A stretch of DNA of 64,000 nucleotides, taken from the NCBI RefSeq assembly GCF_002356355.1, contig NZ_AP018052.1, forward strand, positions 124,001 through 188,000, read 5' to 3'. A program made the translations under genes and the position numbers. Source of the stretch: Thiohalobacter thiocyanaticus (GTDB lineage: Bacteria; Pseudomonadota; Gammaproteobacteria; Thiohalobacterales; Thiohalobacteraceae). Of the stretch, positions 1-64,000 are shown in pieces; position 1 is the stretch's first letter, and the number at the start of each line of letters is the position of its first letter. The notes under the pieces were generated by a model. It saw nothing but the letters and a program-made list of their open reading frames with translations. It did not search any database and had not been told where the DNA came from.

Positions 1-1087
1 TGCCATCGTCGGCTACTGGGATTTTCCGGTCAGCACCCTGCTGCCGCTGCTGCGCCAGCCCTTCGGCCTGCCCTCGCCGAGCTTCGCGGCAATGCTGAAG
101 TGCGAGCACAAGTACTGGAGCCGGCTGGAACAGCAGCAGGTCGTCGCCGATCACATCCCGCCCTTCTGCGCCGTCGATCCCTTCGCCGACAATCCGCGCA
201 GCCGGATACCGCTGGATTACCCCTTCTGGATCAAGCCGGTGAAGGCCGCCTCCTCGCACCTGGCCTTCCGGGTGGATAATGGCCGCATGCTGGAGTCGGT
301 GCTGTCCCGCATCCGCGCCAGCCTGTTCCGCTTCGCCGAACCGTTCAACTATCTGCTGCACTTCGCCGAGCTGCCGCCGGCGGTCGCCGCCATCGACGGT
401 TTCCACTGCATCGCCGAGGGCGTGATCTCACGCGGACGTCAGTGCACGCTGGAAGGGTATGTATTCCAGGGCGAGGTGGTGATCTACGGCGCGGTGGATT
501 CCATCCGCGAGGGCCGGCACCGTTCCAGCTTCGCCCGCTACGAGTATCCGTCAAACATCCCGCACCGGGTGCAGCAGCGGATGATCGCGCTGACCGCACG
601 CTTCATGCGCCACATCGGCTTCGACAACGGGCCCTTCAACATCGAGTACTACTGGGAATCGGGCAACGACCGGCTGTGGCTGCTGGAGGTCAACACCCGC
701 ATCTCCAAGTCCCATTGCCCGCTGTTCCGGGCGGTGGACGGGTTGAGCCATCATCAGGTGATGCTGGACCTCGGCCTGGGCCGGCAGCCGCGCTTCCCGC
801 AGCGCCAGGGCCGGTGGCGCCATGCGGCCAAGTTCATGTGGCGTGTGCATGAAGATGCTATGGTTGAACGAGTGCCAACGGAGCAGGAGATCGCCGCCGT
901 ATGCGAGCGTTTCCCGGGGACCGACATCCAGCTGCACGTGGAGCCCGGCATGCGGCTGTCCAAGTTGCGCGACCAGGACAGCTACAGCTACGAAATCGCG
1001 GTCATCTTCACCGGGGCGCAGAACCGTCGGGCGCTGCTGCCGAAGTACCGCGCCATTCAGCAGGCGTTGGTCCTGAAACTCCAATGA
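1..1087 (+). CDS. ATP-grasp domain protein (5' end outside the window)
   Basis: The frame is open from the first bases of the window, so this is the C-terminal part of a longer protein; the first internal ATG is at 92. ATP-grasp enzymes join a carboxylate to an amine or thiol using ATP. Visible hallmarks are the lysine strand FWIKPVKAASSH, a central strand around YVFQGEVVIYGAVDS, and the metal/ATP-binding segment FNIEYYWESG followed by LLEVNTRISKSH, where E, N and R are the usual Mg-binding residues. The substrate cannot be told. It lies 12 bp before the CocE-type hydrolase on the same strand, so the two are probably co-transcribed. Family assignment is good; substrate unknown. Confidence 0.8.
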   Translation, partial: AIVGYWDFPVSTLLPLLRQPFGLPSPSFAAMLKCEHKYWSRLEQQQVVADHIPPFCAVDPFADNPRSRIPLDYPFWIKPVKAASSHLAFRVDNGRMLESVLSRIRASLFRFAEPFNYLLHFAELPPAVAAIDGFHCIAEGVISRGRQCTLEGYVFQGEVVIYGAVDSIREGRHRSSFARYEYPSNIPHRVQQRMIALTARFMRHIGFDNGPFNIEYYWESGNDRLWLLEVNTRISKSHCPLFRAVDGLSHHQVMLDLGLGRQPRFPQRQGRWRHAAKFMWRVHEDAMVERVPTEQEIAAVCERFPGTDIQLHVEPGMRLSKLRDQDSYSYEIAVIFTGAQNRRALLPKYRAIQQALVLKLQ

Positions 1088-1099
1088 CAGGGGGCAGGG

Positions 1100-3112
1100 A
1101 TGAAGATTGTTGACCGCTTTCCCCACCACCTCCGCCACATCGAACACACCTGGATACCGATGCCGGACGGCACCCGTCTGGCCGCGCGCATCTGGATGCC
1201 GGCGGACGCCGAGTCCAGCCCGGTACCGGCCATCCTGGAATACATCCCCTACCGCAAGCGCGACGGTGTGCGGCTGCGCGACGAGACCATGCACCCTTAC
1301 TTCGCCGGCCACGGCTACGCCAGTGTACGCGTGGACATCCGCGGCAGCGGCGACTCCGAGGGTGTACTGACCGATGAATATCTGCAGCAGGAACTCGACG
1401 ACGGTGTCGCCATCATCGAGTGGCTGGCGAAACAGCCCTGGTGCAGCGGCCGGGTCGGCATGATCGGCATCTCCTGGGGCGGCTTCAACGGCCTGCAGAT
1501 CGCCGCCCTGCAGCCGGCCGCGCTGGGTGCGGTGGTCAGCGTCTGTTCCACCGACGACCGTTATGCCGACGACGTGCACTACATGGGCGGCTGCCTGCTG
1601 GGCGACAACCTGTCCTGGGCCTCAACCATGTTCGCCTACAACTCGCTGCCGCCGGATCCCGAGATCGTCGGCGAGCAGTGGCGCGACCTGTGGTTCCAGC
1701 GCCTGGAGCATAGCGGGCTGTGGCTGGATACCTGGCTGCAGCATCAGCACCGCGACGACTACTGGGAGCACGGCTCCATCTGCGAGGACTACTCGCGGAT
1801 GCACACACCCGTGATGGCGGTCAGCGGCTGGGCCGACGGCTACAGCAACGCGGTGCTCCGGCTGCTGGCCAACCTGCCGGGACCGCGCCTGGGCCTGATC
1901 GGCCCCTGGAGTCACAAGTACCCCCACCTCGGTGTGCCCGGCCCGGCCATCGGCTTTCTACAGGAATGCCTGCGCTGGTGGGATCACTGGCTGAAGGGCC
2001 TCGACACCGGCATCATGAACGAACCCATGCTGCGCGCCTGGATGCTGGAGAGCATGCCGCCGTCGACCTTCTATCACCAGCGCTACGGCCGCTGGATCAG
2101 CGAGCCCGACTGGCCCTCTCCCAACATCGAAACCCGGACCTGGAAGCTGGCCGAGTACCGGCTCGTCGACGCGGATACCGAGGTGGCGGAACGCGAACTG
2201 CGGCTGCAGTCGCCGCTGAGCAACGGCCTGTTCGCCGGCAAATGGTGCTCCTACAGTGCGACGCCGGACCTGCCGCACGATCAGCGCGAGGAAGACGGCG
2301 GTGCGCTGCTGTTCACCACCGAGCCCTTCGCGGAAGGCTTCGAGATTTTGGGCGCCCCGGTGCTGGAGCTGGAACTGTCCGCCAGCCGGCCGGTGGCGAT
2401 AATCGCGGTGCGCCTGTCCGACATGCGCCCGGACAACAAGGTCACGCGCGTGAGCTACGGCCTGCTCAACCTGACCCATCGCGACAGCCACGCCGCGCCC
2501 AGTCCGCTCGAGCCCGGCAAACGCTACCGGGTGCAGATCCAGCTCAATGACGCGGCCCAGGCCTTCCCCGCCGGGCACCGGATCCGGCTGGCCATCTCGA
2601 CCTCCTACTTCCCCCTGGCCTGGCCGCCGCCCGAATCCACCCAGGTGCGCATCTATACCGGCACCTGCTGCCTGCGCCTGCCGGTACGGCCGCCGCGGGA
2701 GGAAGCGATCAGCTTCCCCGCGGCCGAGGCCGCGGCCAGCAGCGCGATGCAGCAGCTGCGTCCGGGCCATCAGGACTGGCGCGTGATCCGCGAACTGGAC
2801 CAGGACATCTCCACCCTGGAGGTGATCAACGACAGCGGCAGCTACCGGCTGGACGACCTCAATCTGGTGGTCAGCCGCAAGGCCGAGGAGTGGTACTCCT
2901 ATCAGGGGGATGATTTCCATTCACCGCGCGGCGAGACCCTCTGGGTACGCGGCCTCAAGCGCGGCGACTGGTCGGTGGAGACCATTACCCGCACCGTACT
3001 GACGGCCGATGCCGGCTGTTTCTATCTGGATGCCGAACTCGATGCCTACGAGGGTGACCGGCGAGTGTATTCCCAGAACTGGAACCGGCGCATCAAGCGT
3101 AACCTGGTCTGA
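1100..3112 (+). CDS. CocE/NonD family (peptidase S15-like) hydrolase
   Basis: 670 aa, the usual size for CocE/NonD acyl hydrolases (cocaine esterase, X-Pro dipeptidyl-peptidase S15 superfamily). The alpha/beta-hydrolase nucleophile is seen as GISWGG with Ser125. The acid is probably the Asp in GWADGY, and the histidine that in IGPWSHKYPH. The C-terminal half is the jelly-roll domain typical of the family (starting near residue 400, GAPVLELELSASRP). No signal peptide, so probably cytoplasmic. The start at 1100 follows a GGGGGCAGGG purine-rich stretch. It sits directly behind the ATP-grasp gene, which suggests the pair makes or breaks an amide or ester compound, but that is inference. Confidence 0.88.
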   Translation: MKIVDRFPHHLRHIEHTWIPMPDGTRLAARIWMPADAESSPVPAILEYIPYRKRDGVRLRDETMHPYFAGHGYASVRVDIRGSGDSEGVLTDEYLQQELDDGVAIIEWLAKQPWCSGRVGMIGISWGGFNGLQIAALQPAALGAVVSVCSTDDRYADDVHYMGGCLLGDNLSWASTMFAYNSLPPDPEIVGEQWRDLWFQRLEHSGLWLDTWLQHQHRDDYWEHGSICEDYSRMHTPVMAVSGWADGYSNAVLRLLANLPGPRLGLIGPWSHKYPHLGVPGPAIGFLQECLRWWDHWLKGLDTGIMNEPMLRAWMLESMPPSTFYHQRYGRWISEPDWPSPNIETRTWKLAEYRLVDADTEVAERELRLQSPLSNGLFAGKWCSYSATPDLPHDQREEDGGALLFTTEPFAEGFEILGAPVLELELSASRPVAIIAVRLSDMRPDNKVTRVSYGLLNLTHRDSHAAPSPLEPGKRYRVQIQLNDAAQAFPAGHRIRLAISTSYFPLAWPPPESTQVRIYTGTCCLRLPVRPPREEAISFPAAEAAASSAMQQLRPGHQDWRVIRELDQDISTLEVINDSGSYRLDDLNLVVSRKAEEWYSYQGDDFHSPRGETLWVRGLKRGDWSVETITRTVLTADAGCFYLDAELDAYEGDRRVYSQNWNRRIKRNLV

Positions 3113-3385
3113 TCAGCGGGATACAGCGCCTGTGACCTGCGATGGGTGCGCCGCTGCGTGCCACACGGCTGTGACGGATTTCTCATTTCCGGTATCACGC
3201 CGGCATGCCGCGGCGAACACCCTCCGCCGGGTGCAGCAGCCTTCAGGCCCCGTTTTTCTCCCACCTTGACACGGTCGCCCCTGGCCGCGTCAGATTGTTG
3301 GCATTTTCAACCGGTTCCATTCTCCGGCGACAGGTGTATATTCTGGCTCCCGCCCCAGACTCCACGATGCCGAATCCAGATCGCC
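3113..3385. promoter_or_regulatory. Intergenic region with candidate parA promoter
   Basis: No convincing gene. A TATATT hexamer at 3337-3342, preceded by TTCCAT at 3315-3320 (16-bp spacer), could be the promoter of the ParA-like gene. A better -35 match, TTGACA, lies at 3266-3271 but has no good -10. Weak evidence. Confidence 0.3.
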
Positions 3386-4135
3386 ATGCTACGCATCATC
3401 GTCATGAACGCCAAAGGCGGTTGCGGTAAAACCACTGTGGCAACCAACCTCGCCAGCTACTACGCCCACCAGGGCGTGGGAACGGCGCTGTTCGATTACG
3501 ACCCTCAGGGCTCGGCCATGCGCTGGGCCGTGCAACGGCCGCGGGGCCGGGCTGCAATCTACCACCTGGCCGCGCACAGACCGCCCAGACCGGGCATGAC
3601 CCGCGCCTTCCACATGCGGGTGCCGCCCGACACCCGCCGCATCATCATCGACACGCCCGCCGGCTTCGACGGGATCGACTTCGAGGACCGGGTCGCCGAG
3701 GCGGACGTCATCCTGATCCCCGTGCTGCAGTCCGCGATCGACATCCAGTCCTCGGCGGATTTCATTCGCGACCTGTTGCTCAAGGGCCGGGTGCGGGCGC
3801 AGAACAAGGCGCTCGGCATCATCGCCAACCGGCTGCGATTCAATACCCGCTCGCTATCCAAACTCGAACGCTTCCTGGATGAACTCGGCATGCCGGTGGC
3901 CGCGCGGCTGCGTGACACCCAGCAGTACCTCCAGGCCAGTGAGGAAGGTCTCGGCATCCACGAACTGGACTACCGGGAACACAGCCGCGATGCCGCCCCC
4001 TGGCAACAGCTGTGCGACTGGCTCGACCGTATCGAGATGTCCCGACAGGCAAGCCTGGGCGGTGAACTGCAGTTCCCGGCGCAGCCGGTCGGCGGGCCGC
4101 ATGACAAGGATTCGGGCATCAACCGCGACCGGTAG
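3386..4135 (+). CDS. ParA/MinD-like P-loop ATPase (orphan)
   Basis: 249 aa. The open frame runs further upstream, but family homology starts at the ATG at 3386, immediately before the deviant Walker A motif KGGCGKTT (residues 10-17). Further hallmarks are FDYDPQGSA (switch region) and IIIDTPAGF (Walker B). Such ATPases position DNA, plasmids or protein complexes in the cell by ATP-dependent binding to the nucleoid or membrane. No ParB-like partner or centromere-like repeats are seen next to it, and it precedes the glucan operon, so its cargo is unknown. It is not a chromosomal parA in the usual gidAB-parAB context. Confidence 0.85.
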   Translation: MLRIIVMNAKGGCGKTTVATNLASYYAHQGVGTALFDYDPQGSAMRWAVQRPRGRAAIYHLAAHRPPRPGMTRAFHMRVPPDTRRIIIDTPAGFDGIDFEDRVAEADVILIPVLQSAIDIQSSADFIRDLLLKGRVRAQNKALGIIANRLRFNTRSLSKLERFLDELGMPVAARLRDTQQYLQASEEGLGIHELDYREHSRDAAPWQQLCDWLDRIEMSRQASLGGELQFPAQPVGGPHDKDSGINRDR

Positions 4136-4174
4136 GGCCGCCCGTGTTCATCACCCCGTCCCCGCCGCGCCGGC

Positions 4175-4203
4175 TTGCATTATCCGCGCCCCCTATATAT
4201 GTT
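4175..4203 (+). promoter_or_regulatory. Candidate opgG promoter
   Basis: TTGCAT (4175-4180), a 17-bp spacer and TATGTT (4198-4203), about 50 bp before the opgG ATG. An overlapping TATATAT stretch offers alternative -10 registers. Sequence match only. Confidence 0.35.
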
Positions 4204-4252
4204 GATCCGCCTGCCGTAGCCACTGCCACCAACGCATAACATCAGAATTAAC

Positions 4253-5806
4253 ATGAAGACTTTCAGACTCCCTCCCACTGCAGGCAGAGCCGCCGCGTTC
4301 CTGATGGGCCTGTGCCTGTCCGCTCAGGCGTCGGCCTTCGGCCTTGAGGACGTTATCGCCAGGGCCGAGACGCTGGCCGCCGAGCCCTACCAGGCGCCCG
4401 ACCCCATCCCGGGCTTCATGCAGAACCTCGGCTACGACGAATTCCGCAGCATCCGCTTCGATCCCGCCCAGCAACTCTGGTCGCCGAGCCGGACCCGGTT
4501 CCAGGTCATGCTGGTGCCCGCCGGGCGCACCTATCGACACCCGGTCAGAATCAACATCGTGGATGCCGAGGGCGTGCACCTGCTGCCCTTTCGCAAGGAA
4601 CTGTTCAGCTTCGGCGATGAGGCACTGAGAAAAAAGGTGCCGGCCGATCTCGGCTATGCCGGCTTCAAGCTGACCTATCCCATCAACAAGGCCGGCGTAC
4701 AGGACCAGTTCCTGGTATTCGCCGGCGCCAGTTACTTCCGTGGCGTCGGCGCCGGCGATCACTTCGGTCTGTCCAAACGCGGCCTGGCGCTTGACACCGG
4801 ACTGTTGTCGGGCGAGGAATTTCCCATCTTCCGGGAATTCTGGCTGATCCGTCCGCACCCGCAGGCCAGCAGCATGAAGGTCTACGGACTGCTCGACAGC
4901 AAGCGCGTCACCGGCGCCTACGAATTCACCATCCACCCCGGACAGCCGACCCGGGTGGAGATCAACTCCACCCTGTTCACCCGCGAGCGCATCGAACTGC
5001 TGGGCATCGCGCCGCTGACCAGCATGTTCTTCTATGGCGAGAACACCGCCCGGCCGCTCGGCAACTGGCGCCCGGAGGTGCATGACTCGGACGGGCTGCT
5101 CATCCATGACGGCAGCGGTGAATGGTCGTGGCGCCCACTGATCAATCCGACCCGGCTGCAGACCTTCAGTTTCTCGACCCGGAATGTGCGCGGCTTCGGC
5201 CTGTTCCAGCGCGATGGCAGTTTCGCCTCCTACCAGGACCCGGAAGCCGACTATGAGCGCCGGCCGGATGCCTGGGTCAGAACCCGTGAGGACTGGGGGG
5301 ACGGGCGCATCGTGCTGGTACAGATCCCGACCAGCGACGAGACCAATGACAATATCGTCGCCTTCTGGTCGCCGCCGAACACGGTGGCCGGCGGCAAACG
5401 CTTCGACTTCCGCTACGAGATCGACCTGGGCCGACTGGTGTCTCTCGACCACCCGCTCGCCCGGGTGCAACATACCTTTGTCGGTCTCGGCGACATCCTG
5501 GGCGGAGGCGACGTGGAGAACGCCTACCGGCTGATCGCCGACTTCCAGGGCGGGCCGCTGGAAGGGCTTGCCGCCGATGCCCCGGTGACCGCCGACGTCA
5601 CCGCCATGCTCGGCGGCAGGGTGCTGGAGCAGTATGTCGAGTATGTGGAACAGAACGGCCACTGGCGCCTGTCCATCCTGGCCATGCCGGCGGAGGGCAA
5701 GCCGCTGGAGTTGCGCGCCTACCTCAAACGTGACGCTACGCCGCTGTCCGAGACCTGGACCTATACCCTGCCAACGGAAAACGATATCAAAGGGAATGGC
5801 AAATGA
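4253..5806 (+). CDS. opgG: Periplasmic glucan biosynthesis protein OpgG/MdoG
   Basis: 517 aa with a Sec signal peptide (hydrophobic stretch AFLMGLCLSAQASA, cleavage near residue 28). The start of the mature protein, LEDVIARAETLAAEPYQAP, is typical of the MdoG family. The protein acts in the periplasm in making osmoregulated periplasmic glucans, where it is needed to process or branch the beta-glucan backbone made by OpgH. Length agrees with the family (about 510 aa). It is the first gene of an opgG-small gene-opgH operon: its stop overlaps the next start by ATGA. Confidence 0.95.
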   Translation: MKTFRLPPTAGRAAAFLMGLCLSAQASAFGLEDVIARAETLAAEPYQAPDPIPGFMQNLGYDEFRSIRFDPAQQLWSPSRTRFQVMLVPAGRTYRHPVRINIVDAEGVHLLPFRKELFSFGDEALRKKVPADLGYAGFKLTYPINKAGVQDQFLVFAGASYFRGVGAGDHFGLSKRGLALDTGLLSGEEFPIFREFWLIRPHPQASSMKVYGLLDSKRVTGAYEFTIHPGQPTRVEINSTLFTRERIELLGIAPLTSMFFYGENTARPLGNWRPEVHDSDGLLIHDGSGEWSWRPLINPTRLQTFSFSTRNVRGFGLFQRDGSFASYQDPEADYERRPDAWVRTREDWGDGRIVLVQIPTSDETNDNIVAFWSPPNTVAGGKRFDFRYEIDLGRLVSLDHPLARVQHTFVGLGDILGGGDVENAYRLIADFQGGPLEGLAADAPVTADVTAMLGGRVLEQYVEYVEQNGHWRLSILAMPAEGKPLELRAYLKRDATPLSETWTYTLPTENDIKGNGK

Positions 5807-6060
5807 TCCCGCATAACGAAGCGTCCTGCATTCAGGCCGTCAACCGCCTGTACTGCTATCTGCGTCATGCGGGGCTCGACGCGCAGGCGGCCTGCGAACA
5901 GGTCCAGGCCCGGATGCAGCGGATCCTGGATACCCGCGGCAGCATCAATCCGGCACGGCTCACCCACGAGCCGCTGCCGGCCGTGCAGTTACGCCTGCCG
6001 CAACCCGCATCCGCCCCCGCCGTGCGCCGCGGCCATCTCGGCTATCCCGCCGTCCGCTGA
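5803..6060 (+). CDS. Small hypothetical protein between opgG and opgH
   Basis: 85 aa, starting inside the opgG stop codon (ATGA overlap), a sign of translational coupling. It ends 21 bp before opgH. The N-terminal half is a likely helical segment (SCIQAVNRLYCYLRHAG, AACEQVQARMQRIL); the C-terminal half is Pro/Ala/Arg-rich. No signal peptide or membrane segment. I do not recognise the family. Its strict placement suggests a role with OpgG/OpgH, possibly as an accessory or regulator of the glucosyltransferase, but that is inference. Confidence 0.6.
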   Translation: MIPHNEASCIQAVNRLYCYLRHAGLDAQAACEQVQARMQRILDTRGSINPARLTHEPLPAVQLRLPQPASAPAVRRGHLGYPAVR

Positions 6061-6081
6061 CCCCATCCGGTCGGACACGGC

Positions 6082-8238
6082 ATGACTCCCCCGTCCCAGC
6101 GCAGCCACGGCGCCGCCCGGATCTGGCGCGCCGCCGCCATCCGCCGCCGGCTGCTGATGCTGCTGCTGGTCACAGCCCAGACCGCGGGCGCGACCTACAT
6201 CATGCTGGGCGTGCTCCCCTACCAGGGTTCCACCCTGATCGAACAGGCCCTGCTGGCGCTGTTCGCCGTGCTCTTCGCCTGGATCTCCATTGGTTTCTGG
6301 ATGGCCGTGTTCGGCTTTGTCATCCGCCGCCTGGGCGGGGATTCCAGGAGCCTGCTCGCGCGCTACCCAACGGCCTGGCTGGACAACCGCGAACTCGCGC
6401 CGACGGCCGTCGTGTTCCCCATCTACCATGAGGACGTGCAGCGCACCTTTGCCGGTGTGAGGGAAACCTATCGGGACCTCGCCGCCAGCGGCCGGCTCGA
6501 GGCCTTCGAGTTCTTCATTCTCTCCGACAGCCGCGACCCGGATGTCTGGCTGGAGGAACAAACGGCCTGGTACCGGCTGTGCGAGGAACTCGACGCCCAT
6601 GGACGCCTGCATTACCGGCGTCGCAGCATCAACCTCAACCGCAAGACCGGCAACATCGCCGATTTTCTGCGCCGCTGGGGTTCTCGGTATACTTATATGA
6701 TAGTCATGGACGCCGACAGCCTGATCGGTGGCGACAATCTGGTGCGCATGGTGCAGCTGATGCAGGCCGCGCCCCAGGTCGGGATCCTGCAGACCAGCCC
6801 GCGCATCGTCAACGCCGGCACCGCCTATGCCCGTCTGCAGCAGTTCGGCAACCATTTGTACGGGCCGCTGTTCACCGCCGGCCTGGCCTCGCTGCAGCTG
6901 GGTGATGCGGTATTCTGGGGGCACAACGCGGTGATCCGCGTCGCCCCCTTCATGCGCCATTGCGGCCTGCGCCGTCTCACCGGCCGGGGCTTTCTCGGCG
7001 GCAGCGTGCTCAGCCACGACTTCGTCGAGGCCGCGCTGATGCGCCGCGCCGGCCACGAGGTATGGCTGGAACCGGAACTGGCACAGAGTTTCGAGGAATC
7101 CCCGCCGAGCCTGATCGACGACCTGACGCGCGACCGCCGCTGGGCCTACGGCAATCTCCAGCACCTGTACTTTCTGTTCCGGCCGGGCCTGCGCCTGGCC
7201 CACCGCTTCGCCTTTGCCCAGGGCATCATGGCCTACCTCACCTCGCCCCTGTGGTTCCTGTTCCTGGTGCTGGCCACCGCCGAGGTCACCCAGTTCATCA
7301 TCTGGCCGGTGGACTACTTTCCCGAGTCGCACCAGCTGCACCCGCTGTGGCCGCAGTGGCAGCCGCAGTGGGCGCTGCGGCTGGTGTCCAGCGTTCTGTT
7401 CGTGCTGTTCCTGCCCAAGCTGCTGGCAGTGATCGACCTGCTGCTGGATCGGCCGCGTCTGCGGGCGATGGGCGGCACTGTCCGCATCCTGCTCGGTACC
7501 GGGCTGGAACTGCTGCTGTCCGTGCTGCTGGCCCCGATCCGGATGCTGGCCCATTCACGCTTCGTGATGGAAACCCTGTTCAACCTGGAGATCCACTGGG
7601 CCGGCCAGAACCGCACCGAGGAACTGCGCTGGCGCTCGGCGCTGCGGCAGCACGCGCCCGGCAGCCTGCTGGCCCTGGGCTGGGCGGGATTCGCCTTCTG
7701 GCTCAAGCCGCTGTTCGTGTTCTGGTCTCTGCCCATTGCGCTGCCGCTGATCTTCGCCGCGCCGATCTCGGTCTGGCTGAGCCGCTATCGCAATGGCCTG
7801 GCTCTGCGCCGTTCCCGCCTCCTGCTCGCGCCGGAGGAATCCCGGCTGCCGACCGTTCTGACCCGGCTGGAGCAGCCGGTGCTGCCCGCGGTGAACGGGC
7901 TGTCGCCCTTCGAACTGGCCATTGTCGATCCCTGGCGCAATGCCCTGCATCGGCAGCTGGCCCGGCGTGGCGGCGATCTGGCCGGCCGTGGGGAAATCCG
8001 CATGACGCTGGTCGAGCAGTGCCGGACGGGCGGCCCCCGGGCACTGGCGCGCTGGCAGCGCGACTGGCTGGCGCAGGACGCCCCGGCCCTGCAGCAATTG
8101 CACGAGGCCGCCTGGAGCGCGGATGCGCCGACGTACTGGAAACAGCTGATCGATGGCCTGTGCCGCACGCCGGCGCTCGCCGACGCCGGGGGTGCGGCAG
8201 GCCGCGTCCCGGCTGAGCCTCAGTCCTGGGGCGCGTAA
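6082..8238 (+). CDS. opgH: Glucans biosynthesis glucosyltransferase OpgH/MdoH
   Basis: 718 aa inner-membrane GT2 family enzyme that makes the beta-1,2 glucan backbone from UDP-glucose and exports it to the periplasm. Two N-terminal membrane segments (residues about 20-80), then the catalytic domain with VMDADSLIGGDN (DxD), the acceptor-site region LSHDFVEAALMRRAGHEVWL, and RDRRWAYGN, which corresponds to the Q/RxxRW motif. Several membrane spans follow from about residue 380. It is shorter than the E. coli protein (about 850 aa), lacking part of the long N-terminal extension. Its 3' end overlaps the convergent gene by 19 bp. Confidence 0.95.
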   Translation: MTPPSQRSHGAARIWRAAAIRRRLLMLLLVTAQTAGATYIMLGVLPYQGSTLIEQALLALFAVLFAWISIGFWMAVFGFVIRRLGGDSRSLLARYPTAWLDNRELAPTAVVFPIYHEDVQRTFAGVRETYRDLAASGRLEAFEFFILSDSRDPDVWLEEQTAWYRLCEELDAHGRLHYRRRSINLNRKTGNIADFLRRWGSRYTYMIVMDADSLIGGDNLVRMVQLMQAAPQVGILQTSPRIVNAGTAYARLQQFGNHLYGPLFTAGLASLQLGDAVFWGHNAVIRVAPFMRHCGLRRLTGRGFLGGSVLSHDFVEAALMRRAGHEVWLEPELAQSFEESPPSLIDDLTRDRRWAYGNLQHLYFLFRPGLRLAHRFAFAQGIMAYLTSPLWFLFLVLATAEVTQFIIWPVDYFPESHQLHPLWPQWQPQWALRLVSSVLFVLFLPKLLAVIDLLLDRPRLRAMGGTVRILLGTGLELLLSVLLAPIRMLAHSRFVMETLFNLEIHWAGQNRTEELRWRSALRQHAPGSLLALGWAGFAFWLKPLFVFWSLPIALPLIFAAPISVWLSRYRNGLALRRSRLLLAPEESRLPTVLTRLEQPVLPAVNGLSPFELAIVDPWRNALHRQLARRGGDLAGRGEIRMTLVEQCRTGGPRALARWQRDWLAQDAPALQQLHEAAWSADAPTYWKQLIDGLCRTPALADAGGAAGRVPAEPQSWGA

Positions 8239-8531
8239 GGGGCGGGCCGCGGGATGGTGGCCGTGGTCAGGCCCTGGCCGTCGCCATAGGACAGCGGTTG
8301 CCAGGTAGGCGATGCGCCCCCCTGCTGGCTGAGCATCCAGGTGCGCCCGCTCGGCTGTTCGACCATCAGGGTGATCTCGGTCGCCCCGCTTTCCGAGATC
8401 ACCCTGGCCGGCAGCACCTGGTAGCTCATGCCGGGCGCGGCCCAGCCCGCCGGGAGCAAGGCGAGTCCCGTGACGGCCACCAGCATCCGCTGCCAGTTCC
8501 GACGCCGCTGATGTTGTTTCTGTTTCACCAT
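8220..8531 (-). CDS. Hypothetical exported or membrane-anchored protein
   Basis: 103 aa from the ATG at 8531. A longer open frame reaches 8729, but its extra part does not look like protein. The N-terminus is basic (KQKQHQRRRNW) followed by a hydrophobic segment (MLVAVTGLALLPAGWA), so it is a signal peptide or anchor. The mature part of about 70 aa carries ITLMVEQPSGRTWMLSQ, reminiscent of a small beta-rich domain. I do not recognise the family. It is convergent with opgH and overlaps its end by 19 bp. Confidence 0.55.
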   Translation of the reverse strand: MVKQKQHQRRRNWQRMLVAVTGLALLPAGWAAPGMSYQVLPARVISESGATEITLMVEQPSGRTWMLSQQGGASPTWQPLSYGDGQGLTTATIPRPAPYAPQD

Positions 8532-8938
8532 GTCGTACCCATGAAATTGGCTTTGCCCTTGCCGATCCCGTTCGGGTGCCGGGATCGCGATTTCATTGTG
8601 CAAGTCATATTCCAATTCTGTCGTCTGCGGCAGCAGTATCAGGAATCCCTTGTCGGTTAAATGCTTATGGCGACTCACCGGACCGCGAGCCGCGTTGGAG
8701 CGCGTGAGCGGGCACCGTCGCTTCAGCACTCGTCAAGAATGCGGCAGCGTTTCAACCCGGATTGCCGGGATACCGGCGCAGCTGGATCACTGCCGCGCAC
8801 GGCGGCCGCGGCCGGAGGCGCGCGAACACGGCCCGCCTCGCGCCTTGACCTTTGTCAGTTCCCCGGGACGGGCAGGGGTGCAGCATGTCTGCACCGGCCT
8901 GGCCGTTGCCGTCAGGCACGCACACGGAGGAAACGTCA
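8532..8938. other. 407-bp intergenic region, no gene seen
   Basis: Lies between two divergent genes and must hold both promoters. I see no strong promoter match and no structured RNA. Open frames here do not look like proteins. The only clear signal is the GGAGG at 8926-8930 serving the hemerythrin gene. Confidence 0.5.
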
Positions 8939-9409
8939 ATGACACAGAATGCACCCACATCCCGGGACCCGCATCCGCCCCGGCTGTTGCGCCATGAGGA
9001 TCTGCCCCAGGTGTCCAACGCCGAAATGAACGCGGTGCATGAAGACGAGATCGATCTGCTCAACGAAGTGCTCGTACTACTGCCGCAGGCAGCGACATAC
9101 GCCGAGGCCAGGCACGCACTGGACTACCGGCTGCAGGCACTGCACGAGCACATGCGCACCCACTTCTCCCGTGAAGAGGAACTCATGCGCCAGTACGGTT
9201 TCCCGGTCTATCCGGTTCACAAGGGCGAACACGACCGGGTCTATGCCGAACTGGAGCAGGTCATCGCGGACTGGCAGACACACAGCGATATGGCGGCATT
9301 GCGGCACTACATCCACGAGGTATTCCCGTCCTGGCTGTTCCAGCACATCGCCAGTATGGACCAGGTCACGGCCCGGTTCCTGGCCGAGGTCATGCAGAGC
9401 CGGAAATAG
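8939..9409 (+). CDS. Bacteriohemerythrin-like diiron protein
   Basis: 156 aa from the ATG at 8939, with GGAGG 8 bp upstream; an in-frame upstream ATG at 8852 lacks such a site. Hemerythrin ligands are visible: AVHEDEIDLLNE, HEHMRTHFSREEELM (the HFxxEExxM core), HKGEHDRVY and WLFQHIASMD. The four-helix bundle holds a non-heme diiron centre that binds O2 reversibly and may serve in oxygen sensing, storage or delivery. It is a single domain without an attached signalling module. Residue spacing fits the family. Confidence 0.9.
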   Translation: MTQNAPTSRDPHPPRLLRHEDLPQVSNAEMNAVHEDEIDLLNEVLVLLPQAATYAEARHALDYRLQALHEHMRTHFSREEELMRQYGFPVYPVHKGEHDRVYAELEQVIADWQTHSDMAALRHYIHEVFPSWLFQHIASMDQVTARFLAEVMQSRK

Positions 9410-9506
9410 ACACAAGCGCCGACGCCTTGTCGGCCAGACCGGCGGCGACCTGTCGCTGGCGCAGACGTTGGCAATGCCGTACCCGACGGCATAGAATCGA
9501 ACCGGC

Positions 9507-9803
9507 ATGAAGCGACTCAACTTTCCCTGGATCGCCGCCGGCATCGGCATCGTCCTGGCCTTCGCCCTGCTGCACGGCGGCGCCGCCGAACCGGCAGGCG
9601 CGGCCCGGCTGCCCACGCTCACGCTGCTGTTCATGAGCGAGTTCGGGTTTCTGGTCACTGCCGCCGGCGCCTTCGTCGGCATCCGCAACCGACAGCAGAC
9701 GGACGGCCGCAGGGCACTGCTCCTGGGCATTGTCTGCAGCATCCTGGCCGCCGGCTTCGTTGTCCTCGGCCTCATGGTGTGGCGGGGACACATGGCGGCC
9801 TGA
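9507..9803 (+). CDS. Small inner-membrane protein, unknown
   Basis: 98 aa with three hydrophobic segments: IAAGIGIVLAFALLH near residue 10, LLFMSEFGFLVTAAGAFVG near 43, and LLGIVCSILAAGFVVLGLMV near 73. No recognised motif. It lies about 100 bp after hemerythrin and 46 bp before pcp on the same strand, so it may share a transcript with either. Start at 9507 is the only ATG near the start of the hydrophobic part. Confidence 0.6.
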   Translation: MKRLNFPWIAAGIGIVLAFALLHGGAAEPAGAARLPTLTLLFMSEFGFLVTAAGAFVGIRNRQQTDGRRALLLGIVCSILAAGFVVLGLMVWRGHMAA

Positions 9804-9849
9804 TCCCGCGCCAGCAGCGCAAGCGGGGCAGACGCGGAGGGAGGCGGGC

Positions 9850-10491
9850 ATGCGCATCCTGATTACCGGATTCGAACCCTTCGACCATGCCGTCAACGCC
9901 TCCCAGGTGCTGGTGGAGTCGCTGCAGACGGATCTGCCCGAGCCGCTGGAGCGGTTCTGCGCAGAGCCGCACTTCGCCATCCTGCCCACCCATACCCATC
10001 AGGCCTGGCCGCTGCTGCGGGAACGTCTGGATCAGTTGCTGCCGGATTACTGCCTGCTGACCGGCCAGGCCCGCGGACGCAACCGGGTGTGCCTGGAGCG
10101 GATCGCGATCAATCTGAAGGATTTCGAGCGCCCGGACGCGGCCGGCAACCAACCGCGCGGCGAAACCATCATCGCGTCAGGGCCGGCCGCCTACTGGAGC
10201 ACCCTGCCGGCGCAGCACCGCCTGATCGCTGCGCTCACCCGGGCCGGCATCCCCGCCGCGCATTCCAGCCATGCCGGCACTCACCTGTGCAACCAGACGC
10301 TGTACCAGAGCCTGCACCATAGCCGTGAACAGGGGCGCTCGCTGCGCTGCGGCTTCCTGCATGTGCCGCTGCTGCCGATACAGGCGCAGGGCACGCTCGC
10401 CGATCAGCCGCACCTGCCGCTGGACACCATGCGCAACGCCATTGCAATCATCGTGCAGACACTGATGGAAACCGCCAACCGGCAGCCATGA
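9850..10491 (+). CDS. pcp: Pyroglutamyl-peptidase I (pyrrolidone carboxyl peptidase)
   Basis: 213 aa. The ATG at 9850 begins the family-typical MRILITGFEPF and is preceded by a GGAGGGAGG purine tract. The enzyme removes N-terminal pyroglutamate from peptides in the cytoplasm. Catalytic triad regions can be seen: LERIAIN for the Glu, AGTHLCNQTLY for the nucleophilic Cys, and CGFLHVPLLP for the His (peptidase family C15). Length is normal. The stop codon is separated from the convergent NlpC/P60 stop by a single base. Confidence 0.92.
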   Translation: MRILITGFEPFDHAVNASQVLVESLQTDLPEPLERFCAEPHFAILPTHTHQAWPLLRERLDQLLPDYCLLTGQARGRNRVCLERIAINLKDFERPDAAGNQPRGETIIASGPAAYWSTLPAQHRLIAALTRAGIPAAHSSHAGTHLCNQTLYQSLHHSREQGRSLRCGFLHVPLLPIQAQGTLADQPHLPLDTMRNAIAIIVQTLMETANRQP

Positions 10492-10492
10492 A

Positions 10493-11014
10493 CTAGAGGA
10501 AGCTGCCCGCCCCGGCCAGGTGTCGGCGCCAATAGGGATTGTCCAGGCTGGACACCGATACCCGTTTGCCTGAAGTGGGCGCATGAATGAATCGGCCGCC
10601 GCCGATGTAGATGCCCACATGGCGGGTCTTGGTGTCACTGAGATCGAAGAAAACGAGATCACCCGGCTGCAGGGCCTGCAGTGGCACTGCCCGGCTGCGG
10701 CGGCGCTGGTCGCGGGTGGTGCGCGGCACCTCGATACCCAGCTGCCGATGGCTGAAATACACCAACCCGCTGCAATCAAAGCCCTGCTGCGGGCTCTCGC
10801 CGCCGTAACGATAGGGCTGGCCCAGCATCCGTTCGGCATGGGCGACCAGCTGCCGGCGCTGCTCGCGCCGGGGCTGCGCCCGGGACTCGCTCCAGCCCGG
10901 ATCCGGCACGGCGCCCGCGGCCGGCACGACCGGCCGCTGGGCACACCCCGCCGCGACCAGCGTCGCGATCAGCAGCCCCATCAGACGGAACCCGTTTGTC
11001 AGCCATCGATTCAT
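10493..11014 (-). CDS. NlpC/P60 family cell-wall peptidase lipoprotein
   Basis: 173 aa from the ATG at 11014; the longer upstream frame lacks family similarity. The signal peptide ends in a lipobox (LLIATLVAAGC), so it is a probable outer-membrane-anchored lipoprotein. The NlpC/P60 catalytic domain fills the C-terminal 120 residues, with nucleophile Cys in FDCSGLVYF, catalytic His in KTRHVGIYIGGG and a third polar site at RFIHA. The family cleaves murein tetrapeptides between D-Glu and the diamino acid (Spr/NlpC-like). Confidence 0.92.
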   Translation of the reverse strand: MNRWLTNGFRLMGLLIATLVAAGCAQRPVVPAAGAVPDPGWSESRAQPRREQRRQLVAHAERMLGQPYRYGGESPQQGFDCSGLVYFSHRQLGIEVPRTTRDQRRRSRAVPLQALQPGDLVFFDLSDTKTRHVGIYIGGGRFIHAPTSGKRVSVSSLDNPYWRRHLAGAGSFL

Positions 11015-11164
11015 GCCGTCCCCCTTGTGCTGGCAGTATCGGTCGTCCTCGCTGAACACTGAATGAACGGGGCACACCCGGCCGGGCAGCCAGCCGCTGG
11101 ATTGGCCGGTTCGAGCAACTATCCTTCCGATAAGGACACTCCCAGCATTATGGAGGATTTCCAC

Positions 11165-11593
11165 ATGGAAACCATCAAGCAACTGCTGCAGGACAAAGGC
11201 GGCCAGGTATGGACGATTCTCCCGCAGGCCTCCGTCTACGACGCCATCTACCTGATGTCGGAAAAGGAAATCGGCTCGCTTCTGGTGGTGGAGGATGAAC
11301 GGATCGTCGGCCTGATCTCGGAACGCGACTACGCCCGCAAGGTCATCCTCAAGGGTCGCTCATCGAAAAGCACCCGGGTCAGCGACATCATGAGCCGCAG
11401 CGTGCTTTATACCCATGGCGGCCAGACCATTCACGAGGCCATGGCCGTGATGACCAAACACCGCATCCGCCATCTGCCTGCGCTCGAGGACGGCCGGCTG
11501 ATCGGCATCGTTTCCATGGGCGACCTGGTCAACGCCCTGATCGCCGAGCAGCAGTTCATCATCGAACAGCTGGAGCATTACATCACCGGCTGA
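11165..11593 (+). CDS. Tandem CBS-domain protein
   Basis: 142 aa made almost entirely of two CBS motifs (residues about 8-65 and 76-135), for example LVVEDERIVGLISERDYARK and LPALEDGRLIGIVSMGDLV. CBS pairs bind adenine nucleotides and act as energy-state sensors. The start at 11165 has GGAGG 8 bp upstream; an in-frame ATG at 11150 lies before that site and is less likely. Stand-alone CBS pairs like this are common in proteobacteria; the partner is unknown. Confidence 0.9.
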   Translation: METIKQLLQDKGGQVWTILPQASVYDAIYLMSEKEIGSLLVVEDERIVGLISERDYARKVILKGRSSKSTRVSDIMSRSVLYTHGGQTIHEAMAVMTKHRIRHLPALEDGRLIGIVSMGDLVNALIAEQQFIIEQLEHYITG

Positions 11594-11616
11594 CACATTG
11601 CAGCGGAGCTCATGCC

Positions 11617-12312
11617 ATGCCACCACCACCCGAACATCACCGCACCCAGCATATCGGCTGGCTCAGGGCGGCGGTCCTCGGCGCCAACGACGGCATCGTC
11701 TCCACTGCCAGCCTGATCGTCGGAGTGGCGGCCTCGCAGGCCACGCATGAGCATATACTGATTGCCGGCGTGGCCGGTCTGGTCGCCGGCGCAATGTCCA
11801 TGGCCGCCGGCGAGTATGTCTCGGTCAGCTCCCAGGCCGATACCGAGCGGGCCGACCTCGAGCGTGAGCGGCGGGAACTGGCCACCAACCGGCGCTACGA
11901 ACAGCGGGAACTGGCCGGGATCTATATGGAACGGGGTCTCGAACCGGCGCTCGCCCACCAGGTGGCGCAGCAGCTGATGCGCAAGGATGCCCTGGCGGCG
12001 CACGCCCGGGACGAGCTCGGGATTTCCGAGGTCGCCACCGCCCGGCCGATCCAGGCCGCCCTGACCTCCGCCCTGTCCTTCGCCGTCGGCGCAGGTCTGC
12101 CGTTGCTGGGCGCGGCCCTGGCCTCGCTGGATCAGCTCATCGCCACGGTATTCGTGAGTTCGCTGATCTGCCTCGCCGCGCTCGGTATCCTGGCGGCACA
12201 TACCGGCGGCGCTTCCCGCCTGATCGGCGCCATGCGGGTCAGTTTCTGGGGCGTACTGGCCATGGCCGTAACCGCCGGCGTGGGCTCACTGTTCAACAGC
12301 GGCATCCAGTGA
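11617..12312 (+). CDS. VIT1/CCC1-like iron/manganese transporter
   Basis: 231 aa integral membrane protein of the VIT family. The first segment carries the signature AAVLGANDGIVSTASLIVGV, followed by MSMAAGEYVSVSSQADTE, a charged cytoplasmic region rich in Glu/Arg (residues 70-130, the metal-binding loop), and three more membrane spans to the C-terminus. The family moves Fe2+/Mn2+ out of the cytosol. ATGs at 11612 and 11617 are both possible, but only 11617 is in frame. Its end overlaps the next start by 4 bp (12309-12312). Confidence 0.9.
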   Translation: MPPPPEHHRTQHIGWLRAAVLGANDGIVSTASLIVGVAASQATHEHILIAGVAGLVAGAMSMAAGEYVSVSSQADTERADLERERRELATNRRYEQRELAGIYMERGLEPALAHQVAQQLMRKDALAAHARDELGISEVATARPIQAALTSALSFAVGAGLPLLGAALASLDQLIATVFVSSLICLAALGILAAHTGGASRLIGAMRVSFWGVLAMAVTAGVGSLFNSGIQ

Positions 12313-12944
12313 CCGGCCACAGCGACGGCATGACGGACTGGCAGTTTCACAGCACGACCGAGGACGGCGGCCGGATCCACAAGGCATCGATACTCGCTGA
12401 CGGCGCAGCCCTGTCACGGCGCCGGGTGATGGAGTTGTGGCAGGACGCCCCCGACTTCCGCGAGCGCTTCAATCGATTTCTGGCCGAACTGCCCTTTGCC
12501 GCCTGTTTCTGGGAAACGCCGGCCATTTCGCTCGACACGCTGGACCGCCCCTACGAACAGGTGTGTGTCGACGCCCCTTCCCTCGCTGGGATCAGGCCCG
12601 ACCCACACAGCTTTGCCGATCAGTTCGACCGCCACTGCGGCGGGGGCGGCATTGCCGAATTCGCCAACCCGGGCGGCGATGCCCGGCTGATCGCGCCCTG
12701 CCCACAGGCATCCACTGACTGTTATGCACATCTGCTGACCTTCGTGCGCACGGCGCCGGCCGCCCAGTGCGACGCCTTCTGGCGGCGGGTCGGGGCCGCA
12801 CTGGGCCGGGCGCTGTCGTCGACCCCGCTGTGGCTGAGCACCTCGGGTCTGGGCGTGTACTGGCTGCACGCCCGCCTGGATACGCGGCCGAAATACTACA
12901 CCTACGCCGCCTATCGCGCGGCCGCGCCTAGAGACACCGGCTGA
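12309..12944 (+). CDS. Hypothetical protein, resembling the DUF6940 family
   Basis: 211 aa, cytoplasmic, translationally coupled to the VIT-like gene by overlap. Notable conserved-looking parts are FAACFWETPAIS near residue 58, FANPGGDARLIAPCPQ near 118, and DAFWRRVG near 155. From memory the FWETP segment resembles proteins annotated as DUF6940, a family without known function; this needs a profile search. The 3' end overlaps the convergent acetyltransferase by 17 bp. Confidence 0.65.
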   Translation: MTGHSDGMTDWQFHSTTEDGGRIHKASILADGAALSRRRVMELWQDAPDFRERFNRFLAELPFAACFWETPAISLDTLDRPYEQVCVDAPSLAGIRPDPHSFADQFDRHCGGGGIAEFANPGGDARLIAPCPQASTDCYAHLLTFVRTAPAAQCDAFWRRVGAALGRALSSTPLWLSTSGLGVYWLHARLDTRPKYYTYAAYRAAAPRDTG

Positions 12945-15615
12945 TGTGCTTGAGCTTGGGATCCTCGTCGCTGACCGTGACCTTGAACCCGAGCTTGGCG
13001 GCCATGGCCAGCATCTCCTGGTTGGCGGCCAGCACCTCGCCTTCGATCTCTTCCAGACCGCGCGCCCGGGCGATCTCCATCAACCGCGCCATCAGCCGGT
13101 TGCCCACGCCCTTGTGCTGCCATTCGTCGGCCACCACGATGGCGAACTCGCAGCTGCGTCCGTCCGGGTTGGTACTGTAGCGCGCCACCCCGATCTCGCG
13201 CTCGCCGCCGCCTTCCCCGACCACCGCGATCAGCGCCATTTCCAGGTCATAGTCGATCTGGGTGAAACGCACCAGCATCTCGGGGGTGAGTTCCTGCAGC
13301 GCCTGCATGAAGCGGAAGTATTTCGACTGCGAGGACAGCCGGCGGATGAAATCCTTCTCGATGTCGGCATCCTCGGGCCGGATGGGGCGCAGGATCACGT
13401 CGGTGCCGTCGGCCAGCTGCTCGCGGGTCTCCAGACCACCCGGATAGGGGTGGATGGCCATGTGGGCATAGCGCCGTGCCCCGGGCTGGGGATAGGCCAC
13501 GACCAGGCGCGCGTCCACCGCCAGCGCGCCCTGTTCGTCCACGATGAGGGGGTTGATGTCCAGTTCCAGCAGCTGCGGCAGTTCGCACACCAGTTCGGAG
13601 ACCCGCAGCAGCACATCCTCCAGCGCAGTGAAATCAACCGCGGGGAGGTTGCGCCAGGCCTGCAGCATCTTCCAGGCCCGGGTGCGCTCGATCATGCCGC
13701 GGGCGATGAAGCGGTTCAGCGGCGGCAGCGATACGCAGCGGTCCTCCATCACCTCGACCATGGTGCCGCCGGCGCCGATGCTGATGGCCGGGCCGAATAC
13801 CGGGTCGCGCACCACCCCGATAAGCAACTCGCGGCCGTTGGCGCGGCGGTACATGGGCTCGACCGTCACCCCCCTGAGTTCGGCGTCCGGGCGGCGGCTG
13901 CGGGCGGCCTCCAGCAGATCATTGAAGGTGCTGCGCACGTCCGCCGCGCTGGTGATGTTCAGCCGTACACCGGCCACGTCCGACTTGTGGCTGATGTCCG
14001 GCGAGTTGATCTTCAATGCCACCGGAAAACCCAGCGCCTCGGCCGCCACCAGGGCGTCGTTGGCGGTGGCCGCCTCCATGGTCGGCACCACCGGCAGGCC
14101 GAAGGCATGCAGCACGGCCTTGGTCTCCAGGGTGCTCAGGCTGCTGCGCCCGGACGCCAGCGCCTCCTCGATGATCAGCCGCGCCCCCTCCAGGTCCGGG
14201 CGGCTGCGCCGGCCCAGCGGACCGGGCACCTGCAGCAGCAACTCCTGATTGCGCCGGTGACTGGCCAGATAGGCGAAGGCCTCCACCGCGGCCTCGGGCG
14301 TGTCCAGGTGCGGAATGCCCCGGCGATTGAACAACGCATGGGCGGCGGCGACATGCGGCCCGCCCATCCAGCAGGTGATGAGCGGCCTGGCGCCGTGACC
14401 GGCGGCCGCACTGACCGCCTCGGCGCAGCCCGCGGCGTCCGTCATGGCCTGCGGCGTGAGCATGGCCAGCACGCCATCCACGCCGGGATCGCGCAGGCAG
14501 GCTTCGACCGCTGCGCCATAGCGCTCCGGACCGGCATCCCCCAGCAGATCCACCGGGTTGGCATGCGACCAGTGCGCCGGCAGCGCCTGCTCCAGCGCCT
14601 GCAGGGTCGCCGGGGCCAGTTCGGCCAGCGCCACGCCCAGTTCGGCCGCGCGGTCGGTCGCCATCACGCCCGGTCCGCCGCCGTTGGTGACGATCGCCAG
14701 CCGGCTGCCGCGCACACGGTGCTCGCCGCCGCCCAGGATCTCGGCGGCATTGAACAGCTGCTTGATGGTGTAGGCGCGGACCGCGCCGGCCCGGCGCAGG
14801 GCGGCATGGAAGACATCATCGCCGCCGATCAGGGCGCCGGTGTGCGAGACGGCGGCGCGTGAGCCGTCGGCATGGCGGCCGGCCTTGACCACCACCACCG
14901 GCTTCATGCGCGCGGCGATGCGCAGGCCGCTGAGAAAACTGCGGGCGTCGCGAATGCCCTCGACATAGAGCAGAATCGCGCGGGTCCAGGGATCCAGCGC
15001 CAGGTAACTGAGCAGGTCACCGAAATCGACATCGGCCGCGTCGCCCAGCGAGACCATGGCGGAGAAACCGATGCCTTCGGCCTGGGCCCAGTCGAGTACG
15101 GCGGTGCACAGCGCCCCGGACTGGGACACCAGCGCCAGCTTGCCGCGGCGGGCGATGTTGTGGCTGAAGGTGGCATTGAGTCCCGCGTCCGGGCGCATGA
15201 TGCCGAGGCAGTTCGGTCCCAGGATGCGCACCCCCTGCTGACGCGCCGTCTCCAACAGTTCGCGCTGCAGCCGCTCGCCGGCATCCCCGGCCGCGGCCTC
15301 GCCGAAGCCGGCCGACAGCACCACGGCCGCCCGCACGCCGGCCTGGCCGCACTGGGCAATGATCCCGGAGACGGTCGCCGCCGGGGTGGCAATCACGGCC
15401 AGGTCCACCGGTTTGCCGATGGCGGCGAGATCCTTGTAGGCACGCTGATCCTGTACCTTGCGGTGCTTCGGATTGACCGCAAACAGCGCGCCCTTGAAGC
15501 CGCCCTCGCGCAGATTGCGGAAGACGATGCTGCCGACCGAACCGGCGCGGTCGGAAGCGCCGAACACAGCGATGCTGTCGGGGGAGAACAACCGGTTGAG
15601 GTAATGCGGGCCCAT
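12928..15615 (-). CDS. Pat-like protein lysine acetyltransferase (NDP-forming acyl-CoA synthetase-like plus GNAT)
   Basis: 895 aa from the ATG at 15615, with AGGTGG four bases upstream; an ATG one codon earlier is too close to that site. Domain order: CoA-binding Rossmann domain (SIAVFGASDRAGSVGS), succinyl-CoA-ligase-like domains (GPNCLGIMRPD, SHTGALIGGD), an ATP-grasp domain (about 490-710, with FPVALKINSPDISHKSD), and a C-terminal GNAT domain (about 740-895, with VADEWQHKGVGNRLM as the acetyl-CoA loop). This is the architecture of Salmonella Pat/YfiQ, which acetylates acetyl-CoA synthetase and other proteins. It is divergent from an HDAC-family deacetylase. Confidence 0.88.
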   Translation of the reverse strand: MGPHYLNRLFSPDSIAVFGASDRAGSVGSIVFRNLREGGFKGALFAVNPKHRKVQDQRAYKDLAAIGKPVDLAVIATPAATVSGIIAQCGQAGVRAAVVLSAGFGEAAAGDAGERLQRELLETARQQGVRILGPNCLGIMRPDAGLNATFSHNIARRGKLALVSQSGALCTAVLDWAQAEGIGFSAMVSLGDAADVDFGDLLSYLALDPWTRAILLYVEGIRDARSFLSGLRIAARMKPVVVVKAGRHADGSRAAVSHTGALIGGDDVFHAALRRAGAVRAYTIKQLFNAAEILGGGEHRVRGSRLAIVTNGGGPGVMATDRAAELGVALAELAPATLQALEQALPAHWSHANPVDLLGDAGPERYGAAVEACLRDPGVDGVLAMLTPQAMTDAAGCAEAVSAAAGHGARPLITCWMGGPHVAAAHALFNRRGIPHLDTPEAAVEAFAYLASHRRNQELLLQVPGPLGRRSRPDLEGARLIIEEALASGRSSLSTLETKAVLHAFGLPVVPTMEAATANDALVAAEALGFPVALKINSPDISHKSDVAGVRLNITSAADVRSTFNDLLEAARSRRPDAELRGVTVEPMYRRANGRELLIGVVRDPVFGPAISIGAGGTMVEVMEDRCVSLPPLNRFIARGMIERTRAWKMLQAWRNLPAVDFTALEDVLLRVSELVCELPQLLELDINPLIVDEQGALAVDARLVVAYPQPGARRYAHMAIHPYPGGLETREQLADGTDVILRPIRPEDADIEKDFIRRLSSQSKYFRFMQALQELTPEMLVRFTQIDYDLEMALIAVVGEGGGEREIGVARYSTNPDGRSCEFAIVVADEWQHKGVGNRLMARLMEIARARGLEEIEGEVLAANQEMLAMAAKLGFKVTVSDEDPKLKHISRCL

Positions 15616-15717
15616 CATTCCACCTGCGGATAACGCTGCCTGAAAGGTAGAGTATAAAGGCATCCGCCTAACAGGCGGGTTGCAGTGATCGCGGCACCGG
15701 GCGCAGACTTGGCCACC

Positions 15718-16650
15718 ATGACCCTCGCCTTCATCTCGCATCCCGACTGTCTGCTGCACGAGAACAGTCCGGGACACCCCGAGAGCCCGCAGCGACTGCT
15801 GGCCATCAACGATCAGCTGCTGTCCACCGGACTGGACCAGGCCCTGCGCCACTACGAGGCGCCGCTGGCCACTCCGGAGCAGCTGGAACTGGCGCACGCT
15901 CCGGACTATGTGCAGGCCGTCTTCGCCGCCGCCCCTGAGCAGGGCCGCCGGGCGCTGGATCCGGATACCGGCATGAACATCCATTCACTCCCGGCCGCCC
16001 GGCGCGCGGCCGGTGCGGCGATCCTGGGCGTGGACCTGGTCATGCGGGATGATGCCGGTGCCGTTTTCTGCAGTGTCCGCCCGCCCGGCCATCACGCCAC
16101 CCGCAGCCGCGCCATGGGTTTCTGCATCTTCAACAATGTGGCCGTCGCCGCCGCCCACGCCCTGGCCGGGCACGGGCTGGAGCGGGTGGCGATCGCCGAC
16201 TTCGATGTCCATCACGGCAACGGCACCGAGGACATCTTCGCCGGGGATCCGCGCGTGCTGCTGTGTTCCAGCTTCCAGCATCCCTATTACCCGCACACCG
16301 GGGCCGGGACCCGGTCGGACCACATCATCAATGTGCCGCTGCCGGCCGGCACCCGCAGCGAGGCCTTCCGCGAGGCCATCCGCGAGCACTGGCTGCCCGC
16401 GCTGGACGCCTTCCGTCCGCAACTGTTGCTGATCTCGGCCGGCTTCGACGGCCACGTCGAGGACGACCTGGCCCAGTTCCTGCTCACCGAGGCCGACTAC
16501 CACTGGATCAGCCGCGAGCTCAAGGCGGTGGCCGACACCCATGCCGGCGGACGCATCGTCTCCTGCCTGGAGGGCGGCTACGCCCTGGCCGCGCTGGGCC
16601 GCTCGGTGGCGGCGCATCTGCGCGGGCTGCTGGGGATGGAAGCCGCCTGA
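15718..16650 (+). CDS. Histone deacetylase family (AcuC/HDAC-like) amidohydrolase
   Basis: 310 aa from the ATG at 15718; a GTG at 15685 is an alternative start in frame. The zinc-dependent arginase/deacetylase fold is shown by RPPGHHATRSRAMGFCIFNN (His pair), DFDVHHGNGTEDIF (Asp/His zinc ligands), SAGFDGHVEDD (third ligand) and LEGGY. These enzymes remove acetyl groups from lysine or polyamines. The only neighbour on the other side of the 102-bp intergenic region is a Pat-like acetyltransferase, which suggests a write/erase pair for reversible protein acetylation. Confidence 0.92.
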   Translation: MTLAFISHPDCLLHENSPGHPESPQRLLAINDQLLSTGLDQALRHYEAPLATPEQLELAHAPDYVQAVFAAAPEQGRRALDPDTGMNIHSLPAARRAAGAAILGVDLVMRDDAGAVFCSVRPPGHHATRSRAMGFCIFNNVAVAAAHALAGHGLERVAIADFDVHHGNGTEDIFAGDPRVLLCSSFQHPYYPHTGAGTRSDHIINVPLPAGTRSEAFREAIREHWLPALDAFRPQLLLISAGFDGHVEDDLAQFLLTEADYHWISRELKAVADTHAGGRIVSCLEGGYALAALGRSVAAHLRGLLGMEAA

Positions 16651-16921
16651 GGCAGGCATCATCCGTCGCACCATATCATGATATTGTAATTATTTAATGC
16701 TTATACTGCCGTCGGATCAGATGCTTACGGATACCGGCAAAGATACCTTGGCTTATCCGGGCTGTGGTCTACACTTGAATTCCCCGGTCGTTACAGTCGG
16801 CAATCAGTCAAGGGGTGGATTATTTGTCGGACTGGGGTAAGGTAGGTAGTCCGGTTGCCCGGAAGTTCCAGGGGGGAGCGCGGCCGGACCTGATCGAAAT
16901 TCACAACACAGACAAGCGATC
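16651..16921. promoter_or_regulatory. Intergenic leader before the 98-aa hypothetical gene
   Basis: 271 bp without a gene. An AT-rich start holds TATACT at 16702-16707 as a -10 candidate with only a weak -35 (TGATAT near 16679). No clear riboswitch or terminator recognised. Confidence 0.3.
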
Positions 16922-17218
16922 ATGAATCCATCACACAACGCGTCCATTATCGATCTCGACCCCGAGGGACAAGCCCCGGCAACGGAGGTCGACACCCAGC
17001 AGAACAGGGACGAATTTCTCGACGGCCGCCAGGAAGGCCTCTACGAAGCCTGTCTTATCGTAGACAAGGTCGCCGCCCAGCACGGACACGAGGATGTCGT
17101 GGCTGAGGCGCTGGATGCCATGCGCATCCTGATCCGGGAGTCGATCCATACCACCGATGCCGAGGCCATCCGCGCCCGGGTCAACGCCTTGGCCAACGCC
17201 GCCGCGACCCGCAGCTGA
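16922..17218 (+). CDS. Small hypothetical protein
   Basis: 98 aa, acidic, probably all-helical and cytoplasmic: DEFLDGRQEGLYEACLIVDKV and EALDAMRILIRESI. No membrane segment or known motif. It has its own leader of about 270 bp upstream and is followed by the convergent iron permease gene. Codon use and composition match the neighbours, so it is likely a real gene of unknown role. Confidence 0.55.
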   Translation: MNPSHNASIIDLDPEGQAPATEVDTQQNRDEFLDGRQEGLYEACLIVDKVAAQHGHEDVVAEALDAMRILIRESIHTTDAEAIRARVNALANAAATRS

Positions 17219-17230
17219 ATCCCGTCCGGC

Positions 17231-18796
17231 TCAGCCAGCCGCGGCCGGTGACTGTCGGCGGCCGGCCACGATGAGCCCGATCGCGATCAGCGCGAGCAGT
17301 GCCTGCAGCAGCAGCCCCTCCAGGTTCGGGTAGATCCCCAGCAGTTCGATGCGTGGGAAGCTGACCGGATCGACCGGCAGCTTGCCGGCCTCCTGCAATG
17401 CCGCCACGCCCTTGCCGGCGAATACGATGGCCAGCATGAACATGAACAGGCTGGTCACGGCGAAGAACTGTCGCAGCGGCAACCGCACGCTGTAGCGCAG
17501 GATCAACCACCCCATCATCGCCAGCAGGCCCGCCGCCGCGACGAAGCCACCCAGCATGTAGCCCTGCCCCGTCGCGTCGGCCTGCACCCACATGGCCTGA
17601 TAGAACAGAATGGTCTCGAACACCTCACGGTAGACCGCCACGAAGGCCAGGCCGGTGAGCGCCCACAGGGTGCCGGTGCTGAGCGCCTTCTCCACCGAGC
17701 CCTGGATGAAACGCTGCCACTGGCGGGCATGGGTCTTGTTGTGCATCCAGAAGCCGACATAGAACAACACCGTCATGGCCACCAGCGCGGCCACGCCCTC
17801 GGTGATCTCGCGACTCGCGCCACTGAAATCGAGCAATGATCGCGACAACCACCAGGTCAGCCCGCCCAGCAACAGCGCGCCGACCCAGCCCAGATGAAGA
17901 TAACGCAGGCCCTCGCGGCGCTCTGTCCTGATCAGGAAAGCGGCCAGGGCCGCCACCACCAGCAAGGCCTCCAGCCCCTCGCGCAGCAGGATGACCAGCG
18001 CGCCGCTGAAGGCGGCGGTATTCGACAGGGTGTCGGTTTCCAGCCGTTTTGCTGCCAGGTCCAGCTGCTCCAGGATCCGCTGCGCCTCGGCCTCCACCCG
18101 GGCCGGCGGCAGCTGGCTGCGCACCAACCCGCGGTAGGCCGTCATGGCGGCCTCGATCTCACGGCGCAATTCCGGGGCTACCGCATCCAGGCCGTGTTCG
18201 GCCAGTTCGAAGCCGTCCAGATAGGCCGAAACGGCCGCGGCATGGGCCGCGTCCCGATCACCGCCCCGGTAAGCCTCAACGCTGGCCTGAAGTTGGTCGC
18301 GTGCAAACGCCAGCGGTGACCGGTCGGCGAACAGCGCCTCGGGGTGAGTGCGCGCATGCGCCATCAGGATCCGCCCGGCCGCGCCCCAGACCGCCCCGGC
18401 CTGCTCCGGTGTCGTGGTGGTCAGGGTATCCAGGGACTGCAGCGGATGCCCGCCAGCCGCCTGCTGCCAGGCGGCCGCCCCCGCGGCCACTGCATCCTTG
18501 TCGGCCGCGAGACTGCCGACGAGGAAGGCAAGGCTCCAGCGTTCGAATTCACTGAGTTGGCCGGTGTACCCGGCCATGCCGGTGTCTTCCACACCCAGGC
18601 TGATCGTGCTGTACAGGCCATAGAGGGTGCGCTGGGCATAGCGTTCGGGATCCTGGAAATTGGTCGGGGCCGGCTCCATGCCTGAGGCCAGCGCACCGTT
18701 ACCGCGGCCCTCGACACCGTGGCAGCTGGCGCAGTGTTCGCTGAACAGTGCCCGGGCGCGGCGCAGGTCGGGGGCGCGGCGCGGAACCACTGTCAT
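17231..18796 (-). CDS. Cytochrome c/FTR1 iron permease, C-terminal part of a split reading frame
   Basis: 521 aa. The N-terminal part is a c-type cytochrome domain (heme motif CASCH at residues 22-26); the C-terminal part is an FTR1-type high-affinity iron permease with seven hydrophobic segments and the two REXXE motifs, REGLEALLVVAAL and REVFETILFY. It has no signal peptide, although c-type heme is attached in the periplasm. In the family I know, these domains follow a signal peptide and a helical segment in one protein of about 630 aa. That N-terminal piece is encoded here by the overlapping upstream gene in the -1 frame. So the permease is either made by frameshifting, split, or broken. 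Confidence 0.88.
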   Translation of the reverse strand: MTVVPRRAPDLRRARALFSEHCASCHGVEGRGNGALASGMEPAPTNFQDPERYAQRTLYGLYSTISLGVEDTGMAGYTGQLSEFERWSLAFLVGSLAADKDAVAAGAAAWQQAAGGHPLQSLDTLTTTTPEQAGAVWGAAGRILMAHARTHPEALFADRSPLAFARDQLQASVEAYRGGDRDAAHAAAVSAYLDGFELAEHGLDAVAPELRREIEAAMTAYRGLVRSQLPPARVEAEAQRILEQLDLAAKRLETDTLSNTAAFSGALVILLREGLEALLVVAALAAFLIRTERREGLRYLHLGWVGALLLGGLTWWLSRSLLDFSGASREITEGVAALVAMTVLFYVGFWMHNKTHARQWQRFIQGSVEKALSTGTLWALTGLAFVAVYREVFETILFYQAMWVQADATGQGYMLGGFVAAAGLLAMMGWLILRYSVRLPLRQFFAVTSLFMFMLAIVFAGKGVAALQEAGKLPVDPVSFPRIELLGIYPNLEGLLLQALLALIAIGLIVAGRRQSPAAAG

Positions 18797-19134
18797 GTCC
18801 AGCGTTGCAACAGCTGTCGGGACAGCGCGGCCGCGGCCCCGGCGACTTCAGCCGGCGCTTCACGCTCGGCAACCAGCTGCTGCAGCTGCCGCGCCTGGTC
18901 TGCCAACTCGGCGCTGGCCTTACCTGCCTCCAGCGCTGCGATCTGCCGTCGCACCGCGGCGGCGAAATCCTGCATCTCGCGGTATTCGCCCTGGCTGATG
19001 ATCTCGCCATCGGCCACGGCCGCGGCATAATCGACGCCGATGTAGTCGACCATCTGCACCAGCCGGCCGGTATCGACCTGCGCCAGCACCGACAGGGGCA
19101 GACAGGTCAGGAGCAGGAAAAGAAGACGTCGCAT
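18793..19134 (-). CDS. Signal-peptide and N-terminal segment of the split cytochrome c/FTR1 permease
   Basis: 113 aa: a signal peptide (RRLLFLLLTCLPLSVLA) and a helical periplasmic region (MVDYIGVDYAAAVADGE, YREMQDFAAAVRRQIAAL). This matches from memory the N-terminal region of cytochrome c/FTR1 family permeases, and 113 plus 521 aa gives the usual total. Its stop overlaps the next start as ATGA at 18793-18796. It lies directly behind a Fur-box-like operator, so the pair should be iron-repressed. Confidence 0.75.
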   Translation of the reverse strand: MRRLLFLLLTCLPLSVLAQVDTGRLVQMVDYIGVDYAAAVADGEIISQGEYREMQDFAAAVRRQIAALEAGKASAELADQARQLQQLVAEREAPAEVAGAAAALSRQLLQRWT

Positions 19135-19175
19135 TGCAATTCACCTCTGGCGCAAGAATGCGCAAAGCAGCAGCG

Positions 19176-19194
19176 AATTACAATCATTCTCATT
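19176..19194. promoter_or_regulatory. Fur box
   Basis: The 19 bases AATTACAATCATTCTCATT match the classical Fur operator type (AATGATAATCATTCTCATT) at 17 of 19 positions. It lies 42 bp upstream of the FTR1 operon start, where a repressor would block the promoter in iron-replete cells. Confidence 0.8.
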
Positions 19195-19225
19195 TAGATT
19201 AACTACATATAACTCCGGGACTCGG

Positions 19226-20704
19226 TCAGTCGTGCCGGGTGCGCACCTGCGCCGGGGGCACGCCGCGGGCGACCAGATACTTGCGGCTGGCCTCGGTGAC
19301 GGTCTCGGGCCCGCCGATGTAGAAATCGAACACCTTCACGTTGTAGTGCTGCCCGGCCAGTTCCGCCAGGGTGTCGCCAACCACCTCCCGCGCGCGTTCG
19401 CCGTAGACCGCGGGATCGGCCTCCAGCCGCGTGTAGTTGACGTTGTCGATGGCGTCCTGCCAGGCGCGGCAGAGGTTGTGCAGGTAGGGTCTGCTGCCGT
19501 CCGTGGTCACCCAGTAGATGTAGATCTGTTCGGCCACGTCCAGCGCCAGGGCCTGTTCGATCAGGCTCTTGATGGAGGCGAATTCGCGATCCCAGGCGAT
19601 GAACACCAGCGAATGCACCGACTCGAGGTTGAGAACGAAGTCGCCACGCGGGCCTTCCAGATCCAGCGTCTCGACGTCGTCGAGCCCGGCGGCCACCCGT
19701 GCGGCCAGCGGATTGTCGTCGGCGGTGTTGATGTGGAACTCGACCTGGGTCTCGTCACAGGGACAGCTGGCGATGGGGTAGCTGGCCGCGGCATCGCCGA
19801 TGCGGATCCGCGCCGACTGGCCGGAGAGGAACTGCAGCCGGTGCGGCTCAACCGGATTGACCACCAGGCCGACCATGCCCTGACCCAGGTCGTCGACCCG
19901 GCGCAGGGTGGCAGGCAGGACCTGGGACTCGATCTCCTCCGGCCGGATGACCTCGTCGACCTGCAGCAGCACGTCGGTCATGGCGGTGTGCGCGCACAGG
20001 GTGACATAGCCCGCCGCCAGTTCGTCTTCCGACAGGCATTCGGGGTAGGCCCGCACGCGCTTGGCCTCGCCGCTGATGACCTTCGCCCGGCAGCGGCCGC
20101 AGCTGCCGTCGGTACAGCCGTATCTGAGCTGCATGCCCGAACGCAGCCCGGCGTGCAGCAGGGTCTCGCTGCCGTTGAGGAAGAAGTCGTGTCCGCTGGG
20201 CTTGAGTTGGACGTGGGCGGCCAGCAGACGCATGAAGGTATCGGTGGCCAGCACCTCATCGTGCAGGCCCTGCGCGGATTGCACTTCGTCGATCTCACTC
20301 TCCAGCCACTGACGGAAGGCCTTCACGGCCGGATCGCCCACGGCCTGCTCCAATGAATCCAGCTTGTCGCTGATACGGCTGACCAGCTTGTTGAAGCGGT
20401 TCACCCGCGCCCGCGCCGTGCCCAGTTCGTGGCTGAGCAGGGTGACGCGGGTGGCCAGCACCTCGGCGTCGGGCAGATCCTTGGTGTCGAGCACCTTGCC
20501 GAAGGCGTTCTCGATGATGCGGTCGGCACGCTCCACCATCCCGCTGCCGTCGAGGTCGGTCTTGGGATAGACCTTGAGCAGTTCGCTCAGGTCCAGTTCG
20601 CCCTCGAAGGTGTGCAGTTCGCCCTCGCGGATCTGTTTCTGCAGGGTCGCGCGCTTCACCCCCACCAGGCGGGCGGCGCGCGACAGGCTGATCAGTTGTG
20701 CCAT
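19226..20704 (-). CDS. 2Fe-2S ferredoxin/FAD-NAD(P) oxidoreductase fusion with HTH-like N-terminus
   Basis: 492 aa. Residues 8-30 resemble a MerR/excisionase-type helix-turn-helix (AARLVGVKRATLQKQIREGE). Residues 85-125 are probably coiled coil. A plant-type ferredoxin domain follows with cluster ligands C197, C202, C205 and C237 (CX4CX2C, then C). From about residue 255 there is a ferredoxin-NADP reductase-like module ending in FYIGGPETVTEAS. It should pass electrons between NAD(P)H and an acceptor through FAD and a 2Fe-2S centre. Two unknown genes on the same strand lie just upstream, 25 bp and further away, so all three may form an operon. The N-terminal HTH-like part is unusual. Confidence 0.8.
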   Translation of the reverse strand: MAQLISLSRAARLVGVKRATLQKQIREGELHTFEGELDLSELLKVYPKTDLDGSGMVERADRIIENAFGKVLDTKDLPDAEVLATRVTLLSHELGTARARVNRFNKLVSRISDKLDSLEQAVGDPAVKAFRQWLESEIDEVQSAQGLHDEVLATDTFMRLLAAHVQLKPSGHDFFLNGSETLLHAGLRSGMQLRYGCTDGSCGRCRAKVISGEAKRVRAYPECLSEDELAAGYVTLCAHTAMTDVLLQVDEVIRPEEIESQVLPATLRRVDDLGQGMVGLVVNPVEPHRLQFLSGQSARIRIGDAAASYPIASCPCDETQVEFHINTADDNPLAARVAAGLDDVETLDLEGPRGDFVLNLESVHSLVFIAWDREFASIKSLIEQALALDVAEQIYIYWVTTDGSRPYLHNLCRAWQDAIDNVNYTRLEADPAVYGERAREVVGDTLAELAGQHYNVKVFDFYIGGPETVTEASRKYLVARGVPPAQVRTRHD

Positions 20705-20729
20705 GTAATGTCCTCGTCGACGCCTGCAC

Positions 20730-21062
20730 TCAGGCCCGCCAGGCGTGGCGGCCTTCGCGCAGGCGTTTGTAGTTGCGGATCATGATAACGGTTTTCAGGA
20801 TGGCGGGCGGATCGATGCGATCCAGCGCCAGGCCCACGGTCAGCGGCCGCCGTTCGCCCGCGGCCGGGCCGATCTCGATGAACTGCTCGCGCCGGCCACT
20901 GCCGAGCGCCTGCAACCGCGCCTGCCAGATGACCGCTGTGTGCTCGAAGCGGCCGATGAATTCGAACCGGGCCTCGGTCTCGCCGGGCGGCGCGCTCAGC
21001 CGGTACTCGGCCTGCTCACGCCGCAGGGACTCGGCCAGCCGCATCAGTTCACTGTCCGGCAT
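20730..21062 (-). CDS. Hypothetical protein in an operon with the ferredoxin reductase
   Basis: 110 aa from the ATG at 21062; a longer frame upstream runs inside the neighbouring gene. Contains EARFEFIGRFEHTAVIWQARL and IDPPAILKTVIMIRNYKRL. No signal peptide. I do not recognise the family. It sits 5 bp after the 286-aa gene and 25 bp before the oxidoreductase, so it is part of a probable three-gene unit. Confidence 0.6.
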   Translation of the reverse strand: MPDSELMRLAESLRREQAEYRLSAPPGETEARFEFIGRFEHTAVIWQARLQALGSGRREQFIEIGPAAGERRPLTVGLALDRIDPPAILKTVIMIRNYKRLREGRHAWRA

Positions 21063-21067
21063 GAAAC

Positions 21068-21928
21068 TCAGGAGGCCTTGATCAGCTTGGCCGAGACCAG
21101 GGTGACCTGCATGGCCTCCGCATCCAACACCTGCGGATACATGGGGTAGTTGTCCAGCAGGCTTTCGGGCCGCTGGCGCGCGGCCGTCTCCAGCCAGCGG
21201 CGCGTATCCTCGCGCAGCCGCTGGTGCGCCAGCAGGAAGGGCGCGTTCCATTCATGGTATTCACGCACCAGTTCCCGCTCCAGGCCCTGCGGCCACTCGG
21301 GATCGACCAGCAGTTCCGGGAAGGCCTCGGCCGGCAGGTGGCGGCCGGTGAGTTCACCTTCGACCCGCATGCCGCCGTGACCGATGCCGCTGCCGTCCTC
21401 CAGGCGCTCGAACCACTGCAGCACCGGCAGCGGCCGGCCGGCCAGGTTGACCTGGCGCTCCAGCACATCCTGGGCCCGCGGCGGACGCACGTGCGGGTCA
21501 CAATGGCTGCGTGCGGCCTCCAGTGCGGGGGAGCGGAACTCGTTTCTCGACATCAGAAACGGCTGCCAGGTCGGGTTGGTGATGCGGTCCGACTCCGTTT
21601 CCTCGCGCGTAACCCGGCTCTTGACGATGGCCAGCGGCAGACGCGTCTCCCGGTGCAGCAGCCACAACTCGAACCGGTCGGCCAGCGGGAAAGGGATGGG
21701 CGGACGTTCGTTGAGTGCGCGCATCAGCTGGTCGGCATTGGTCTCGCGGCTGGCCAGGTCGCCGGCATCGCAGTCGGTGGCATGCCAGCGCAGCCGCCCC
21801 GAGGCGTTCTGCACCCGCACCTGCCAGTGGCGGCCGTCGGTGGAATAGGCGCGCGCATTGCCCACGTCCACCACCTGAATCACGCCCTGGTAGGGGCAGA
21901 AGCGGCGTATCGAGTAGTATTGGGCCAT
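21068..21928 (-). CDS. Hypothetical protein, first gene of a probable three-gene redox unit
   Basis: 286 aa, cytoplasmic, starting MAQYYSIRRFCPYQGVIQ. Notable are a beta-rich first third (YSTDGRHWQVRVQN), and WLETAARQRPESLLDNYPMYPQVLDAE near the C-terminus. No known motif seen. It is followed at 5 bp and then 25 bp by the 110-aa gene and the ferredoxin reductase. Its constant position beside the reductase suggests a substrate or partner role; function unknown. Confidence 0.65.
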   Translation of the reverse strand: MAQYYSIRRFCPYQGVIQVVDVGNARAYSTDGRHWQVRVQNASGRLRWHATDCDAGDLASRETNADQLMRALNERPPIPFPLADRFELWLLHRETRLPLAIVKSRVTREETESDRITNPTWQPFLMSRNEFRSPALEAARSHCDPHVRPPRAQDVLERQVNLAGRPLPVLQWFERLEDGSGIGHGGMRVEGELTGRHLPAEAFPELLVDPEWPQGLERELVREYHEWNAPFLLAHQRLREDTRRWLETAARQRPESLLDNYPMYPQVLDAEAMQVTLVSAKLIKAS

Positions 21929-22081
21929 GTGGTGCGCAGTCTCCCTCAGGCCGGCGTCTGAAGTTTACAGTAGACCTGCCCGCCGCCGGCGTGCAACCCT
22001 GCAATAAACACAGATACAACCGCCAGCTGCGGCCCTGTCCGCGCCGGGGCGCGGCCATTCACAACCAGACCAACGACAACA

Positions 22082-22462
22082 ATGTCCGATTACACCGCCA
22101 TAAAAATCCTGCATGTCGCCACCGTGATCATCAGCGGCGGTGGCTTTGCCCTGCGCCTGGCACTGATGCTGTGGCGCGAGGCCTGGCTCGGGCTGCGCCC
22201 GGTGAAGGTGCTGCCGCACATCAACGATACCCTGCTGCTGGCCTCGGGCATCACCCTGGCGGTGCTGTCGCGCCAGTATCCGCTGGCCCAGGACTGGCTG
22301 ACAGCCAAGCTGGTCGCGCTGGTGGTCTATATCCTGCTGGGAATGCTGGCGCTGAAACCGCGCTTTGCCAAACCGGTACGACTCGGCTTCGGTGTGCTGG
22401 CGCTGCTGGTGTTCGCCTACATCGTGAGTGTGGCGCTGGCGCGCCGGGCCTGGCCGTTGTGA
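22082..22462 (+). CDS. SirB2-family membrane protein
   Basis: 126 aa with four hydrophobic helices. The N-terminus AIKILHVATVIISGGGFALR and the centre LPHINDTLLLASGITLAVL are typical of the SirB2 (invasion gene expression up-regulator) family, whose molecular function is not established. A polar His in the first helix and the HINDT motif are conserved features. Single gene between divergent neighbours. Confidence 0.85.
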   Translation: MSDYTAIKILHVATVIISGGGFALRLALMLWREAWLGLRPVKVLPHINDTLLLASGITLAVLSRQYPLAQDWLTAKLVALVVYILLGMLALKPRFAKPVRLGFGVLALLVFAYIVSVALARRAWPL

Positions 22463-22465
22463 TCG

Positions 22466-22622
22466 ATGGCCACGGAAAACCCGGACAAAGCCCTGTAGCA
22501 GGCAGGTTGGGTTAGCCCGTAGGGCGTAACCCAACATTCAGGCTGCGCTCGTTGGGTTACGGCGCTGTCGCGCCTAACCCAACCTACAGAACAACAAGAT
22601 TTTGTCCGTGCTTTCCGTGGTT
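22466..22622. repeat. Nested palindromic intergenic repeat
   Basis: Outer arms CCACGGAAAACCCGGACAAA (22470-22489) and its near-complement ending at 22620 enclose an inner palindrome built on GTTGGGTTA/TAACCCAAC. The inner part is related to the repeats at 46905-46981 and 61831-61909. The outer arms are related to those of the element at 58387-58637. Confidence 0.8.
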
Positions 22623-22629
22623 ATATGAA

Positions 22630-23586
22630 TCAGCACTCGATGCCCCACTTCTTGATGCGGTAGAGCAGGGTGTCGCGGGTCAGTCCCAGCAGCCGCGCGG
22701 CCCGGCTGCGGTTGCCGCCGGTCTGGGCCAGCGCCTGCTGGATCAGGTCCGATTCCAGTGAACCCAGATCCACACCGCCGGCCGGCAGGGCGAAGCCGCC
22801 GGCCTTCGCTGCCGGCTGCGGGGCACGCAACTCCGCCGGCAGGTTCGATGGCTGCACCTCGCGGCCGCTGAACAGGATCAGGGTGCGTTCGCAGAAATTG
22901 CGCAACTCCCGCACATTGCCCGGCCAGTCATAGCGCTGCAGCCGGTTCAGGGTGGCGGCCGGGTAGCGCGGCGGCGCCAGGTCGTGCTGCCGGGACAGCT
23001 GCCCGGTGAGATGCTCCACCAGCGCCGGGATATCCTCGCGCCGCTCGCGCAGGGCCGGCATCTGCACCGGTACCACGTTGAGCCGATAGAACAGGTCCTG
23101 GCGGAAGCGCCCGGCGGCCGCGTCCGCGGCCAGGTCGCGGTTGGTCGCGGCCAGTACCCGCAGTTCGACCTGATCCGGCCGGGCCTGACCCAGAGGCTGA
23201 CACTCGCGCGTCTCCAGGAAGCGCAGCAGCTTGGCCTGGGCCGGGCCGGGCAGTTCGCCGACCTCGTCCAGGAACAGGGTGCCGCCACGCGCCTGCTGGA
23301 TGTAACCGGCCTGGTCGACCACGGCGCCGGTGAAGGCCCCGCGCCGGTGACCGTAGAGCAGGGACTCGACCAGCCCGTCCGGCATCGAGGCACAGTTGAC
23401 CGGGACGAAGGGACCGGCGGCACGCCGGCTCTCCCGGTGAATGGCCTGGGCCAGCAGATCCTTGCCCGTTCCGCTCTCGCCCGCGATAAGGATGGGGACG
23501 TCCGTGGCGGCCGCCAGGGCAGCGGCACGCAGTTGGGTCTTCAGCGCCGGCGCCTGGCCGATCATGAGATTCTCGAAACAACTCAT
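22630..23586 (-). CDS. Sigma54-dependent transcriptional activator without receiver domain
   Basis: 318 aa from the ATG at 23586, preceded by GGGGGAGAG. The AAA+ domain starts almost at the N-terminus: Walker A GESGTGKD, the sigma54-contact loop GAFTGA, and ARG finger region FRQDLFYRLNVVPV. The C-terminal Fis-type HTH is GNRSRAARLLGLTRDTLLYR. With no REC, PAS or GAF domain it resembles PspF-type constitutive activators that are held in check by a partner protein. No pspA or other partner is seen nearby. Target genes unknown; the divergent TetR gene shares the upstream region. Confidence 0.9.
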   Translation of the reverse strand: MSCFENLMIGQAPALKTQLRAAALAAATDVPILIAGESGTGKDLLAQAIHRESRRAAGPFVPVNCASMPDGLVESLLYGHRRGAFTGAVVDQAGYIQQARGGTLFLDEVGELPGPAQAKLLRFLETRECQPLGQARPDQVELRVLAATNRDLAADAAAGRFRQDLFYRLNVVPVQMPALRERREDIPALVEHLTGQLSRQHDLAPPRYPAATLNRLQRYDWPGNVRELRNFCERTLILFSGREVQPSNLPAELRAPQPAAKAGGFALPAGGVDLGSLESDLIQQALAQTGGNRSRAARLLGLTRDTLLYRIKKWGIEC

Positions 23587-23688
23587 CGTCTCTCCCCCAC
23601 TGGTGGCATGCACTCATTGTAGCCGCACCGGCACGTCAAATGGCTTGATTTGGGTCAGATCGCCACGTCGATCACTTTAATCTGAGTA

Positions 23689-23729
23689 TTGACTTGATTT
23701 AAAGTTAACACTAATTTTAGTGCTACTAT
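23689..23729 (+). promoter_or_regulatory. TetR-gene promoter region with operator palindrome
   Basis: A perfect inverted repeat CACTAATTTTAGTG (23709-23722) overlaps promoter-like hexamers: TTGACT (23689-23694) with TAATTT (23712-23717) at 17 bp, or TACTAT at 23724-23729. It lies about 90 bp before the TetR gene, as expected for autorepression. Confidence 0.5.
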
Positions 23730-23811
23730 AGAGAACTCTACCAGACTGCAGATGCCGGAAACAGTCATATGGCCTTGTTCCGGCCTGCATCCTGCTCAGG
23801 GAACTGACGTC

Positions 23812-24489
23812 ATGGCGACCAACGACATCCCACTGCGAGAACGCAAGGCGGCCCGCACCCGCCTGAACCTGGCCCGGGCCCTGGCCGGCCAACTGGCGCG
23901 CCACAGCCTGGACGAGGTGGCGGTGCGCGACCTGTGCGCCGAGATAGAGATCTCCGAGGCGACCTTTTTCAATTACTTTCCCCGCAAGACCGACCTGCTG
24001 GCCTACCTGGGCCGGCTCTGGACCCTGGAACTGCAATGGCATGCCAGCCAGGCCGCGGCGGAAAAGCCCGGGCTGGCCGCGATCGAGGCGGTGTTCCAGG
24101 CCGCGGCCAGGCGAGTTCAGGCCGAGCCCCAGGCCTGGGGCGAGTGGATCGCCTGGCAGGCGCAGCAACGGGAGAAACGCGAGGAGGAGCCGCTCACTCA
24201 GGCGGAAAAACGCCTCGGCTTTCCCGACTGCGCAGGCATCGAGACGCTGGCCGAGCAGCGCCTGGACGGCCTGCTGGCACAGCAACTCACGCGCGCGATC
24301 GAGCGCGGCGAACTGCCGGCCAACACGCCCGTGCCGGTGGTGATGGCAGCCTTGATCGCCCAGTTCTACGGCGTGATCCTGATCCTCAAGCAGGCCCAGC
24401 CCGGCGCCATCGGCGGCCAGTTCCGCCAGCAGCTGCAGCTGCTGTGGGCCGGCATCCGGGAACTGACCCGGAGCGGGACGAACGCCTGA
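23812..24489 (+). CDS. TetR-family transcriptional regulator
   Basis: 225 aa from the ATG at 23812. The N-terminal HTH reads LDEVAVRDLCAEIEISEATF followed by FNYFPRKTDLL, the classical TetR pattern. The C-terminal ligand-binding part is all-helical. It stands two genes upstream of an RND efflux operon and may regulate it, and probably its own promoter through the CACTAA/TTAGTG palindrome. It is convergent with the lipoprotein gene, 9 bp apart. Confidence 0.9.
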   Translation: MATNDIPLRERKAARTRLNLARALAGQLARHSLDEVAVRDLCAEIEISEATFFNYFPRKTDLLAYLGRLWTLELQWHASQAAAEKPGLAAIEAVFQAAARRVQAEPQAWGEWIAWQAQQREKREEEPLTQAEKRLGFPDCAGIETLAEQRLDGLLAQQLTRAIERGELPANTPVPVVMAALIAQFYGVILILKQAQPGAIGGQFRQQLQLLWAGIRELTRSGTNA

Positions 24490-24498
24490 GCCGGACGC

Positions 24499-24960
24499 CT
24501 ATTCGACCACCTTCCAGCTGCCGTCGGGCTGGCGGCAGGCCGTGCCGTAGACCTGCTCGGTACGGCCGCCGATCTGGGCATCGATGGTGTACTCCCGGCA
24601 GGGACCGCTGCTGGTCTCGTAGGTGCGGGTGGGTGTGACCGCATACTGATAGCCGGTATCCGGGTTCTGCCAGGTGGAGGTCACGCCGGTACGCACCGTC
24701 TCCAGGGTGCCGGCGGTCTTCATGCGGTCGACCTCGTCCATGGACTGGCCAATCGCGCCGCCGATGGCCGCGCCCGCCAGGGTACCGGCAATGATGGCCG
24801 CGGTACGGCCGCGCCCGCCGCCGACCTCCGAGCCCAGCACACCGCCGAGGATACCGCCGATCACCATCCCCGCCTGTTCCTGCGGCCCCTGGTAGGTGGC
24901 GCAGCCGCCCACCCCGAGCGTGGCGGCCAGTACCAACGCTGTGAAATAGCCCTTGCTCAT
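24499..24960 (-). CDS. Glycine-zipper (17-kDa surface-antigen-like) lipoprotein
   Basis: 153 aa. The start at 24960 is preferred over the ATG at 24969 because GGAG abuts the latter. A lipobox (ATLGVGGC) marks an outer-membrane lipoprotein. Residues about 30-75 form a glycine zipper with regular small residues (GGILGGVLGSEVGGG, GTLAGAAIGGAIGQS), a membrane-embedded hairpin. The C-terminal domain (VTPTRTYETSSGPCREYTID) is typical of the Rickettsia 17-kDa antigen/SmpA-like group. Probably structural. Confidence 0.85.
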   Translation of the reverse strand: MSKGYFTALVLAATLGVGGCATYQGPQEQAGMVIGGILGGVLGSEVGGGRGRTAAIIAGTLAGAAIGGAIGQSMDEVDRMKTAGTLETVRTGVTSTWQNPDTGYQYAVTPTRTYETSSGPCREYTIDAQIGGRTEQVYGTACRQPDGSWKVVE

Positions 24961-25239
24961 CGCCTTCATCTCCGCAATTCATCCGTTTCGATTGCTCAAG
25001 CATAGCCGAGCCGCGAGGTGTTGAAACGCCCGGCAGCGATTCATTGCAGACAGGTTGATGCGGATCAAACCCGGACCCCGGGCGTCGGACCCGGCTGAAC
25101 TATCCCGCCTGGCCGCTGTCATTGTTCTGATCGCCTGCGCGGTCCATTGTTGTCGCGCCGAAGCGCCGGGTCTGCCAGGGACTGATTCGACGCTGCCGCA
25201 CGTCATAACCCTACCCTGACCTGCGTACCCGGGAGTCTC

Positions 25240-26337
25240 ATGAAACCGCATCATCCGCTTTCGGCCCTGATCCTGCTCGGCGGTCTGTGCCTGTCACTGG
25301 CGGCCGCACTGCGCGCCGAGGAGCCTGCCGGTCCGGTCGTGATCGTGGCCGAGGCCAGCGAGGAAGGCTTCAGCGAAGCCATCGAGGCACTCGGCACCCT
25401 GCGCGCCAATGAATCGGTGGTGCTCACGGCAACGGTGACCGAGACCATCCGCGCCCTCCACTTCGACGACGGCGACCGGGTCGAGGCCGGCCAGCTGCTG
25501 GTCGAACTCGAGCGCGGCGAGGAGCAGGCCCAGCTGGCCGAGGCCCGTGCCACCCTGGAGGAGGCTCACCGCCAGTACCGGCGGGTGGAATCGCTCGAAG
25601 CGCAGGACAAGGCCTCCCGCTCCCTGCTCGACGAACGCCGGCGGGAATGGGAAACCGCCCGCGCGCGGGTCACCGCCATCGAATCGCGCCTCGCTGATCG
25701 GATGATCCGGGCGCCGTTCGCCGGCGTGCTGGGGCTGCGCGACATCAGCGTCGGCGACCTGGTCACCCCCGGCGATCCGCTTGTCACCCTGGATGACGAC
25801 GCGGTGATGAAGCTGGAGTTCACCGTCCCCGCGACCTTCCTGGCCGTGGTGGAGCCGGGGCTGGTGATCGAGGCCACCAGCCCGGCCTGGCCCGGCGAGA
25901 CCTTCACCGGCGAGATCAAGGCGGTGGACAGCCGCATCGATCCGACCACCCGCGCCGTGCGGGTCCGCGCCCTGCTGCCCAACCCCGGACACCGGCTCAA
26001 GCCCGGGCTGCTGATGCAGGTCGAGATACGCCGGCCCGACCGCCGGGCCCTGTTCATTCCGGAAGAGGCGCTGATGCCGCAGGGCGAGCGCCAGTTCGTG
26101 CTGCGCGTGGACCGCAATGATAACAACAAAGTAGTGCGCCAGGAGGTCGGCATCGGCGCCCGCCGGCCGGGGCGGGTGGAGATCAACTCCGGCCTGGCGC
26201 CGGGTGATGCCGTCATCACCCACGGCACCCAGAAGGCACGTCCGGGCCAGCCGGTGCGCATCGGCGCCGTGGACGACGGCAGCCGACCGCTGGCGCAGCT
26301 GCTGCAGTCGCTGGACTCGGACGGCAGCGACGGATGA
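25240..26337 (+). CDS. RND efflux system periplasmic adaptor (HlyD/MFP family)
   Basis: 365 aa with a signal peptide (LILLGGLCLSLAAALRAEE). Barrel-sandwich (lipoyl-like) halves flank a coiled-coil hairpin (residues about 95-150, EEAQLAEARATLEEAHRQYR); the beta-barrel and membrane-proximal domains follow (RAPFAGVLGLRDISVGD, VDSRIDPTTRAVRVRA). It links the inner-membrane pump encoded next, whose start overlaps its stop by 4 bp, to an outer-membrane channel. No TolC-like gene lies nearby. Confidence 0.93.
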   Translation: MKPHHPLSALILLGGLCLSLAAALRAEEPAGPVVIVAEASEEGFSEAIEALGTLRANESVVLTATVTETIRALHFDDGDRVEAGQLLVELERGEEQAQLAEARATLEEAHRQYRRVESLEAQDKASRSLLDERRREWETARARVTAIESRLADRMIRAPFAGVLGLRDISVGDLVTPGDPLVTLDDDAVMKLEFTVPATFLAVVEPGLVIEATSPAWPGETFTGEIKAVDSRIDPTTRAVRVRALLPNPGHRLKPGLLMQVEIRRPDRRALFIPEEALMPQGERQFVLRVDRNDNNKVVRQEVGIGARRPGRVEINSGLAPGDAVITHGTQKARPGQPVRIGAVDDGSRPLAQLLQSLDSDGSDG

Positions 26338-29300
26338 TCCTGTCCGATCTCTCCATCACCCGGCCGGTCCTGGCCTCGGTGCTGTCGCTGCTGCTCATCG
26401 CCTTCGGGCTGATGTCCTTCGACCGCCTGCCCTTGCGCGAATATCCCGACATCGATCCGCCGGTGGTCTCGGTCGAGACCCTCTACCCGGGTGCGGCGGC
26501 CAACGTGGTGGAAAACCGCATCACCGAACTGATAGAGGACCGCATCTCGGGCGTGGAGGGCATCCGCTTCATCCAGTCGACCAGCGAGGATGGCCGCTCG
26601 GTGATCAACATCGAGTTCAGCACCGACCGCGACATCGACGCCGCCGCCAACGACGTGCGCGACCGGGTCTCGGGCGTGCTCGACGACCTGCCCGAGGAGG
26701 CCGACCCGCCGGAGATCCAGAAGGTCGACAGCAACGAAGACGTCATCATGTGGCTGAACCTCGCCGGCGAGGGCATGAGCGTGCCGGAGTTGACCGACTA
26801 CGCCGAGCGCTACCTGCTGGACCGCTTCTCGGCCCTGGACGGCGTGGCGCGGGTGCGGGTCGGCGGCGGCCAGAGCTATGCCATGCGCATCTGGCTCGAT
26901 CGTCAGGCGCTTGCCGCGCGCGACCTGACTGTCGCCGACGTCGAGGCCGCACTGCGCGCCGAGAACCTGGAACTGCCGGCCGGCAGCCTGGATTCCGCCC
27001 TGCGCCAGTTCACCGTACGCACCGAGCGCAGCTTCCGCACCGCCGAGGAGTTCCAGCGCCTGGTGCTGTCCCGCGGAAGCGACGGCCACCTGGTGCGGCT
27101 GGGCGATGTGGCCCGGGTCGAGCGCGGCACGGTCGAGGACCGGCTGTTCTTCCGCGGCAACGGCGTGCCCATGGTGGGCGTGGGTATCATCAAGCAGTCC
27201 ACCGCCAACACCCTGGCCGTGGCCGAGGCGGCCAAGGCCGAGATGGCGCGCATCAACGCCGGCCTGCCCGAGGGGCTGGCACTCAAGCAGAGCTATGACA
27301 GTTCGGTGTTCGTCTCCGGCGCCATCAACGAGGTCTACAAGACCCTGTTCATCGCCATCGGCATGGTGATCGGGGTGATCTACCTGTTCCTGGGCAGTGC
27401 GCGGGCCATGCTGGTGCCGGCGGTCACGGTACCGGTGTCGCTGGTGGCCACCTTCATGGTGCTGCTGGCGCTGAACTTCTCCATCAACATCTTCACCCTG
27501 CTGGCACTGGTGCTGGCCATCGGCCTGGTGGTCGACGACGCCATCGTGGTGATCGAGAACATCCACCGGCGCATCGAGCAGTACGGCGAGTCGCGCCTGG
27601 TGGCCGCCTTTCGCGGCACCCGCCAGGTCGGCTTCGCGGTCATCGCCACCACCATTGTGCTGATCTCGGTGTTCGTCCCCATCGCCTTCCTGCGCGGCGA
27701 CATCGGCCGGCTGTTCTCCGAGTTCGCCCTGACCATGGCCGCGGCGGTGGCCTTCTCCAGCTTCGTCGCACTCACCCTCTCGGCCATGCTGGCCTCCAAG
27801 CTGCTGCCTGAATCCGGCAGTCGGGCACGCCTGGCGCATGCCGTGGACCGCGCCTTCGACCGGGTGCGGCGCGGCTATCACGCCCTGCTGCAGGGCGCGC
27901 TCAATCACGCCTGGGCGGTGGGGCTGGTCTTCGCCGGCATCCTCGGCAGTTCATTGTGGCTGCTGGAGCGGATCCCGGACGAGTACGCCCCCAGGGAGGA
28001 CCGGGGCGTGTTCTACCTCATGGTCTCCGGACCGGAGGGCGCCTCCTATGATTACATCTCGACCTACATGACCGAGATCGAACGGCGCATGATGCCGCTG
28101 GTCGAGGCCGGCGAGATCAGCCGCCTGCTGGTGCGCGCCCCGCGCGCCTTCGGCAACTTCGAGATCTTCAACACCGGCATCGCCATCAATGTGCTCAGCG
28201 ACTGGTCGCAGCGCCGCTCGGCCTGGGACATCATGGACGACGCCCGCCAGCGGCTGTCGGACCTGCCCGGGGTGCGGGTGTTCCCGGTCATGCGCCAGGG
28301 CTTCGGGGCGCGGGTGCAGAAGCCGGTGCAGTTCGTCATCGGCGGCGGCACCTATGCGGAACTGGCCGAATGGCGCGACATCCTGGTGGAGAGAATCGAG
28401 GCCGACAATCCCGGCCTGGTGGGTCTCGACTGGGACTACAAGGAGACCAAGCCGCAGCTGCGAGTGGTGATCGACTACGACCGCGCCGCCGAACTGGGCG
28501 TGACCGTAGGCAGCATCGGCCGCACCCTGGAGTCCATGCTCGGCTCGCGCCGGGTGACGACCTATATCGACGCCGGCCAGGAATACGATGTCATCATCGA
28601 GGGCGAGCGCGAGAGCCAGCGCACCCCGAACGACATGGATAACATCTATGTGCGCTCCGAACGCAGCGGCCGCCTGATCCCGCTCGCCAACCTGGTGCAG
28701 CTGGAGGAGTTCGCCGACTCGCTCAGTCTCAACCGCTACAACCGGGTGCGCTCCATCACCCTGGAGGCGAACCTGGCCGAGGGCGCGGCGCTGGGCCAGG
28801 TGCTTGACCGGCTCGAGGCCATGGCGCGCGAGCACCTGCCGGGCAGCGTCATCATCGACTACAAGGGCCAGTCGCGCGACTACAAGTTCGCCGGCGACTC
28901 CATCCTGTTCGCCTTCATCCTCGGCATCGCGGTGGTGTTCCTGGTGCTGGCCGCCCAGTTCGAGAGCTGGGTCCATCCGCTGGTGATCATCTTCACCGTG
29001 CCGCTGGCCATGGTCGGCGCCCTGCTGGGGCTCTACTTCTCCGGCCAGACGCTCAACCTCTACAGCCAGATCGGCCTGATCATGCTGGTGGGTCTGGCGG
29101 CCAAGAACGGCATCCTGATCGTGGAATTCGCCAACCAGCTGCGCGATGCCGGCCAGCCGTTCCGCGAGGCGCTGGTGGAGGCCGCCGACACCCGCCTGCG
29201 CCCGATCATCATGACCGGCATCACCACCGCCGCCGGCTCACTGCCGCTGCTGCTGTCCAGCGGTGCCGGCAGCGAGACCCGCACCGTGATCGGCACCGTC

Positions 29301-29441
29301 ATCATGGCCGGCATCCTGTCGGCGACCCTGTTCACCCTGTTCGTGGTGCCGGTGGCCTACGACCGCCTGGCCCGGCGCACCGGCTCCCCGCAGCGGGTAC
29401 AGCGGCGGCTGGAGGCGGAACTGGCGAAGGAAGAGAAATGA
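26334..29441 (+). CDS. RND multidrug efflux pump (AcrB/MexF-like)
   Basis: 1035 aa inner-membrane proton antiporter of the HAE1 type. Twelve membrane spans and two large periplasmic loops: N-terminal LSITRPVLASVLSLLLIAFG, and TM4 GLVVDDAIVVIENIHR with the paired Asp of the proton relay. The second half repeats the plan (FLVLAAQFESWVHPLVI, LVGLAAKNGILIVEFANQLR). Drug specificity cannot be read. Together with the preceding adaptor it forms a two-gene operon ending directly at the island border. Confidence 0.95.
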   Translation: MILSDLSITRPVLASVLSLLLIAFGLMSFDRLPLREYPDIDPPVVSVETLYPGAAANVVENRITELIEDRISGVEGIRFIQSTSEDGRSVINIEFSTDRDIDAAANDVRDRVSGVLDDLPEEADPPEIQKVDSNEDVIMWLNLAGEGMSVPELTDYAERYLLDRFSALDGVARVRVGGGQSYAMRIWLDRQALAARDLTVADVEAALRAENLELPAGSLDSALRQFTVRTERSFRTAEEFQRLVLSRGSDGHLVRLGDVARVERGTVEDRLFFRGNGVPMVGVGIIKQSTANTLAVAEAAKAEMARINAGLPEGLALKQSYDSSVFVSGAINEVYKTLFIAIGMVIGVIYLFLGSARAMLVPAVTVPVSLVATFMVLLALNFSINIFTLLALVLAIGLVVDDAIVVIENIHRRIEQYGESRLVAAFRGTRQVGFAVIATTIVLISVFVPIAFLRGDIGRLFSEFALTMAAAVAFSSFVALTLSAMLASKLLPESGSRARLAHAVDRAFDRVRRGYHALLQGALNHAWAVGLVFAGILGSSLWLLERIPDEYAPREDRGVFYLMVSGPEGASYDYISTYMTEIERRMMPLVEAGEISRLLVRAPRAFGNFEIFNTGIAINVLSDWSQRRSAWDIMDDARQRLSDLPGVRVFPVMRQGFGARVQKPVQFVIGGGTYAELAEWRDILVERIEADNPGLVGLDWDYKETKPQLRVVIDYDRAAELGVTVGSIGRTLESMLGSRRVTTYIDAGQEYDVIIEGERESQRTPNDMDNIYVRSERSGRLIPLANLVQLEEFADSLSLNRYNRVRSITLEANLAEGAALGQVLDRLEAMAREHLPGSVIIDYKGQSRDYKFAGDSILFAFILGIAVVFLVLAAQFESWVHPLVIIFTVPLAMVGALLGLYFSGQTLNLYSQIGLIMLVGLAAKNGILIVEFANQLRDAGQPFREALVEAADTRLRPIIMTGITTAAGSLPLLLSSGAGSETRTVIGTVIMAGILSATLFTLFVVPVAYDRLARRTGSPQRVQRRLEAELAKEEK

Positions 29442-29449
29442 GTGGGAAT

Positions 29450-29465
29450 TGGCGCGCCCGAAGGG
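29450..29465. repeat. Candidate far-end attachment site of the island (16-bp tRNA-Arg 3'-end copy)
   Basis: TGGCGCGCCCGAAGGG is identical to positions 39470-39485, the CCA end and acceptor/T-arm start of the tRNA-Arg gene. It lies 8 bp after the RND stop codon. The following CGAAGGGGTGAGCG also occurs at about 47575, inside another repeat, so chance or repeat-derived similarity is possible. Confidence 0.45.
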
Positions 29466-29731
29466 GTGAGCGGGACCGTTCGTCCAGGGGACGAACGCAG
29501 CCCGGCGAACGCCCCGCAGGGGCCGGGAATCGCGAGGGTGCGGCAATGGAATTGGCGCGCCCTCCGGAAGGACAGCGGGGGTACAACACGGGACAGAGAA
29601 CCTGGACCGGCTGTGTGCGTTCTTTGACTGCAAAATCCAAGACTTGGTGGAATACGTGTCGAAAGAAAACGTCCTAAAAGAGGATTAGAAACACCTAAAA
29701 GCCCCCGCGGCCATCACGACGCCTTGCAGAG
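29466..29731. other. Island left margin, mosaic intergenic sequence
   Basis: GC-rich repeat-like sequence with hairpins (GTTCGTCCAGGGGACGAAC, CCCCGCAGGGGC) and a second GGAATTGGCGCGCCC at about 29547. It changes near 29580 to AT-richer sequence that holds the 3' end of a regulator-like frame. No intact gene. Confidence 0.5.
29578..29688 (+). pseudogene. 3' remnant of a small Cro/CI-type HTH regulator
   Basis: An open stretch ending in TAG at 29686 encodes HGTENLDRLCAFFDCKIQDL followed by VEYVSKEN, which looks like the C-terminal end of small XRE regulators (typically LDKLCxxLxCxxGDLLEY). The DNA-recognition helices are missing; upstream is unrelated GC-rich repeat sequence. A remnant of a regulator cut by the formation of the island border. 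Confidence 0.5.
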
Positions 29732-30172
29732 TCATACAGATTTTACTAGTTGATCGATACGCTCAGAAACTGCCTCAAGGTCTTGTTTAATTTCGTGTTC
29801 CCAGACATGTACGACCCGCCAGCCCATCGCTCTCAACGTTTGGTCAACCTCTGCGTCTCTCCGGATATTGCGCGCAATCTTGGCAGCCCAGTATTCCTGA
29901 TTGGTCTTCGGCATAGTTCCATGCAGAGGGCAGCCATGCCAAAAACAGCCGTCCACAAACACCACAATCTTTCGCTGCGTAAAGACTATGTCGGGGTGCC
30001 CCGGGAGCTGCAGGTGGAGCCTGTATCGCAATCCTCGCTGCCAAAGAGCGCGCCTCAATGCCACCTCAGGCCCTGTGTTGCGTTGCTTTACTCGGCCCAT
30101 GAGCCGGCTCCTTTCCGGAGTGGTCTTCAACGCTGACCGCTTCTTGGGCGCTCCTTTCTTTCTCTTGTACAA
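29732..30172 (-). CDS. vsr: Very short patch repair endonuclease Vsr
   Basis: 146 aa if the TTG at 30172 is used. An ATG at 30100 would cut off the conserved TPERSRLMGRVKQRNTGPE segment, so a non-ATG start upstream is more likely. Vsr nicks next to T in T:G mismatches that arise when 5-methylcytosine deaminates. Family landmarks: PGHPDIVFTQRKIVVFVDGC with the catalytic Asp in PDIVF, FWHGCPLH (zinc ligands) and WRVVHVWEHEI. The cytosine methyltransferase it would serve is at the other end of the same island. Divergent from the sigma-factor gene, with about 75 bp between. Confidence 0.88.
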   Translation of the reverse strand: MYKRKKGAPKKRSALKTTPERSRLMGRVKQRNTGPEVALRRALWQRGLRYRLHLQLPGHPDIVFTQRKIVVFVDGCFWHGCPLHGTMPKTNQEYWAAKIARNIRRDAEVDQTLRAMGWRVVHVWEHEIKQDLEAVSERIDQLVKSV

Positions 30173-30178
30173 TCTCGC

Positions 30179-30207
30179 TTGGCCTATTATTCCCGGTCGA
30201 TTAGTAT
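30179..30207 (+). promoter_or_regulatory. Candidate promoter of the sigma-drmA-drmB operon
   Basis: TTGGCC (30179-30184), a 17-bp spacer and TAGTAT (30202-30207), about 40 bp before the sigma-factor ATG, in the short divergent region with vsr. Match is moderate. Confidence 0.35.
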
Positions 30208-30247
30208 TCAGGGTAACGCACGCAAATGGCAAATAGGGCAATAAGGA

Positions 30248-31486
30248 ATGCCAGGGACAGAAATCACCACTTCCGAAGCAGAGGATTCCTCAAAAACCCA
30301 AGAGCGCGCGCGTCAGGCTGCTGAGGCACTGATTGACGACTATCATCGCCAAGGTGGGTGCCTTGAATTAGCGCAAGTAGAGCGAATACTGGACCGAAGG
30401 GCGCTTGATTCGGATGAGTGTCAATACGTCTATGAATACCTCGAAGAGAAAAACATTGACATTCTGCTCCCTGAAGATGAAGAAGACGAAGACGATGACT
30501 TAGACGAAGAAGAAATCTCACTCTACGATTCCACGAAAAATATTAAAACCAGTTCACCGATACTAGATTGGCTCCAGCCCGTTTCCCGCGCGGCGCCCTT
30601 GCTGACACCGGAGCAGGAGGTAGAGCTAGGCCGCCAAATTGCTTTAGGACGAATCGTCCAAGCCGAAAGTGACGTCCAAAGCCCCTCAGTCACCCCCCAC
30701 GGTCGATTGATGATCGTTCGTGCCGAACAAGCGCGTGTTCGCATGATGTTAGCGAATCTCCGTCTTGTCGTGAGCATTGCAAGGAAGTATCTAGGAGGCT
30801 CTGGTCTAGATATCGATGACTTAATCCAGGAGGGTGTAATCGGACTCATGTCTGCGGTCGAAAAGTTCGATCACACACTAGGCTACCGATTCTCTACCTA
30901 CGCAACCTGGTGGATCCGACAAGCGATAACCCGCGCGATCGCCAACACCGGAAGAACTGTTCGATTCCCCGTTCATATTGACATTAAAGTACGTAGGTTA
31001 CGACGGGCTGCTCGCTGGTTACGTCACATTAATGATGGTCGCCGGCCATCCCTATTCGAACTCGAACAGGAGCTTGCGTGGGATCGCGCCACGATCAAAG
31101 CTATTTGGGATCTTGCTGACACCTATGCGGTTTCAATCTACGAAGGTGAAGAAAGGGACGACCGAACATCGATCATTGAGTCGCTCACAAGCGACGAACC
31201 CGGTCCGGATGCCGCTCTTGAGGAACGCGAACGCTCTGATTATTTATATCAATTGCTCGAAGGACTCACTCCTCGTGAGAAAGAAGTACTGGCACTAAGG
31301 TACGGACTTGACACGAATCAAGAGTGGACTCTCGAAATGATCGGCCAGAAACTCGGGGTAACGCGCGAGCGCATTCGACAGATCCAAAACAAGGCCATCG
31401 AGAAGCTTTCGCGCAGCGCAAAGCGGGAAGCCAATGAACTCGACGCCAGTTTATCAAAAGCCATAACCTCGCCGGAATCCCACTAA
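30248..31486 (+). CDS. RpoD-like sigma-70 factor encoded in a defence island
   Basis: 412 aa with the full primary-sigma layout. Residues 20-75 resemble region 1.1 (LIDDYHRQGGCLELAQVERI), followed by a very acidic linker (DEEDEDDDLDEEE, 77-89). Region 1.2 is near 115-137, region 2 near 165-243 with KFDHTLGYRFSTYATWWIRQ (-10 recognition), region 3 near 245-300, and region 4 near 337-395 with TLEMIGQKLGVTRERIRQIQ (-35 recognition). Much shorter than host RpoD, lacking the long non-conserved region. It ends 15 bp before the DrmA-like helicase gene, so it is the leader gene of that operon. A sigma factor is not part of described DISARM loci that I know. Confidence 0.9.
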   Translation: MPGTEITTSEAEDSSKTQERARQAAEALIDDYHRQGGCLELAQVERILDRRALDSDECQYVYEYLEEKNIDILLPEDEEDEDDDLDEEEISLYDSTKNIKTSSPILDWLQPVSRAAPLLTPEQEVELGRQIALGRIVQAESDVQSPSVTPHGRLMIVRAEQARVRMMLANLRLVVSIARKYLGGSGLDIDDLIQEGVIGLMSAVEKFDHTLGYRFSTYATWWIRQAITRAIANTGRTVRFPVHIDIKVRRLRRAARWLRHINDGRRPSLFELEQELAWDRATIKAIWDLADTYAVSIYEGEERDDRTSIIESLTSDEPGPDAALEERERSDYLYQLLEGLTPREKEVLALRYGLDTNQEWTLEMIGQKLGVTRERIRQIQNKAIEKLSRSAKREANELDASLSKAITSPESH

Positions 31487-31501
31487 GTATCGAGTACGGA
31501 C

Positions 31502-34500
31502 ATGGAAATCTACGAAGCTGCCGAGCGGTTTATAGGATGGATGGAACGACGGGTAGTAACAGCTGCCCGCGGCGACAACTTCCAAGAATTAGATGTGGAG
31601 CCATCTGGTAAGTTTTGGCTGGGTCGTTTGGCGTCGGAAGAATACGTTGAACTAAACAAGCTGGGAGAGAGAGGCGAACGCCTTGCGCCTTGTGCAATAG
31701 GAATTCGCCTACGACCCATGGGCCAGGGACACCTTAGGTTTTCCGTAAAAGTTTCGTTCAGTGTATGGCTCAAAGAGGATGACGGTAGATGGAGGAAGCA
31801 CGGCCCCGTCAATGAAACGATTTCCGTCTCATTGCCGCTCGACGATGAAACAAGGGAAAAAACCTTCGGCCGCGACATTCTAGCCCAAGCAGCGACCAGA
31901 GCGACTGGAGAGGCAGGATACATGCCCGAAATCCGCACAGAAGTGGTTTCTTTGCCCGGGGCACCTGATGAACTCGTTGTAAGCTTGGTCAATGCTACGC
32001 CAAAGGAAGTAGCCGCTCTGTCAGATGTAAACCTCTTCGAGTGCTGGATTGAAATCGACGGCATTGAAACGACTCCGTACGCACTAGAGGCCCTCCCCGA
32101 CTCCTTCCGATATAACCGAGACATACCTGCATATGGGATCAATTGTGGAATAGAGACGCGTTCTCCCGGAGTATTCCGCACCACCGATGTGGTCTCGGCG
32201 GAAAAAAGCAGGCCGCAATACTGGTCAGCGCCTACAGATCAACCCGATTTCTCCTTCGAGACACTTTCGACGAACCCGCTTATTCCTGCACGGGCCTTAT
32301 TGGAGGCCTTGAGCGCATGGGGCGAAGCATCATGGAGCGCCGAAAGCCTGGATGAACGACAACATGTTCATGAATGGACCAGTGAGATGCGGTCTCAGGC
32401 AGACGGCGAAGCCAATCAATTCAAGCACGAACTGGACAGGCTACGCGAAGGCATTGAGCTCCTTGAGACTGATGCGACACTGGAAAGAGCATTTCGCCTC
32501 GCAAATCGATCCATCAAGTATTCGTCCTCGGGAAAGTATGAGGGTTGGCGCCCATTTCAGCTGGCTTTTCTTCTGTCAAACCTTTCTTCAATCGTGGATT
32601 CTAAGCAGGAGCCGGAAACAGCCGATATTGTTTGGTTCGCGACTGGCGGGGGCAAGACCGAGACATATCTCGGATTGATTGTCACTGCTGCACTGTACGA
32701 TCGTCTCACTGGTAAGCTCTCAGGTGTCACCGCTTGGAGCCGTTTCCCATTGCGGATGCTGTCACTGCAGCAGACCCAGCGTTTCGCAGATGCTATAGCT
32801 GGGGCGGAACTGGTACGTCGCGAAGAGAACATCCCGGGCGACCCATTTTCCGTGGGGTTCCTTGTTGGACAAGGGGCGACTCCGAACAGAGTTCGTCCGG
32901 ATCCACCCGCAAGCGACCCAGTTGATCCTGATGACCCGAACATGCCGGCCCGGTATCAGGTACTCTCTAAATGCCCATTTTGCCACCAAGATTCGATCCA
33001 AATGGGATTTAATCGGCGATCTTGGAAGCTCGATCATCGCTGTACGAACGACACTTGCGCCTGGGGCCACAATGCGCTCCCCTTCTATGTGGTAGATGAA
33101 GAAATTTACAGATTTCTTCCTACTGTCATCGTTGGCACGTTAGACAAAGCCGCATCGATATCTATGCAGGCCGCCATGCGCGGCCTCGTAGGCGCACCCG
33201 CCGGCAAGTGCTCTATCCAAGGCCATGGATACACCTATGCGCCACGAAGCAGTAGACCGAAGGGCTGTTTAGTTCCGGGATGTCGCGCTGAATCAGAAGC
33301 TCTAGACCAGGCGCCAGAACGCTTTGGCCCGACATTCCGTTTGCAGGACGAACTCCATTTGCTCCGAGACAGCCTTGGTGCCGTGGACTCGCATTACGAA
33401 GCCCTGTATGACGACCTACAGCAATCGATCTGCGGGCGAAAACCGAAAATCCTGGCGTCTTCGGCGACGCTAACGGGGTACGAAAAACAAGTGGATGTAT
33501 TGTATCGCCGAAAGGCGAGGGTTTTTCCGCTACCGGGGCCCTCGACGGACGAGGGTTTTTGGACCTCTGCATCGAATAAACTCATGAGACGCTATGTCTC
33601 CTTGGCGCCACGAGGCGTGACACTTGAATACGCGGTCGACAGGACTCTAACCGAGCTACAGCTCGCGATCAGAGAGTTCATCGACAACCCCGGCCCAATA
33701 TGCGACGAGATCGGCATTGAACGACGATTTGTTGATCAACTCATTCTAATCTACGGGACAGACGTAGTTTACGGGAATAATTTGCGTGACCTGGATGCGG
33801 TGATGCGCTCGCTTGAAACCCAGGTCCGCGTAGGAGAGGACAAGACCGTCAAGACCGCATCGTTGACCAGCAAACTTCCCTTTGACGAGGTCAGAAAAAC
33901 GCTTTCACGTCTCGAGCAACCTGAGACGGACTTTGAAGATCGCCTACATGTAATCACAGCATCATCAATGATGTCACATGGCGTCGATATTGAACGTCTC
34001 AATAAGATGGTCATGCTCGGGTTACCGCTAGGAACGGCGGAATTTATCCAAGCGACGGCTCGTGTCGGACGAACTTGGCCAGGGCTTGTAATCGTGATCC
34101 CGAAAATGGCGAGAGAACGGGACGCAGGGGTATATCGGTCTTTTGGAAAATTTGTCGAACAAGGCGACCGATTCGTCGAACCGATACCGATCACGCGGCG
34201 GAGTAAACGGGTCCTCGAACGCACAGTATCGGGACTTGAACTTGCTCGTATATTGGCAATACACGAACCAGAAGCTAATGGGTCTCTGACAACGGTCGCG
34301 AAGCTCCGTGAGTTCGAAGCTAAAGGCGACATTACCCGCGAGCACGAATTGTCTTCACTCGTTCGAATGCTTCAGTTGAGCGAGGCGCTTGACCTCCCCT
34401 TAAAAAATGAACTCGAAGCTTGGATTGACGACTTTTTCCACAACCTCCGCGATCCTGGCGGCACGTTCCGTTACCCGTCTGACCTTTCCCCGACAGGGGA

Positions 34501-34564
34501 TCCAATGCTTTCACTCCGAGATGTCGAAGAACAAGTCCCCGTCTATGGAGAGGAACTGGGATGA
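31502..34564 (+). CDS. drmA: DISARM-type helicase, DrmA-like
   Basis: 1020 aa. SF2 helicase motifs: Walker A FATGGGKTETYLG (residues 379-391), Walker B variant QDELHLL (615-621), ASSATL (652-657), and motif VI QATARVGRTWPG (850-861). A four-cysteine zinc site lies at 491-519 (CPFC...C...C). The N-terminal 350 residues are a long non-helicase region, as in DrmA. The DELH form and the adjoining DUF1998 gene point to DrmA, the helicase core of the DISARM anti-phage system. Its stop overlaps the drmB-like start (ATGA, 34561-34564). Composition is clearly AT-richer than the core genes. Confidence 0.85.
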   Translation: MEIYEAAERFIGWMERRVVTAARGDNFQELDVEPSGKFWLGRLASEEYVELNKLGERGERLAPCAIGIRLRPMGQGHLRFSVKVSFSVWLKEDDGRWRKHGPVNETISVSLPLDDETREKTFGRDILAQAATRATGEAGYMPEIRTEVVSLPGAPDELVVSLVNATPKEVAALSDVNLFECWIEIDGIETTPYALEALPDSFRYNRDIPAYGINCGIETRSPGVFRTTDVVSAEKSRPQYWSAPTDQPDFSFETLSTNPLIPARALLEALSAWGEASWSAESLDERQHVHEWTSEMRSQADGEANQFKHELDRLREGIELLETDATLERAFRLANRSIKYSSSGKYEGWRPFQLAFLLSNLSSIVDSKQEPETADIVWFATGGGKTETYLGLIVTAALYDRLTGKLSGVTAWSRFPLRMLSLQQTQRFADAIAGAELVRREENIPGDPFSVGFLVGQGATPNRVRPDPPASDPVDPDDPNMPARYQVLSKCPFCHQDSIQMGFNRRSWKLDHRCTNDTCAWGHNALPFYVVDEEIYRFLPTVIVGTLDKAASISMQAAMRGLVGAPAGKCSIQGHGYTYAPRSSRPKGCLVPGCRAESEALDQAPERFGPTFRLQDELHLLRDSLGAVDSHYEALYDDLQQSICGRKPKILASSATLTGYEKQVDVLYRRKARVFPLPGPSTDEGFWTSASNKLMRRYVSLAPRGVTLEYAVDRTLTELQLAIREFIDNPGPICDEIGIERRFVDQLILIYGTDVVYGNNLRDLDAVMRSLETQVRVGEDKTVKTASLTSKLPFDEVRKTLSRLEQPETDFEDRLHVITASSMMSHGVDIERLNKMVMLGLPLGTAEFIQATARVGRTWPGLVIVIPKMARERDAGVYRSFGKFVEQGDRFVEPIPITRRSKRVLERTVSGLELARILAIHEPEANGSLTTVAKLREFEAKGDITREHELSSLVRMLQLSEALDLPLKNELEAWIDDFFHNLRDPGGTFRYPSDLSPTGDPMLSLRDVEEQVPVYGEELG

Positions 34565-36273
34565 AGGAACAGCGTAGTTCTAGTCAAATTCTATTTGGCT
34601 TCTTACCCGAGCAGACTGTTGACCTGAAAGGGGGCGTTTGGAAGGTAAAAGAGTGGCGTACCCCAATGCTGAGAACTGAGGTGGACTCAGAAAGCTTGCG
34701 TCGCGAGCTGATCCGTCAAGCGATGCCTTGGCACAACGCAGGCATGGACGGGCAGTTCGTTGAAAACCTGCTGCGAGGCTGGGGCGTTAGAGTATACTCA
34801 GTAGACAAAAGCAACGGGGTAAAGGTTGAGCCGTTTCCGCGACTCTGGATGTGCAAGTCATGTAGACGGCTACATCGGTCTGCCGACACACGGTGCCCGT
34901 GTGGATCGCCAGGTCGTTTCGGACAGCTCCCATTTGTTGGATTCCACGATAAATGTGGAAACCTCAAAGCACCCTGGATCAGAAGATGTCCAGAGCATCA
35001 ACAGGTCCGCGTAAATTGGCCAGGAACCGCATCGTCCTCCGAGATAGTTTTTGATTGTCCGGTTTGCAACACGAGATTGCAAAAAGGGTTTGGCCCTGCT
35101 CGATGCGACTGCGGCGACGGGTTTCTTTCTTTTAATGTACACCGCTCTTCTGCCGTCTACACGCCAAAGAGCGTGGTGATAGTCAACCCACCTTCACAAG
35201 ATAAGATTAACAAGATTACGCGGGCTGGCGGGCCGCCAAGGGCACTCGATTGGGTTCTCGACGGAATGCGATCCACCAGCATCGACGATGCCGCGAGCCT
35301 CGACTCCTTGCGCCAACAGTTGCTTGAGAGCGGACTGCCCGAAAAGGTAGTGGAACAGATGCTTGCAACGGCAGAACAGTCTGGCGAGGTTAAGTCAGGA
35401 GGCCCAGGCTCGCAGCTCTCGGCGACCGCCCGTGAGGAAGCCGAGAATCAGGCGGTGACTATCGCTTTGGCATTTTCTGAATCTCGTGGAAGGGTAGAAG
35501 ACCTAATCAATGCAACGGACCCGGCTTCCGAGTTAGGGGCGCTTTATCGCGACCAATATCGCTTGGCAATGAAACAGGCGGGCGTGATTTCAGTGGATTT
35601 AGTAGAGAAGTTTCCCGTAATGACAGGAAATTTCGGCTACTTGAGAGGCGATGGTAGCCCGGAAAAAAGCCGTCTAATGCCTTTCCGACGCGGCGCATCA
35701 AGAGATTATGTTGTTTATGGCGAAATTGCGCAGACGGAGGCGCTATTCGTAAGACTGGATCCGTTAAAGGTACTCAAATGGCTCAATTCGAAAGGCCATC
35801 CTATCGCTTGGAGCGAGGATCTCACACAGGCTCACTTGAATATATTGGAGGCCACCAGGCTCCCAGCGCTTGACGAGAATCCTGCCGAATGCGACGTGGG
35901 CGCCGACTTATTAACGCTAATACATACGTTTACCCATCGGTTTATTCGGATTGCCGCAGTATATGCAGGGATCGATCGCGATGCTTTGTCTGAGTTACTT
36001 GTTCCCTTGCATCTCGGGTTCTTCGTCTATGCTGCTGCGCGGGGAGATTTCGTACTGGGCGGCCTACAAGCGGTATTCGAAACAGAACTCGACAAACTCT
36101 TGCATGCGTTCGTACATGAAGATCATCGGTGCGCACTAGACCCGGGTTGCATCAATTCTGGAGGGGCGTGCATGGCATGCCTCCACTTGGGGGAGCCTTC
36201 GTGTAGATATTTCAACAGGTTCTTGGACCGGACGACACTGACAGGAAAAGACGGCTACTTATTTTTAGTTTGA
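34561..36273 (+). CDS. drmB: DUF1998 protein, DrmB-like
   Basis: 570 aa. Zinc-binding cysteine clusters in the first third (C98/C101 with C112/C114, C166/C169 with C182/C184), a variable middle, and a C-terminal DUF1998 domain (about 440-570) with DLLTLIHTFTHRFIRIAAVY, LHLGFFVYAAARGDFVLGGL and the closing cysteines CALDPGC and CMACLHLGEPSC. DUF1998 proteins pair with large helicases in DISARM (DrmB) and Druantia. Translation is coupled to the DrmA-like gene. The next gene is convergent; no DrmC (phospholipase-D-like) gene follows, unlike classical DISARM. Confidence 0.85.
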   Translation: MKEQRSSSQILFGFLPEQTVDLKGGVWKVKEWRTPMLRTEVDSESLRRELIRQAMPWHNAGMDGQFVENLLRGWGVRVYSVDKSNGVKVEPFPRLWMCKSCRRLHRSADTRCPCGSPGRFGQLPFVGFHDKCGNLKAPWIRRCPEHQQVRVNWPGTASSSEIVFDCPVCNTRLQKGFGPARCDCGDGFLSFNVHRSSAVYTPKSVVIVNPPSQDKINKITRAGGPPRALDWVLDGMRSTSIDDAASLDSLRQQLLESGLPEKVVEQMLATAEQSGEVKSGGPGSQLSATAREEAENQAVTIALAFSESRGRVEDLINATDPASELGALYRDQYRLAMKQAGVISVDLVEKFPVMTGNFGYLRGDGSPEKSRLMPFRRGASRDYVVYGEIAQTEALFVRLDPLKVLKWLNSKGHPIAWSEDLTQAHLNILEATRLPALDENPAECDVGADLLTLIHTFTHRFIRIAAVYAGIDRDALSELLVPLHLGFFVYAAARGDFVLGGLQAVFETELDKLLHAFVHEDHRCALDPGCINSGGACMACLHLGEPSCRYFNRFLDRTTLTGKDGYLFLV

Positions 36274-36486
36274 TGTTCTTTGAAAGCTAACGCCGGTATT
36301 TCTTTACTTGGAGCAAAGGCGCTCTAAGCTACAGAACCGTTATTATCCAATAGAGATTAATAGCGAGCTGTTCCATGGGAAGGAGCTGCCGTTGAACACG
36401 AGCGCAATAGACGTCGCCACGTATAGGGCTCTATCCGAGAGAGGACGGATTACTAAGTCACCGAGATCCTTCGTTCAGATAGCGTT

Positions 36487-38109
36487 CTATTTCCAGCCGA
36501 TGGCCTTTCGCATACCAGGAGAAGAAAGAACAAAAAGCAGGCTTTTGGCTCGGCTCATGCCCACATAAGGCATAGACAGCTCGCATGCTGAATCATCATT
36601 ATTAGTGCTTGCAAGCACCAATATCACTGCATCGGACTCAAGGCCTTTAAATCGCTTAATGGTCTCTGCCACAACACCGACCTTGCCGTATTCTGTAAAC
36701 GAATACTCACCAATTCCGATCTCCCTCAGGCTTTCAATATATGTTTTGTTATCGCTGAGCACGGTGATTTGATCGGGACGAAGTCCTTCCTCGTACAATA
36801 GTCGTTCCACGACCTGCTCTACAAGAGCCGTACTTCCGGAGCCCGGGCGATAATCGTAGTGAATCGCGGGAGGGCCATCGATACCTCGCGTCTTGATTGA
36901 CTCACCGAAAACCCCCGATACGCGCTCCGCGATCTGATTTGTGTTTCTACAGTTGGTATCCAACGGAAATACAGGCCAATGATCTGGTATTCCCCAGTTA
37001 CGCCCATACATTTCTTGGTGCGAATCGGCAAAGACGTAGAAAGGCGTATTTTCATCATCCGGAGTCATCATGGACAATGCCGCGATCCAATCTCGCGAAA
37101 AGTCCTGACCCTCATCCACAATGATAGCATCGAATCGGGTACCATTAGCCTGCGCTGCTGCAACGAGTGATTCAGGAGCGTCGATCTCCCACCATAAATC
37201 ATCAGGCTCTGGAGGAGGGCTCTTGGAGGCGGCCGCCATCTCGGAAAAGCAAAGCGAGTGGAAGGTCGAAACGGTTACATTCGGGTCGCCATCGAACTCC
37301 TCGTTAAGCCACCGAGACAATAGGGTATTGTAGCAAACCAGTAGAACCTGGTGACCTTCCTGAGAGAACAACTTCGCACGATGAGCTGCAAGCAGAGTTT
37401 TTCCTGTTCCTGCACCTCCAGTCACTAGGGCTTTCCGAATTTTTCTTAACATACTGAAAGCATGGACCTGCTGATCCGTAAGCTGGAGGAGACCTCTCTC
37501 TGAATCCGTAACGTCATCTTTGAGCCGGCGTTTGACGGTTACTGTTGGCGCAAGCAACTGCCGGATTTTCTTCATAGTCGCCGGTGCAATATGAGCGTTT
37601 TCCTTCCAGTGATTGAGTAGTCTTTGAACCATCTCAGCTGGATAATCCAAGTCGTTCTTACTCCACACAATCTCCAGCGGACCATAGGTACCGATCGATT
37701 TATCGACAGTCGCACCCGGAAAGCACACACCGTGGAGGATAGGTACCGTGTTCGTCGGGATAGAGAGTTCCTTTAGGTAATTCAAAAGCGCATATTTTGA
37801 TGCGGTCGCTTGGGTGAATGGGTTCTTTATGCTTTCCAGCGTTCCTTTCTGGCTATGGCGTGAGAACCATTGTCCGTCTTCGATTATTATTTCCTCACCG
37901 CCCTTAACTTCAATGACGATAAGCCCGTGTTCAGGGTGCATGAGGATAAAGTCAGCCTCTCCATCCCCTTGGCGTCCGTTACGGAGAGATTGCCAAGCGA
38001 CTGAGTGAAAAATTGTCCACTCATCATTAAGACGTTCTAGGGACTCCCTCACGAGGATCTCGGAATAGGGAGTACGAGGCTGCACTGAAGCTGGGAGAAT
38101 TCTAGCCAT
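36487..38109 (-). CDS. NERD nuclease-domain/SF1 helicase fusion
   Basis: 540 aa. The N-terminal NERD domain (about 15-130) carries the PD-(D/E)XK-type residues in EADFILMHPEHGLIVIEVKG (D53, E67, K69). The C-terminal part is a UvrD/Rep-type SF1 helicase: Walker A TGGAGTGKT (230-238), Walker B IIVDEGQDF, LDTNCRNT (motif IV), VVAETIKRFKGLESDAVIL (motif V) and YVGMSRAKS (motif VI). It could unwind and cut DNA. It follows the methyltransferase gene by 35 bp in the same direction, forming a second operon convergent to sigma-drmA-drmB. Possibly the effector nuclease of the system, in place of DrmC. Confidence 0.85.
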   Translation of the reverse strand: MARILPASVQPRTPYSEILVRESLERLNDEWTIFHSVAWQSLRNGRQGDGEADFILMHPEHGLIVIEVKGGEEIIIEDGQWFSRHSQKGTLESIKNPFTQATASKYALLNYLKELSIPTNTVPILHGVCFPGATVDKSIGTYGPLEIVWSKNDLDYPAEMVQRLLNHWKENAHIAPATMKKIRQLLAPTVTVKRRLKDDVTDSERGLLQLTDQQVHAFSMLRKIRKALVTGGAGTGKTLLAAHRAKLFSQEGHQVLLVCYNTLLSRWLNEEFDGDPNVTVSTFHSLCFSEMAAASKSPPPEPDDLWWEIDAPESLVAAAQANGTRFDAIIVDEGQDFSRDWIAALSMMTPDDENTPFYVFADSHQEMYGRNWGIPDHWPVFPLDTNCRNTNQIAERVSGVFGESIKTRGIDGPPAIHYDYRPGSGSTALVEQVVERLLYEEGLRPDQITVLSDNKTYIESLREIGIGEYSFTEYGKVGVVAETIKRFKGLESDAVILVLASTNNDDSACELSMPYVGMSRAKSLLFVLSSPGMRKAIGWK

Positions 38110-38144
38110 ATCCCTTGGGCATGTTGCCTTCCGCAGATGGCGGC

Positions 38145-39242
38145 TCAGCAGATGAGGGCGTCACCGATTTCGCCGATATGTTTTCGCAAGCTCAAACCGA
38201 TCACTTCGCCTAATCGTACGGGCACCGCATTTCCAATCAATCGCCCGACCGTGCGGAATTCTGGTGACTGATCCGACGGGCAGAACTTGTAGTCGGGAGG
38301 AAACGTCTGAAATATTGCGGCTTCTCGTAGAGAGATTGCCCTGTCTTGAATAGGATGACCGAATCGACCATTACCATAGCCATAGCAAAGCGTAGTCATT
38401 GTGGGAGCTGGCAAATCTTCCCGCATGCGCCCGTATACGCTGTAGTACCGCTCGCCCGATTTCCGTTTGTGACAATCGGTTATCAAATTGTCGGGCCAGT
38501 CTGACCAGCTACCGCCTTGGATGGAGTTTTGAATACGTTTCAGATTAATTTCCGAGAGTTTTGCCGCTTTGTGAAGTGCGTCTTCTGAATCTGCCTGCCC
38601 AGCTTTGAGTTCAGGTAACTTGCCAATAGCATCACGCACGGTGACGAATTGCGACGGCTCATGAGTAGGATCTATTAATTTCGGTGAACCCAATCTGGAT
38701 GCGATCAATACCAGGCGATTTCGGCTCTGAGGGATACCATACCGAGGACACTCGAGGACTTGATAGTCGAACTCATAATCAAGCTCTACGAGTGTGGACA
38801 AAAAGTCGTGAAAAACGCGATGTTTTACCAGGTTCGGCACATTCTCCATGGTTACCAGATCAGGGCTGGATTCTCGAATCAAGCGCGCGAACTCCGTGAG
38901 AAGGCTCCACTTATTATCGCCTTTGATCGCCTTATTACCCTGCATGTACTGCGAGAATGGCTGGCACGGGGCGCAACCGGCTAGCAGTGAAACCCCACCA
39001 TCCCATTGCTCGCACAATTCACCCCCAGTCAATAACGAAACATCCCTACTCTCGAAGCGAGCCGGGGCATTGTTTTCTTCATAGGGAAAAGCGCAGGCTT
39101 TATCGAGATCGTAACCAACTCGTACATCTATCCCTGCCGACAACAGGCCGTGAGTGAGGCCACCCGCTCCGCAGAACAAATCCACAGCTCGGATCTGCGT
39201 AGAGGCCTTTTGGCCAGCGGTCAGCTTTTTCTTTTTAGCCAT
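38145..39242 (-). CDS. dcm: DNA (cytosine-5)-methyltransferase
   Basis: 365 aa C5-cytosine methyltransferase. Motif I DLFCGAGGL, motif IV GCAPCQPFS with catalytic Cys93, motif VI ENV (133-135), motif VIII QSRNRLVLIAS, and motif X with RLIGNAVPVRLGEV. The recognition domain lies near 230-290; the site is not predictable. Such enzymes mark host DNA in restriction or DISARM class 2 systems (DrmMII). A Vsr gene at the other end of the island would repair the C-to-T mutations it causes. No separate restriction endonuclease is visible. Confidence 0.93.
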   Translation of the reverse strand: MAKKKKLTAGQKASTQIRAVDLFCGAGGLTHGLLSAGIDVRVGYDLDKACAFPYEENNAPARFESRDVSLLTGGELCEQWDGGVSLLAGCAPCQPFSQYMQGNKAIKGDNKWSLLTEFARLIRESSPDLVTMENVPNLVKHRVFHDFLSTLVELDYEFDYQVLECPRYGIPQSRNRLVLIASRLGSPKLIDPTHEPSQFVTVRDAIGKLPELKAGQADSEDALHKAAKLSEINLKRIQNSIQGGSWSDWPDNLITDCHKRKSGERYYSVYGRMREDLPAPTMTTLCYGYGNGRFGHPIQDRAISLREAAIFQTFPPDYKFCPSDQSPEFRTVGRLIGNAVPVRLGEVIGLSLRKHIGEIGDALIC

Positions 39243-39403
39243 CCTACAGGAGATTCTTGAAGTGCTATCGCGATGATTTTAAACGAAGCCCAGCAAGCGA
39301 GCTACACGTCTCATTCCCGGAACAACTGTATCAGTCACCAGGATTAATTAGCGATAGTGGCGACGCACCAATTGCGTTGCCTAAGATTAGTTTAGGCACT
39401 GGA

Positions 39404-39423
39404 TGGGCACAATTTGGGCACAA
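39404..39423. repeat. Short direct repeats beside the attachment site
   Basis: TGGGCACAA occurs at 39404-39412 and again at 39415-39423, 47 bp from the tRNA end. An AT-rich region of short direct repeats beside a tRNA att core is what arm-type integrase sites look like. No integrase gene is present. Confidence 0.4.
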
Positions 39424-39469
39424 AAATCCCGGCGCGGGGACCGAAATCTCTGTAAATCATTGATAAATA

Positions 39470-39546
39470 TGGCGCGCCCGAAGGGATTCGAACCCCTGAC
39501 TTCCACCTCCGGAGGGTGGCGCTCTATCCAGCTGAGCTACGGGCGC
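39470..39546 (-). tRNA. tRNA-Arg (anticodon CCG)
   Basis: On the minus strand: acceptor GCGCCCG pairs with CGGGCGC, D-arm GCTC-AGCTGGATA-GAGC, anticodon stem CCACC/GGTGG with loop CTCCGGA (anticodon CCG), T-arm AGGGG-TTCGAAT-CCCCT, then discriminator G and an encoded CCA (39470-39472). All stems are intact. It forms the right border of the island; its 3' 16 bases are repeated at 29450-29465. Confidence 0.95.
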
Positions 39547-40128
39547 TAAACGAGTGGTAGTTTATCATGTATGTGGGGAGTCCTGATCGCCCTTGCGGGC
39601 GATACGGGTGGCGCTCACGCGGCTGCGCCGCTTCCCCGGCCCGAACGCAGGCGTTCGGGCGTTCGCCTCTGGCAAGGCCATGTTAAATGGCCTTGCCTTC
39701 GCTGCGCGAATCGCAGCTCACCCAGCTGAGCTACGGGCGCTAAACGAGTGGTAGTTTATCATGTATATGGGGAATCCTGATCGCCCTTGCGGGCGATACG
39801 GGCGGCGCTCGCGCGGCTGCGCCGCTTCCCCGGCCCGAACGCAGGCGTCCGGGCGTTCGCCTCTGGCAAGGCCATGTTAAATGGTCTTGCCTTCGCTGCG
39901 CGAATCGCGGCTCACCCAGCTGAGCTACGGGCGCTAAACGAGTGGCAGTTTATCATGTATGTGGGGAGTCCTGATCGCCCTTGCGGGCGATACGGGCGGC
40001 GCTCGCGCGGCTGCGCCGCTTCCCCGGCCCGAACGCAGGCGTCCGGGCGTTCGCCTCTGGCAAGGCCATGTTAAATGGCCTTGCCTTCGCTGCGCGAATC
40101 GCGGCTCACCCAGCTGAGCTACGGGCGC
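39547..40128. repeat. Three-unit tandem array, 194-bp period, with tRNA-Arg 5' fragments and hairpins
   Basis: The string GCTGAGCTACGGGCGC (tRNA-Arg nucleotides 1-16 on the minus strand) recurs at 39531, 39725, 39919 and 40113, exactly 194 bp apart. Each unit, read on the minus strand, has the tRNA acceptor strand and a complete D-arm (GCTC-AGCTGGGT-GAGC), then unrelated hairpins: an 11-bp stem with loop TTAAC, a 9-bp stem CCCGAACGC/GCGTTCGGG, and ATCGCCC-GCAA-GGGCGAT with a GNRA-type loop. A copy of the tRNA leader (ATAAACTACC...CGTTTA) follows. Units differ by few bases. Open frames inside are not credible. Confidence 0.85.
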
Positions 40129-40202
40129 GGAAACGATGTAGTTTACTGCGCCCGGCCCGCGCGGTCCATGCCGCTGGCCTGTCAGGGATAAACGAACACA
40201 TC

Positions 40203-40255
40203 AGGAGAAGAGTTCCCTCTCCCCTGGTGGGAGAGGGTCAGGGTGAGGGGGCGAG
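40203..40255. repeat. CCCTCTCCC/GGGAGAGGG intergenic hairpin repeat
   Basis: CCCTCTCCCCTGGTGGGAGAGGG forms a strong hairpin followed by a GGTGAGGG tail, a common kind of intergenic repeat. A related hairpin is at 57317-57343. Confidence 0.6.
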
Positions 40256-40264
40256 GGAGTGTCC

Positions 40265-40501
40265 TCAGGCCTGATCGTCGAACAGACTGCCGATCATCTC
40301 ATCGACCGTCTTGACCACTTGCGCCGACGCCTGTCCCTGCAACTCGTAAGTCTTGAGCTCCACCAGGGCACCGGCCAGCCCGGCGGGCGATTCGGCCTGC
40401 AGCTGGCCGGTACCGGCAATCTGTCCGGCTGTGTCGCGCATCCCCGCCAGGCTGCGGTTCAGCCCCAGCAGGCCGAGTTGCATGGCGTTGTCGATCTTCA
40501 T
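40265..40501 (-). CDS. Small hypothetical protein with flagellar-rod-like C-terminus
   Basis: 78 aa from the ATG at 40501, preceded by GGGAGAGAGG. The N-terminus MKIDNAMQLGLLGLNRSLAG and the C-terminus LVELKTYELQGQASAQVVKT recall the terminal helices of flagellar rod and hook proteins, but no flagellar gene is nearby. Possibly a small axial-type or hypothetical protein. It follows a Pro/Gln-rich small gene by 18 bp. Confidence 0.6.
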   Translation of the reverse strand: MKIDNAMQLGLLGLNRSLAGMRDTAGQIAGTGQLQAESPAGLAGALVELKTYELQGQASAQVVKTVDEMIGSLFDDQA

Positions 40502-40519
40502 TGCCTCTCTCCCGCCATC

Positions 40520-40762
40520 TCAGGCGAATACGTCCAGCATACCGCCCCGCGTCCCTTCCGGGCGCTCGGCGCCCTGCCCCTGGGCCGGGTCACGCTGCTG
40601 CGGCTGCTCGCTGGCCGCCTCGCCGCGCTGGGCGGGCTGGACCGGGCGCGCGCTTTCCTGCGCCGGTCTGGCCTGGGGCGGGCGCAGCGGTTCCGGGCTG
40701 TTCGGCGGCAACGGGGCCGCACCAGGATGCACATTCATTGCATGCAAGCCACTGTTGTTCAA
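40520..40762 (-). CDS. Small Pro/Gln-rich hypothetical protein
   Basis: 80 aa if the TTG at 40762 (with AGGA five bases upstream) is used, or 72 aa from the ATG at 40738. Low-complexity, rich in Pro, Gln, Ala and Arg (NSPEPLRPPQARPAQE). It is probably disordered. It stands 18 bp before the 78-aa gene, so the two may form a small operon. It could also be a chance frame in GC-rich DNA. Confidence 0.35.
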   Translation of the reverse strand: MNNSGLHAMNVHPGAAPLPPNSPEPLRPPQARPAQESARPVQPAQRGEAASEQPQQRDPAQGQGAERPEGTRGGMLDVFA

Positions 40763-40975
40763 ACAAATCCTGGGGTACCCGGTTCCGCTCCGGCGGCCTG
40801 CACGCGTCCCTGGGCGGGCCTGGAGTCCTTCCTGAAGGGGTTAGCGGCGGAGCCGGCCCTGACTTGAACCCTGATGGCCCGGGCCGCGCGGTTTTCCGCC
40901 GCGGGCCTTTCTCGTTATACTCACGCGCCTTGAGCCGGAATCGGCACGGATTTGACTCACGATGGAGAGGAACCG

Positions 40976-41758
40976 ATGTATAAGGTGACATGCGCGAATT
41001 TCACACGCTTTGGCAGCACCCTGCTGCTGGGGCTGTTCCTGGCCGCCGGCGTCCAGGCCGCTGACGATCCCATGCAGGCGGAGAACATCGAAGCCCAGAT
41101 CGCGCCCGTCGGAACGGTCAAGGTCGCCGGCAAGTCGGCCGCCGGCGAGGCGGACGCGGCGGCCGAGACCGGCGGCGGTGCCACCCGCAGCGGCAGCGAC
41201 ATCTACAACAACTTCTGCATCGCCTGCCACGGCAGTGGTGTTGCCGGCGCGCCCAAGACCGGCGACAACGCCGCCTGGGCGCCGCGCGCCGGGAAGGGCC
41301 TCGACGGCCTGCTGGAAACGGCCACCAACGGCCTGAACGCCATGCCGCCCAAAGGCACCTGCGCCGACTGCTCGGCCGATGAACTGCGCGGCGCGATCGC
41401 CTACATGCTCAACGAAAGCGGCATCGAGGCCGAGGCCGGTACTGCCGCAGCCGCAGCCTCTGCCGAGCCCGCAGCCCCGGCGAAGGCTGCAGCAGCCGAA
41501 AGCGGCGGCGTCGACGAGGCGCGCGCCAAGGAGATCTATCAGAGCAAGTGCTTCGCCTGCCACGGCACCGGCGCGGCCGGCGCCCCGGTGCTGGGCAAGG
41601 CCGACGCCTGGGCCCCGCGCATCGACAAGGGCATGGACACCCTGGTCAAGCATGCCGTCGAGGGCTTCAATGCGATGCCGCCCATGGGCACCTGCATGGA
41701 CTGCTCCGAGGCCGAGATCCGCGCCGTGGTCGAGCACATGGTGGCCGAAAGCCAGTAA
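40976..41758 (+). CDS. Diheme c5-type cytochrome c
   Basis: 260 aa from the ATG at 40976, with GGAGAGG upstream. Signal peptide LLLGLFLAAGVQA. Two cytochrome c5-like domains, each with a heme motif (FCIACHGSG near residue 82 and KCFACHGTG near 195), a distal Met region (LNAMPPKGTC, FNAMPPMGTC) and the c5-type extra cysteine pair (CADCS, CMDCS). They are joined by an Ala/Pro-rich linker. A periplasmic electron carrier; redox partner unknown. It is followed by a strong terminator. Confidence 0.92.
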   Translation: MYKVTCANFTRFGSTLLLGLFLAAGVQAADDPMQAENIEAQIAPVGTVKVAGKSAAGEADAAAETGGGATRSGSDIYNNFCIACHGSGVAGAPKTGDNAAWAPRAGKGLDGLLETATNGLNAMPPKGTCADCSADELRGAIAYMLNESGIEAEAGTAAAAASAEPAAPAKAAAAESGGVDEARAKEIYQSKCFACHGTGAAGAPVLGKADAWAPRIDKGMDTLVKHAVEGFNAMPPMGTCMDCSEAEIRAVVEHMVAESQ

Positions 41759-41770
41759 GCCTGAGCATCG

Positions 41771-41820
41771 GGCATGAAAAAAACCCCGCCCGGGTGACCG
41801 CGGCGGGGTTTTTTCATGCC
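41771..41820. terminator. Bidirectional rho-independent terminator
   Basis: GGCATGAAAAAAACCCCGCC and its complement flank a short loop, giving a GC-rich stem with A-run and T-run on the two sides. It serves the cytochrome gene and the convergent methyltransferase gene. Confidence 0.9.
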
Positions 41821-41825
41821 CGGGT

Positions 41826-42548
41826 TCAGCCCGGCCGGCGCAGCAGATCCACCCGGATGGGCATGAGGAAGCGCGCACCCTCGGGGCCCTGATGCTGCTC
41901 GAACGTCCTGCGGACCCTGTCATGGAGTTCGGGGGCGAGTTCATGCCGGGTATGGGTGACATTCAGCACCCGCTGCTCGAAGTCGGCGAAATCGGCAAAC
42001 GCCATCCGGGTCTGGAAGAAGTGCTGGCCGGCCAGTTCCAGCAGACCGGCCTCCACCGCCTGCCGCACCGCGGCAAAGGCCGCCTCGCGCACCTCGCGCT
42101 CATCATGGAACAGGCGCAGCACCTCGTTGAAATCGCCCGCGTAGACCGGCTCGGAGATGTAGGCCATACCCCCCGGACGCAGCACCCGGGCAATCTCGCC
42201 CATGGCCGTGTCCATGAGCTCAACCGGCACGTGGTGCAGGGATTTGAACATCATCACGATGTCGGCACTGGCATCTTCTGCCGGGATGGCCTCGGCCCCG
42301 GCATGGACGAAGGTCACACCCGGCAGGTCGTCAATGGCGAGATTCTTCTCGTGCTGCACCGTATCGACTTCGCAGGCCAGGATGGACCCTGGGCGTCCGG
42401 TTCCCGCAATGGCGCGGGTGTGCTGCGCGGCACCGCAGCCAAGTTCGATGATCCCGGCGCCATCCAGCGGCAGCAGTTCGGTGTAGACATCGAATTCATC
42501 CACCACCAGCCCCGGTTCGGGATTATGTATATGCATGGTTACTGACAT
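41826..42548 (-). CDS. Class I SAM-dependent methyltransferase
   Basis: 240 aa from the ATG at 42548, with AAGGGAG five bases upstream. Rossmann-fold SAM-binding motif I IIELGCGAAQHTRAI, motif II LACEVD, and motif IV DIVMMFKSLHHVPVE, with the UbiE/COQ5-type motif VLRPGGMAYISEPVY. The substrate is unknown; the layout is that of small-molecule or lipid methyltransferases. It lies 32 bp after rep on the same strand. Confidence 0.88.
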   Translation of the reverse strand: MSVTMHIHNPEPGLVVDEFDVYTELLPLDGAGIIELGCGAAQHTRAIAGTGRPGSILACEVDTVQHEKNLAIDDLPGVTFVHAGAEAIPAEDASADIVMMFKSLHHVPVELMDTAMGEIARVLRPGGMAYISEPVYAGDFNEVLRLFHDEREVREAAFAAVRQAVEAGLLELAGQHFFQTRMAFADFADFEQRVLNVTHTRHELAPELHDRVRRTFEQHQGPEGARFLMPIRVDLLRRPG

Positions 42549-42580
42549 GGCGCTCCCTTCTCGGACTGCGGAACAGCTGC

Positions 42581-44599
42581 TCAGGACAGCATCGATTTCA
42601 GATTGGCCAGATGCGCCTTGCCGCGCTCCTGGCGCGCCTCGGGATCGACCTCGGTCCGGCGGTCCACCCAGACGATATCGTCGGCCGGCAGTTCCTCCAG
42701 GAAACGGCTCGGCTCGGTGCTGAGCCATTCACCGGCGCGCTTGCGCTTGCGGGCGAAGGTGCAGGTCAGCGTTTTCTGCGCCCGGGTGATGCCGACGTAG
42801 GCAAGCCGGCGCTCCTCCTCCAGGCTGTCCTCTTCCAGGCTGGTGCGATGCGGCAGGATCTCCTCTTCCATGCCGACCAGGTAGACATGCGGGAACTCCA
42901 GGCCCTTGGCTGCGTGCAGCGTCATCAGGTGCACCATGTCGCCGCCGGCATCGTCCTGGTTGCGGTCCAGGATGTCCATCAGGCTCATGCGGCCGACGAT
43001 GTCGCCGAGGGTGACATCGCCGTCGAGCTGCCGCTGCGCATGCTGCATCCAGCTCACCAGTTCCTCGACGTTGGCCCAGCGCCGGTCGGCCTCGTCCGTA
43101 TCCTTCGCCTGCGCCTGCAGCCAGCCGGCGTAATCGATGTCGCTCAGCAGCTGACGGAACACCTCGATGGGATCACCGCCCTTCGCCATCTCGGCAATAC
43201 TCACCACCCAGTTGGCGAACTCCTGCAGCTTCTTCACCGCCCGGCTGTTCAGGTGCTGCGCCAGTCCCAGTTCGTAGCAGGCGCACAACAGGCTGACACC
43301 GCGGTCGCTGGCGTACTCGCCGAGCTTTTCCAGCGTGGTGGTGCCGATCTCTCGCCGCGGGGTGTTGACCACGCGCAGGAAGGCGCGGTCATCGTCCTCG
43401 TTGACCAGCAACCGCAGGTAGGCGACCAGATCCTTGATCTCGCTGTACTCGAAGAAGGACATGCCGCCGCTCAGATGATAGGGGATGCGGTGCTCGCGCA
43501 GCGCCTTCTCGAACGGGCGCGACTGGTGGTTGCCGCGGTAGAGGATGGCGAAATCGCCGTCGCGCGCGCCATGGGTGAACTTGGCGTGCAGGATCTCGGA
43601 CACCACGCGTTCGGCCTCGTGGTCGGGGTCGCGGCAGCCGATGATGCGCAGCGGCTCGCCGTAGCCCAGCGCGCTCCAGAGCTTCTTCTCGAACAGGTGC
43701 GGATTGTTGCCGATGAGCGTGTTGGCGCACTTGAGGATGCAGCCGCTGGAACGGTAGTTCTGCTCCAGCTTGATCACCTTCAGGCGGGGATAATCCTCCT
43801 GCAGCCGAGCCAGGTTCTCGGGTCGGGCACCGCGCCAGGTATAGATGGACTGATCGTCGTCGCCCACGGCGGTGAAATATCCCAACCGCCCGACCAGCTG
43901 CCGGACCAGTTCGTACTGGGCGCCGTTGGTGTCCTGGTATTCGTCCACCAGGAGATGGCGGATCCTACCCTGCCAGTGCTCGCGCGCCTCCAGGTCGGAC
44001 TGGAACAGACGCACCGGCTGCAGGATCAGGTCATCGAAATCGAAGGCGTTGTAGGCCTTCAGGCTGCGCTGATACTGGGCATAGAGCTGGGCGCAGGCCA
44101 TGGCGCGGTCATCCGCGGCCTGTTCCACCGCCTGCTGCGGATAGATCAGGTCGTTCTTCCAATCTGAGATCTGCCAGCGCGCGGCGTCCGGATCCAGCGC
44201 CAGGCGTGACTTGCCGATCAGTTCTCGAATCAGGTGGGCGCTGTCGGCCGCATCCAGGATGCTGAAACTGGCCTTGAAGCCCAGGCGCCTGTGCTCGCGC
44301 TTGAGGATGTTCAGGCCCAGCGTATGAAAGGTCGAGATGGACAGGCCGCGGCCCTGGCCGCGGCTCAGGATCCGGCCGACGCGCTCGCGCATCTCCCGGG
44401 CGGCCTTGTTGGTGAAGGTCACGGCGGTGATGTAACGCGGCGACAGGGCATGATCCTCGATCAGGTGGGCGATCTTGCAGGTGATGACACGGGTCTTGCC
44501 GCTGCCGGCGCCGGCCAGGACCAGCAGGGGGCCGTCGACATGCCGCATGGCGGCACGCTGCTGGGGATTGAGATCTGCCACGGATGGGATGCGCTGCAC
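42581..44599 (-). CDS. rep: ATP-dependent DNA helicase Rep
   Basis: 672 aa SF1A 3'-5' helicase that helps replication forks pass obstacles. Walker A AGAGSGKTRVIT, Walker B LLVDEYQDTNG, motif III VGDDDQSIYTWRGA, motif IV LEQNYRSS, motif V LMTLHAAKGLEFPHVYLVGM, motif VI RRLAYVGITRAQ. The opening PSVADLNPQQRAAMRHVDGP and the length match Rep rather than UvrD (about 720 aa). Confidence 0.95.
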   Translation of the reverse strand: MQRIPSVADLNPQQRAAMRHVDGPLLVLAGAGSGKTRVITCKIAHLIEDHALSPRYITAVTFTNKAAREMRERVGRILSRGQGRGLSISTFHTLGLNILKREHRRLGFKASFSILDAADSAHLIRELIGKSRLALDPDAARWQISDWKNDLIYPQQAVEQAADDRAMACAQLYAQYQRSLKAYNAFDFDDLILQPVRLFQSDLEAREHWQGRIRHLLVDEYQDTNGAQYELVRQLVGRLGYFTAVGDDDQSIYTWRGARPENLARLQEDYPRLKVIKLEQNYRSSGCILKCANTLIGNNPHLFEKKLWSALGYGEPLRIIGCRDPDHEAERVVSEILHAKFTHGARDGDFAILYRGNHQSRPFEKALREHRIPYHLSGGMSFFEYSEIKDLVAYLRLLVNEDDDRAFLRVVNTPRREIGTTTLEKLGEYASDRGVSLLCACYELGLAQHLNSRAVKKLQEFANWVVSIAEMAKGGDPIEVFRQLLSDIDYAGWLQAQAKDTDEADRRWANVEELVSWMQHAQRQLDGDVTLGDIVGRMSLMDILDRNQDDAGGDMVHLMTLHAAKGLEFPHVYLVGMEEEILPHRTSLEEDSLEEERRLAYVGITRAQKTLTCTFARKRKRAGEWLSTEPSRFLEELPADDIVWVDRRTEVDPEARQERGKAHLANLKSMLS

Positions 44600-44806
44600 G
44601 GTAGTGAATGAACCGGCATTCTACCCGCTTTCGCCGGGACCATAAATCGTGATTGCAGGTACCGGATTGCGATGGGTTTTGTGATCCGTGTGGCAATTCC
44701 GCCCGGCTCGCGGGCACTGTCTCCCGGAGTTGTGAAGGAGGCCGCACAAGGCCGGTCCTGCCGTGCCGATGGGGTGAGCATCCCGTAATCGTATTGAGGC
44801 CGCCCC

Positions 44807-46330
44807 ATGCTGGAATCCGTTACCGATCGAATACAGTCCCTGCGCGATTCCTGGCAGCAGCTGCCCGGGCGCTGGCATGCCGAGCACCCCCTGCGCTACC
44901 GCGCTGCCGCCGCCGGGCTGGCGCTGTCCGGCTATGCCTGGCTGGTCGCCTTCCCGCTGCTGGTTCTGATCGCCGGGCTGCGCCTGGCCGCCAACGGGCT
45001 GCTGCCCGAGACCCCCTGGGGCTACCTCGATCATGCCCTGCTCGCACTCGGCCTGAGCGGCACCCTGGTGCTGGGCCGCGCCCGTTTCGCGCGGCCGGAA
45101 GGCGAGGTGGTCAGCCTGAGCGAGGCCCCGAGGCTGCACGCACTGGTTGAATCCGTGCGCCATGAACTGCAGGGTGCCACAGTGCACGAGATCCGCATCA
45201 CCGGTGAGTTCGACGTGCGCCTGCTGCGCACGCCGGTCAGCGGCTTTCCCCTGGTCATGACCCACACGCTGCTGATCGGCATGCCGGCGCTGCAATGCCT
45301 GAGCGAGGCCCAGCTCAAGGCCTGGATCGCCTCCCAACTGGGCGAACTGTCGCGCCAGCGCATGCAGCTCGGCAGCTGGATCACCCAGCTGCGCCAGCTC
45401 TGGGTTCAGTACCGCAATCATTTCTGCGCCGGCAGTGGCCCGGCCCGGCTGTTGATCGGGCGTTTCTTCGACCGCTATACCCGGCTGTTCCACCGCTTCA
45501 CCGCGCCCCTGATGCCGGCCCAGCAGCATGCGCGTGACCGCCATGCCCTGCGTACCCTGGGCTACGAGGACACCGCCGAGTGGATGGTCATGCAAAGCGT
45601 TATGGGTCGGTTCCTGGAACAGGATTACTGGCCCAGCGTGCATCACATCGCCGACAAGGCCCCCGAGCCCACCATCAACCCCTACCGCAACCTCGGCGTG
45701 CTGCTGCCGCGGCGGCTGGAGACCGATGAGGCCCGGCGCTGGCTGCGCGAGGCCTGGGCCCGCGGCAGCGGCAGCGAGAGCATGCCGTGCCTCAAGCAAC
45801 GCCTGCAGGCCATCGCCGCCGGCGAGGCGCAGTTCCCCGGGCTGCCCGCGCCGCCCGCGGCCGATGCGCTGCTGGAGGATGCACACACGGGGCTGCTGGA
45901 ACGCGTCGATGCCGCCTGGCAGGCGCGCGAACGGGATGCCTGGCAACTGCGTCACCAGAAAAGCTGCGCCGAACGCGAGCGTCTGGAGGCGCTCAGAGCC
46001 GAGGCCGGCAGCGATGGCCTGCGCGGCCGGCAGGCGATGGAGTTCGCCGCGCTGGTCAAACGCTACGGTACGAGCCAGGAGGCCTGCGACGCCTACGAGC
46101 AGATCCTGGCCCGGAATCCGGATGACGCCCGCATTGTGTTCGGCGCCGGCAAGTATTTCACCGGCCTGGGAGAGGAGCGCGGCATCCGGCTGCTGGAACA
46201 GGCCATGGAGATGGACAAACGCTATGTCGTCCCTGCCTGCCGGCTGATCTCCGAGTTCCGCAACCGCCGCGGCAACATCACCCGCTTTCCCGCCCATGAA
46301 GGACAGACCATCCGCCGGCGGGTGAGCTGA
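44807..46330 (+). CDS. M48-like membrane protein with lost zinc site
   Basis: 507 aa. Two hydrophobic segments (about 35-60 and 75-92), then a region following the M48 (HtpX/Ste24) peptidase plan (LVMTHTLLIGMPALQCLSEA). Where the family has the HEXXH zinc motif, this protein has SQLGE (residues 176-180), so none of the His/Glu/His residues remain. The C-terminal 120 residues are TPR-like (DAYEQILARNPDDARIVFGA). A pseudo-peptidase that may keep a binding or scaffold role. Assignment rests on the surrounding pattern and is inference. Confidence 0.65.
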   Translation: MLESVTDRIQSLRDSWQQLPGRWHAEHPLRYRAAAAGLALSGYAWLVAFPLLVLIAGLRLAANGLLPETPWGYLDHALLALGLSGTLVLGRARFARPEGEVVSLSEAPRLHALVESVRHELQGATVHEIRITGEFDVRLLRTPVSGFPLVMTHTLLIGMPALQCLSEAQLKAWIASQLGELSRQRMQLGSWITQLRQLWVQYRNHFCAGSGPARLLIGRFFDRYTRLFHRFTAPLMPAQQHARDRHALRTLGYEDTAEWMVMQSVMGRFLEQDYWPSVHHIADKAPEPTINPYRNLGVLLPRRLETDEARRWLREAWARGSGSESMPCLKQRLQAIAAGEAQFPGLPAPPAADALLEDAHTGLLERVDAAWQARERDAWQLRHQKSCAERERLEALRAEAGSDGLRGRQAMEFAALVKRYGTSQEACDAYEQILARNPDDARIVFGAGKYFTGLGEERGIRLLEQAMEMDKRYVVPACRLISEFRNRRGNITRFPAHEGQTIRRRVS

Positions 46331-46381
46331 ACCGGGCCGAGGCTTGACTGCCGCGCGCCGGCGCCGCATCGTTCACACACG

Positions 46382-46918
46382 ATGACCGCCTCCGCCGCCC
46401 GCCCGACCGTCGCCCCCATCACGCCGCTGCAGCAACAGCAGGTGCGGGAGCAGACGCGCCTGTACCTAGGCCGCGGCAACCGGCTGCTCGGATGCAGCGC
46501 CCCGTTGCCGGCGATCGACTTCGACCTGCGGGGCCGGGCGGCGGGACAGTTCCGGGTCCGGGTCGGTCGGGCCGGCATCCGCTACAACCCCCGGGTGTTC
46601 GCGCTCGACCTTGCAGGCCACCTGCGTGAGACGGTGCCGCACGAGGTCGCCCACTATCTGGTCTGGCAGCGATTCGGCCGGACGGCACCGCACGGCCGGG
46701 AATGGCGGGCGCTCATGCGCGCCTTCGGCGCGACGCCGCGGGCCACCGGCGACTATGCGCTGGACGGCGTGCCGGTGCGCCGGCAACGGCGCCATGCCTA
46801 TCGCTGTGGCTGCCGCCAGCATGAACTCAGCACCACCCGCCATCACCGCGTACAGGCCGGCACGGCCTATCACTGCCGGTCCTGCGGACAGCGGCTGCAG
46901 TACAGTAGGTCGGGTTAG
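46382..46918 (+). CDS. sprT: SprT-family zinc metalloprotease-like protein
   Basis: 178 aa. The metal site is VPHEVAHYLVWQRFG (HEXXH), with a third His expected in PHGREWR. The C-terminal zinc ribbon has C-X-C and C-X2-C pairs (YRCGCRQ, YHCRSCGQ). SprT/Spartan-type proteins are thought to act on DNA-bound or misfolded proteins; bacterial function is little known. The last residues and the TAG stop fall inside the palindromic repeat that begins at 46905, so insertion of that repeat has reshaped the C-terminus. Confidence 0.88.
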   Translation: MTASAARPTVAPITPLQQQQVREQTRLYLGRGNRLLGCSAPLPAIDFDLRGRAAGQFRVRVGRAGIRYNPRVFALDLAGHLRETVPHEVAHYLVWQRFGRTAPHGREWRALMRAFGATPRATGDYALDGVPVRRQRRHAYRCGCRQHELSTTRHHRVQAGTAYHCRSCGQRLQYSRSG

Positions 46919-46981
46919 CCTGAAAGGCGTAACCCGACGTTTCCGCGGCATGTCGGGTTACGCTGCGCTAACCCGACCTAC
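46905..46981. repeat. GTAGGTCGGGTTA palindromic repeat
   Basis: Starts GTAGGTCGGGTTAGCC and ends TAACCCGACCTAC, with an inner CGTAACCCGAC/GTCGGGTTACG pair. Same family as 61831-61909 and, with TTGGG for TCGGG, 22503-22586. It provides the stop codon of sprT. Confidence 0.88.
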
Positions 46982-46996
46982 GCAACCACGAAATTT

Positions 46997-47461
46997 TCAG
47001 ACACCGCCCTCGAACCCGAGCTGCCGCCAGGCCTCGTACATCGCCACCGCCACGGTATTGGCCAGATTGAGGCTGCGGCTGTCCGGGCGCATGGGCAGAC
47101 GCAGGACCCGGTTCGCGGGCAATTCAGCGAGCACCGAGGCGGGCAGGCCGCGGGTCTCGGGGCCGAACAGCAGCGCATCACCGGCGCGGAAGCCGGCCTC
47201 GGTGTGACGCCTCCGGCCGCGGGTGGAGAAGGCGAACAGGCGCGCATCGGGCAGCGCCTGCAGGCAGCGATCCAGGTCCGCGTGCAGCGTCACCTCGGCG
47301 AATTCGCGATAATCCAGCCCGGCCCGGCGCAGCCGGCGGTCGTCCCAGTCGAACCCCAGCGGCTCCACCAGGTGCAGGCGGCTGCCAGTGTTGGCGCAAA
47401 GGCGTATGATATTGCCGGTGTTGGGCGGGATCTCCGGCTGGTACAGGACAACGTGCAGCAT
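46997..47461 (-). CDS. trmL: tRNA (cytidine/uridine-34-2'-O)-methyltransferase TrmL
   Basis: 154 aa, SPOUT fold with a deep trefoil knot. The ATG at 47461 starts [20 protein letters not shown], the family signature. Other motifs are [31 protein letters not shown], and [20 protein letters not shown]. It 2'-O-methylates the wobble base of tRNA-Leu species. Length matches E. coli TrmL (157 aa). Confidence 0.95.
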
Positions 47462-47503
47462 ATATTGAGTATTGGCGTCGCAGCACGCGCAATGCAACAG
47501 ACT

Positions 47504-47652
47504 CGTCATTGCGAGGCGCGCAGCGCCGCGGCACAAGCGAGTTTACGAGCGCAGAACGCCCGCAGGGCGGCCCCGAAGGGGTGAGCGTGGCGAATAATCT
47601 CCCACCGTTAGATGCTGCATTATGAGATTGCCACGCTACGCTCGCAATGACG
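47504..47652. repeat. MITE-like element with 12-bp terminal inverted repeats
   Basis: 149 bp bounded by perfect inverted ends CGTCATTGCGAG and CTCGCAATGACG. The interior has GC-rich hairpins (GCGCGCAGCGCCGCG, CGCCCGCAGGGCG) and no open frame. This CGTCATTGCGAG type is a widespread intergenic repeat. Confidence 0.85.
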
Positions 47653-47680
47653 TGCCCGTGACGTCCAAGACAAGTGAACT

Positions 47681-48637
47681 ATGACAGACACGCTATCCGA
47701 CAAACTGGCCATCGACTTCTGCGGCCTGCACTTCAGCAGCCCGCTGGTGCTGCTGTCGGGTTGCGTGGGCTTCGGCGAGGAGTACACCCGGGTGGCCGGC
47801 TTCTCCAACCGCGACGTGGGAGCGATCTGCCTCAAGGGCACCACCGGCGCACCGCGGCTGGGCAACCCGCCGCACCGGGTCTACGAAACCCCGGCGGGGA
47901 TGCTCAACGCCATCGGGTTGCAGAACCCGGGCGTGGACAAGGTGGTCGACGAGATCCTGCCCACCCTGGATTTCGACGAGACCCGCTTCATCGCCAATGT
48001 CTCCGGCTCCACCCTGGAGGAATACGAGGCGGTCACCCGGCGCTTCGACGACTCGCCCATCGACGCCATCGAGATCAATATCTCCTGCCCCAACGTCAAG
48101 GAGGGCGGGGTGGCCTTCGGCAACGACCCGGACATGTCCGCGCGCGTGGTCGAGACCTGCCGGGCGGTGACCGACAAGCCGCTGATCACCAAGCTCTCGC
48201 CCAACCAGACCGATATCGCCGAGAACGCCCGGCGCTGCATCGAGGCCGGCTCGGATGCCTTCGCCGTGATCAACACGCTGATGGGCATGGCCATCGACAT
48301 CGACAGCCGCACCCCGGTGATCGGCAACAACCAGGGCGGCCTGTCCGGCCCGGCGATCAAGCCCATCGCCCTGCTCAAGGTGCATCAGGTCGCCCAGGTC
48401 TGCCGCGCCCACGGCATTCCCATCATCGGCCAGGGCGGGGTGACCACGCCCGAGGACGCCCTCGAATTCCTCATTGCCGGCGCCAGCGCCGTGGGTGTGG
48501 GCACCGCGCTCTTCTACGATCCGCTCATCTGTCAGCGCATCAACCGGGGCATTCTCGACTATCTCGACCGGCACGAACTGGCCTCGGTGAACCAACTGAC
48601 CGATACCCTCATCCTCAACGGCGCGACGGCCTGCTGA
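47681..48637 (+). CDS. pyrD: Dihydroorotate dehydrogenase, class 1B type
   Basis: 318 aa, soluble FMN enzyme of pyrimidine synthesis. Family-1 landmarks: NPPHRVYETPAGMLNAIGLQ, catalytic cysteine in INISCPNVKEGG (Cys rather than the Ser of class 2), KLSPNQTDIAENA, and VGTALFYDP. Most gammaproteobacteria use the membrane class 2 enzyme with quinone. Class 1B needs PyrK (FAD/2Fe-2S) to pass electrons to NAD+, but no pyrK lies beside it. The MITE-like repeat lies just upstream. Confidence 0.88.
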   Translation: MTDTLSDKLAIDFCGLHFSSPLVLLSGCVGFGEEYTRVAGFSNRDVGAICLKGTTGAPRLGNPPHRVYETPAGMLNAIGLQNPGVDKVVDEILPTLDFDETRFIANVSGSTLEEYEAVTRRFDDSPIDAIEINISCPNVKEGGVAFGNDPDMSARVVETCRAVTDKPLITKLSPNQTDIAENARRCIEAGSDAFAVINTLMGMAIDIDSRTPVIGNNQGGLSGPAIKPIALLKVHQVAQVCRAHGIPIIGQGGVTTPEDALEFLIAGASAVGVGTALFYDPLICQRINRGILDYLDRHELASVNQLTDTLILNGATAC

Positions 48638-48702
48638 CCCGCCGCCTCCCTTCCCGCGTCAAGATATCGACGTAACTTCCGGCACAGGCTGGAAAAAAAC
48701 CC

Positions 48703-48726
48703 GCGCCGCACTATAAAGCGCGGCGC
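48703..48726. other. Hairpin with embedded -10-like TATAAA before the MSHA locus
   Basis: GCGCCGC/GCGGCGC 7-bp stem (48703-48709 and 48720-48726); the loop holds TATAAA (48712-48717). On the minus strand the hairpin is followed by seven T's, so it could stop antisense transcripts. On the plus strand it may overlap the promoter of the pilus operon. Confidence 0.4.
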
Positions 48727-48747
48727 GCTGCGTCCGATATCTGTGAC

Positions 48748-49380
48748 ATGTATCAACAAATCAACCTCTATCAACCGGTCTTCCGTCACGAGAAGAAGGT
48801 CTTCTCGGCGCTGACCCTGTTGCAGCTGCTCGGCATCACCGTCCTGGTGCTGCTCGGGATCTATGCCGGGCTGCGCTGGCAGCTGGCCCAGGTCGAGCAC
48901 AACCTGGTCGCCCTGGAAACCCAGCACGTCCGCCTCAACCAGCAGATCGATGCCCTGGAACAGGCCCAGGCCGGCAGCGAACTCGAGACGCTGGACAACC
49001 GGATTGCGCAGCTGGAACAGCGCCGCGGCCTGCTGGATCAGGTGCTGGAGGAACTGGACAGTTTCCAGGCGCCGGAACGGCGCTTCTCCGCCCTGCTGAC
49101 CGGCCTGGCCCGGGTGCAGACAACCGACCTGTGGCTGACCCGCATCGAACTGCTGGCCGACGGCGGCGCGACCCTGGAAGGCCGGGCCTGGGACGCCCAG
49201 CGTGTCCCCGCCTACCTGGAACAGCTCGGCGCCAGCGATCACCTCGGCGAACTCGGGCTGAGCCAGGTCCGCATCGACAACGGCCCCGAGACCGGGGGCG
49301 TGCGCTTCAGTCTCAGCAACCGCCACACCGACAGCGCGCGGCTCAGCCGCCGGGCGGACGGGAGGGAACCGACTTCATGA
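48748..49380 (+). CDS. MSHA biogenesis protein, PilN-like (MshI2 type)
   Basis: 210 aa bitopic inner-membrane protein: MYQQINLYQPVFRHEKKVFS, then one membrane segment (LLQLLGITVLVLLGIYAGL) and a periplasmic coiled-coil/ferredoxin-fold region (LDNRIAQLEQRRGLLDQVLE). The N-terminal INLYQP motif is the peptide that PilN-type proteins use to bind the PilM-like actin fold, here MshI at the end of the cluster. First gene of the MSHA operon; the stop overlaps the next start (ATGA). Confidence 0.85.
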   Translation: MYQQINLYQPVFRHEKKVFSALTLLQLLGITVLVLLGIYAGLRWQLAQVEHNLVALETQHVRLNQQIDALEQAQAGSELETLDNRIAQLEQRRGLLDQVLEELDSFQAPERRFSALLTGLARVQTTDLWLTRIELLADGGATLEGRAWDAQRVPAYLEQLGASDHLGELGLSQVRIDNGPETGGVRFSLSNRHTDSARLSRRADGREPTS

Positions 49381-50015
49381 ACATGGACACCTTCAGGAAC
49401 TGGCAGGCCCGCATCGATGCGCTGTCACTGCGTGAGCGCGCCTTCCTGTTGCTGACCACCGGCCTGATCCTGGGCTATCTCCTCTACCTGCTGCTGATTC
49501 AGCCCACCTGGCAGGCCCTGCACCAGGGCCAGGCCGAACTGGAAAGCCTGCAGACACGCCTGACTGCGCTGGAGATCCGTTCCCGCGATCTGGCCAGCGG
49601 CCGCGCCACCCCGGAACAGGAACGCCATGACCGCATCGCCGCGCTGCAGGCGCAGCTCGCCGAGCGCGAGTCCCGGCTGCAGGCGCGGCTGGGCGGGGTA
49701 CTAGCCCCGCAGCAGGCGGCGCAATTATTGCAAAGCATCCTGGCGCAGTCGCGGGGACTGCAGCTGCGCCAGCTGCACAGCCATGCCGGCGCCCCGCTGT
49801 TCAACAAGGGCCCGACCGCTGCAACGGACGGCCCGGCGGTCGGCCGCTACAACCTGACCCTGGAGATGGAAGGCGGCTATGACGCCACCCGCCGCTTCCT
49901 GCAGCAGGTCGAGCAGCTGCCCTGGACCCTGTTCTGGGACAGCCTGGAGTATGAGGTGAAGGATCACCCTAATGCCATGATAAAACTGAATTTATACACA
50001 CTCGGACACTCATGA
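49377..50015 (+). CDS. mshJ: MSHA biogenesis protein MshJ (PilO-like)
   Basis: 212 aa from the ATG at 49377 that overlaps the previous stop, or 210 aa from the ATG at 49383. One membrane segment (AFLLLTTGLILGYLLYLLLI), a periplasmic coiled coil (residues 45-105) and a ferredoxin-like C-terminal domain (NLTLEMEGGYDATRRFLQQ). Forms the inner-membrane alignment complex with the PilN-like protein. It overlaps mshK by 4 bp. Confidence 0.87.
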   Translation: MNMDTFRNWQARIDALSLRERAFLLLTTGLILGYLLYLLLIQPTWQALHQGQAELESLQTRLTALEIRSRDLASGRATPEQERHDRIAALQAQLAERESRLQARLGGVLAPQQAAQLLQSILAQSRGLQLRQLHSHAGAPLFNKGPTAATDGPAVGRYNLTLEMEGGYDATRRFLQQVEQLPWTLFWDSLEYEVKDHPNAMIKLNLYTLGHS

Positions 50016-50350
50016 GGACAGCCCCTGCCAAGCCTGCGGTACTGGCCGCCCTGCTGCTGCTGGGCGGCGCTGCGGCCGGACCGGCCGCAGCCTCCACCCT
50101 GACCGACCCGACCGCGCCCAACCCGCGCGGACAGGGCGGGGCGCAGGGCGGGGCGGATGCAGGGCTGACCTGGACCCGGGTGACGGAAAACCGCCGCGAG
50201 GCCGTCATCAACGGCATCCGGGTGACGGAAGGCGACCGCCTGGGCGGGGTGCGCATCCTGCGCATTCGCCACGGCGCCGTCATGATCGAAACGGCCAGCG
50301 GTCGCAGCACCCTGCGATTGCAACCCAACAGGATAAAACAGCGCCCCTGA
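50012..50350 (+). CDS. mshK: MSHA biogenesis protein MshK (PilP-like)
   Basis: 112 aa with a signal peptide (AVLAALLLLGGAAAGPAAA). The short mature domain TDPTAPN...AVINGIRVTEGDRLGG and VMIETASGRSTLRLQ is the PilP/GspC homology-region type that links the inner-membrane complex to the secretin. Translationally coupled to mshJ. Confidence 0.85.
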   Translation: MRTAPAKPAVLAALLLLGGAAAGPAAASTLTDPTAPNPRGQGGAQGGADAGLTWTRVTENRREAVINGIRVTEGDRLGGVRILRIRHGAVMIETASGRSTLRLQPNRIKQRP

Positions 50351-50374
50351 ACGGGCAGGCGAAGGACCGTGACC

Positions 50375-52123
50375 ATGAAATCTCCGACCCCCGCACTCTC
50401 CCTGATCCTCGTCGCCGCGCTTGGCGCGGCCGGCTGCCAGCACCTGCCCGAACAGGATGCCCGCAGCGTTGCCCCGAACCTGGAGAGTATCGACACCGCC
50501 ATGGCCGCAGCCGAAACCGCCCCCCGCGAGGCCGGGCCCGCGCTGCCCCCGCAGGTGCAGGACACGCTGCTGCCCCCGGTTTCGGTGGAATTGCCGGCAT
50601 CGGCCCGCAGGGTCGAGCCGCGCTTTGACATCGCGGTCAACGCGATCCCGGCCCGGCAGTTCTTCATCGGTCTGGTCGAGGACAGCAGCTACAACATGGT
50701 GGTGCATCCCGACGTGGCCGGCAGCCTGACCCTGGACCTCAAGAACGTCAGCGTCGAGGAGGTCATGCAGACGGTGCGTGACGTCTATGGCTACGAGTAC
50801 CGCCGCAACGGCAACGTCTACCAGGTGATGCCGGCGCGCATGCGCTCGCGGGTGTTCAAGGTGGACTACCTCAATATCCAGCGCACCGGCAGTTCGCGCA
50901 CCCGGGTCAGTTCGGGTCAGGTCAGCGAGGCCGCCGGCGGCGGCGGTGATGATGATAGCGAGAGCGGCTCCAGCAGCAGCCGTTCCGACAGCGGCAGCAA
51001 CCGCGCCTCGGTGTCCGGCAGCGAGGTCAACACCCGTTCCGAATCCGATTTCTGGAGCGAACTCAGGGATGCCCTGACCATGCTCATCGGCGAGGAGGAG
51101 GGCCGCCGGGTGGTGATCAACGCCCAGGCCGGCATCCTGGTGGTGCGCGCCCTGCCGGGCGAGTTGCGCGACGTGGAGGAATACCTGGCCACGCTGCAGG
51201 ACGTGGTCCAGCGCCAGGTCATCCTGGAGGCCAAGATCGTCGAGGTGGAACTCAACGAGGGTTTCCGCACCGGCATCAACTGGAGCGCACTGGGCGAGCC
51301 GAAGACGGGTCAGACCGTGTTCGGCGGCCAGGCCGGCGGCGGCAGCATCATCACCGACGGTGTATCCGAATTCGCCGGCTCCCCGGTCACCCTGAGCCCG
51401 GGCGCAGGCATCATCGCGGCCGAGACCTCCAGCTTCGGCGGTATGAACTTCCTGTCCATCAACATGAACGACTTCACCGCCTTTCTCGAACTGCTCAAGA
51501 GCCAGGGCAAGGTGCAGGTGCTGTCCAGCCCGCGGGTGTCCACGGTCAACAACCAGAAGGCCGTGATCAAGGTGGGCACGGATGAGTTCTTCGTCACCGA
51601 CGTGGAGACCGATACCAACACCACGCTCAACACCACCAACCAGTCGGTCAATGTCGAGCTCACCCCCTTCTTCTCCGGGGTGGCGCTGGACGTGATCCCG
51701 CAGATCAGCGCCGATGACGAGGTCACGCTGCACATCCATCCCACGGTCAGCGAGGTCAGCGAGCGCACCAAGAGCATCAATGTCTCCACCGAAACCAGCC
51801 TGGAGATCCCGCTGGCCCTGTCCAGCATCCGCGAGTCCGACACCATCATCCGCGCCCGCAGCGGCCAGATCGTGGTCATCGGCGGCCTGATGAAGGACCA
51901 GCAGACCAACGAGGTGGCCAAGACCCCGGGGCTGGGCGACGTGCCCATGTTCGGCAAGCTGTTCCAGCACCAGCGCGAACGCAAGACCAAGAGCGAGCTG
52001 GTCATACTGCTGCGGCCCATCGTCACCTCCGGCAGCGGCGGTCAGGTCTGGAACGACCAGGTCCGTCAGTCGGCCGAACGCATCGGACGCATGCAGGCGC
52101 CGGGGCCTGCCGGGCTGCGCTGA
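50375..52123 (+). CDS. mshL: MSHA secretin MshL
   Basis: 582 aa outer-membrane secretin lipoprotein. Start at ATG 50375 with GAAGGA upstream; an in-frame GTG at 50369 is less likely. Lipobox ALGAAGC. Order: STN domain (about 80-130), N1-type domain, a Ser/Asp-rich linker (about 185-215), and the secretin pore (about 300-570) with VEVELNEGFRTGINW, VQVLSSPRVSTVNNQKAVI and RSGQIVVIGGLMKDQ. Length fits MshL/PilQ-like secretins of MSHA loci. Confidence 0.93.
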   Translation: MKSPTPALSLILVAALGAAGCQHLPEQDARSVAPNLESIDTAMAAAETAPREAGPALPPQVQDTLLPPVSVELPASARRVEPRFDIAVNAIPARQFFIGLVEDSSYNMVVHPDVAGSLTLDLKNVSVEEVMQTVRDVYGYEYRRNGNVYQVMPARMRSRVFKVDYLNIQRTGSSRTRVSSGQVSEAAGGGGDDDSESGSSSSRSDSGSNRASVSGSEVNTRSESDFWSELRDALTMLIGEEEGRRVVINAQAGILVVRALPGELRDVEEYLATLQDVVQRQVILEAKIVEVELNEGFRTGINWSALGEPKTGQTVFGGQAGGGSIITDGVSEFAGSPVTLSPGAGIIAAETSSFGGMNFLSINMNDFTAFLELLKSQGKVQVLSSPRVSTVNNQKAVIKVGTDEFFVTDVETDTNTTLNTTNQSVNVELTPFFSGVALDVIPQISADDEVTLHIHPTVSEVSERTKSINVSTETSLEIPLALSSIRESDTIIRARSGQIVVIGGLMKDQQTNEVAKTPGLGDVPMFGKLFQHQRERKTKSELVILLRPIVTSGSGGQVWNDQVRQSAERIGRMQAPGPAGLR

Positions 52124-52144
52124 ACGCACAGGGAAGGCAAGGGA

Positions 52145-53053
52145 ATGTACCTCGAACACTTCGGTCTGCGTGAGGCGCCCTTCAATATCACGCCGGACAC
52201 CGGTTTCTACTATGAGTCGCCCAGTCACCAGGAGGCGCTGAACACGCTGCTGGTCGCGCTGCGCAGCGGCACCGGCTTCATCAAGGTCACCGGCGAGGTC
52301 GGCACCGGCAAGACGCTGCTGTGCCGCAAGCTGCTCAACAGTCTGGATGAAAGCATCGTCACCGCCTGGCTGCCCAATCCCTTCGTCAATGCCACCGCCC
52401 TGCGCATGGCCTTCGCCGAGGAACTGGGGCTGGAATTTCCGCGCAACCTGGGCCAGCACCGACTGCTGAAACTGATCACCGACCGCCTGCTGGAACTGGC
52501 CGCCGCCGGCAAACAGGTGGTGCTGCTCATCGACGAGGCCCAGGCCCTGCCGGACGAGACGCTGGAGGCGATACGGCTGCTGACCAATCTGGAAACCGAA
52601 AAACAGAAGCTGCTGCTGGTGGTCCTGTTCGGCCAGCCCGAACTGGACGCCCGACTGGAGCAGCCGCGCATCCGTCAGCTCAGGCAGCGCATCATCTTCA
52701 GTTATCGACTGCGGCCCCTGACCGCGGCCGAGACCCGCGCCTATGTGCAGCACCGGCTGGCCGCGGCCGGCCGGCCCGAGACCGGGCTGTTCACCCCGCG
52801 TGCCCTGCGCCGGCTGCACCGGGCCGGGCGCGGCATCCCGCGCCTGATCAACATCCTCGGCCACAAGGCCCTGATGTCGGCCTTCGGCACCGGCGCCCAC
52901 CGGGTCACGGACCGTGACGCGCGCCGTGCCATCCGGGACACCGAAGACACCGCCCCGACCGGCCTGTTCTCCGGTTGGCACCTGACCCTGGGCGCGGCCG
53001 GTGTCGCCGGCGCCGGAGCCGGCGCCTTCCTGCTGCTGGGGACGCTGGCATGA
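52145..53053 (+). CDS. mshM: MSHA biogenesis ATPase MshM (ExeA-like)
   Basis: 302 aa AAA ATPase starting MYLEHFGLREAPFNITPDTG, the ExeA/GspA signature. Walker A GEVGTGKTLLC, Walker B LLIDEAQALPDE, sensor region VLFGQPELDARL. A C-terminal hydrophobic helix (LGAAGVAGAGAGAFLLLGTL) probably anchors it. ExeA-type ATPases help the secretin pass or bind peptidoglycan. Overlaps mshN by ATGA. Confidence 0.92.
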   Translation: MYLEHFGLREAPFNITPDTGFYYESPSHQEALNTLLVALRSGTGFIKVTGEVGTGKTLLCRKLLNSLDESIVTAWLPNPFVNATALRMAFAEELGLEFPRNLGQHRLLKLITDRLLELAAAGKQVVLLIDEAQALPDETLEAIRLLTNLETEKQKLLLVVLFGQPELDARLEQPRIRQLRQRIIFSYRLRPLTAAETRAYVQHRLAAAGRPETGLFTPRALRRLHRAGRGIPRLINILGHKALMSAFGTGAHRVTDRDARRAIRDTEDTAPTGLFSGWHLTLGAAGVAGAGAGAFLLLGTLA

Positions 53054-54159
53054 GCCTGGTCAACCAGGTCCTGCGCGATCTCGACGCACGCCGCGAGGCA
53101 CAACCGCTGGATGCGGCCCTGGAAGGCCTGCGTTCGGCGCCGCCGGCCACGCGCTCGGCCCACAAGGCCGGCATCGCCCTCGGGACGCTGGTCCTGCTCG
53201 GCCTGGTCGGCACCCTGGCCTGGGTCTACCTGCAGCCACCGCAGCAATCCACCGTGACCAGCGAACGCCCCCGTCCGGCAGCGGTCGAGGCGCCGGTTGC
53301 GCAGCCGGCATTGCCGCTGCGGCCGGCCGCTGACATCTCGGCCCTGTCCTCACCGGCGCCGGCCACAGCCGTCCACGCCGGCGCCGTGGTGGATAACGCT
53401 CACCCTGCCTCGACCGGCGTCAGCCCGTCGAGGGCCGAACCGGCCGTCCCGACAACGCCATCCGGTACGACCGCCGCTGAACCCGCCCGGCATGACGCCA
53501 CGGCGCCTACAGCGGCAACAGCCGCGACGGCGGCCATCCCGAACATGCGCAAGACAGCGCGTCCCCTCAGCGCGGCCGAGGTGGCGGAACAACATTTCGC
53601 CGAAGGCGTCGCGGCCCTCGAACAGGGCCAGTGGCGACTGGCCGAGCGCGGCCTGCAGGCCGCGCTCCAGGTCGACCCTGACCACCTGCAGGCGCGCGAG
53701 TCCCTGTCCGGGGTACTGCTCTACCAGGGCCGCCAGCGCGAGGCCGAGCAGGTACTCGCCGCCGGCCTGGAACGCCGCCCGTTGGCCCCTTCCCTGGCGC
53801 AGCCCTATGCCCGCCTGATCCTGGATCAGGGCCGTGACGATGCCGCCATCGAGGTACTGGAGACCGCCCTGGTCAACGCCGTGAATGACGCCGATTACCT
53901 GGCCCTGCTGGCCGGCGTCTACCAGCGCAACCAGCGCTACGCCGACGCCGACGCCAGCTACCGCAGCGCCCTGTCACTGGCGCCGCAACGTGCGGCCTGG
54001 TGGCTGGGTCTTGGGCTGGCACTGGAGGGTAGCGGCGAGCTGCCGCGTGCCGCCGGCGCCTACCGCAGCGCCATCGAGAACCCGGGCCTGAACCCGGATG
54101 CCCGCCGCTACGCCGAACAGCGGCTGCAGCGACTCAATCATCTTCTCGGACGCCAGTAA
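53050..54159 (+). CDS. mshN: MSHA biogenesis TPR protein MshN
   Basis: 369 aa. Starts MSLVNQVLRDLDARREAQPL, typical for MshN; a membrane segment (LGTLVLLGLVGTLAWVYL) near residue 40, a Pro/Ala-rich periplasmic linker (80-165), and TPR repeats (about 180-365: EGVAALEQGQWRLAERGLQA, YADADASYRSALSLAPQRA). Possibly a partner of the secretin assembly. The start at 53050 overlaps the mshM stop. Confidence 0.9.
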   Translation: MSLVNQVLRDLDARREAQPLDAALEGLRSAPPATRSAHKAGIALGTLVLLGLVGTLAWVYLQPPQQSTVTSERPRPAAVEAPVAQPALPLRPAADISALSSPAPATAVHAGAVVDNAHPASTGVSPSRAEPAVPTTPSGTTAAEPARHDATAPTAATAATAAIPNMRKTARPLSAAEVAEQHFAEGVAALEQGQWRLAERGLQAALQVDPDHLQARESLSGVLLYQGRQREAEQVLAAGLERRPLAPSLAQPYARLILDQGRDDAAIEVLETALVNAVNDADYLALLAGVYQRNQRYADADASYRSALSLAPQRAAWWLGLGLALEGSGELPRAAGAYRSAIENPGLNPDARRYAEQRLQRLNHLLGRQ

Positions 54160-54169
54160 GGAAACGGAT

Positions 54170-55876
54170 ATGGCCATGACCGCGCCCAAGAAAGTCCGCA
54201 TCGGCGACCTGCTGGTCGAGCACCGGATCATTTCCGAGTCCCAGCTTTCGGCCGCACTGGCCGAGCAGAAGAAAAGCGGCCGCAAGCTCGGCCGGGTGCT
54301 GATCGATCACGGTTATGTACAGGAGGATGCACTGCTCAAACTGCTGTCCGAACAGCTGGACATGCCCTACATCGACCTGGGCACCTTCGAGCTCAATCCG
54401 TCCGTGGTGCAGCGGCTTCCCGAGACCTTCGCCCGCCGCTACCGCGCCCTGGTACTGAAGGAGACCCCGACCGGTCTGCTGGTCGGCATGGGCGATCCCA
54501 CCGACATCTTCGCCTTCGACGAACTGGCCCGGGTGCTCAAGCGCCCGCTCACCCTGGCCGTGGTCAAGGAGTCCGACCTGCTGCACGCCATCGATCAGAT
54601 GTACGAGCACGGCGCCCAGATCCGCAACCTGGCCTCCGAGATCGGCCAGGATCTGTCCGAGAACGCCTTCGACCTGGGCAACCTGACCGCCGAATCCAGC
54701 CAGTCCGATGCCCCGGTGGTCAAGCTGCTGCAGACGATTTTCGAGGATGCAGTCCGCGCCAAGGCCTCGGATATCCACATCGAGCCCGACGAGGACGTGC
54801 TGCGCATCCGCCGCCGCGTCGACGGCGTGCTGCACGAACAGGTGATGGACGAGAAGCGCATCGCCGCCGCCCTGGTCTCACGGCTCAAGCTCATGGCCGG
54901 CGGCGACATCTCCGAGCGGCGCAAGCCGCAGGACGGGCGCTTCACCCTGAAGGTGAAGGACACCCAGATCGACGTGCGCATGGCCACCGTGCCGACCCAG
55001 AACGGCGAGGCCGCGGTGCTGCGCCTGCTGGACCAGGACGCCGGACGCTTCAACCTGGACGACCTGGGCATGCCGGCGGCGGTGCTGACCAGCTTCCGCC
55101 GCCAGATCCACAAGCCGCACGGCCTGGTGCTGGTCACCGGCCCGACCGGCAGCGGCAAGACCACCACGCTCTACGCCGCGCTGGGCGAGTTGAACCGGCC
55201 GCAGAAGAAGATCATCACCGTCGAGGACCCGGTCGAGATCCAGATGTCTCGGGTCAACCAGGTCCAGGTCAATCCCAAGATCGGCCTCGGCTTTGCCGAG
55301 GTCCTGCGTACCACCCTGCGCCTTGACCCCGACATCATCCTGGTCGGCGAGATCCGCGATCAGGAGACCGGCGAGATCGCCCTGCGGGCCTCGCTGACCG
55401 GCCACCTGGTGATGTCCACCCTGCACACCAACGACGCGGTCAGCAGTGCCATCCGCCTTATCGACATGGGTCTGGAACCCTACCTGGTGGCCTCCTCGGT
55501 CAGCGCCATCGTCGCCCAGCGACTGGTGCGCACCCTGTGTGAGAGTTGTCGCAACGAGCACACGCCCACGGCGGCCGAGCATGCCTGGCTGCAGGCCCTG
55601 GAGGGCAGGGACACGACGCCCGCCGTCTTCTATGAAGGCGCGGGCTGCAACAAGTGCAACCACACCGGCTATCGCGGCCGCACCGGTGTGTACGAAATCC
55701 TGGAACTCACCCCCGATCTGATCGACGCCCTGCGCCAGAACGACCAGAGCGCCTTCGAGCGCATCAGTTCTGCCGAATCACGCTACCGGCCGCTGGTCCA
55801 CCACGCCCTCGACCTGGCCGGGGCGGGCCAGACCTCGCTGGAAGAGGCCATGCGCCTGACGGGTTGGATCGAGTGA
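54170..55876 (+). CDS. mshE: MSHA pilus extension ATPase MshE
   Basis: 568 aa GspE/PilB-type ATPase. The N-terminal MshEN domain (RIGDLLVEHRIISESQLSAA, LGRVLIDHGYVQEDALLKLL) is the type that binds c-di-GMP, so pilus extension is likely controlled by it. Walker A GPTGSGKTTTLY, Walker B region DPDIILVGEIRDQETG, His box SLTGHLVMSTLHTNDA, and tetracysteine CESC...CNKC. Start at 54170; an ATG two codons later is also possible. Confidence 0.95.
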   Translation: MAMTAPKKVRIGDLLVEHRIISESQLSAALAEQKKSGRKLGRVLIDHGYVQEDALLKLLSEQLDMPYIDLGTFELNPSVVQRLPETFARRYRALVLKETPTGLLVGMGDPTDIFAFDELARVLKRPLTLAVVKESDLLHAIDQMYEHGAQIRNLASEIGQDLSENAFDLGNLTAESSQSDAPVVKLLQTIFEDAVRAKASDIHIEPDEDVLRIRRRVDGVLHEQVMDEKRIAAALVSRLKLMAGGDISERRKPQDGRFTLKVKDTQIDVRMATVPTQNGEAAVLRLLDQDAGRFNLDDLGMPAAVLTSFRRQIHKPHGLVLVTGPTGSGKTTTLYAALGELNRPQKKIITVEDPVEIQMSRVNQVQVNPKIGLGFAEVLRTTLRLDPDIILVGEIRDQETGEIALRASLTGHLVMSTLHTNDAVSSAIRLIDMGLEPYLVASSVSAIVAQRLVRTLCESCRNEHTPTAAEHAWLQALEGRDTTPAVFYEGAGCNKCNHTGYRGRTGVYEILELTPDLIDALRQNDQSAFERISSAESRYRPLVHHALDLAGAGQTSLEEAMRLTGWIE

Positions 55877-55889
55877 GGTTGGTGATGGG

Positions 55890-56051
55890 AACGCAGAAGG
55901 CGCGGAGGCGCGGAGGCGCGGAGTGTTTTAAAAATGTCAGAACCACGGATGTGCCGTTCAGCCGTGTTGCCGCACTCATGCCTCATCAGGCGAGCATGCT
56001 GCGCAATATTAATTTATCTCTGCGCCTCCGTGCCTCCGCGCCCTCTGCGTT
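55890..56051. repeat. Intergenic inverted-repeat element (AACGCAGA...GGCGCGGAGGC type)
   Basis: Ends AACGCAGAAGGCGCGGAGGC (55890-55909) and its near-complement (56032-56051) form a long inverted repeat with a tandem GCGGAGGC run on the left side. It is an AT-rich element without open frame inserted between mshE and mshG. Confidence 0.8.
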
Positions 56052-56077
56052 AATACCACCCACCCCGGAGCACCTCC

Positions 56078-57316
56078 ATGCCGCTGTTTGAGTACAAGGC
56101 CCGCGGGCCGCGCGGGGATGCCATCGAGGGCACGGTGGAGGCCAACACCATCGATGCCGTGGCCGGGCGCCTGATCGAGGGCGGGCTGGTGCCCATCGAC
56201 ATCCAGCCGGCGCAGGTGAAAAGCCACTGGAACCGTGACCTCAACGACATCTTTCCGGAGAAGGTCAAACTCGCCGACCTGATCCAGTTCAGCCGCCAGA
56301 TGCACAGCCTGCTGCGCGCCGGCGTGCCCATCCTGTCGGCCCTGAACGGCCTGACCGGCACCACCCGCAACCGCACCCTGGCGAAAGCCCTGGCCGAGAT
56401 CAGCGACATGCTCGAGGCTGGTCACGACCTGGCCAGCGCCCTGGCCCGGCACGAGGCCATCTTCAGTTCCTTTTATATAAGCCTGGTGCGGGTGGGCGAG
56501 ACCACCGGCCAGCTGGAGGAGATCTTTCTGCAGCTGGCCTACTACCTGGAACGCGAGAAGAAGACCCGCGATCAGATCAAGTCGGCCCTGCGTTACCCGA
56601 TCTTCGTGATCAGCGCCATCGCCATCGCGCTGGCCATCATCAATGTGTTCGTCATCCCGGCCTTCAGCGATGTGTTCGCCCGCTACGATGCCGAACTGCC
56701 GGTGATGACCCGTTTCCTGATCGCTATGTCGGACTTCTTCGTCAATCAGTGGCCGGTGTTGCTGGCCCTGCTCATCGGGAGCTTCTTCGGCCTGCGGATA
56801 TATCTCAACAGCGAGTCCGGACGCTACCGCTGGGACCGCTTCAAGCTGCGCCTGCCGCTGGTCGGCACGGTACTGGAGAAGGCTACCCTGTCGCGCTATG
56901 CGCGCCTGTTCAGCCTGGCGCACAAGGCCGGGGTGCCGCTGATGACCACGCTCACCGTGATCTCGAAGGCGGTGGACAACCACTATTTCGAGGAACGGGT
57001 GCTGGCCATGCGCACCGGCATCGAGCGCGGCGATTCCATCACCAACACCGCAGTGGCCTCCGGCCTGTTCGATCCGCTGGTGCTGCAGATGATGGCGGTG
57101 GGCGAACAGTCCGGCACCCTGGACGAGCTGCTGGGCGAGGTCGCCCGCTACTACGACCAGGAGGTGGAATACAGCATCGAGCGCCTGGCCGGCAGCATCG
57201 AGCCCATCCTGACCGTGGTCATCGGCATCATGGTGCTGGTGCTGGCACTGGGCATCTTCCTGCCCATGTGGGGCATGGCCGGCGCCATCCTGGGCAAGCC
57301 GACACCGGGGGCCTGA
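56078..57316 (+). CDS. mshG: MSHA inner-membrane platform protein MshG
   Basis: 412 aa GspF/PilC-type platform protein. Begins MPLFEYKARGPRGDAIEGTV; two homologous T2SF domains (about 70-195 and 275-400) with FSRQMHSLLRAGVPILSAL and RLFSLAHKAGVPLMTTLTVI, and three membrane helices (near 170, 225 and 385). The platform that MshE drives in pilus assembly. Separated from mshE by the inverted-repeat element. Confidence 0.94.
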   Translation: MPLFEYKARGPRGDAIEGTVEANTIDAVAGRLIEGGLVPIDIQPAQVKSHWNRDLNDIFPEKVKLADLIQFSRQMHSLLRAGVPILSALNGLTGTTRNRTLAKALAEISDMLEAGHDLASALARHEAIFSSFYISLVRVGETTGQLEEIFLQLAYYLEREKKTRDQIKSALRYPIFVISAIAIALAIINVFVIPAFSDVFARYDAELPVMTRFLIAMSDFFVNQWPVLLALLIGSFFGLRIYLNSESGRYRWDRFKLRLPLVGTVLEKATLSRYARLFSLAHKAGVPLMTTLTVISKAVDNHYFEERVLAMRTGIERGDSITNTAVASGLFDPLVLQMMAVGEQSGTLDELLGEVARYYDQEVEYSIERLAGSIEPILTVVIGIMVLVLALGIFLPMWGMAGAILGKPTPGA

Positions 57317-57476
57317 CCCCCTCTCCACCTCGGGGAGAGGGGCAGGGGTAATGGAGCGGAATTTTCACCCACAAAAAGTTAGCGCCCGACCCCTAAAGGT
57401 TTTCAAATACCGGGACGCTAACCCCATACACAGGGCAGTGACCCCATGTGGATGATTTTACGACCAAAGGAGCACG
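57317..57476. promoter_or_regulatory. mshA upstream region with hairpins and ribosome site
   Basis: A CCCCTCTCC/GGAGAGGGG hairpin (57317-57343) and an inverted pair GTTAGCG (57378-57384)/CGCTAAC (57416-57422). AAGGAG (57468-57473) lies before the pilin ATG. The pilin probably has its own promoter here; no clear hexamers seen. Confidence 0.45.
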
Positions 57477-57479
57477 AAC

Positions 57480-57845
57480 ATGCAACGTCAATCCGGTTTT
57501 ACTCTGATCGAGCTGGTGATGGTGATCGTCATCCTCGGTATTCTGGGGGCCATTGCCACGCCGATCTTCGTTGATCTGGAATCCGAGGCGCAGACTGCCG
57601 CCGAGCGCGGGATGAGCGGTGCCGTCAAGGCCGCCCACGCCGTGGCCATCGCCGATCTGAAGCGCTTCCCGACCGTCACCGAACTGTCCACCTATGTCCA
57701 GGGCGAGAACATCAATGCTTCCGGCACCGGCATCGAAGTGGATATCGGCGGCACCATCTCCACCGTGCCGACCTACACCGATACCAACTGCTCCACGGCC
57801 AGCAGCGCGGTCGGTGACACTATACGCTGTGTCGGGAATATCTGA
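57480..57845 (+). CDS. mshA: MSHA-type major pilin (type IV prepilin)
   Basis: 121 aa. Prepilin leader MQRQSG, cut before F by the prepilin peptidase, then the N-terminal helix FTLIELVMVIVILGILGAIA with the conserved Glu5. The C-terminal disulfide loop is probably C105-C117 (DTNCSTA...TIRCVG). MshA and MshB are hard to tell apart; only one such gene is present, followed by a terminator, which fits a highly expressed major subunit. Confidence 0.9.
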   Translation: MQRQSGFTLIELVMVIVILGILGAIATPIFVDLESEAQTAAERGMSGAVKAAHAVAIADLKRFPTVTELSTYVQGENINASGTGIEVDIGGTISTVPTYTDTNCSTASSAVGDTIRCVGNI

Positions 57846-57884
57846 TACGGCCTGACGGCCCACTGGTTGTAAGCACGCGCAAGA

Positions 57885-57910
57885 GGGTGGGCCATCGTGC
57901 CCACCCTTTT
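57885..57910 (+). terminator. Terminator/attenuator after the major pilin
   Basis: GGGTGGGC-CATCGT-GCCCACCC followed by TTTT. It probably stops most transcripts after the pilin gene, lowering expression of the minor pilin genes downstream. Confidence 0.85.
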
Positions 57911-57940
57911 GCGTCCCGGGCACCGGAAGGAAACGGCGTC

Positions 57941-58384
57941 ATGCGACAACAGGGATTCACACTGGTCGAATTGATCGTGGTCATGCTGGTCATGGCCGTG
58001 CTGGCAGCCTATGTCGGCACCCGCTGGTCCTTCGGTGACGCCACGGTCAGCGTCCAGGCCGAACAGCTGGCGCGCGATCTGCGCCATACCCAGATGCTGG
58101 CCATGCAGCAGGGCCGGACCCTGCGGCTGGAAGCCACCGGCAGCGGCTACCGGGTCACCGACGGCGCCAGCGTCATCACCGATCCCGCCACCCAGCAGAA
58201 TTTCATCCAGACGCTCGACAACGGTGTCAGCCTCGGTGGCGGTTCGATCGAGTTCGACTCCCTGGGCCGCCCGCTGAGCAGCGGCAGTCTCGCCAGCGCG
58301 GCCGTCGGTTTCAGTCTCAGCGGCAGCAGCGATACCGCCGCAGTCACTGTGGCGCCGGTCACCGGCTTCGTGAGCGGGCCTTGA
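57941..58384 (+). CDS. mshC: MSHA minor pilin MshC
   Basis: 147 aa from the ATG at 57941 with GGAAGGAAA upstream. Short leader MRQQG cut before FTLVELIVVMLVMAVLAAYV. The mature domain is GspH/FimT-like (EQLARDLRHTQMLAMQQGRT, DSLGRPLSSGSL). A minor pilin likely at the pilus tip or initiation complex. An inverted-repeat element begins 3 bp after its stop. Confidence 0.87.
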   Translation: MRQQGFTLVELIVVMLVMAVLAAYVGTRWSFGDATVSVQAEQLARDLRHTQMLAMQQGRTLRLEATGSGYRVTDGASVITDPATQQNFIQTLDNGVSLGGGSIEFDSLGRPLSSGSLASAAVGFSLSGSSDTAAVTVAPVTGFVSGP

Positions 58385-58386
58385 TA

Positions 58387-58637
58387 ATGGCCACGGAAAA
58401 CACGGAAAGCACGGACGTGAATAGCCACAAGGAGCGATCAAGCTCCCCGTCATCCCGGCGCAGGCCGGGATCCAGTAACCGCTGCGGCCGGTTCAACCCG
58501 GTCTGCGCCGGGTTGACAGGGTCGTCAGAGTCTTTCCATACAGGCTTCGGTGGATGCCTGGATCCCGGCCTGCGCCGGGATGACGGTAATGGTGGATCTC
58601 ATGGCAGATTTGAACATTCCGTGTTTTCCGTGGCCAT
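58387..58637. repeat. Nested inverted-repeat element between mshC and mshD
   Basis: Outer perfect 20-bp arms ATGGCCACGGAAAACACGGA (58387-58406) and its complement (58618-58637); an inner 28-bp pair at 58448-58475 and 58558-58585 of the CATCCCGGCGCAGGCCGGGA type. The right outer arm contains the apparent mshD start. Related to the element at 22466-22622. Confidence 0.9.
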
Positions 58638-59028
58638 TTCTGAAAGGCAAACCGGCTTCAGTCTGATCGAGCTGGTCATGGTGATCGTCATCCTGGCGCT
58701 GGCCTCGCTGGCCATCGGCACTCAGTTCATGCAGAGCGCGCAGAGCTGGATGCTGGACGAGCGCATCCAGACCGCCAGCCAGCTGGCCCAGGCCCGCGCC
58801 GAGCAACTGCTGGCCGACCGCCGGCTCAACAACTACAGCGCGGTGCCGGCCGGCACCACCAGCGAAACCCTGGCCGGCAACTACACCGGCTATACCCGCA
58901 CCACCGTGGTCTCGGCCTACGCCGGCGCGGCCTGCCCGGTAGCCGACTGCCGCCAGGTGGTGATCACCGTGACCGACGCCGACGCCCAGGTCCGCGCCGA
59001 GACCACGCTCATGGTGGCCAACTACTGA
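58621..59028 (+). CDS. mshD: MSHA minor pilin MshD
   Basis: 135 aa if the GTG at 58621 is used; GTG at 58630 is the alternative. The ORF extends upstream in the same frame through the repeat, but that part has no protein character. Leader ends at QTG, cut before FSLIELVMVIVILALASLAI. The C-terminal part (CPVADCRQVVITVTDADAQ) is typical for MshD. There is no ribosome site before either GTG, because the intergenic element has replaced the original upstream sequence. Confidence 0.82.
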   Translation: MFSVAISERQTGFSLIELVMVIVILALASLAIGTQFMQSAQSWMLDERIQTASQLAQARAEQLLADRRLNNYSAVPAGTTSETLAGNYTGYTRTTVVSAYAGAACPVADCRQVVITVTDADAQVRAETTLMVANY

Positions 59029-59582
59029 TGCGCCGCCCGAACCCACACATCGCCGGCCAGTGCGGCTTCACCCTGATCGAGATGGTCATCACCATTCTGG
59101 TGCTGTCCATCATCGGCGGGGTCACGGCCTATACCATCAGCCACGGGGCGCGGGCCTACATCGACAGCCGCACCGTCGTCGCCACCCTGAGCAAGCTGCG
59201 CCTGGCCAGTGAACGCCTGGCGCGCGAAATCCGCAGCGTACGCCGCGATCCGGCCGCGACCGGACAGTATGACTTCAATGGCTTCCCCACTGCGACCGGC
59301 CTGTCCTTCGATCGACTGGAGGCCGACGGTGTGACCGTGACCAGGGTCAGCATCGACGGCAGCGCCAATCCGCTCACCCTGGAATACGACACGCCTTCGG
59401 GCGCCCAGACGCTGACCGACCAGGTGAGCAGCTTCAGCCTGGCCTACTACCAGGCCGACGGCGTCACTGCCGCCACCTCCACTGCCGATATTGCCTTCGT
59501 CGAATTCGAACTGGTGCTGCAGGATGCCAACGGCAACAGCTATCCCCAGCGCACCCGGGTGGCCCTGAGGAACCAGCAATGA
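59028..59582 (+). CDS. mshO: MSHA minor pilin MshO
   Basis: 184 aa. Prepilin leader ending QCG, cut before FTLIEMVITILVLSIIGGVT (Glu5 present). PilW/MshO-type body: TLSKLRLASERLAREIRSVR, LSFDRLEADG. Start overlaps the mshD stop (TGATG). Overlaps the next gene by 4 bp. Confidence 0.9.
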   Translation: MRRPNPHIAGQCGFTLIEMVITILVLSIIGGVTAYTISHGARAYIDSRTVVATLSKLRLASERLAREIRSVRRDPAATGQYDFNGFPTATGLSFDRLEADGVTVTRVSIDGSANPLTLEYDTPSGAQTLTDQVSSFSLAYYQADGVTAATSTADIAFVEFELVLQDANGNSYPQRTRVALRNQQ

Positions 59583-60874
59583 TGGCAGTGCGCCGACGAC
59601 AGCGGGAATTCACTGCACCCCCTGCCCGCCAGCGCGGCGCGGCGCTGGTGGTGGCGGCGGTGTTTCTGGTCGCGGTCATGGTGGTACTGGGTGACGTCAC
59701 CCTGCGTTTGTCCGCCACCAACGTGACCGACTCGTCCCTCCAGGCCGATGCGGTCGATGCCCTGTTTCTGGCCGAGTCCGGCATGGAGCACGCCGCCCAG
59801 CGCCTGGCCAACGGTGTCACCTGCATCAACCTGGTCATGGGCTCGGCGGTGAGTTTCGGCCGCGGCGATTTCCAGGTCACCCAGGCCACGGATGTCAGCG
59901 GCGACTGCCGCGTACAGGTCACGGGCCGGGTGCTGTTCGGCGGCGGCAGTCTGCGGGCCCAGCGCACAGTCGAAGGCATACTCAGTCCGCAGTCCGGTGG
60001 GGGCACCTGGGCGGTCGGCGCCAACGGCACCCTGCTCAGCTACAACGGCAGTACCTGGACGCTGGAACCCGCCATCACCGGCAACAGTCTTACTGACATC
60101 ACCTGCGCAAGGGATGACTGCTTTGCCGTCGGGGACGGCGGCACCATCCTGTACTGGGACGGTAGCGCCTGGAGCGACATCTCGCCGGGCGGCAGCAACC
60201 TCGAAGGCGTGGCCTGCGCGCCGGACGATCCAACCTCCTGTTTCGCCGTCGGGGCCGGCGGCATCCTCTCCTGGAACGGCAGCAGCTGGAATCCGGTCGC
60301 TGGTGGCAATTACAACGACGTGTACTGCGATACCTTGCGTTGTTATTTCGTCGGCGACGGCCCTGTCATTTCCGCTTCGCCTGCCACCCCTGAACTCAAT
60401 TTACACAATCGCGACCTTAGCGGTGTCGCTTGCCGTCCAAATGATGACAGCCGCTGTTTCGCGGTCGGCGCCAATGGCACCATTCACGAGCGCGTCGATT
60501 TCTTAGGCATCGGGTGGTGGACCAGCAATTCATCCGGCACCAATCGCCATCTGTATGATGTGGAATGTCCGATGGATGATTTCTGTATCGCCATCGGCCA
60601 TAACGGCACTATTCTCCATGGCGACGCCGCCGGTAACTGGATCGATGGTGGCTCGCCGACCAATCGTCATCTGCACGGAATTTCCTGCGAGCCCGACACC
60701 AACGACAACTGCATTGCAGTCGGCCGTAATGGCGAGATCCTGCAATACGACGGCAACTGGTCGACCATGTCATCACCCACTGGTACGCATCTGAGTGGGG
60801 TACATATATCAGCGTCTGGGGGCGGCGGCAGCAGTGCCGTATTGCTCACGCGCTGGTGGGAAATCATTAATTAG
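59579..60874 (+). CDS. mshP: MshP-like minor pilin with C-terminal seven-repeat propeller domain
   Basis: 431 aa, far longer than usual MshP (about 150 aa). Residues 1-140 are MshP/PilX-like: QRGAALVVAAVFLVAVMVVL, then LFLAESGMEHAAQRL. Residues 144-394 hold seven repeats of the kind CFAVGxxGTILxxxGxxW (starting at 144, 181, 221, 255, 293, 336 and 378), similar to Ycf48-type beta-propeller blades. Six of them have a nearby Cys pair (such as ITCARDDCFAVG). A tip-exposed binding domain is likely. The C-terminal part is AT-richer than the rest of the locus. No separate mshQ is found. Confidence 0.8.
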   Translation: MMAVRRRQREFTAPPARQRGAALVVAAVFLVAVMVVLGDVTLRLSATNVTDSSLQADAVDALFLAESGMEHAAQRLANGVTCINLVMGSAVSFGRGDFQVTQATDVSGDCRVQVTGRVLFGGGSLRAQRTVEGILSPQSGGGTWAVGANGTLLSYNGSTWTLEPAITGNSLTDITCARDDCFAVGDGGTILYWDGSAWSDISPGGSNLEGVACAPDDPTSCFAVGAGGILSWNGSSWNPVAGGNYNDVYCDTLRCYFVGDGPVISASPATPELNLHNRDLSGVACRPNDDSRCFAVGANGTIHERVDFLGIGWWTSNSSGTNRHLYDVECPMDDFCIAIGHNGTILHGDAAGNWIDGGSPTNRHLHGISCEPDTNDNCIAVGRNGEILQYDGNWSTMSSPTGTHLSGVHISASGGGGSSAVLLTRWWEIIN

Positions 60875-60885
60875 GGGCGTTCACC

Positions 60886-61818
60886 ATGGCCATATTCTCT
60901 TTCCTCAACAAAAGCGGCAACGGCGAGAAGGCCGGGGTGCTGCTGGGCGAGTCGGGTGTCAGCCTGGCACGGATCAACGGCACCGTCGATACGCCCAGGC
61001 TTCTGGACCTGGGCTATCAGACGGGTGCCGCGGATGCCGCCACCCTGGAACAACTCATGCGCGAGCACCGACCCGGCCGCGCCGCGGTGCACTGCGTCCT
61101 GCCGCTGGGCAGCTACCAGCTGCTGCTGGTGGATATGCCCAAGGTGCCACCCAACGAGATCAAGGCGGCGGTACGCTGGCAGATCAAGGACCTGATCGAC
61201 TTTCACATCGACGATGCGGTGGTGGACGTGTTCGACGCCCCGCCCAGCGGCGCCGGCGGCGCACAGGAACAGGTCTACGTGGTGGTCACCCGCGCCAGCC
61301 AGGTCCAGCATATCGCCGGAGCCGTGCAGCAGGCCGGCCTGTCACTGGCGGTGATCGACATCCCCGAACTGGCTCTGCGCAATCTCGCCGCGCGCCTGCC
61401 GGAGCAGGAGCAGGGTGTGGCGCTGATGTACCTGGAGGCCGGACGCGGCCTCATCGCGCTGTGCCGCGACAACACCCTGTACCTGGCCCGAACCATCGAG
61501 TTGGGACACGCGGCGCTGGCCGACCCGGACCCCGATCGCCGGGCCATGGCCGTGTCCAGCCTGGCACTCGAGATCCAGCGCTCCATGGATTACTACGATC
61601 GCTATTTCCAGCAGGCGCCGATCAATCATCTCTACATCGCGCCAACGGCCGAGGCCCTGCCCGGGCTGGTCAGCGAGTTGCATGGACAGGTCGGGCTGGA
61701 GGGCCGGCTGCTCGCGCCCGAACTGATCTTCTCCGGTGCCGAGATCGATACCGGGATCTGGGCGCACGGGCTTCTGGCGGTCGGTGCGGCGCTGCGGGAG
61801 GAGGGCAAGGCGTTGTGA
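60886..61818 (+). CDS. mshI: MSHA biogenesis protein MshI (PilM-like)
   Basis: 310 aa actin-like ATPase fold protein. Hallmarks of PilM/MshI are the N-terminal phosphate loop region (AGVLLGESGVSLARING), MPKVPPNEIKAAVRWQIKDL, AVIDIPELALRNLAA, and LALEIQRSMDYYDRYFQQAP. It would bind the INLYQ tail of the PilN-like first gene. In Vibrio and Shewanella mshI lies at the start of the locus; here it is last. Confidence 0.87.
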   Translation: MAIFSFLNKSGNGEKAGVLLGESGVSLARINGTVDTPRLLDLGYQTGAADAATLEQLMREHRPGRAAVHCVLPLGSYQLLLVDMPKVPPNEIKAAVRWQIKDLIDFHIDDAVVDVFDAPPSGAGGAQEQVYVVVTRASQVQHIAGAVQQAGLSLAVIDIPELALRNLAARLPEQEQGVALMYLEAGRGLIALCRDNTLYLARTIELGHAALADPDPDRRAMAVSSLALEIQRSMDYYDRYFQQAPINHLYIAPTAEALPGLVSELHGQVGLEGRLLAPELIFSGAEIDTGIWAHGLLAVGAALREEGKAL

Positions 61819-61830
61819 ATCCCTGAATAC

Positions 61831-61909
61831 GTAGGTCGGGTTAGCGCAGCGTAACCCGACGCAACGGCGGACGATGTCGGGTTACGCCTTTCAGGCTAAC
61901 CCGACCTAC
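61831..61909. repeat. GTAGGTCGGGTTA palindromic repeat
   Basis: Starts GTAGGTCGGGTTAGCGCAGC and ends GGCTAACCCGACCTAC, with an inner GTAACCCGAC/GTCGGGTTAC pair. It is the same family as 46905-46981 in the opposite internal order, and lies at the end of the MSHA locus. Confidence 0.88.
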
Positions 61910-61968
61910 AGCACTCATCACTGCCTCACGCATTAAGCGTGTTCACCCGTGGCGATGACACGCCATGG

Positions 61969-63402
61969 TCAATGCCCCACCGTCTGCCCCTTCATCTCAT
62001 CCAGTTCCAGTTCCTTGATCTTGCGCGTCAGCGTATTGCGCCCCCAGCCGAGCAGGCGGGCAGCGTCCTGACGCCGGCCTTGGGTCTGGCGCAGTGCGGC
62101 CTCGATCATGATGCGCTCGAAGGCAGGCGTGGCACGGTCGAGCAGGCTGCTTTCGCCGCGCCCGAGCTCACGCTCGGCCCATTGCTGCAGGGCGCGTTCC
62201 CAGTCCGTGCCTTCGTCAACCATGCCGGGGGCCTCGGCCAGCAGTTCCGGCGGCAGATCGTCCATGTGTACTTCCTGGCTTGAGGCCATCACCGTCAGCC
62301 AGCGGCACAGGTTCTCGATCTGGCGCACGTTCCCCGGCCATTCCTGGCGCTGCAGGAATTCCACCACTTCGGTCCGGACCTGCTTGGGCTCGACGTTCAG
62401 CTCCCGGGCGGCGCGGTCGAGGAAGAAACGCAGCAGCAGCGGTATGTCCTCGCGTCGCTCGCGCACCGGGGGGATATGGATACGGATCACGTTGAGGCGG
62501 TGGAACAGGTCTTCGCGGAAGCGCCCTTCGCGCACCAGCTGCTCCAGGTTCTGGTGGGTCGCGGCAATGATGCGCACGTCCACCTGGATGGGGGTGTGGC
62601 CGCCTACGCGGTAGAACTCGCCATCGGCCAGCACCCGCAGCAGGCGGGTCTGCAGTTCCGCCGGCATGTCGCCGATCTCGTCCAGGAACAGGGTGCCGCC
62701 GTCGGCCTGCTCGAACCGCCCGGTGCGGCGGTTCTGGGCGCCGGTGAAGGCGCCGCGCTCGTGCCCGAACAGTTCGGATTCCAGCAGGTCACGCGGGATC
62801 GCCGCCATGTTGAGCGCGATGAATGGCGCCTCGCTGCGCGGGCTGTGCCGGTGCAGGGCATGCGCCACCAGTTCCTTGCCGGTTCCGGACTCGCCGTTGA
62901 TCAGAACAGTAATGTTGGAACGGGACAAGCGGCCGATGGCGCGGAAGACCTCCTGCATGGCCGGCGCCTCACCGACGATCTCCGGGGTCTCCAGGCTTTC
63001 CGTGCGCGGCGCTTCCTCACGCAGCTGTTTGCAGCGGTGCTCGACGGCACGCCGTACCAGGGCCACGGCCTCGTCCACATCGAAGGGTTTGGGCAGGTAT
63101 TCGAAGGCACCGCCCTCGTAGGCGGATACGGCGCTGTCCAGATCGGAGTGGGCGGTCATGATGATGACCGGCAGATCGGGATACCGCGCGCGTACCTGGT
63201 TCAACAGGTCCAGGCCATCGATGCCGGGCATGCGGATATCGCTGACCAGCGCATCCGGGTGCCCCTGTTCCAACGCATCCAGTACGCCGGTGGCGCTGGC
63301 AAAACTCGATACATCCATTCCGGCCTGCTTGAGTGCCTTCTCCAGCACCCAGCGGATGGAGCGATCGTCGTCGATCACCCAGATGCTTTCCTGTTCAGTC
63401 AT
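61969..63402 (-). CDS. glnG: Nitrogen regulation response regulator NtrC (NR(I))
   Basis: 477 aa. Receiver domain (1-120) with phosphoacceptor D55 in [17 protein letters not shown]+ domain with [17 protein letters not shown] loop and [17 protein letters not shown]-terminal Fis HTH ([20 protein letters not shown]). Activates sigma54 promoters of nitrogen genes when phosphorylated by NtrB. Length equals that of enterobacterial NtrC (about 470 aa). Overlaps the end of glnL by 4 bp. Confidence 0.96.
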
Positions 63403-64000
63403 TCCACAGGCTCCAGCGGTAGTAATAGGGTAAAGACTGTTCTGCCCGGCACGCTCTCACATTCGATCAGGCCGCCGTGCAGGTTGATCAGGGACTGCGA
63501 GATCGACAGCCCCAGCCCGGTACCCTCGGCCTGACCGGTCACCAGGGGGTAGAAGACGGTCTCCATCAGTTCCGACGGAATGCCGGGCCCGTTGTCCTCC
63601 ACGTCCAACCGCAGCACCAGGCGGTGGCGTTTATGGCCGATGGTGAACTGGCGCAGGGTCCGCGTCCGCAGCAGGATCGTCCCCTGTCCGCCCATGGCAC
63701 GCGCGGCGTTGCGCATGATGTTGAGAATTGCCTGGATGAGCATTTCCGGATCGAACTCGAAATCCGGAATGCTTGGATCGTAGTCGCGTTCGACCTCGAC
63801 TTCGCGATGGCTCTCGGCAACCACCAGGCTGCGCACATGCTCCAGCACCTGATGGATGTTGCTCATGCGCTTCTGCGGCACATTGTTCGGCCCCAGCATG
63901 CGGTTGACCAGGGTGCGCAGCCGGTCGGCCTCGCCGATGATGATGCGGGTGTATTCCTTCAGTTCGTCGGAATCCAGTTCGCGCTCGAGCAGCTGGGCCG
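63399..64000 (-). CDS. glnL: Nitrogen regulation histidine kinase NtrB (5' part outside window)
   Basis: Only the C-terminal 200 residues are inside the window; the frame is open to the window edge. The segment EYTRIIIGEADRLRTLVNRM is typical of NtrB dimerisation helices. ATP-binding motifs follow: N-box ILNIMRNAARAM, G1 DVEDNGPGIPSEL, G2 GQAEGTGLGLSIS. It phosphorylates and dephosphorylates NtrC depending on PII. Stop overlaps the glnG start. Confidence 0.95.
   Translation of the reverse strand, partial: AQLLERELDSDELKEYTRIIIGEADRLRTLVNRMLGPNNVPQKRMSNIHQVLEHVRSLVVAESHREVEVERDYDPSIPDFEFDPEMLIQAILNIMRNAARAMGGQGTILLRTRTLRQFTIGHKRHRLVLRLDVEDNGPGIPSELMETVFYPLVTGQAEGTGLGLSISQSLINLHGGLIECESVPGRTVFTLLLPLEPVE

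Follow-up and report, generated by a model that had tools for sequence, protein, structure and literature searches.

Why should an intact tRNA gene be preceded by three copies of its own beginning, each of which runs out into a series of hairpins? This question is raised by a Thiohalobacter locus, which lies in a stretch of 64,000 nucleotides that was analysed as a whole and is called the window here. The gene concerned, tRNA-Arg(CCG), occupies 39470-39546 on the minus strand (ARAGORN; 66.7 bits with the Rfam tRNA model), and three tandem units (39547-40128, minus strand) stand directly 5' of it. The reading that we favour, and regard as probable, is that the array consists of a structured and probably mobile module, present three times in tandem, each time within a copy of the tRNA-Arg 5' part, and probably transcribed as part of the tRNA leader.

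Anatomy of the array

The initial annotation described a 194-bp tandem array, and TRF bears this out, reporting an array at 39528-40145 with a period of 194, 3.2 copies, a 96% match and no indels. Unit 3 adjoins the tRNA gene (39547-39740), followed outwards by unit 2 (39741-39934) and the outermost unit 1 (39935-40128), all on the minus strand, and each unit contains a match to the covariance model R1 that is discussed below (39636-39727, 57.7 bits; 39830-39921, 61.2 bits; and 40024-40115, 61.0 bits, respectively). The units differ pairwise at 4-7 of 194 positions, by transitions only, and a BLAST search of the genome finds the whole 194-bp unit at this locus only.

Every unit begins with nucleotides 1-19 of the tRNA, GCGCCCGTAGCTCAGCTGG, in an exact copy (39722-39740 in unit 3, 39916-39934 in unit 2 and 40110-40128 in unit 1). 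On the tRNA strand, this copy is followed by GTGAG and by the inner hairpin P2, which includes the hairpin GGCAAGGCCAT/ATGGCCTTGCC (39671-39697, 39865-39891 and 40059-40085 in units 3, 2 and 1; inverted repeats I4, I9 and I5). The foot sequence CGAAC then leads to the hairpin P3 with the arms GCCCGAACGC/GCGTTCGGGC (39639-39660, 39833-39854 and 40027-40048), which is supported by inverted repeat I6 in unit 3 and by the folds of all three units. Another hairpin, nucleotides 23-33 of the tRNA, the ATCGCCC-GCAA-GGGCGAT hairpin and the tRNA leader complete the unit. The ATCGCCC-GCAA-GGGCGAT stem-loop had been noted before and is indeed present in all three units (39586-39603, 39780-39797 and 39974-39991; inverted repeats I17-I19). 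As a whole, unit 3 folds with a predicted energy of -98.1 kcal/mol, compared to -73.4 +/- 4.5 kcal/mol for dinucleotide shuffles (z = -5.4).

Other details of the first description need revision. Specifically, a complete D-arm had been assigned to each unit, whereas the exact tRNA copy comprises nucleotides 1-19 only and the apparent arm arises where GCTCAGCTGG of the tRNA joins the GTGAG of the module. The units were also said to leave the tRNA sequence for hairpins; the hairpins are there, but 11 nucleotides of the tRNA (23-33, GAGCGCCACCC) return later, at 39606-39616 in unit 3, where a common-substring test and comparison with the own tRNA find them exact, and with one change in units 1 and 2. 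Because this segment reappears, the hairpins sit inside a tRNA 5' half that is interrupted in the D-loop. Likewise, the stem said to be kept by a G-T wobble shows that pair in unit 2 on the plus strand, which corresponds to an A.C mismatch on the tRNA strand; true G.U pairs on the tRNA strand occur in P3 of units 1 and 2.

The tRNA sequence in the units is limited to nucleotides 1-19 and 23-33, and ARAGORN and Rfam detect one tRNA at the locus. The possibility that the units are tRNA genes or pseudogenes was rejected, as they hold no recognisable tRNA sequence beyond the 5' part that could fold as a tRNA. Just outside the array, at 40213-40252, lies a repeat of the form CCCTCTCCC...GGGAGAGGGTCAGGGTGAGGG; in another genome (G092), modules are located inside repeats of this kind (L231-L233).

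One covarying module 5' of many tRNA genes

The hairpins of the units are not private to this locus. A covariance search, as suggested in the initial annotation, was performed with model R1 and finds matches in 70 of 369 Gammaproteobacteria genomes at E <= 0.01, often with many copies each. Per-genome copy numbers are lower bounds, as a limited number of candidates was scored in each genome. The model was built from tRNA-Arg cases and includes six bases of the D-loop, so some bias towards tRNAs is inherent, although the matching of fragments to their own tRNAs is unaffected by it. In a sample of 150 genomes from the phylum, all seven carriers belong to the same class, Gammaproteobacteria. The simpler sequence pattern GCGCCCGTAGCTCARYTGGGYGAR occurs in 55 contigs of the GTDB collection and in 17 of the 369 Gammaproteobacteria genomes, where a reversed-pattern control finds none. 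In most of the cases extracted with this pattern, another tRNA start follows 73-316 nt further on; this does not hold where a contig end truncates the unit, nor for a single partial copy before a protein gene (L067 5227).

The consensus of the module can be written as GG|GYGAR-P2-YGARC-P3-GCYGG and contains a foot with tandem G.A pairs. With no constraint on the third base of the GA?C anchor, sequences with GGGTGA have GAAC and those with GGGCGA have GAGC; the few exceptions (L067, L071 and L094) were judged by eye to be errors of parsing. This association indicates a foot composed of G-C, Y-R, G.A, A.G and R-Y, with the tandem G.A inside the helix. Covariation of the stems scores 0.417 in 18 hand-anchored sequences, compared to 0.137 after shuffling and at most 0.090 after sliding the alignment. 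For 85 distinct covariance-model matches, many of them at other tRNAs or at none, the score is 0.461, compared to 0.112 shuffled and at most 0.073 slid, and doubly changed cells number 227 compared to 55, in an alignment that was fitted to the model and is biased towards it. Given how large the effect is, and that the hand-anchored sequences agree, there can be little doubt that the covariation of P2 and P3, as read from these alignments, is real.

Compensatory changes can also be observed in place between closely related genomes. The sister species T. thiocyanaticus Hrh1 (G002; locus L079) carries one unit, 89% identical, in the same place and beside the same neighbour gene, and relative to the window two pairs of the P2 inner stem are changed on both sides, from A-T to G-C and from G-C to C-G. 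At tRNA-Ser, the same two species differ on both sides of a P3 pair (C-G to A-T). A switch of template from one hairpin arm to the other may yield such changes without selection; as such, they show that the structure is maintained, which is not necessarily a sign of function.

The association with tRNA genes is specific to each gene. Among the best matches of 30 genomes, 26 have a tRNA downstream in sense, 25 of these within 300 nt, and the tRNAs are of the types Arg, Thr, Phe, Met, Lys, Trp and Gly. In 24 of the 26, the module directly follows a copy of the first 18 nt of its own tRNA with at most three mismatches. The remaining four best matches comprise two contig ends, one rng-like protein gene and one tRNA that is broken after the anticodon arm (G055). 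Further loci with a 5' copy of their own tRNA involve Ile, His, Ser and others, and where long-type units of other genomes resume tRNA sequence, this segment fits the own tRNA better than other arginine tRNAs (9.83 of 12 compared to 7.60 of 12). Thus, one homologous covarying structure is found 5' of many tRNA genes and elsewhere in Gammaproteobacteria, and nearly every tRNA-borne copy has the first ~19 nt of that tRNA before it and the intact tRNA after it.

At least one more 5' module is present in the same genome as the array, at tRNA-Ser(CGA) (L238 996-1069; G000:C1:1331495-1331568), where it sits in a copy of the tRNA 5' part that reaches the anticodon stem; 3' of the same gene lies RtT-like sequence (by eye). 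Modules are also found in antisense 3' of some tRNAs, namely tRNA-Met of G029 and G021 and tRNA-Arg of G088 and G092. In G029, seven tandem 5' units of tRNA-Met are accompanied on the opposite side by antisense modules that bear copies of the tRNA 3' end (L199 1391-2341 and 2511-2728).

Rfam contains no family for the module at gathering or relaxed thresholds, and the module is not described in the literature searched, which is weak evidence as most subscription journals were not covered. The closest known layout is that of RtT RNA (RF00391), which consists of tandem structured repeats with tRNA 3' ends and is known from E. coli tyrT. Each forms tandem structured repeats with some sequence of the adjacent tRNA, presumably within the transcript of that tRNA, and both show, by eye, a GAUGAG/GYGAG...CGA foot beside a hairpin. 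RtT, however, stands 3' of its tRNA with the tRNA 3' end, whereas the module stands 5' with the tRNA 5' end (nucleotides 1-19) and is also found away from tRNAs. The RtT model has no match in the window at the gathering threshold and none at E <= 0.1 at the module loci L238, L188, L196, L208, L211, L199, L203 and L231. With this mirror-image layout and no RtT match, the module is not classed as RtT. RtT matches do occur in the same genome, as a tandem pair 3' of tRNA-Gln(TTG) and a single copy 3' of tRNA-Gln(CTG) (G000:C1:2994980-2995271 and 3091917-3092058; L239, L240), with a weaker match at G000:C1:1397273-1397417.

Dispersal of the module and the origin of the array

How did one structure come to stand before so many different genes? 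Copies away from tRNAs are informative in this respect. G092 has at least 38 module matches at tRNAs, protein genes and intergenic sites, and thus harbours a non-autonomous repeat of less than ~300 bp dispersed over unrelated sites, as in MITE-like or Rickettsia palindromic elements. In this genome, near-identical tail-to-tail doublets of ~260 bp, flanked by ACAGGATT...AATCCTGT, are dispersed (L188, L189, L191, L192, L194, L197, L198). One module lies within a uvrC-like gene, apparently in frame by eye, as in Rickettsia palindromic elements (L190 1214-1293), and in another case the GGGTGAG of the module provides the TGA stop codon of an rpmJ-like gene (L195, by eye). The same motif forms the TGA stop of a rimK-like gene at a site common to two Pseudomonas-like genomes (L248, L249). 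Two modules of G319 are preceded by 78-nt copies of the beginning of an rng-like gene, and further ones by copies of the beginnings of other genes; inverted doublets, near-identical dispersed copies and gene-start copies are seen in these two genomes, G092 and G319. Two inverted modules lie 2.1 kb apart in G092, and the open reading frames between them, one of which reads by eye as a LysR-type regulator, show no evident transposase.

The order of gene-start copy, module and intact gene at some protein genes, too, favours insertion with duplication of the upstream target over a process specific to tRNAs. According to this model, the module would insert after a GG in the D-loop, ~19 nt from the start of an RNA gene, and insertion would duplicate the beginning of the gene, so that the gene itself stays intact. 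The direct repeats measure 19-25 nt at tRNAs and 78 nt at the rng-like gene, and this variable length is unlike a classical transposase with a fixed stagger. Units would then multiply by unequal recombination, which may account for the rise from one unit to three in this species. As the module is found with the host tRNA's own start before many different tRNA genes, it looks like an undescribed mobile structured repeat. Mobility is inferred here from the dispersal across sites, since a clean empty site, sought in relatives of the same genus, was not found and decayed remnants only were seen. A unit is present as well in another genus of the same family (G003), and the tRNA-Ser locus in T. thiocyanaticus has lost the 5' copy and kept P3 with its compensatory change. 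The initial annotation had named as a refutation the lack of a transcript and of homologues elsewhere, with copies that decay freely in relatives; decay is what the remnants show, but the absence of homologues is clearly false.

Among the origins offered at the outset, insertion of a small non-coding element into the 5' part of the tRNA is the best supported, in view of the single covarying module before many tRNAs, each with its own 5' copy. Tandem duplication, also proposed, accounts for the three near-identical copies here, given the one unit of the sister species, but not for the module beside different tRNAs. In its strict form, this explanation would do without any mobile element and invoke duplication of the tRNA 5' region by hairpin-induced slippage, followed by neutral decay. 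The transitions-only differences between units and the decaying remnants in relatives agree with it, and in G035 a tRNA-Arg follows a copy of its own first ~43 nt without any module (L044; G035:C3:147847-148006), so a partial 5' duplication of a tRNA can arise on its own. Slippage, however, cannot place one homologous module beside Thr, Phe, Met, Lys, Trp and Arg tRNAs together with a 5' copy of the respective tRNA, nor can it disperse the module into protein genes and doublets. It is therefore an unlikely account overall, disfavoured for the family and possible for the step from one copy to three.

If the module moves, what moves it? ERIC, RUP, Correia and the Rickettsia palindromic elements are MITE-like repeats (PMC2229807), and the module resembles the Rickettsia elements and MITEs as a non-coding palindromic repeat of ~100-200 bp that is dispersed, also within coding and RNA genes. 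It differs in its preference for tRNA 5' ends, in copying 19-78 nt of a gene start, in single modules that lack terminal inverted repeats, and in that no TA ends were seen; terminal inverted repeats are confined to the tail-to-tail doublets of G092. No transposase family is common to the carriers: IS110-type transposases (PF02371), reverse transcriptases (PF00078) and Y1/RAYT transposases (PF01797) were each rejected as a shared driver, as each is missing from several of them. A REP/REPIN-type repeat moved by a RAYT is thus very unlikely, even if the module is likewise a hairpin-based palindromic repeat that forms inverted doublets and many genomes of the class have Y1 transposases (225 of 369). 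A 97% complete genome with at least 17 module matches at E <= 0.001 has no Y1 match (G021), Y1 occurs in 48 of 70 carriers compared to 177 of 299 other genomes, no GTAG-hairpin REP signature was established, and the module is larger and structurally richer than a REP. Least likely of all, and barely credible, is that the units are attachment-site remnants of a genomic island or phage that used tRNA-Arg. Fragments beside an intact tRNA are the usual mark of integrating elements, and a DISARM-like defence cluster does lie 3' of tRNA-Arg; the island is, however, on the opposite side of the gene from the units. Moreover, the fragment depends on the host tRNA and the module stays constant, which is opposite to what a fixed attachment site would show, and for this reason an integrase attachment site was rejected. 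Phage collections gave no matches, the plasmid matches listed span at most ~110 bases over the tRNA or its edge, and no integrase-bearing element bounded by units was seen.

The cluster itself extends over 29732-39242 of the window and comprises Vsr (29732-30241), a sigma-70-like protein matching MzaA (30248-31486), DrmA (31502-34564), DrmB (34561-36273), a NERD helicase (36487-38109) and a DrmMII-type cytosine methylase (38145-39242).

Possible leader transcription and Csr-type hairpins

The position of the units suggests what may become of them in the cell. A weak promoter-like site, TGGACC-N17-TAAACT, can be read outside unit 1 (40140-40168, minus strand), at a score below the threshold of a consensus scan. 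The single unit of T. thiocyanaticus has TGGACC-N17-TACACT outside it and no such site in its inner leader, and no terminator-like sites were found in the array. Of 42 loci, 22 have the higher promoter score in the outer flank and 12 in the inner leader, a difference that is not significant (p = 0.15). With the outermost promoter-like site on one side of the units, the tRNA on the other and no terminator-like site in the array, it is plausible that they are transcribed as the tRNA leader, in line with the structured transcript from the tRNA promoter that the initial annotation offered as an option. Transcribed in this way, they would form part of pre-tRNA-Arg, from which RNase P would release structured leader RNA, up to ~194 nt for each unit, as a possible 5' analogue of the RtT trailer RNA. 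External transcribed spacers of tRNA operons, such as 3'ETS-leuZ, are known to act as sponges of small RNAs. The module would share with 3'ETS-leuZ the origin of a possible regulator from a tRNA precursor, and differs in its position on the 5' side and in being repeated, mobile-looking and highly structured.

Might the leader RNA have a selected function, rather than being the by-product of a mobile repeat? Leader units could fold and bind a protein, and the paired hexaloops of a short subtype could bind CsrA/RsmA as tRNA-linked sponges, the window array being derived, with another partner or none left. An ANGGAX hexaloop directly on a stem is the published high-affinity form of Csr/Rsm sites (PMC4005645), and the RsmA consensus is CANGGAYG (PMC7705225). 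In 48 of 85 modules, P3 has a stem of at least 4 bp that ends in a loop of exactly ANGGAN, compared to 0.3% of P3 sequences after shuffling. Among units of the short subtype (below ~165 nt), P3 has an ANGGA loop in 20 of 24 cases and a second such hairpin is present in 18 of 24; the corresponding counts in the long subtype are 3 and 1 of 29. The seven-unit tRNA-Met array of G029 alone has 14 CsrA-type hexaloop hairpins, and the serial hexaloops of short-type modules resemble those of CsrB/RsmZ (PMC4005645), from which the module differs by its tie to tRNA genes, its dispersal and the window units without such loops. The in situ compensatory changes also speak for selection, although template switching can mimic them. 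Against a selected small RNA stand the lack of any ANGGAX hexaloop on a stem in the window units, the loss or degradation of units in relatives, and modules in protein genes and in antisense 3' of tRNAs, where the RNA would not form in sense. We therefore consider this explanation doubtful as an alternative to a mobile repeat.

The mobile-repeat reading can itself accommodate the hexaloops. A family that inserts after the first ~19 nt of tRNA genes and copies their start may thereby place pairs of high-affinity CsrA/RsmA hairpins in leaders, so that arrays would act as tRNA-linked Csr sponges and the window array would be a derived form. As the window units have no hexaloops, this idea is put forward tentatively, as a possibility for the family that we would not yet bet on, and with less confidence still for the array itself.

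The present analysis brings to light a strongly covarying module that occurs in about a fifth of the sampled Gammaproteobacteria genomes, is tied to tRNA 5' ends and has no entry in Rfam 15. The module illustrates how a repeat can settle in an essential RNA gene without harm, namely by copying the start of that gene. Together with the 3' RtT repeats, it suggests that tRNA genes of Gammaproteobacteria are flanked by structured repeats on both sides. Additionally, optimal CsrA-type sites are present in more than half of the modules, so that it becomes testable whether tRNA transcription and the Csr/Rsm system are linked; if the sponge idea is true, the output of such tRNA-linked Csr sponges would follow growth rate.

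Follow-up and report, generated by a model that had tools for sequence, protein, structure and literature searches.

In the window analysed here (the whole stretch of DNA, 64,000 nucleotides long), the mshP position of an MSHA pilus locus holds one gene for a pilin that carries a predicted beta-propeller. This raises the question of what such a protein does where other genomes encode MshP and MshQ, how the propeller is built into the pilin, and whether it is inherited together with the rest of the locus. The features on which the answer draws are the following:

48748..59028, + strand: remaining MSHA locus, mshI2 (PilN), mshJ, mshK, mshL (secretin), mshM, mshN, mshE, mshG, mshA, mshC and mshD, with gene names assigned by position and family (frames; Pfam for mshI2, mshL and the pilins; synteny of mshE, mshG, mshA, mshC and mshD)
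59028..59582, + strand: mshO-like minor pilin, its 3' end overlapping the start of the propeller-pilin gene (N_methyl match; synteny)
59579..60874, + strand: mshP-position gene, prepilin with an inserted seven-bladed propeller, 431 aa (single ORF; orthologues between mshO and mshI1)
59627..59989, + strand: PilX/MshP-type pilin module, residues 17-137, with leader, long alpha helix, three strands and Cys82/Cys110 (PilX_N; model helices 17-44 and 52-77, strands over 96-137)
60002..60817, + strand: predicted inserted seven-bladed beta-propeller, residues 142-413, with six Cys pairs and YCF48-like repeats (predicted model, fold matches, Ycf48 profile; exchanged as a unit between congeners)
60830..60871, + strand: end of a Gly-rich linker and putative C-terminal closing strand ..AVLLTRWWEIIN, with W426 and E428 invariant (model strand 421-429; W-x-E in 13 relatives and in insert-free G008)
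60886..61818, + strand: mshI1 (PilM_2; PF11104, E 2e-9; downstream neighbour in most relatives)

The propeller-pilin gene reads as 431 codons with zero internal stops; the genome that holds it is complete and measures 3.23 Mb. The gene is collinear and intact in T. thiocyanaticus, the closest named relative (75%), and in further relatives. Two genes, or one broken by a frameshift, can thus be ruled out, and the single gene described in an earlier note on this DNA stands. Its placement in an MSHA locus also held, with the mshO-like gene upstream, mshI1 downstream and msh genes from 48748 onwards. In one relative (G004, L010:972-2580) the propeller gene occupies two overlapping frames, a frameshift that is either a possible assembly error or a broken gene. 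The MSHA locus (48748-61818) closes at its 3' side with mshI1, which follows the mshP-position gene and is not beside mshI2 and mshJ, an order that recurs in many relatives.

The N-terminal part is a pilin, as had been read from its MshP-like start. A class III leader (...RQRG) precedes a mature start of AALVV and a hydrophobic helix, and residues 19-70 match PilX_N with an E-value of 3e-4, just under the gathering score in Pfam and above the cut-off in the genome search. Pfam gave no match to N_methyl in this protein and none to the PilY1 domain PF05567, the genome's single PF05567 match lying elsewhere. The product is an MshP in the sense of a PilX-type pilin adjoining mshO in an MSHA locus. 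With modular type IV pilins in the sense of PMC8179133 it shares a class III leader and pilin N-terminal helix combined with an extra domain, the predicted propeller, that is not specific to pili; a binding function of that module would complete the likeness. The mature protein has Val at residue 5 and thus no Glu5, and the position is hydrophobic in 13/13 propeller relatives; in type IV tip complexes, lack of Glu5 is the hallmark of the capping subunit (PMC10191384). The module has its own Cys pair (82/110), separate from the six of the propeller.

Several lines of evidence point to a seven-bladed propeller, as the earlier note had supposed. The blade motif [FWIY][AFV][VI]G occurs seven times in the protein, whereas 2000 shuffled sequences average 0.10 and never exceed 2; the [IV]xC(4-7)C unit occurs six times, where shuffling gives 0.02 on average and never more than 1. 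Prediction from the single sequence was weak (pLDDT 56), and the structure model used here comes from a run on a three-sequence alignment (mean pLDDT 76.5), in which confidence is about 80-92 over most of the propeller and lower in the pilin part and the C-terminal strand. The best solved match of model residues 142-413 is a 7-bladed structure (7bid, Z 32.7, rmsd 2.1, 266 residues), and YCF48 is also among the fold matches. A profile of the family found Ycf48 among solved structures (E 5.7e-8); the single sequence found nothing significant there, and a plasmid search for the propeller gave no match.

The pairing of cysteines along the blades was also borne out, for six blades out of seven. The pairs are 176/181, 213/221, 250/255, 285/293, 330/336 and 370/378, and 10/12 of these cysteines are invariant across seven family members; their spacing and conservation suggest disulfides within blades. 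Propeller rings are usually closed by a terminal half-repeat that completes the first half-blade. Here the first half-blade (142-170, WAVGANGTLLSYNGSTW) is without a Cys pair and so is the final half-repeat LSGVHIS, which completes it and closes the ring; this is why there are seven blades and only six pairs. Very long proteins with many copies of this Cys-paired repeat (AVG..W.G..W) occur outside msh loci as well (L083, L084, L085 and L086).

The search for further pilin-propeller fusions that had been called for found 13 propeller relatives, together with unrelated domains at the same place. It consisted of a class-wide profile search of 369 gammaproteobacterial genomes followed by reading of the loci, and in many families it recovered a gene flanked by mshO and mshI1, so that mshO-[gene]-mshI1 is a syntenic place. 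Three types of insert were seen there, the propeller (13), EPF (11 proteins) and GVTY (5), which cluster apart in profile comparison (with E-values that include the training sequences); EPF and GVTY had no Pfam match in the members scanned. By these comparisons, the site recurs with three unrelated heads, and the tip of the pilus apparently behaves as a socket for one binding head of several kinds. Across the insert-bearing proteins scanned, the PilX_N match is weak at best and the insert domain falls below Pfam's cut-off, and for this reason the class may escape annotation. Two of the 11 genomes of the order (G002, and G006, which is 100% complete) had no match at all, which tells against the reading proposed below. 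One locus (L067:3375-6106) holds a tandem pair of insert-bearing MshP genes, one insert having a long (GGSSGGSM)n low-complexity stretch.

The gene had also been taken to stand where mshP and the large mshQ would otherwise lie, and the distribution of DUF6701, the MshQ domain, agrees. The domain was absent from the host genome in a search that detects it in 83/369 genomes of the class. Only 1/23 sampled genomes with an insert-bearing MshP (14 families) carries DUF6701, compared with 16/16 genomes with a short MshP (Fisher p 4.5e-10; p 2.7e-6 by family, one family having both kinds), the MshP classes being set by hand and related genomes not being independent. The association is one of genomes, since a few short-MshP genomes have DUF6701 far off or on another contig, and the short-MshP count excludes three short PilX-like matches (G333, G358 and G267) in loci that lack the msh gene set. 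The sole co-carrier (G089, L124:293-6022) has an insert-bearing MshP and, further on, a second set in which a short MshP stands beside MshQ.

We consider it probable that the protein is a modular minor pilin without Glu5 that caps an MSHA-type pilus and bears an exchangeable, likely adhesive head in place of MshQ. Processing would begin with prepilin peptidase cutting after Gly20. The K/PilX-like helix lacks Glu5, and therefore the top position of the tip complex is expected for it; analogy with ComZ, GspK and PilY1 points to the same place. At that position the Glu5-less pilin would cap the complex, the propeller would project as a binding head, the C-terminal W-x-E strand would fold back to close the pilin sheet, and one polypeptide would do the job done elsewhere by a short MshP and a separate MshQ. 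The same analogies suggest that the head adheres, to a ligand that is likewise only presumed.

The most serious alternative, which we nevertheless judge unlikely, gives the insert a structural or assembly role (for priming, capping or as a plug gating the outer-membrane secretin) instead of an adhesive one, with head variation reflecting phage escape or drift. Loss of MshQ in V. cholerae lowers surface MSHA production and does not affect retraction (PMC7096442), so that the replaced part has a role in biogenesis too. Assembly is primed by tip complexes (PMC7541494), and of the solved propellers it is Ycf48, an assembly factor, that comes closest; a propeller of this type could also be a chaperone or a ligand-sensing domain instead of an adhesin. 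Three unrelated domains at one site, and replacement of the head only (see below), fit a variable ligand contact better than an unchanging contact in assembly.

The fusion of pilin and propeller had been correctly recognised as one polypeptide, but the propeller does not appear to be simply appended to the C-terminus. The protein ends with a Gly-rich linker after the propeller and then ..RWWEIIN (the tail within AVLLTRWWEIIN), for which a strand is predicted at 421-429 and in which W426 and E428 are invariant across 13 propeller relatives. The orthologue in a genome of the same family (G008) has 165 aa and no insert, and its ..IHLAHWHEVLQ follows directly after the pilin strands. This insert-free orthologue keeps the tail, and therefore the tail would be part of the pilin module, with the propeller placed before it; judged from these comparisons, the propeller seems to be inserted ahead of a conserved last strand, as in ComZ. 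In the window protein this strand would pair with the pilin sheet. The tail follows the inserts in 13/13 propeller, 5/5 GVTY and 7/11 EPF proteins, the EPF count having been made by eye because an automated W.[ED] count of 10/11 is too high (in L061, L065 and L068 the pattern is hit within the domain itself, and L092 ends at ..VISW).

An ordinary C-terminal fusion, in which the W-x-E tail is the mere end of the propeller construct and has no role in the pilin sheet, appears quite improbable to us. It could draw on the only moderate model confidence of the last strand and on the three EPF-type proteins, among 11, that have no W-x-E tail; yet the tail follows unrelated domains, stays when the insert is missing, and occurs in 0/15 of the short MshP proteins beside MshQ. 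W-x-E likewise stands at the C-terminus of four PilX-like proteins from other classes of the phylum (..VSWQENF, ..GAWQELY, ..VAWEELF and ..NSWKEPGS), whose inserts look solenoid-like by eye. These are L129, L130, L134 and L135, and two such genes stand in tandem in G377.

Comparison with a congeneric MAG (L003) bears on how the head is inherited. The flanking msh proteins of the window and L003 share 81-97% identity and the pilin parts 89% (dS 0.27), whereas the propellers share 36% (dS about 2.0). Nucleotide identity is 92-95% outside and about 48% across the propeller; in 60-base steps it lies at 33-62% from about 60000 to 60840 and recovers immediately afterwards, the drop being confined to about 59990-60850. 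The propeller data reject a clade of the window and L003 (AU p 0.0003) and a grouping of these two with T. thiocyanaticus (p 0.012); conversely, the grouping seen for the propeller, with L003 excluded, is rejected by the pilin data (p 0.00015). In the propeller tree, L003 falls outside the propellers of its family with 99/99 support, and two other members of the family (L011 and L012) group with other families. We thus conclude from the alignments and trees that the whole propeller has been exchanged as a cassette between the window and congener lineages. That the L003 propeller merely evolved fast in place is highly doubtful, even if tip heads may be under diversifying selection and dS between the window and T. 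thiocyanaticus is likewise higher in the propeller (1.4) than in the pilin part (0.6), since the divergence leaps at synonymous sites as well (from 0.27 to about 2.0), the boundaries are sharp and the L003 propeller is placed outside its family's.

Exchange had already been suspected from an AT-richer 3' part. Both the low GC3 (codons 241-431 have 0.58-0.65, the msh genes nearby 0.85-0.90) and the exchange are upheld, but the exchanged unit is the whole propeller and not that 3' part. The T. thiocyanaticus version has an equal GC3 dip in its 3' part, so a recent swap confined to the window cannot account for the AT-rich part; this shared dip, and the sharp break at the propeller's own boundaries, rule it out as the exchanged piece.

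The tail also invites comparison with adhesins that are encoded separately. Near their C-termini, 12/19 MshQ proteins have xRE, and some of the remainder finish in FWKEIQN or FWQEVQ. In the genome studied here, PilX has a plain C-terminus and PilY1 ends ..GRQSWRQLK; published models predict that the C-terminal strand of PilY1 joins the sheet of PilX (PMC11046646, PMC13190605). The C-terminal strands of MshQ (..IYWREVY) and PilY1 (..SWRQL) and the W-x-E tail might be one device, a closing strand for the tip-pilin sheet. The adhesin would supply it in trans, as MshQ might for MshP, and insert-bearing pilins would carry it in cis, behind the inserted head. We hold this tentatively, at somewhat below an even chance and as a hypothesis only, because an eight-residue motif can be convergent. 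If true, pilus tips could alternate between a form encoded by two genes and one encoded by a single gene, and a head could be replaced while the pilus machinery stays as it is. The genome also has a second set of tip genes (FimT/PilV/PilW/PilX/PilY1-like) at L126 (G000:C1:950500-960500), with genes at 951515-957716.

These results bear on the way in which binding proteins are held and varied at type IV pilus tips, and on how MshQ is attached. The recurrent site, its three heads, the alternation with MshQ and the clean exchange make the presentation of adhesins by a tip pilin, and their holding by strand completion, testable. Modular pilins and inserted tip domains are already known (PMC8179133, PMC6561018). 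Our literature search, which was incomplete in coverage, found no published propeller-bearing tip pilin; as far as it shows, what appears to be new is the propeller as head of an MSHA tip pilin, an insertion site that recurs and whose heads can be exchanged, the alternation with MshQ and, possibly, a closing strand in cis or in trans. A published survey of modular pilins relied on the IPR012902 motif, while the window protein instead shows PilX_N and no N_methyl in Pfam.

Among known systems, YCF48/HCF136 shares the seven-bladed propeller, by profile and by fold match, but is a photosystem II assembly factor and not a pilin. GspK, a pseudopilin of type II secretion, also caps the tip and contains an inserted domain (PMC8179133, PMC6561018), although its insert is alpha-helical, sits in another loop and is not an adhesin. 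In PilB and PilC of Streptococcus sanguinis (PMC8179133, PMC9934059) a pilin module likewise presents an adhesive module, but these modules (vWA and lectin) are appended C-terminally. PilX and PilY1 of type IVa pili join a propeller-bearing tip protein to a PilX-type pilin (PMC11046646, PMC13190605); they are two proteins acting in trans, and the PilY1 propeller is of another family, with its variable adhesive part N-terminal. MshP and MshQ of MSHA pili occupy the same locus and position, and MshQ has been called a putative adhesin (PMC7096442), but the two are separate genes and the short MshP has neither the W-x-E tail nor the propeller insert. ComZ of Thermus thermophilus, a competence tip pilin and proposed tip receptor (PMC6561018), offers the precedent for both the insertion site and the tip role; it differs in carrying a DNA-binding beta-solenoid in a different system, for which no family of exchangeable heads has been described.
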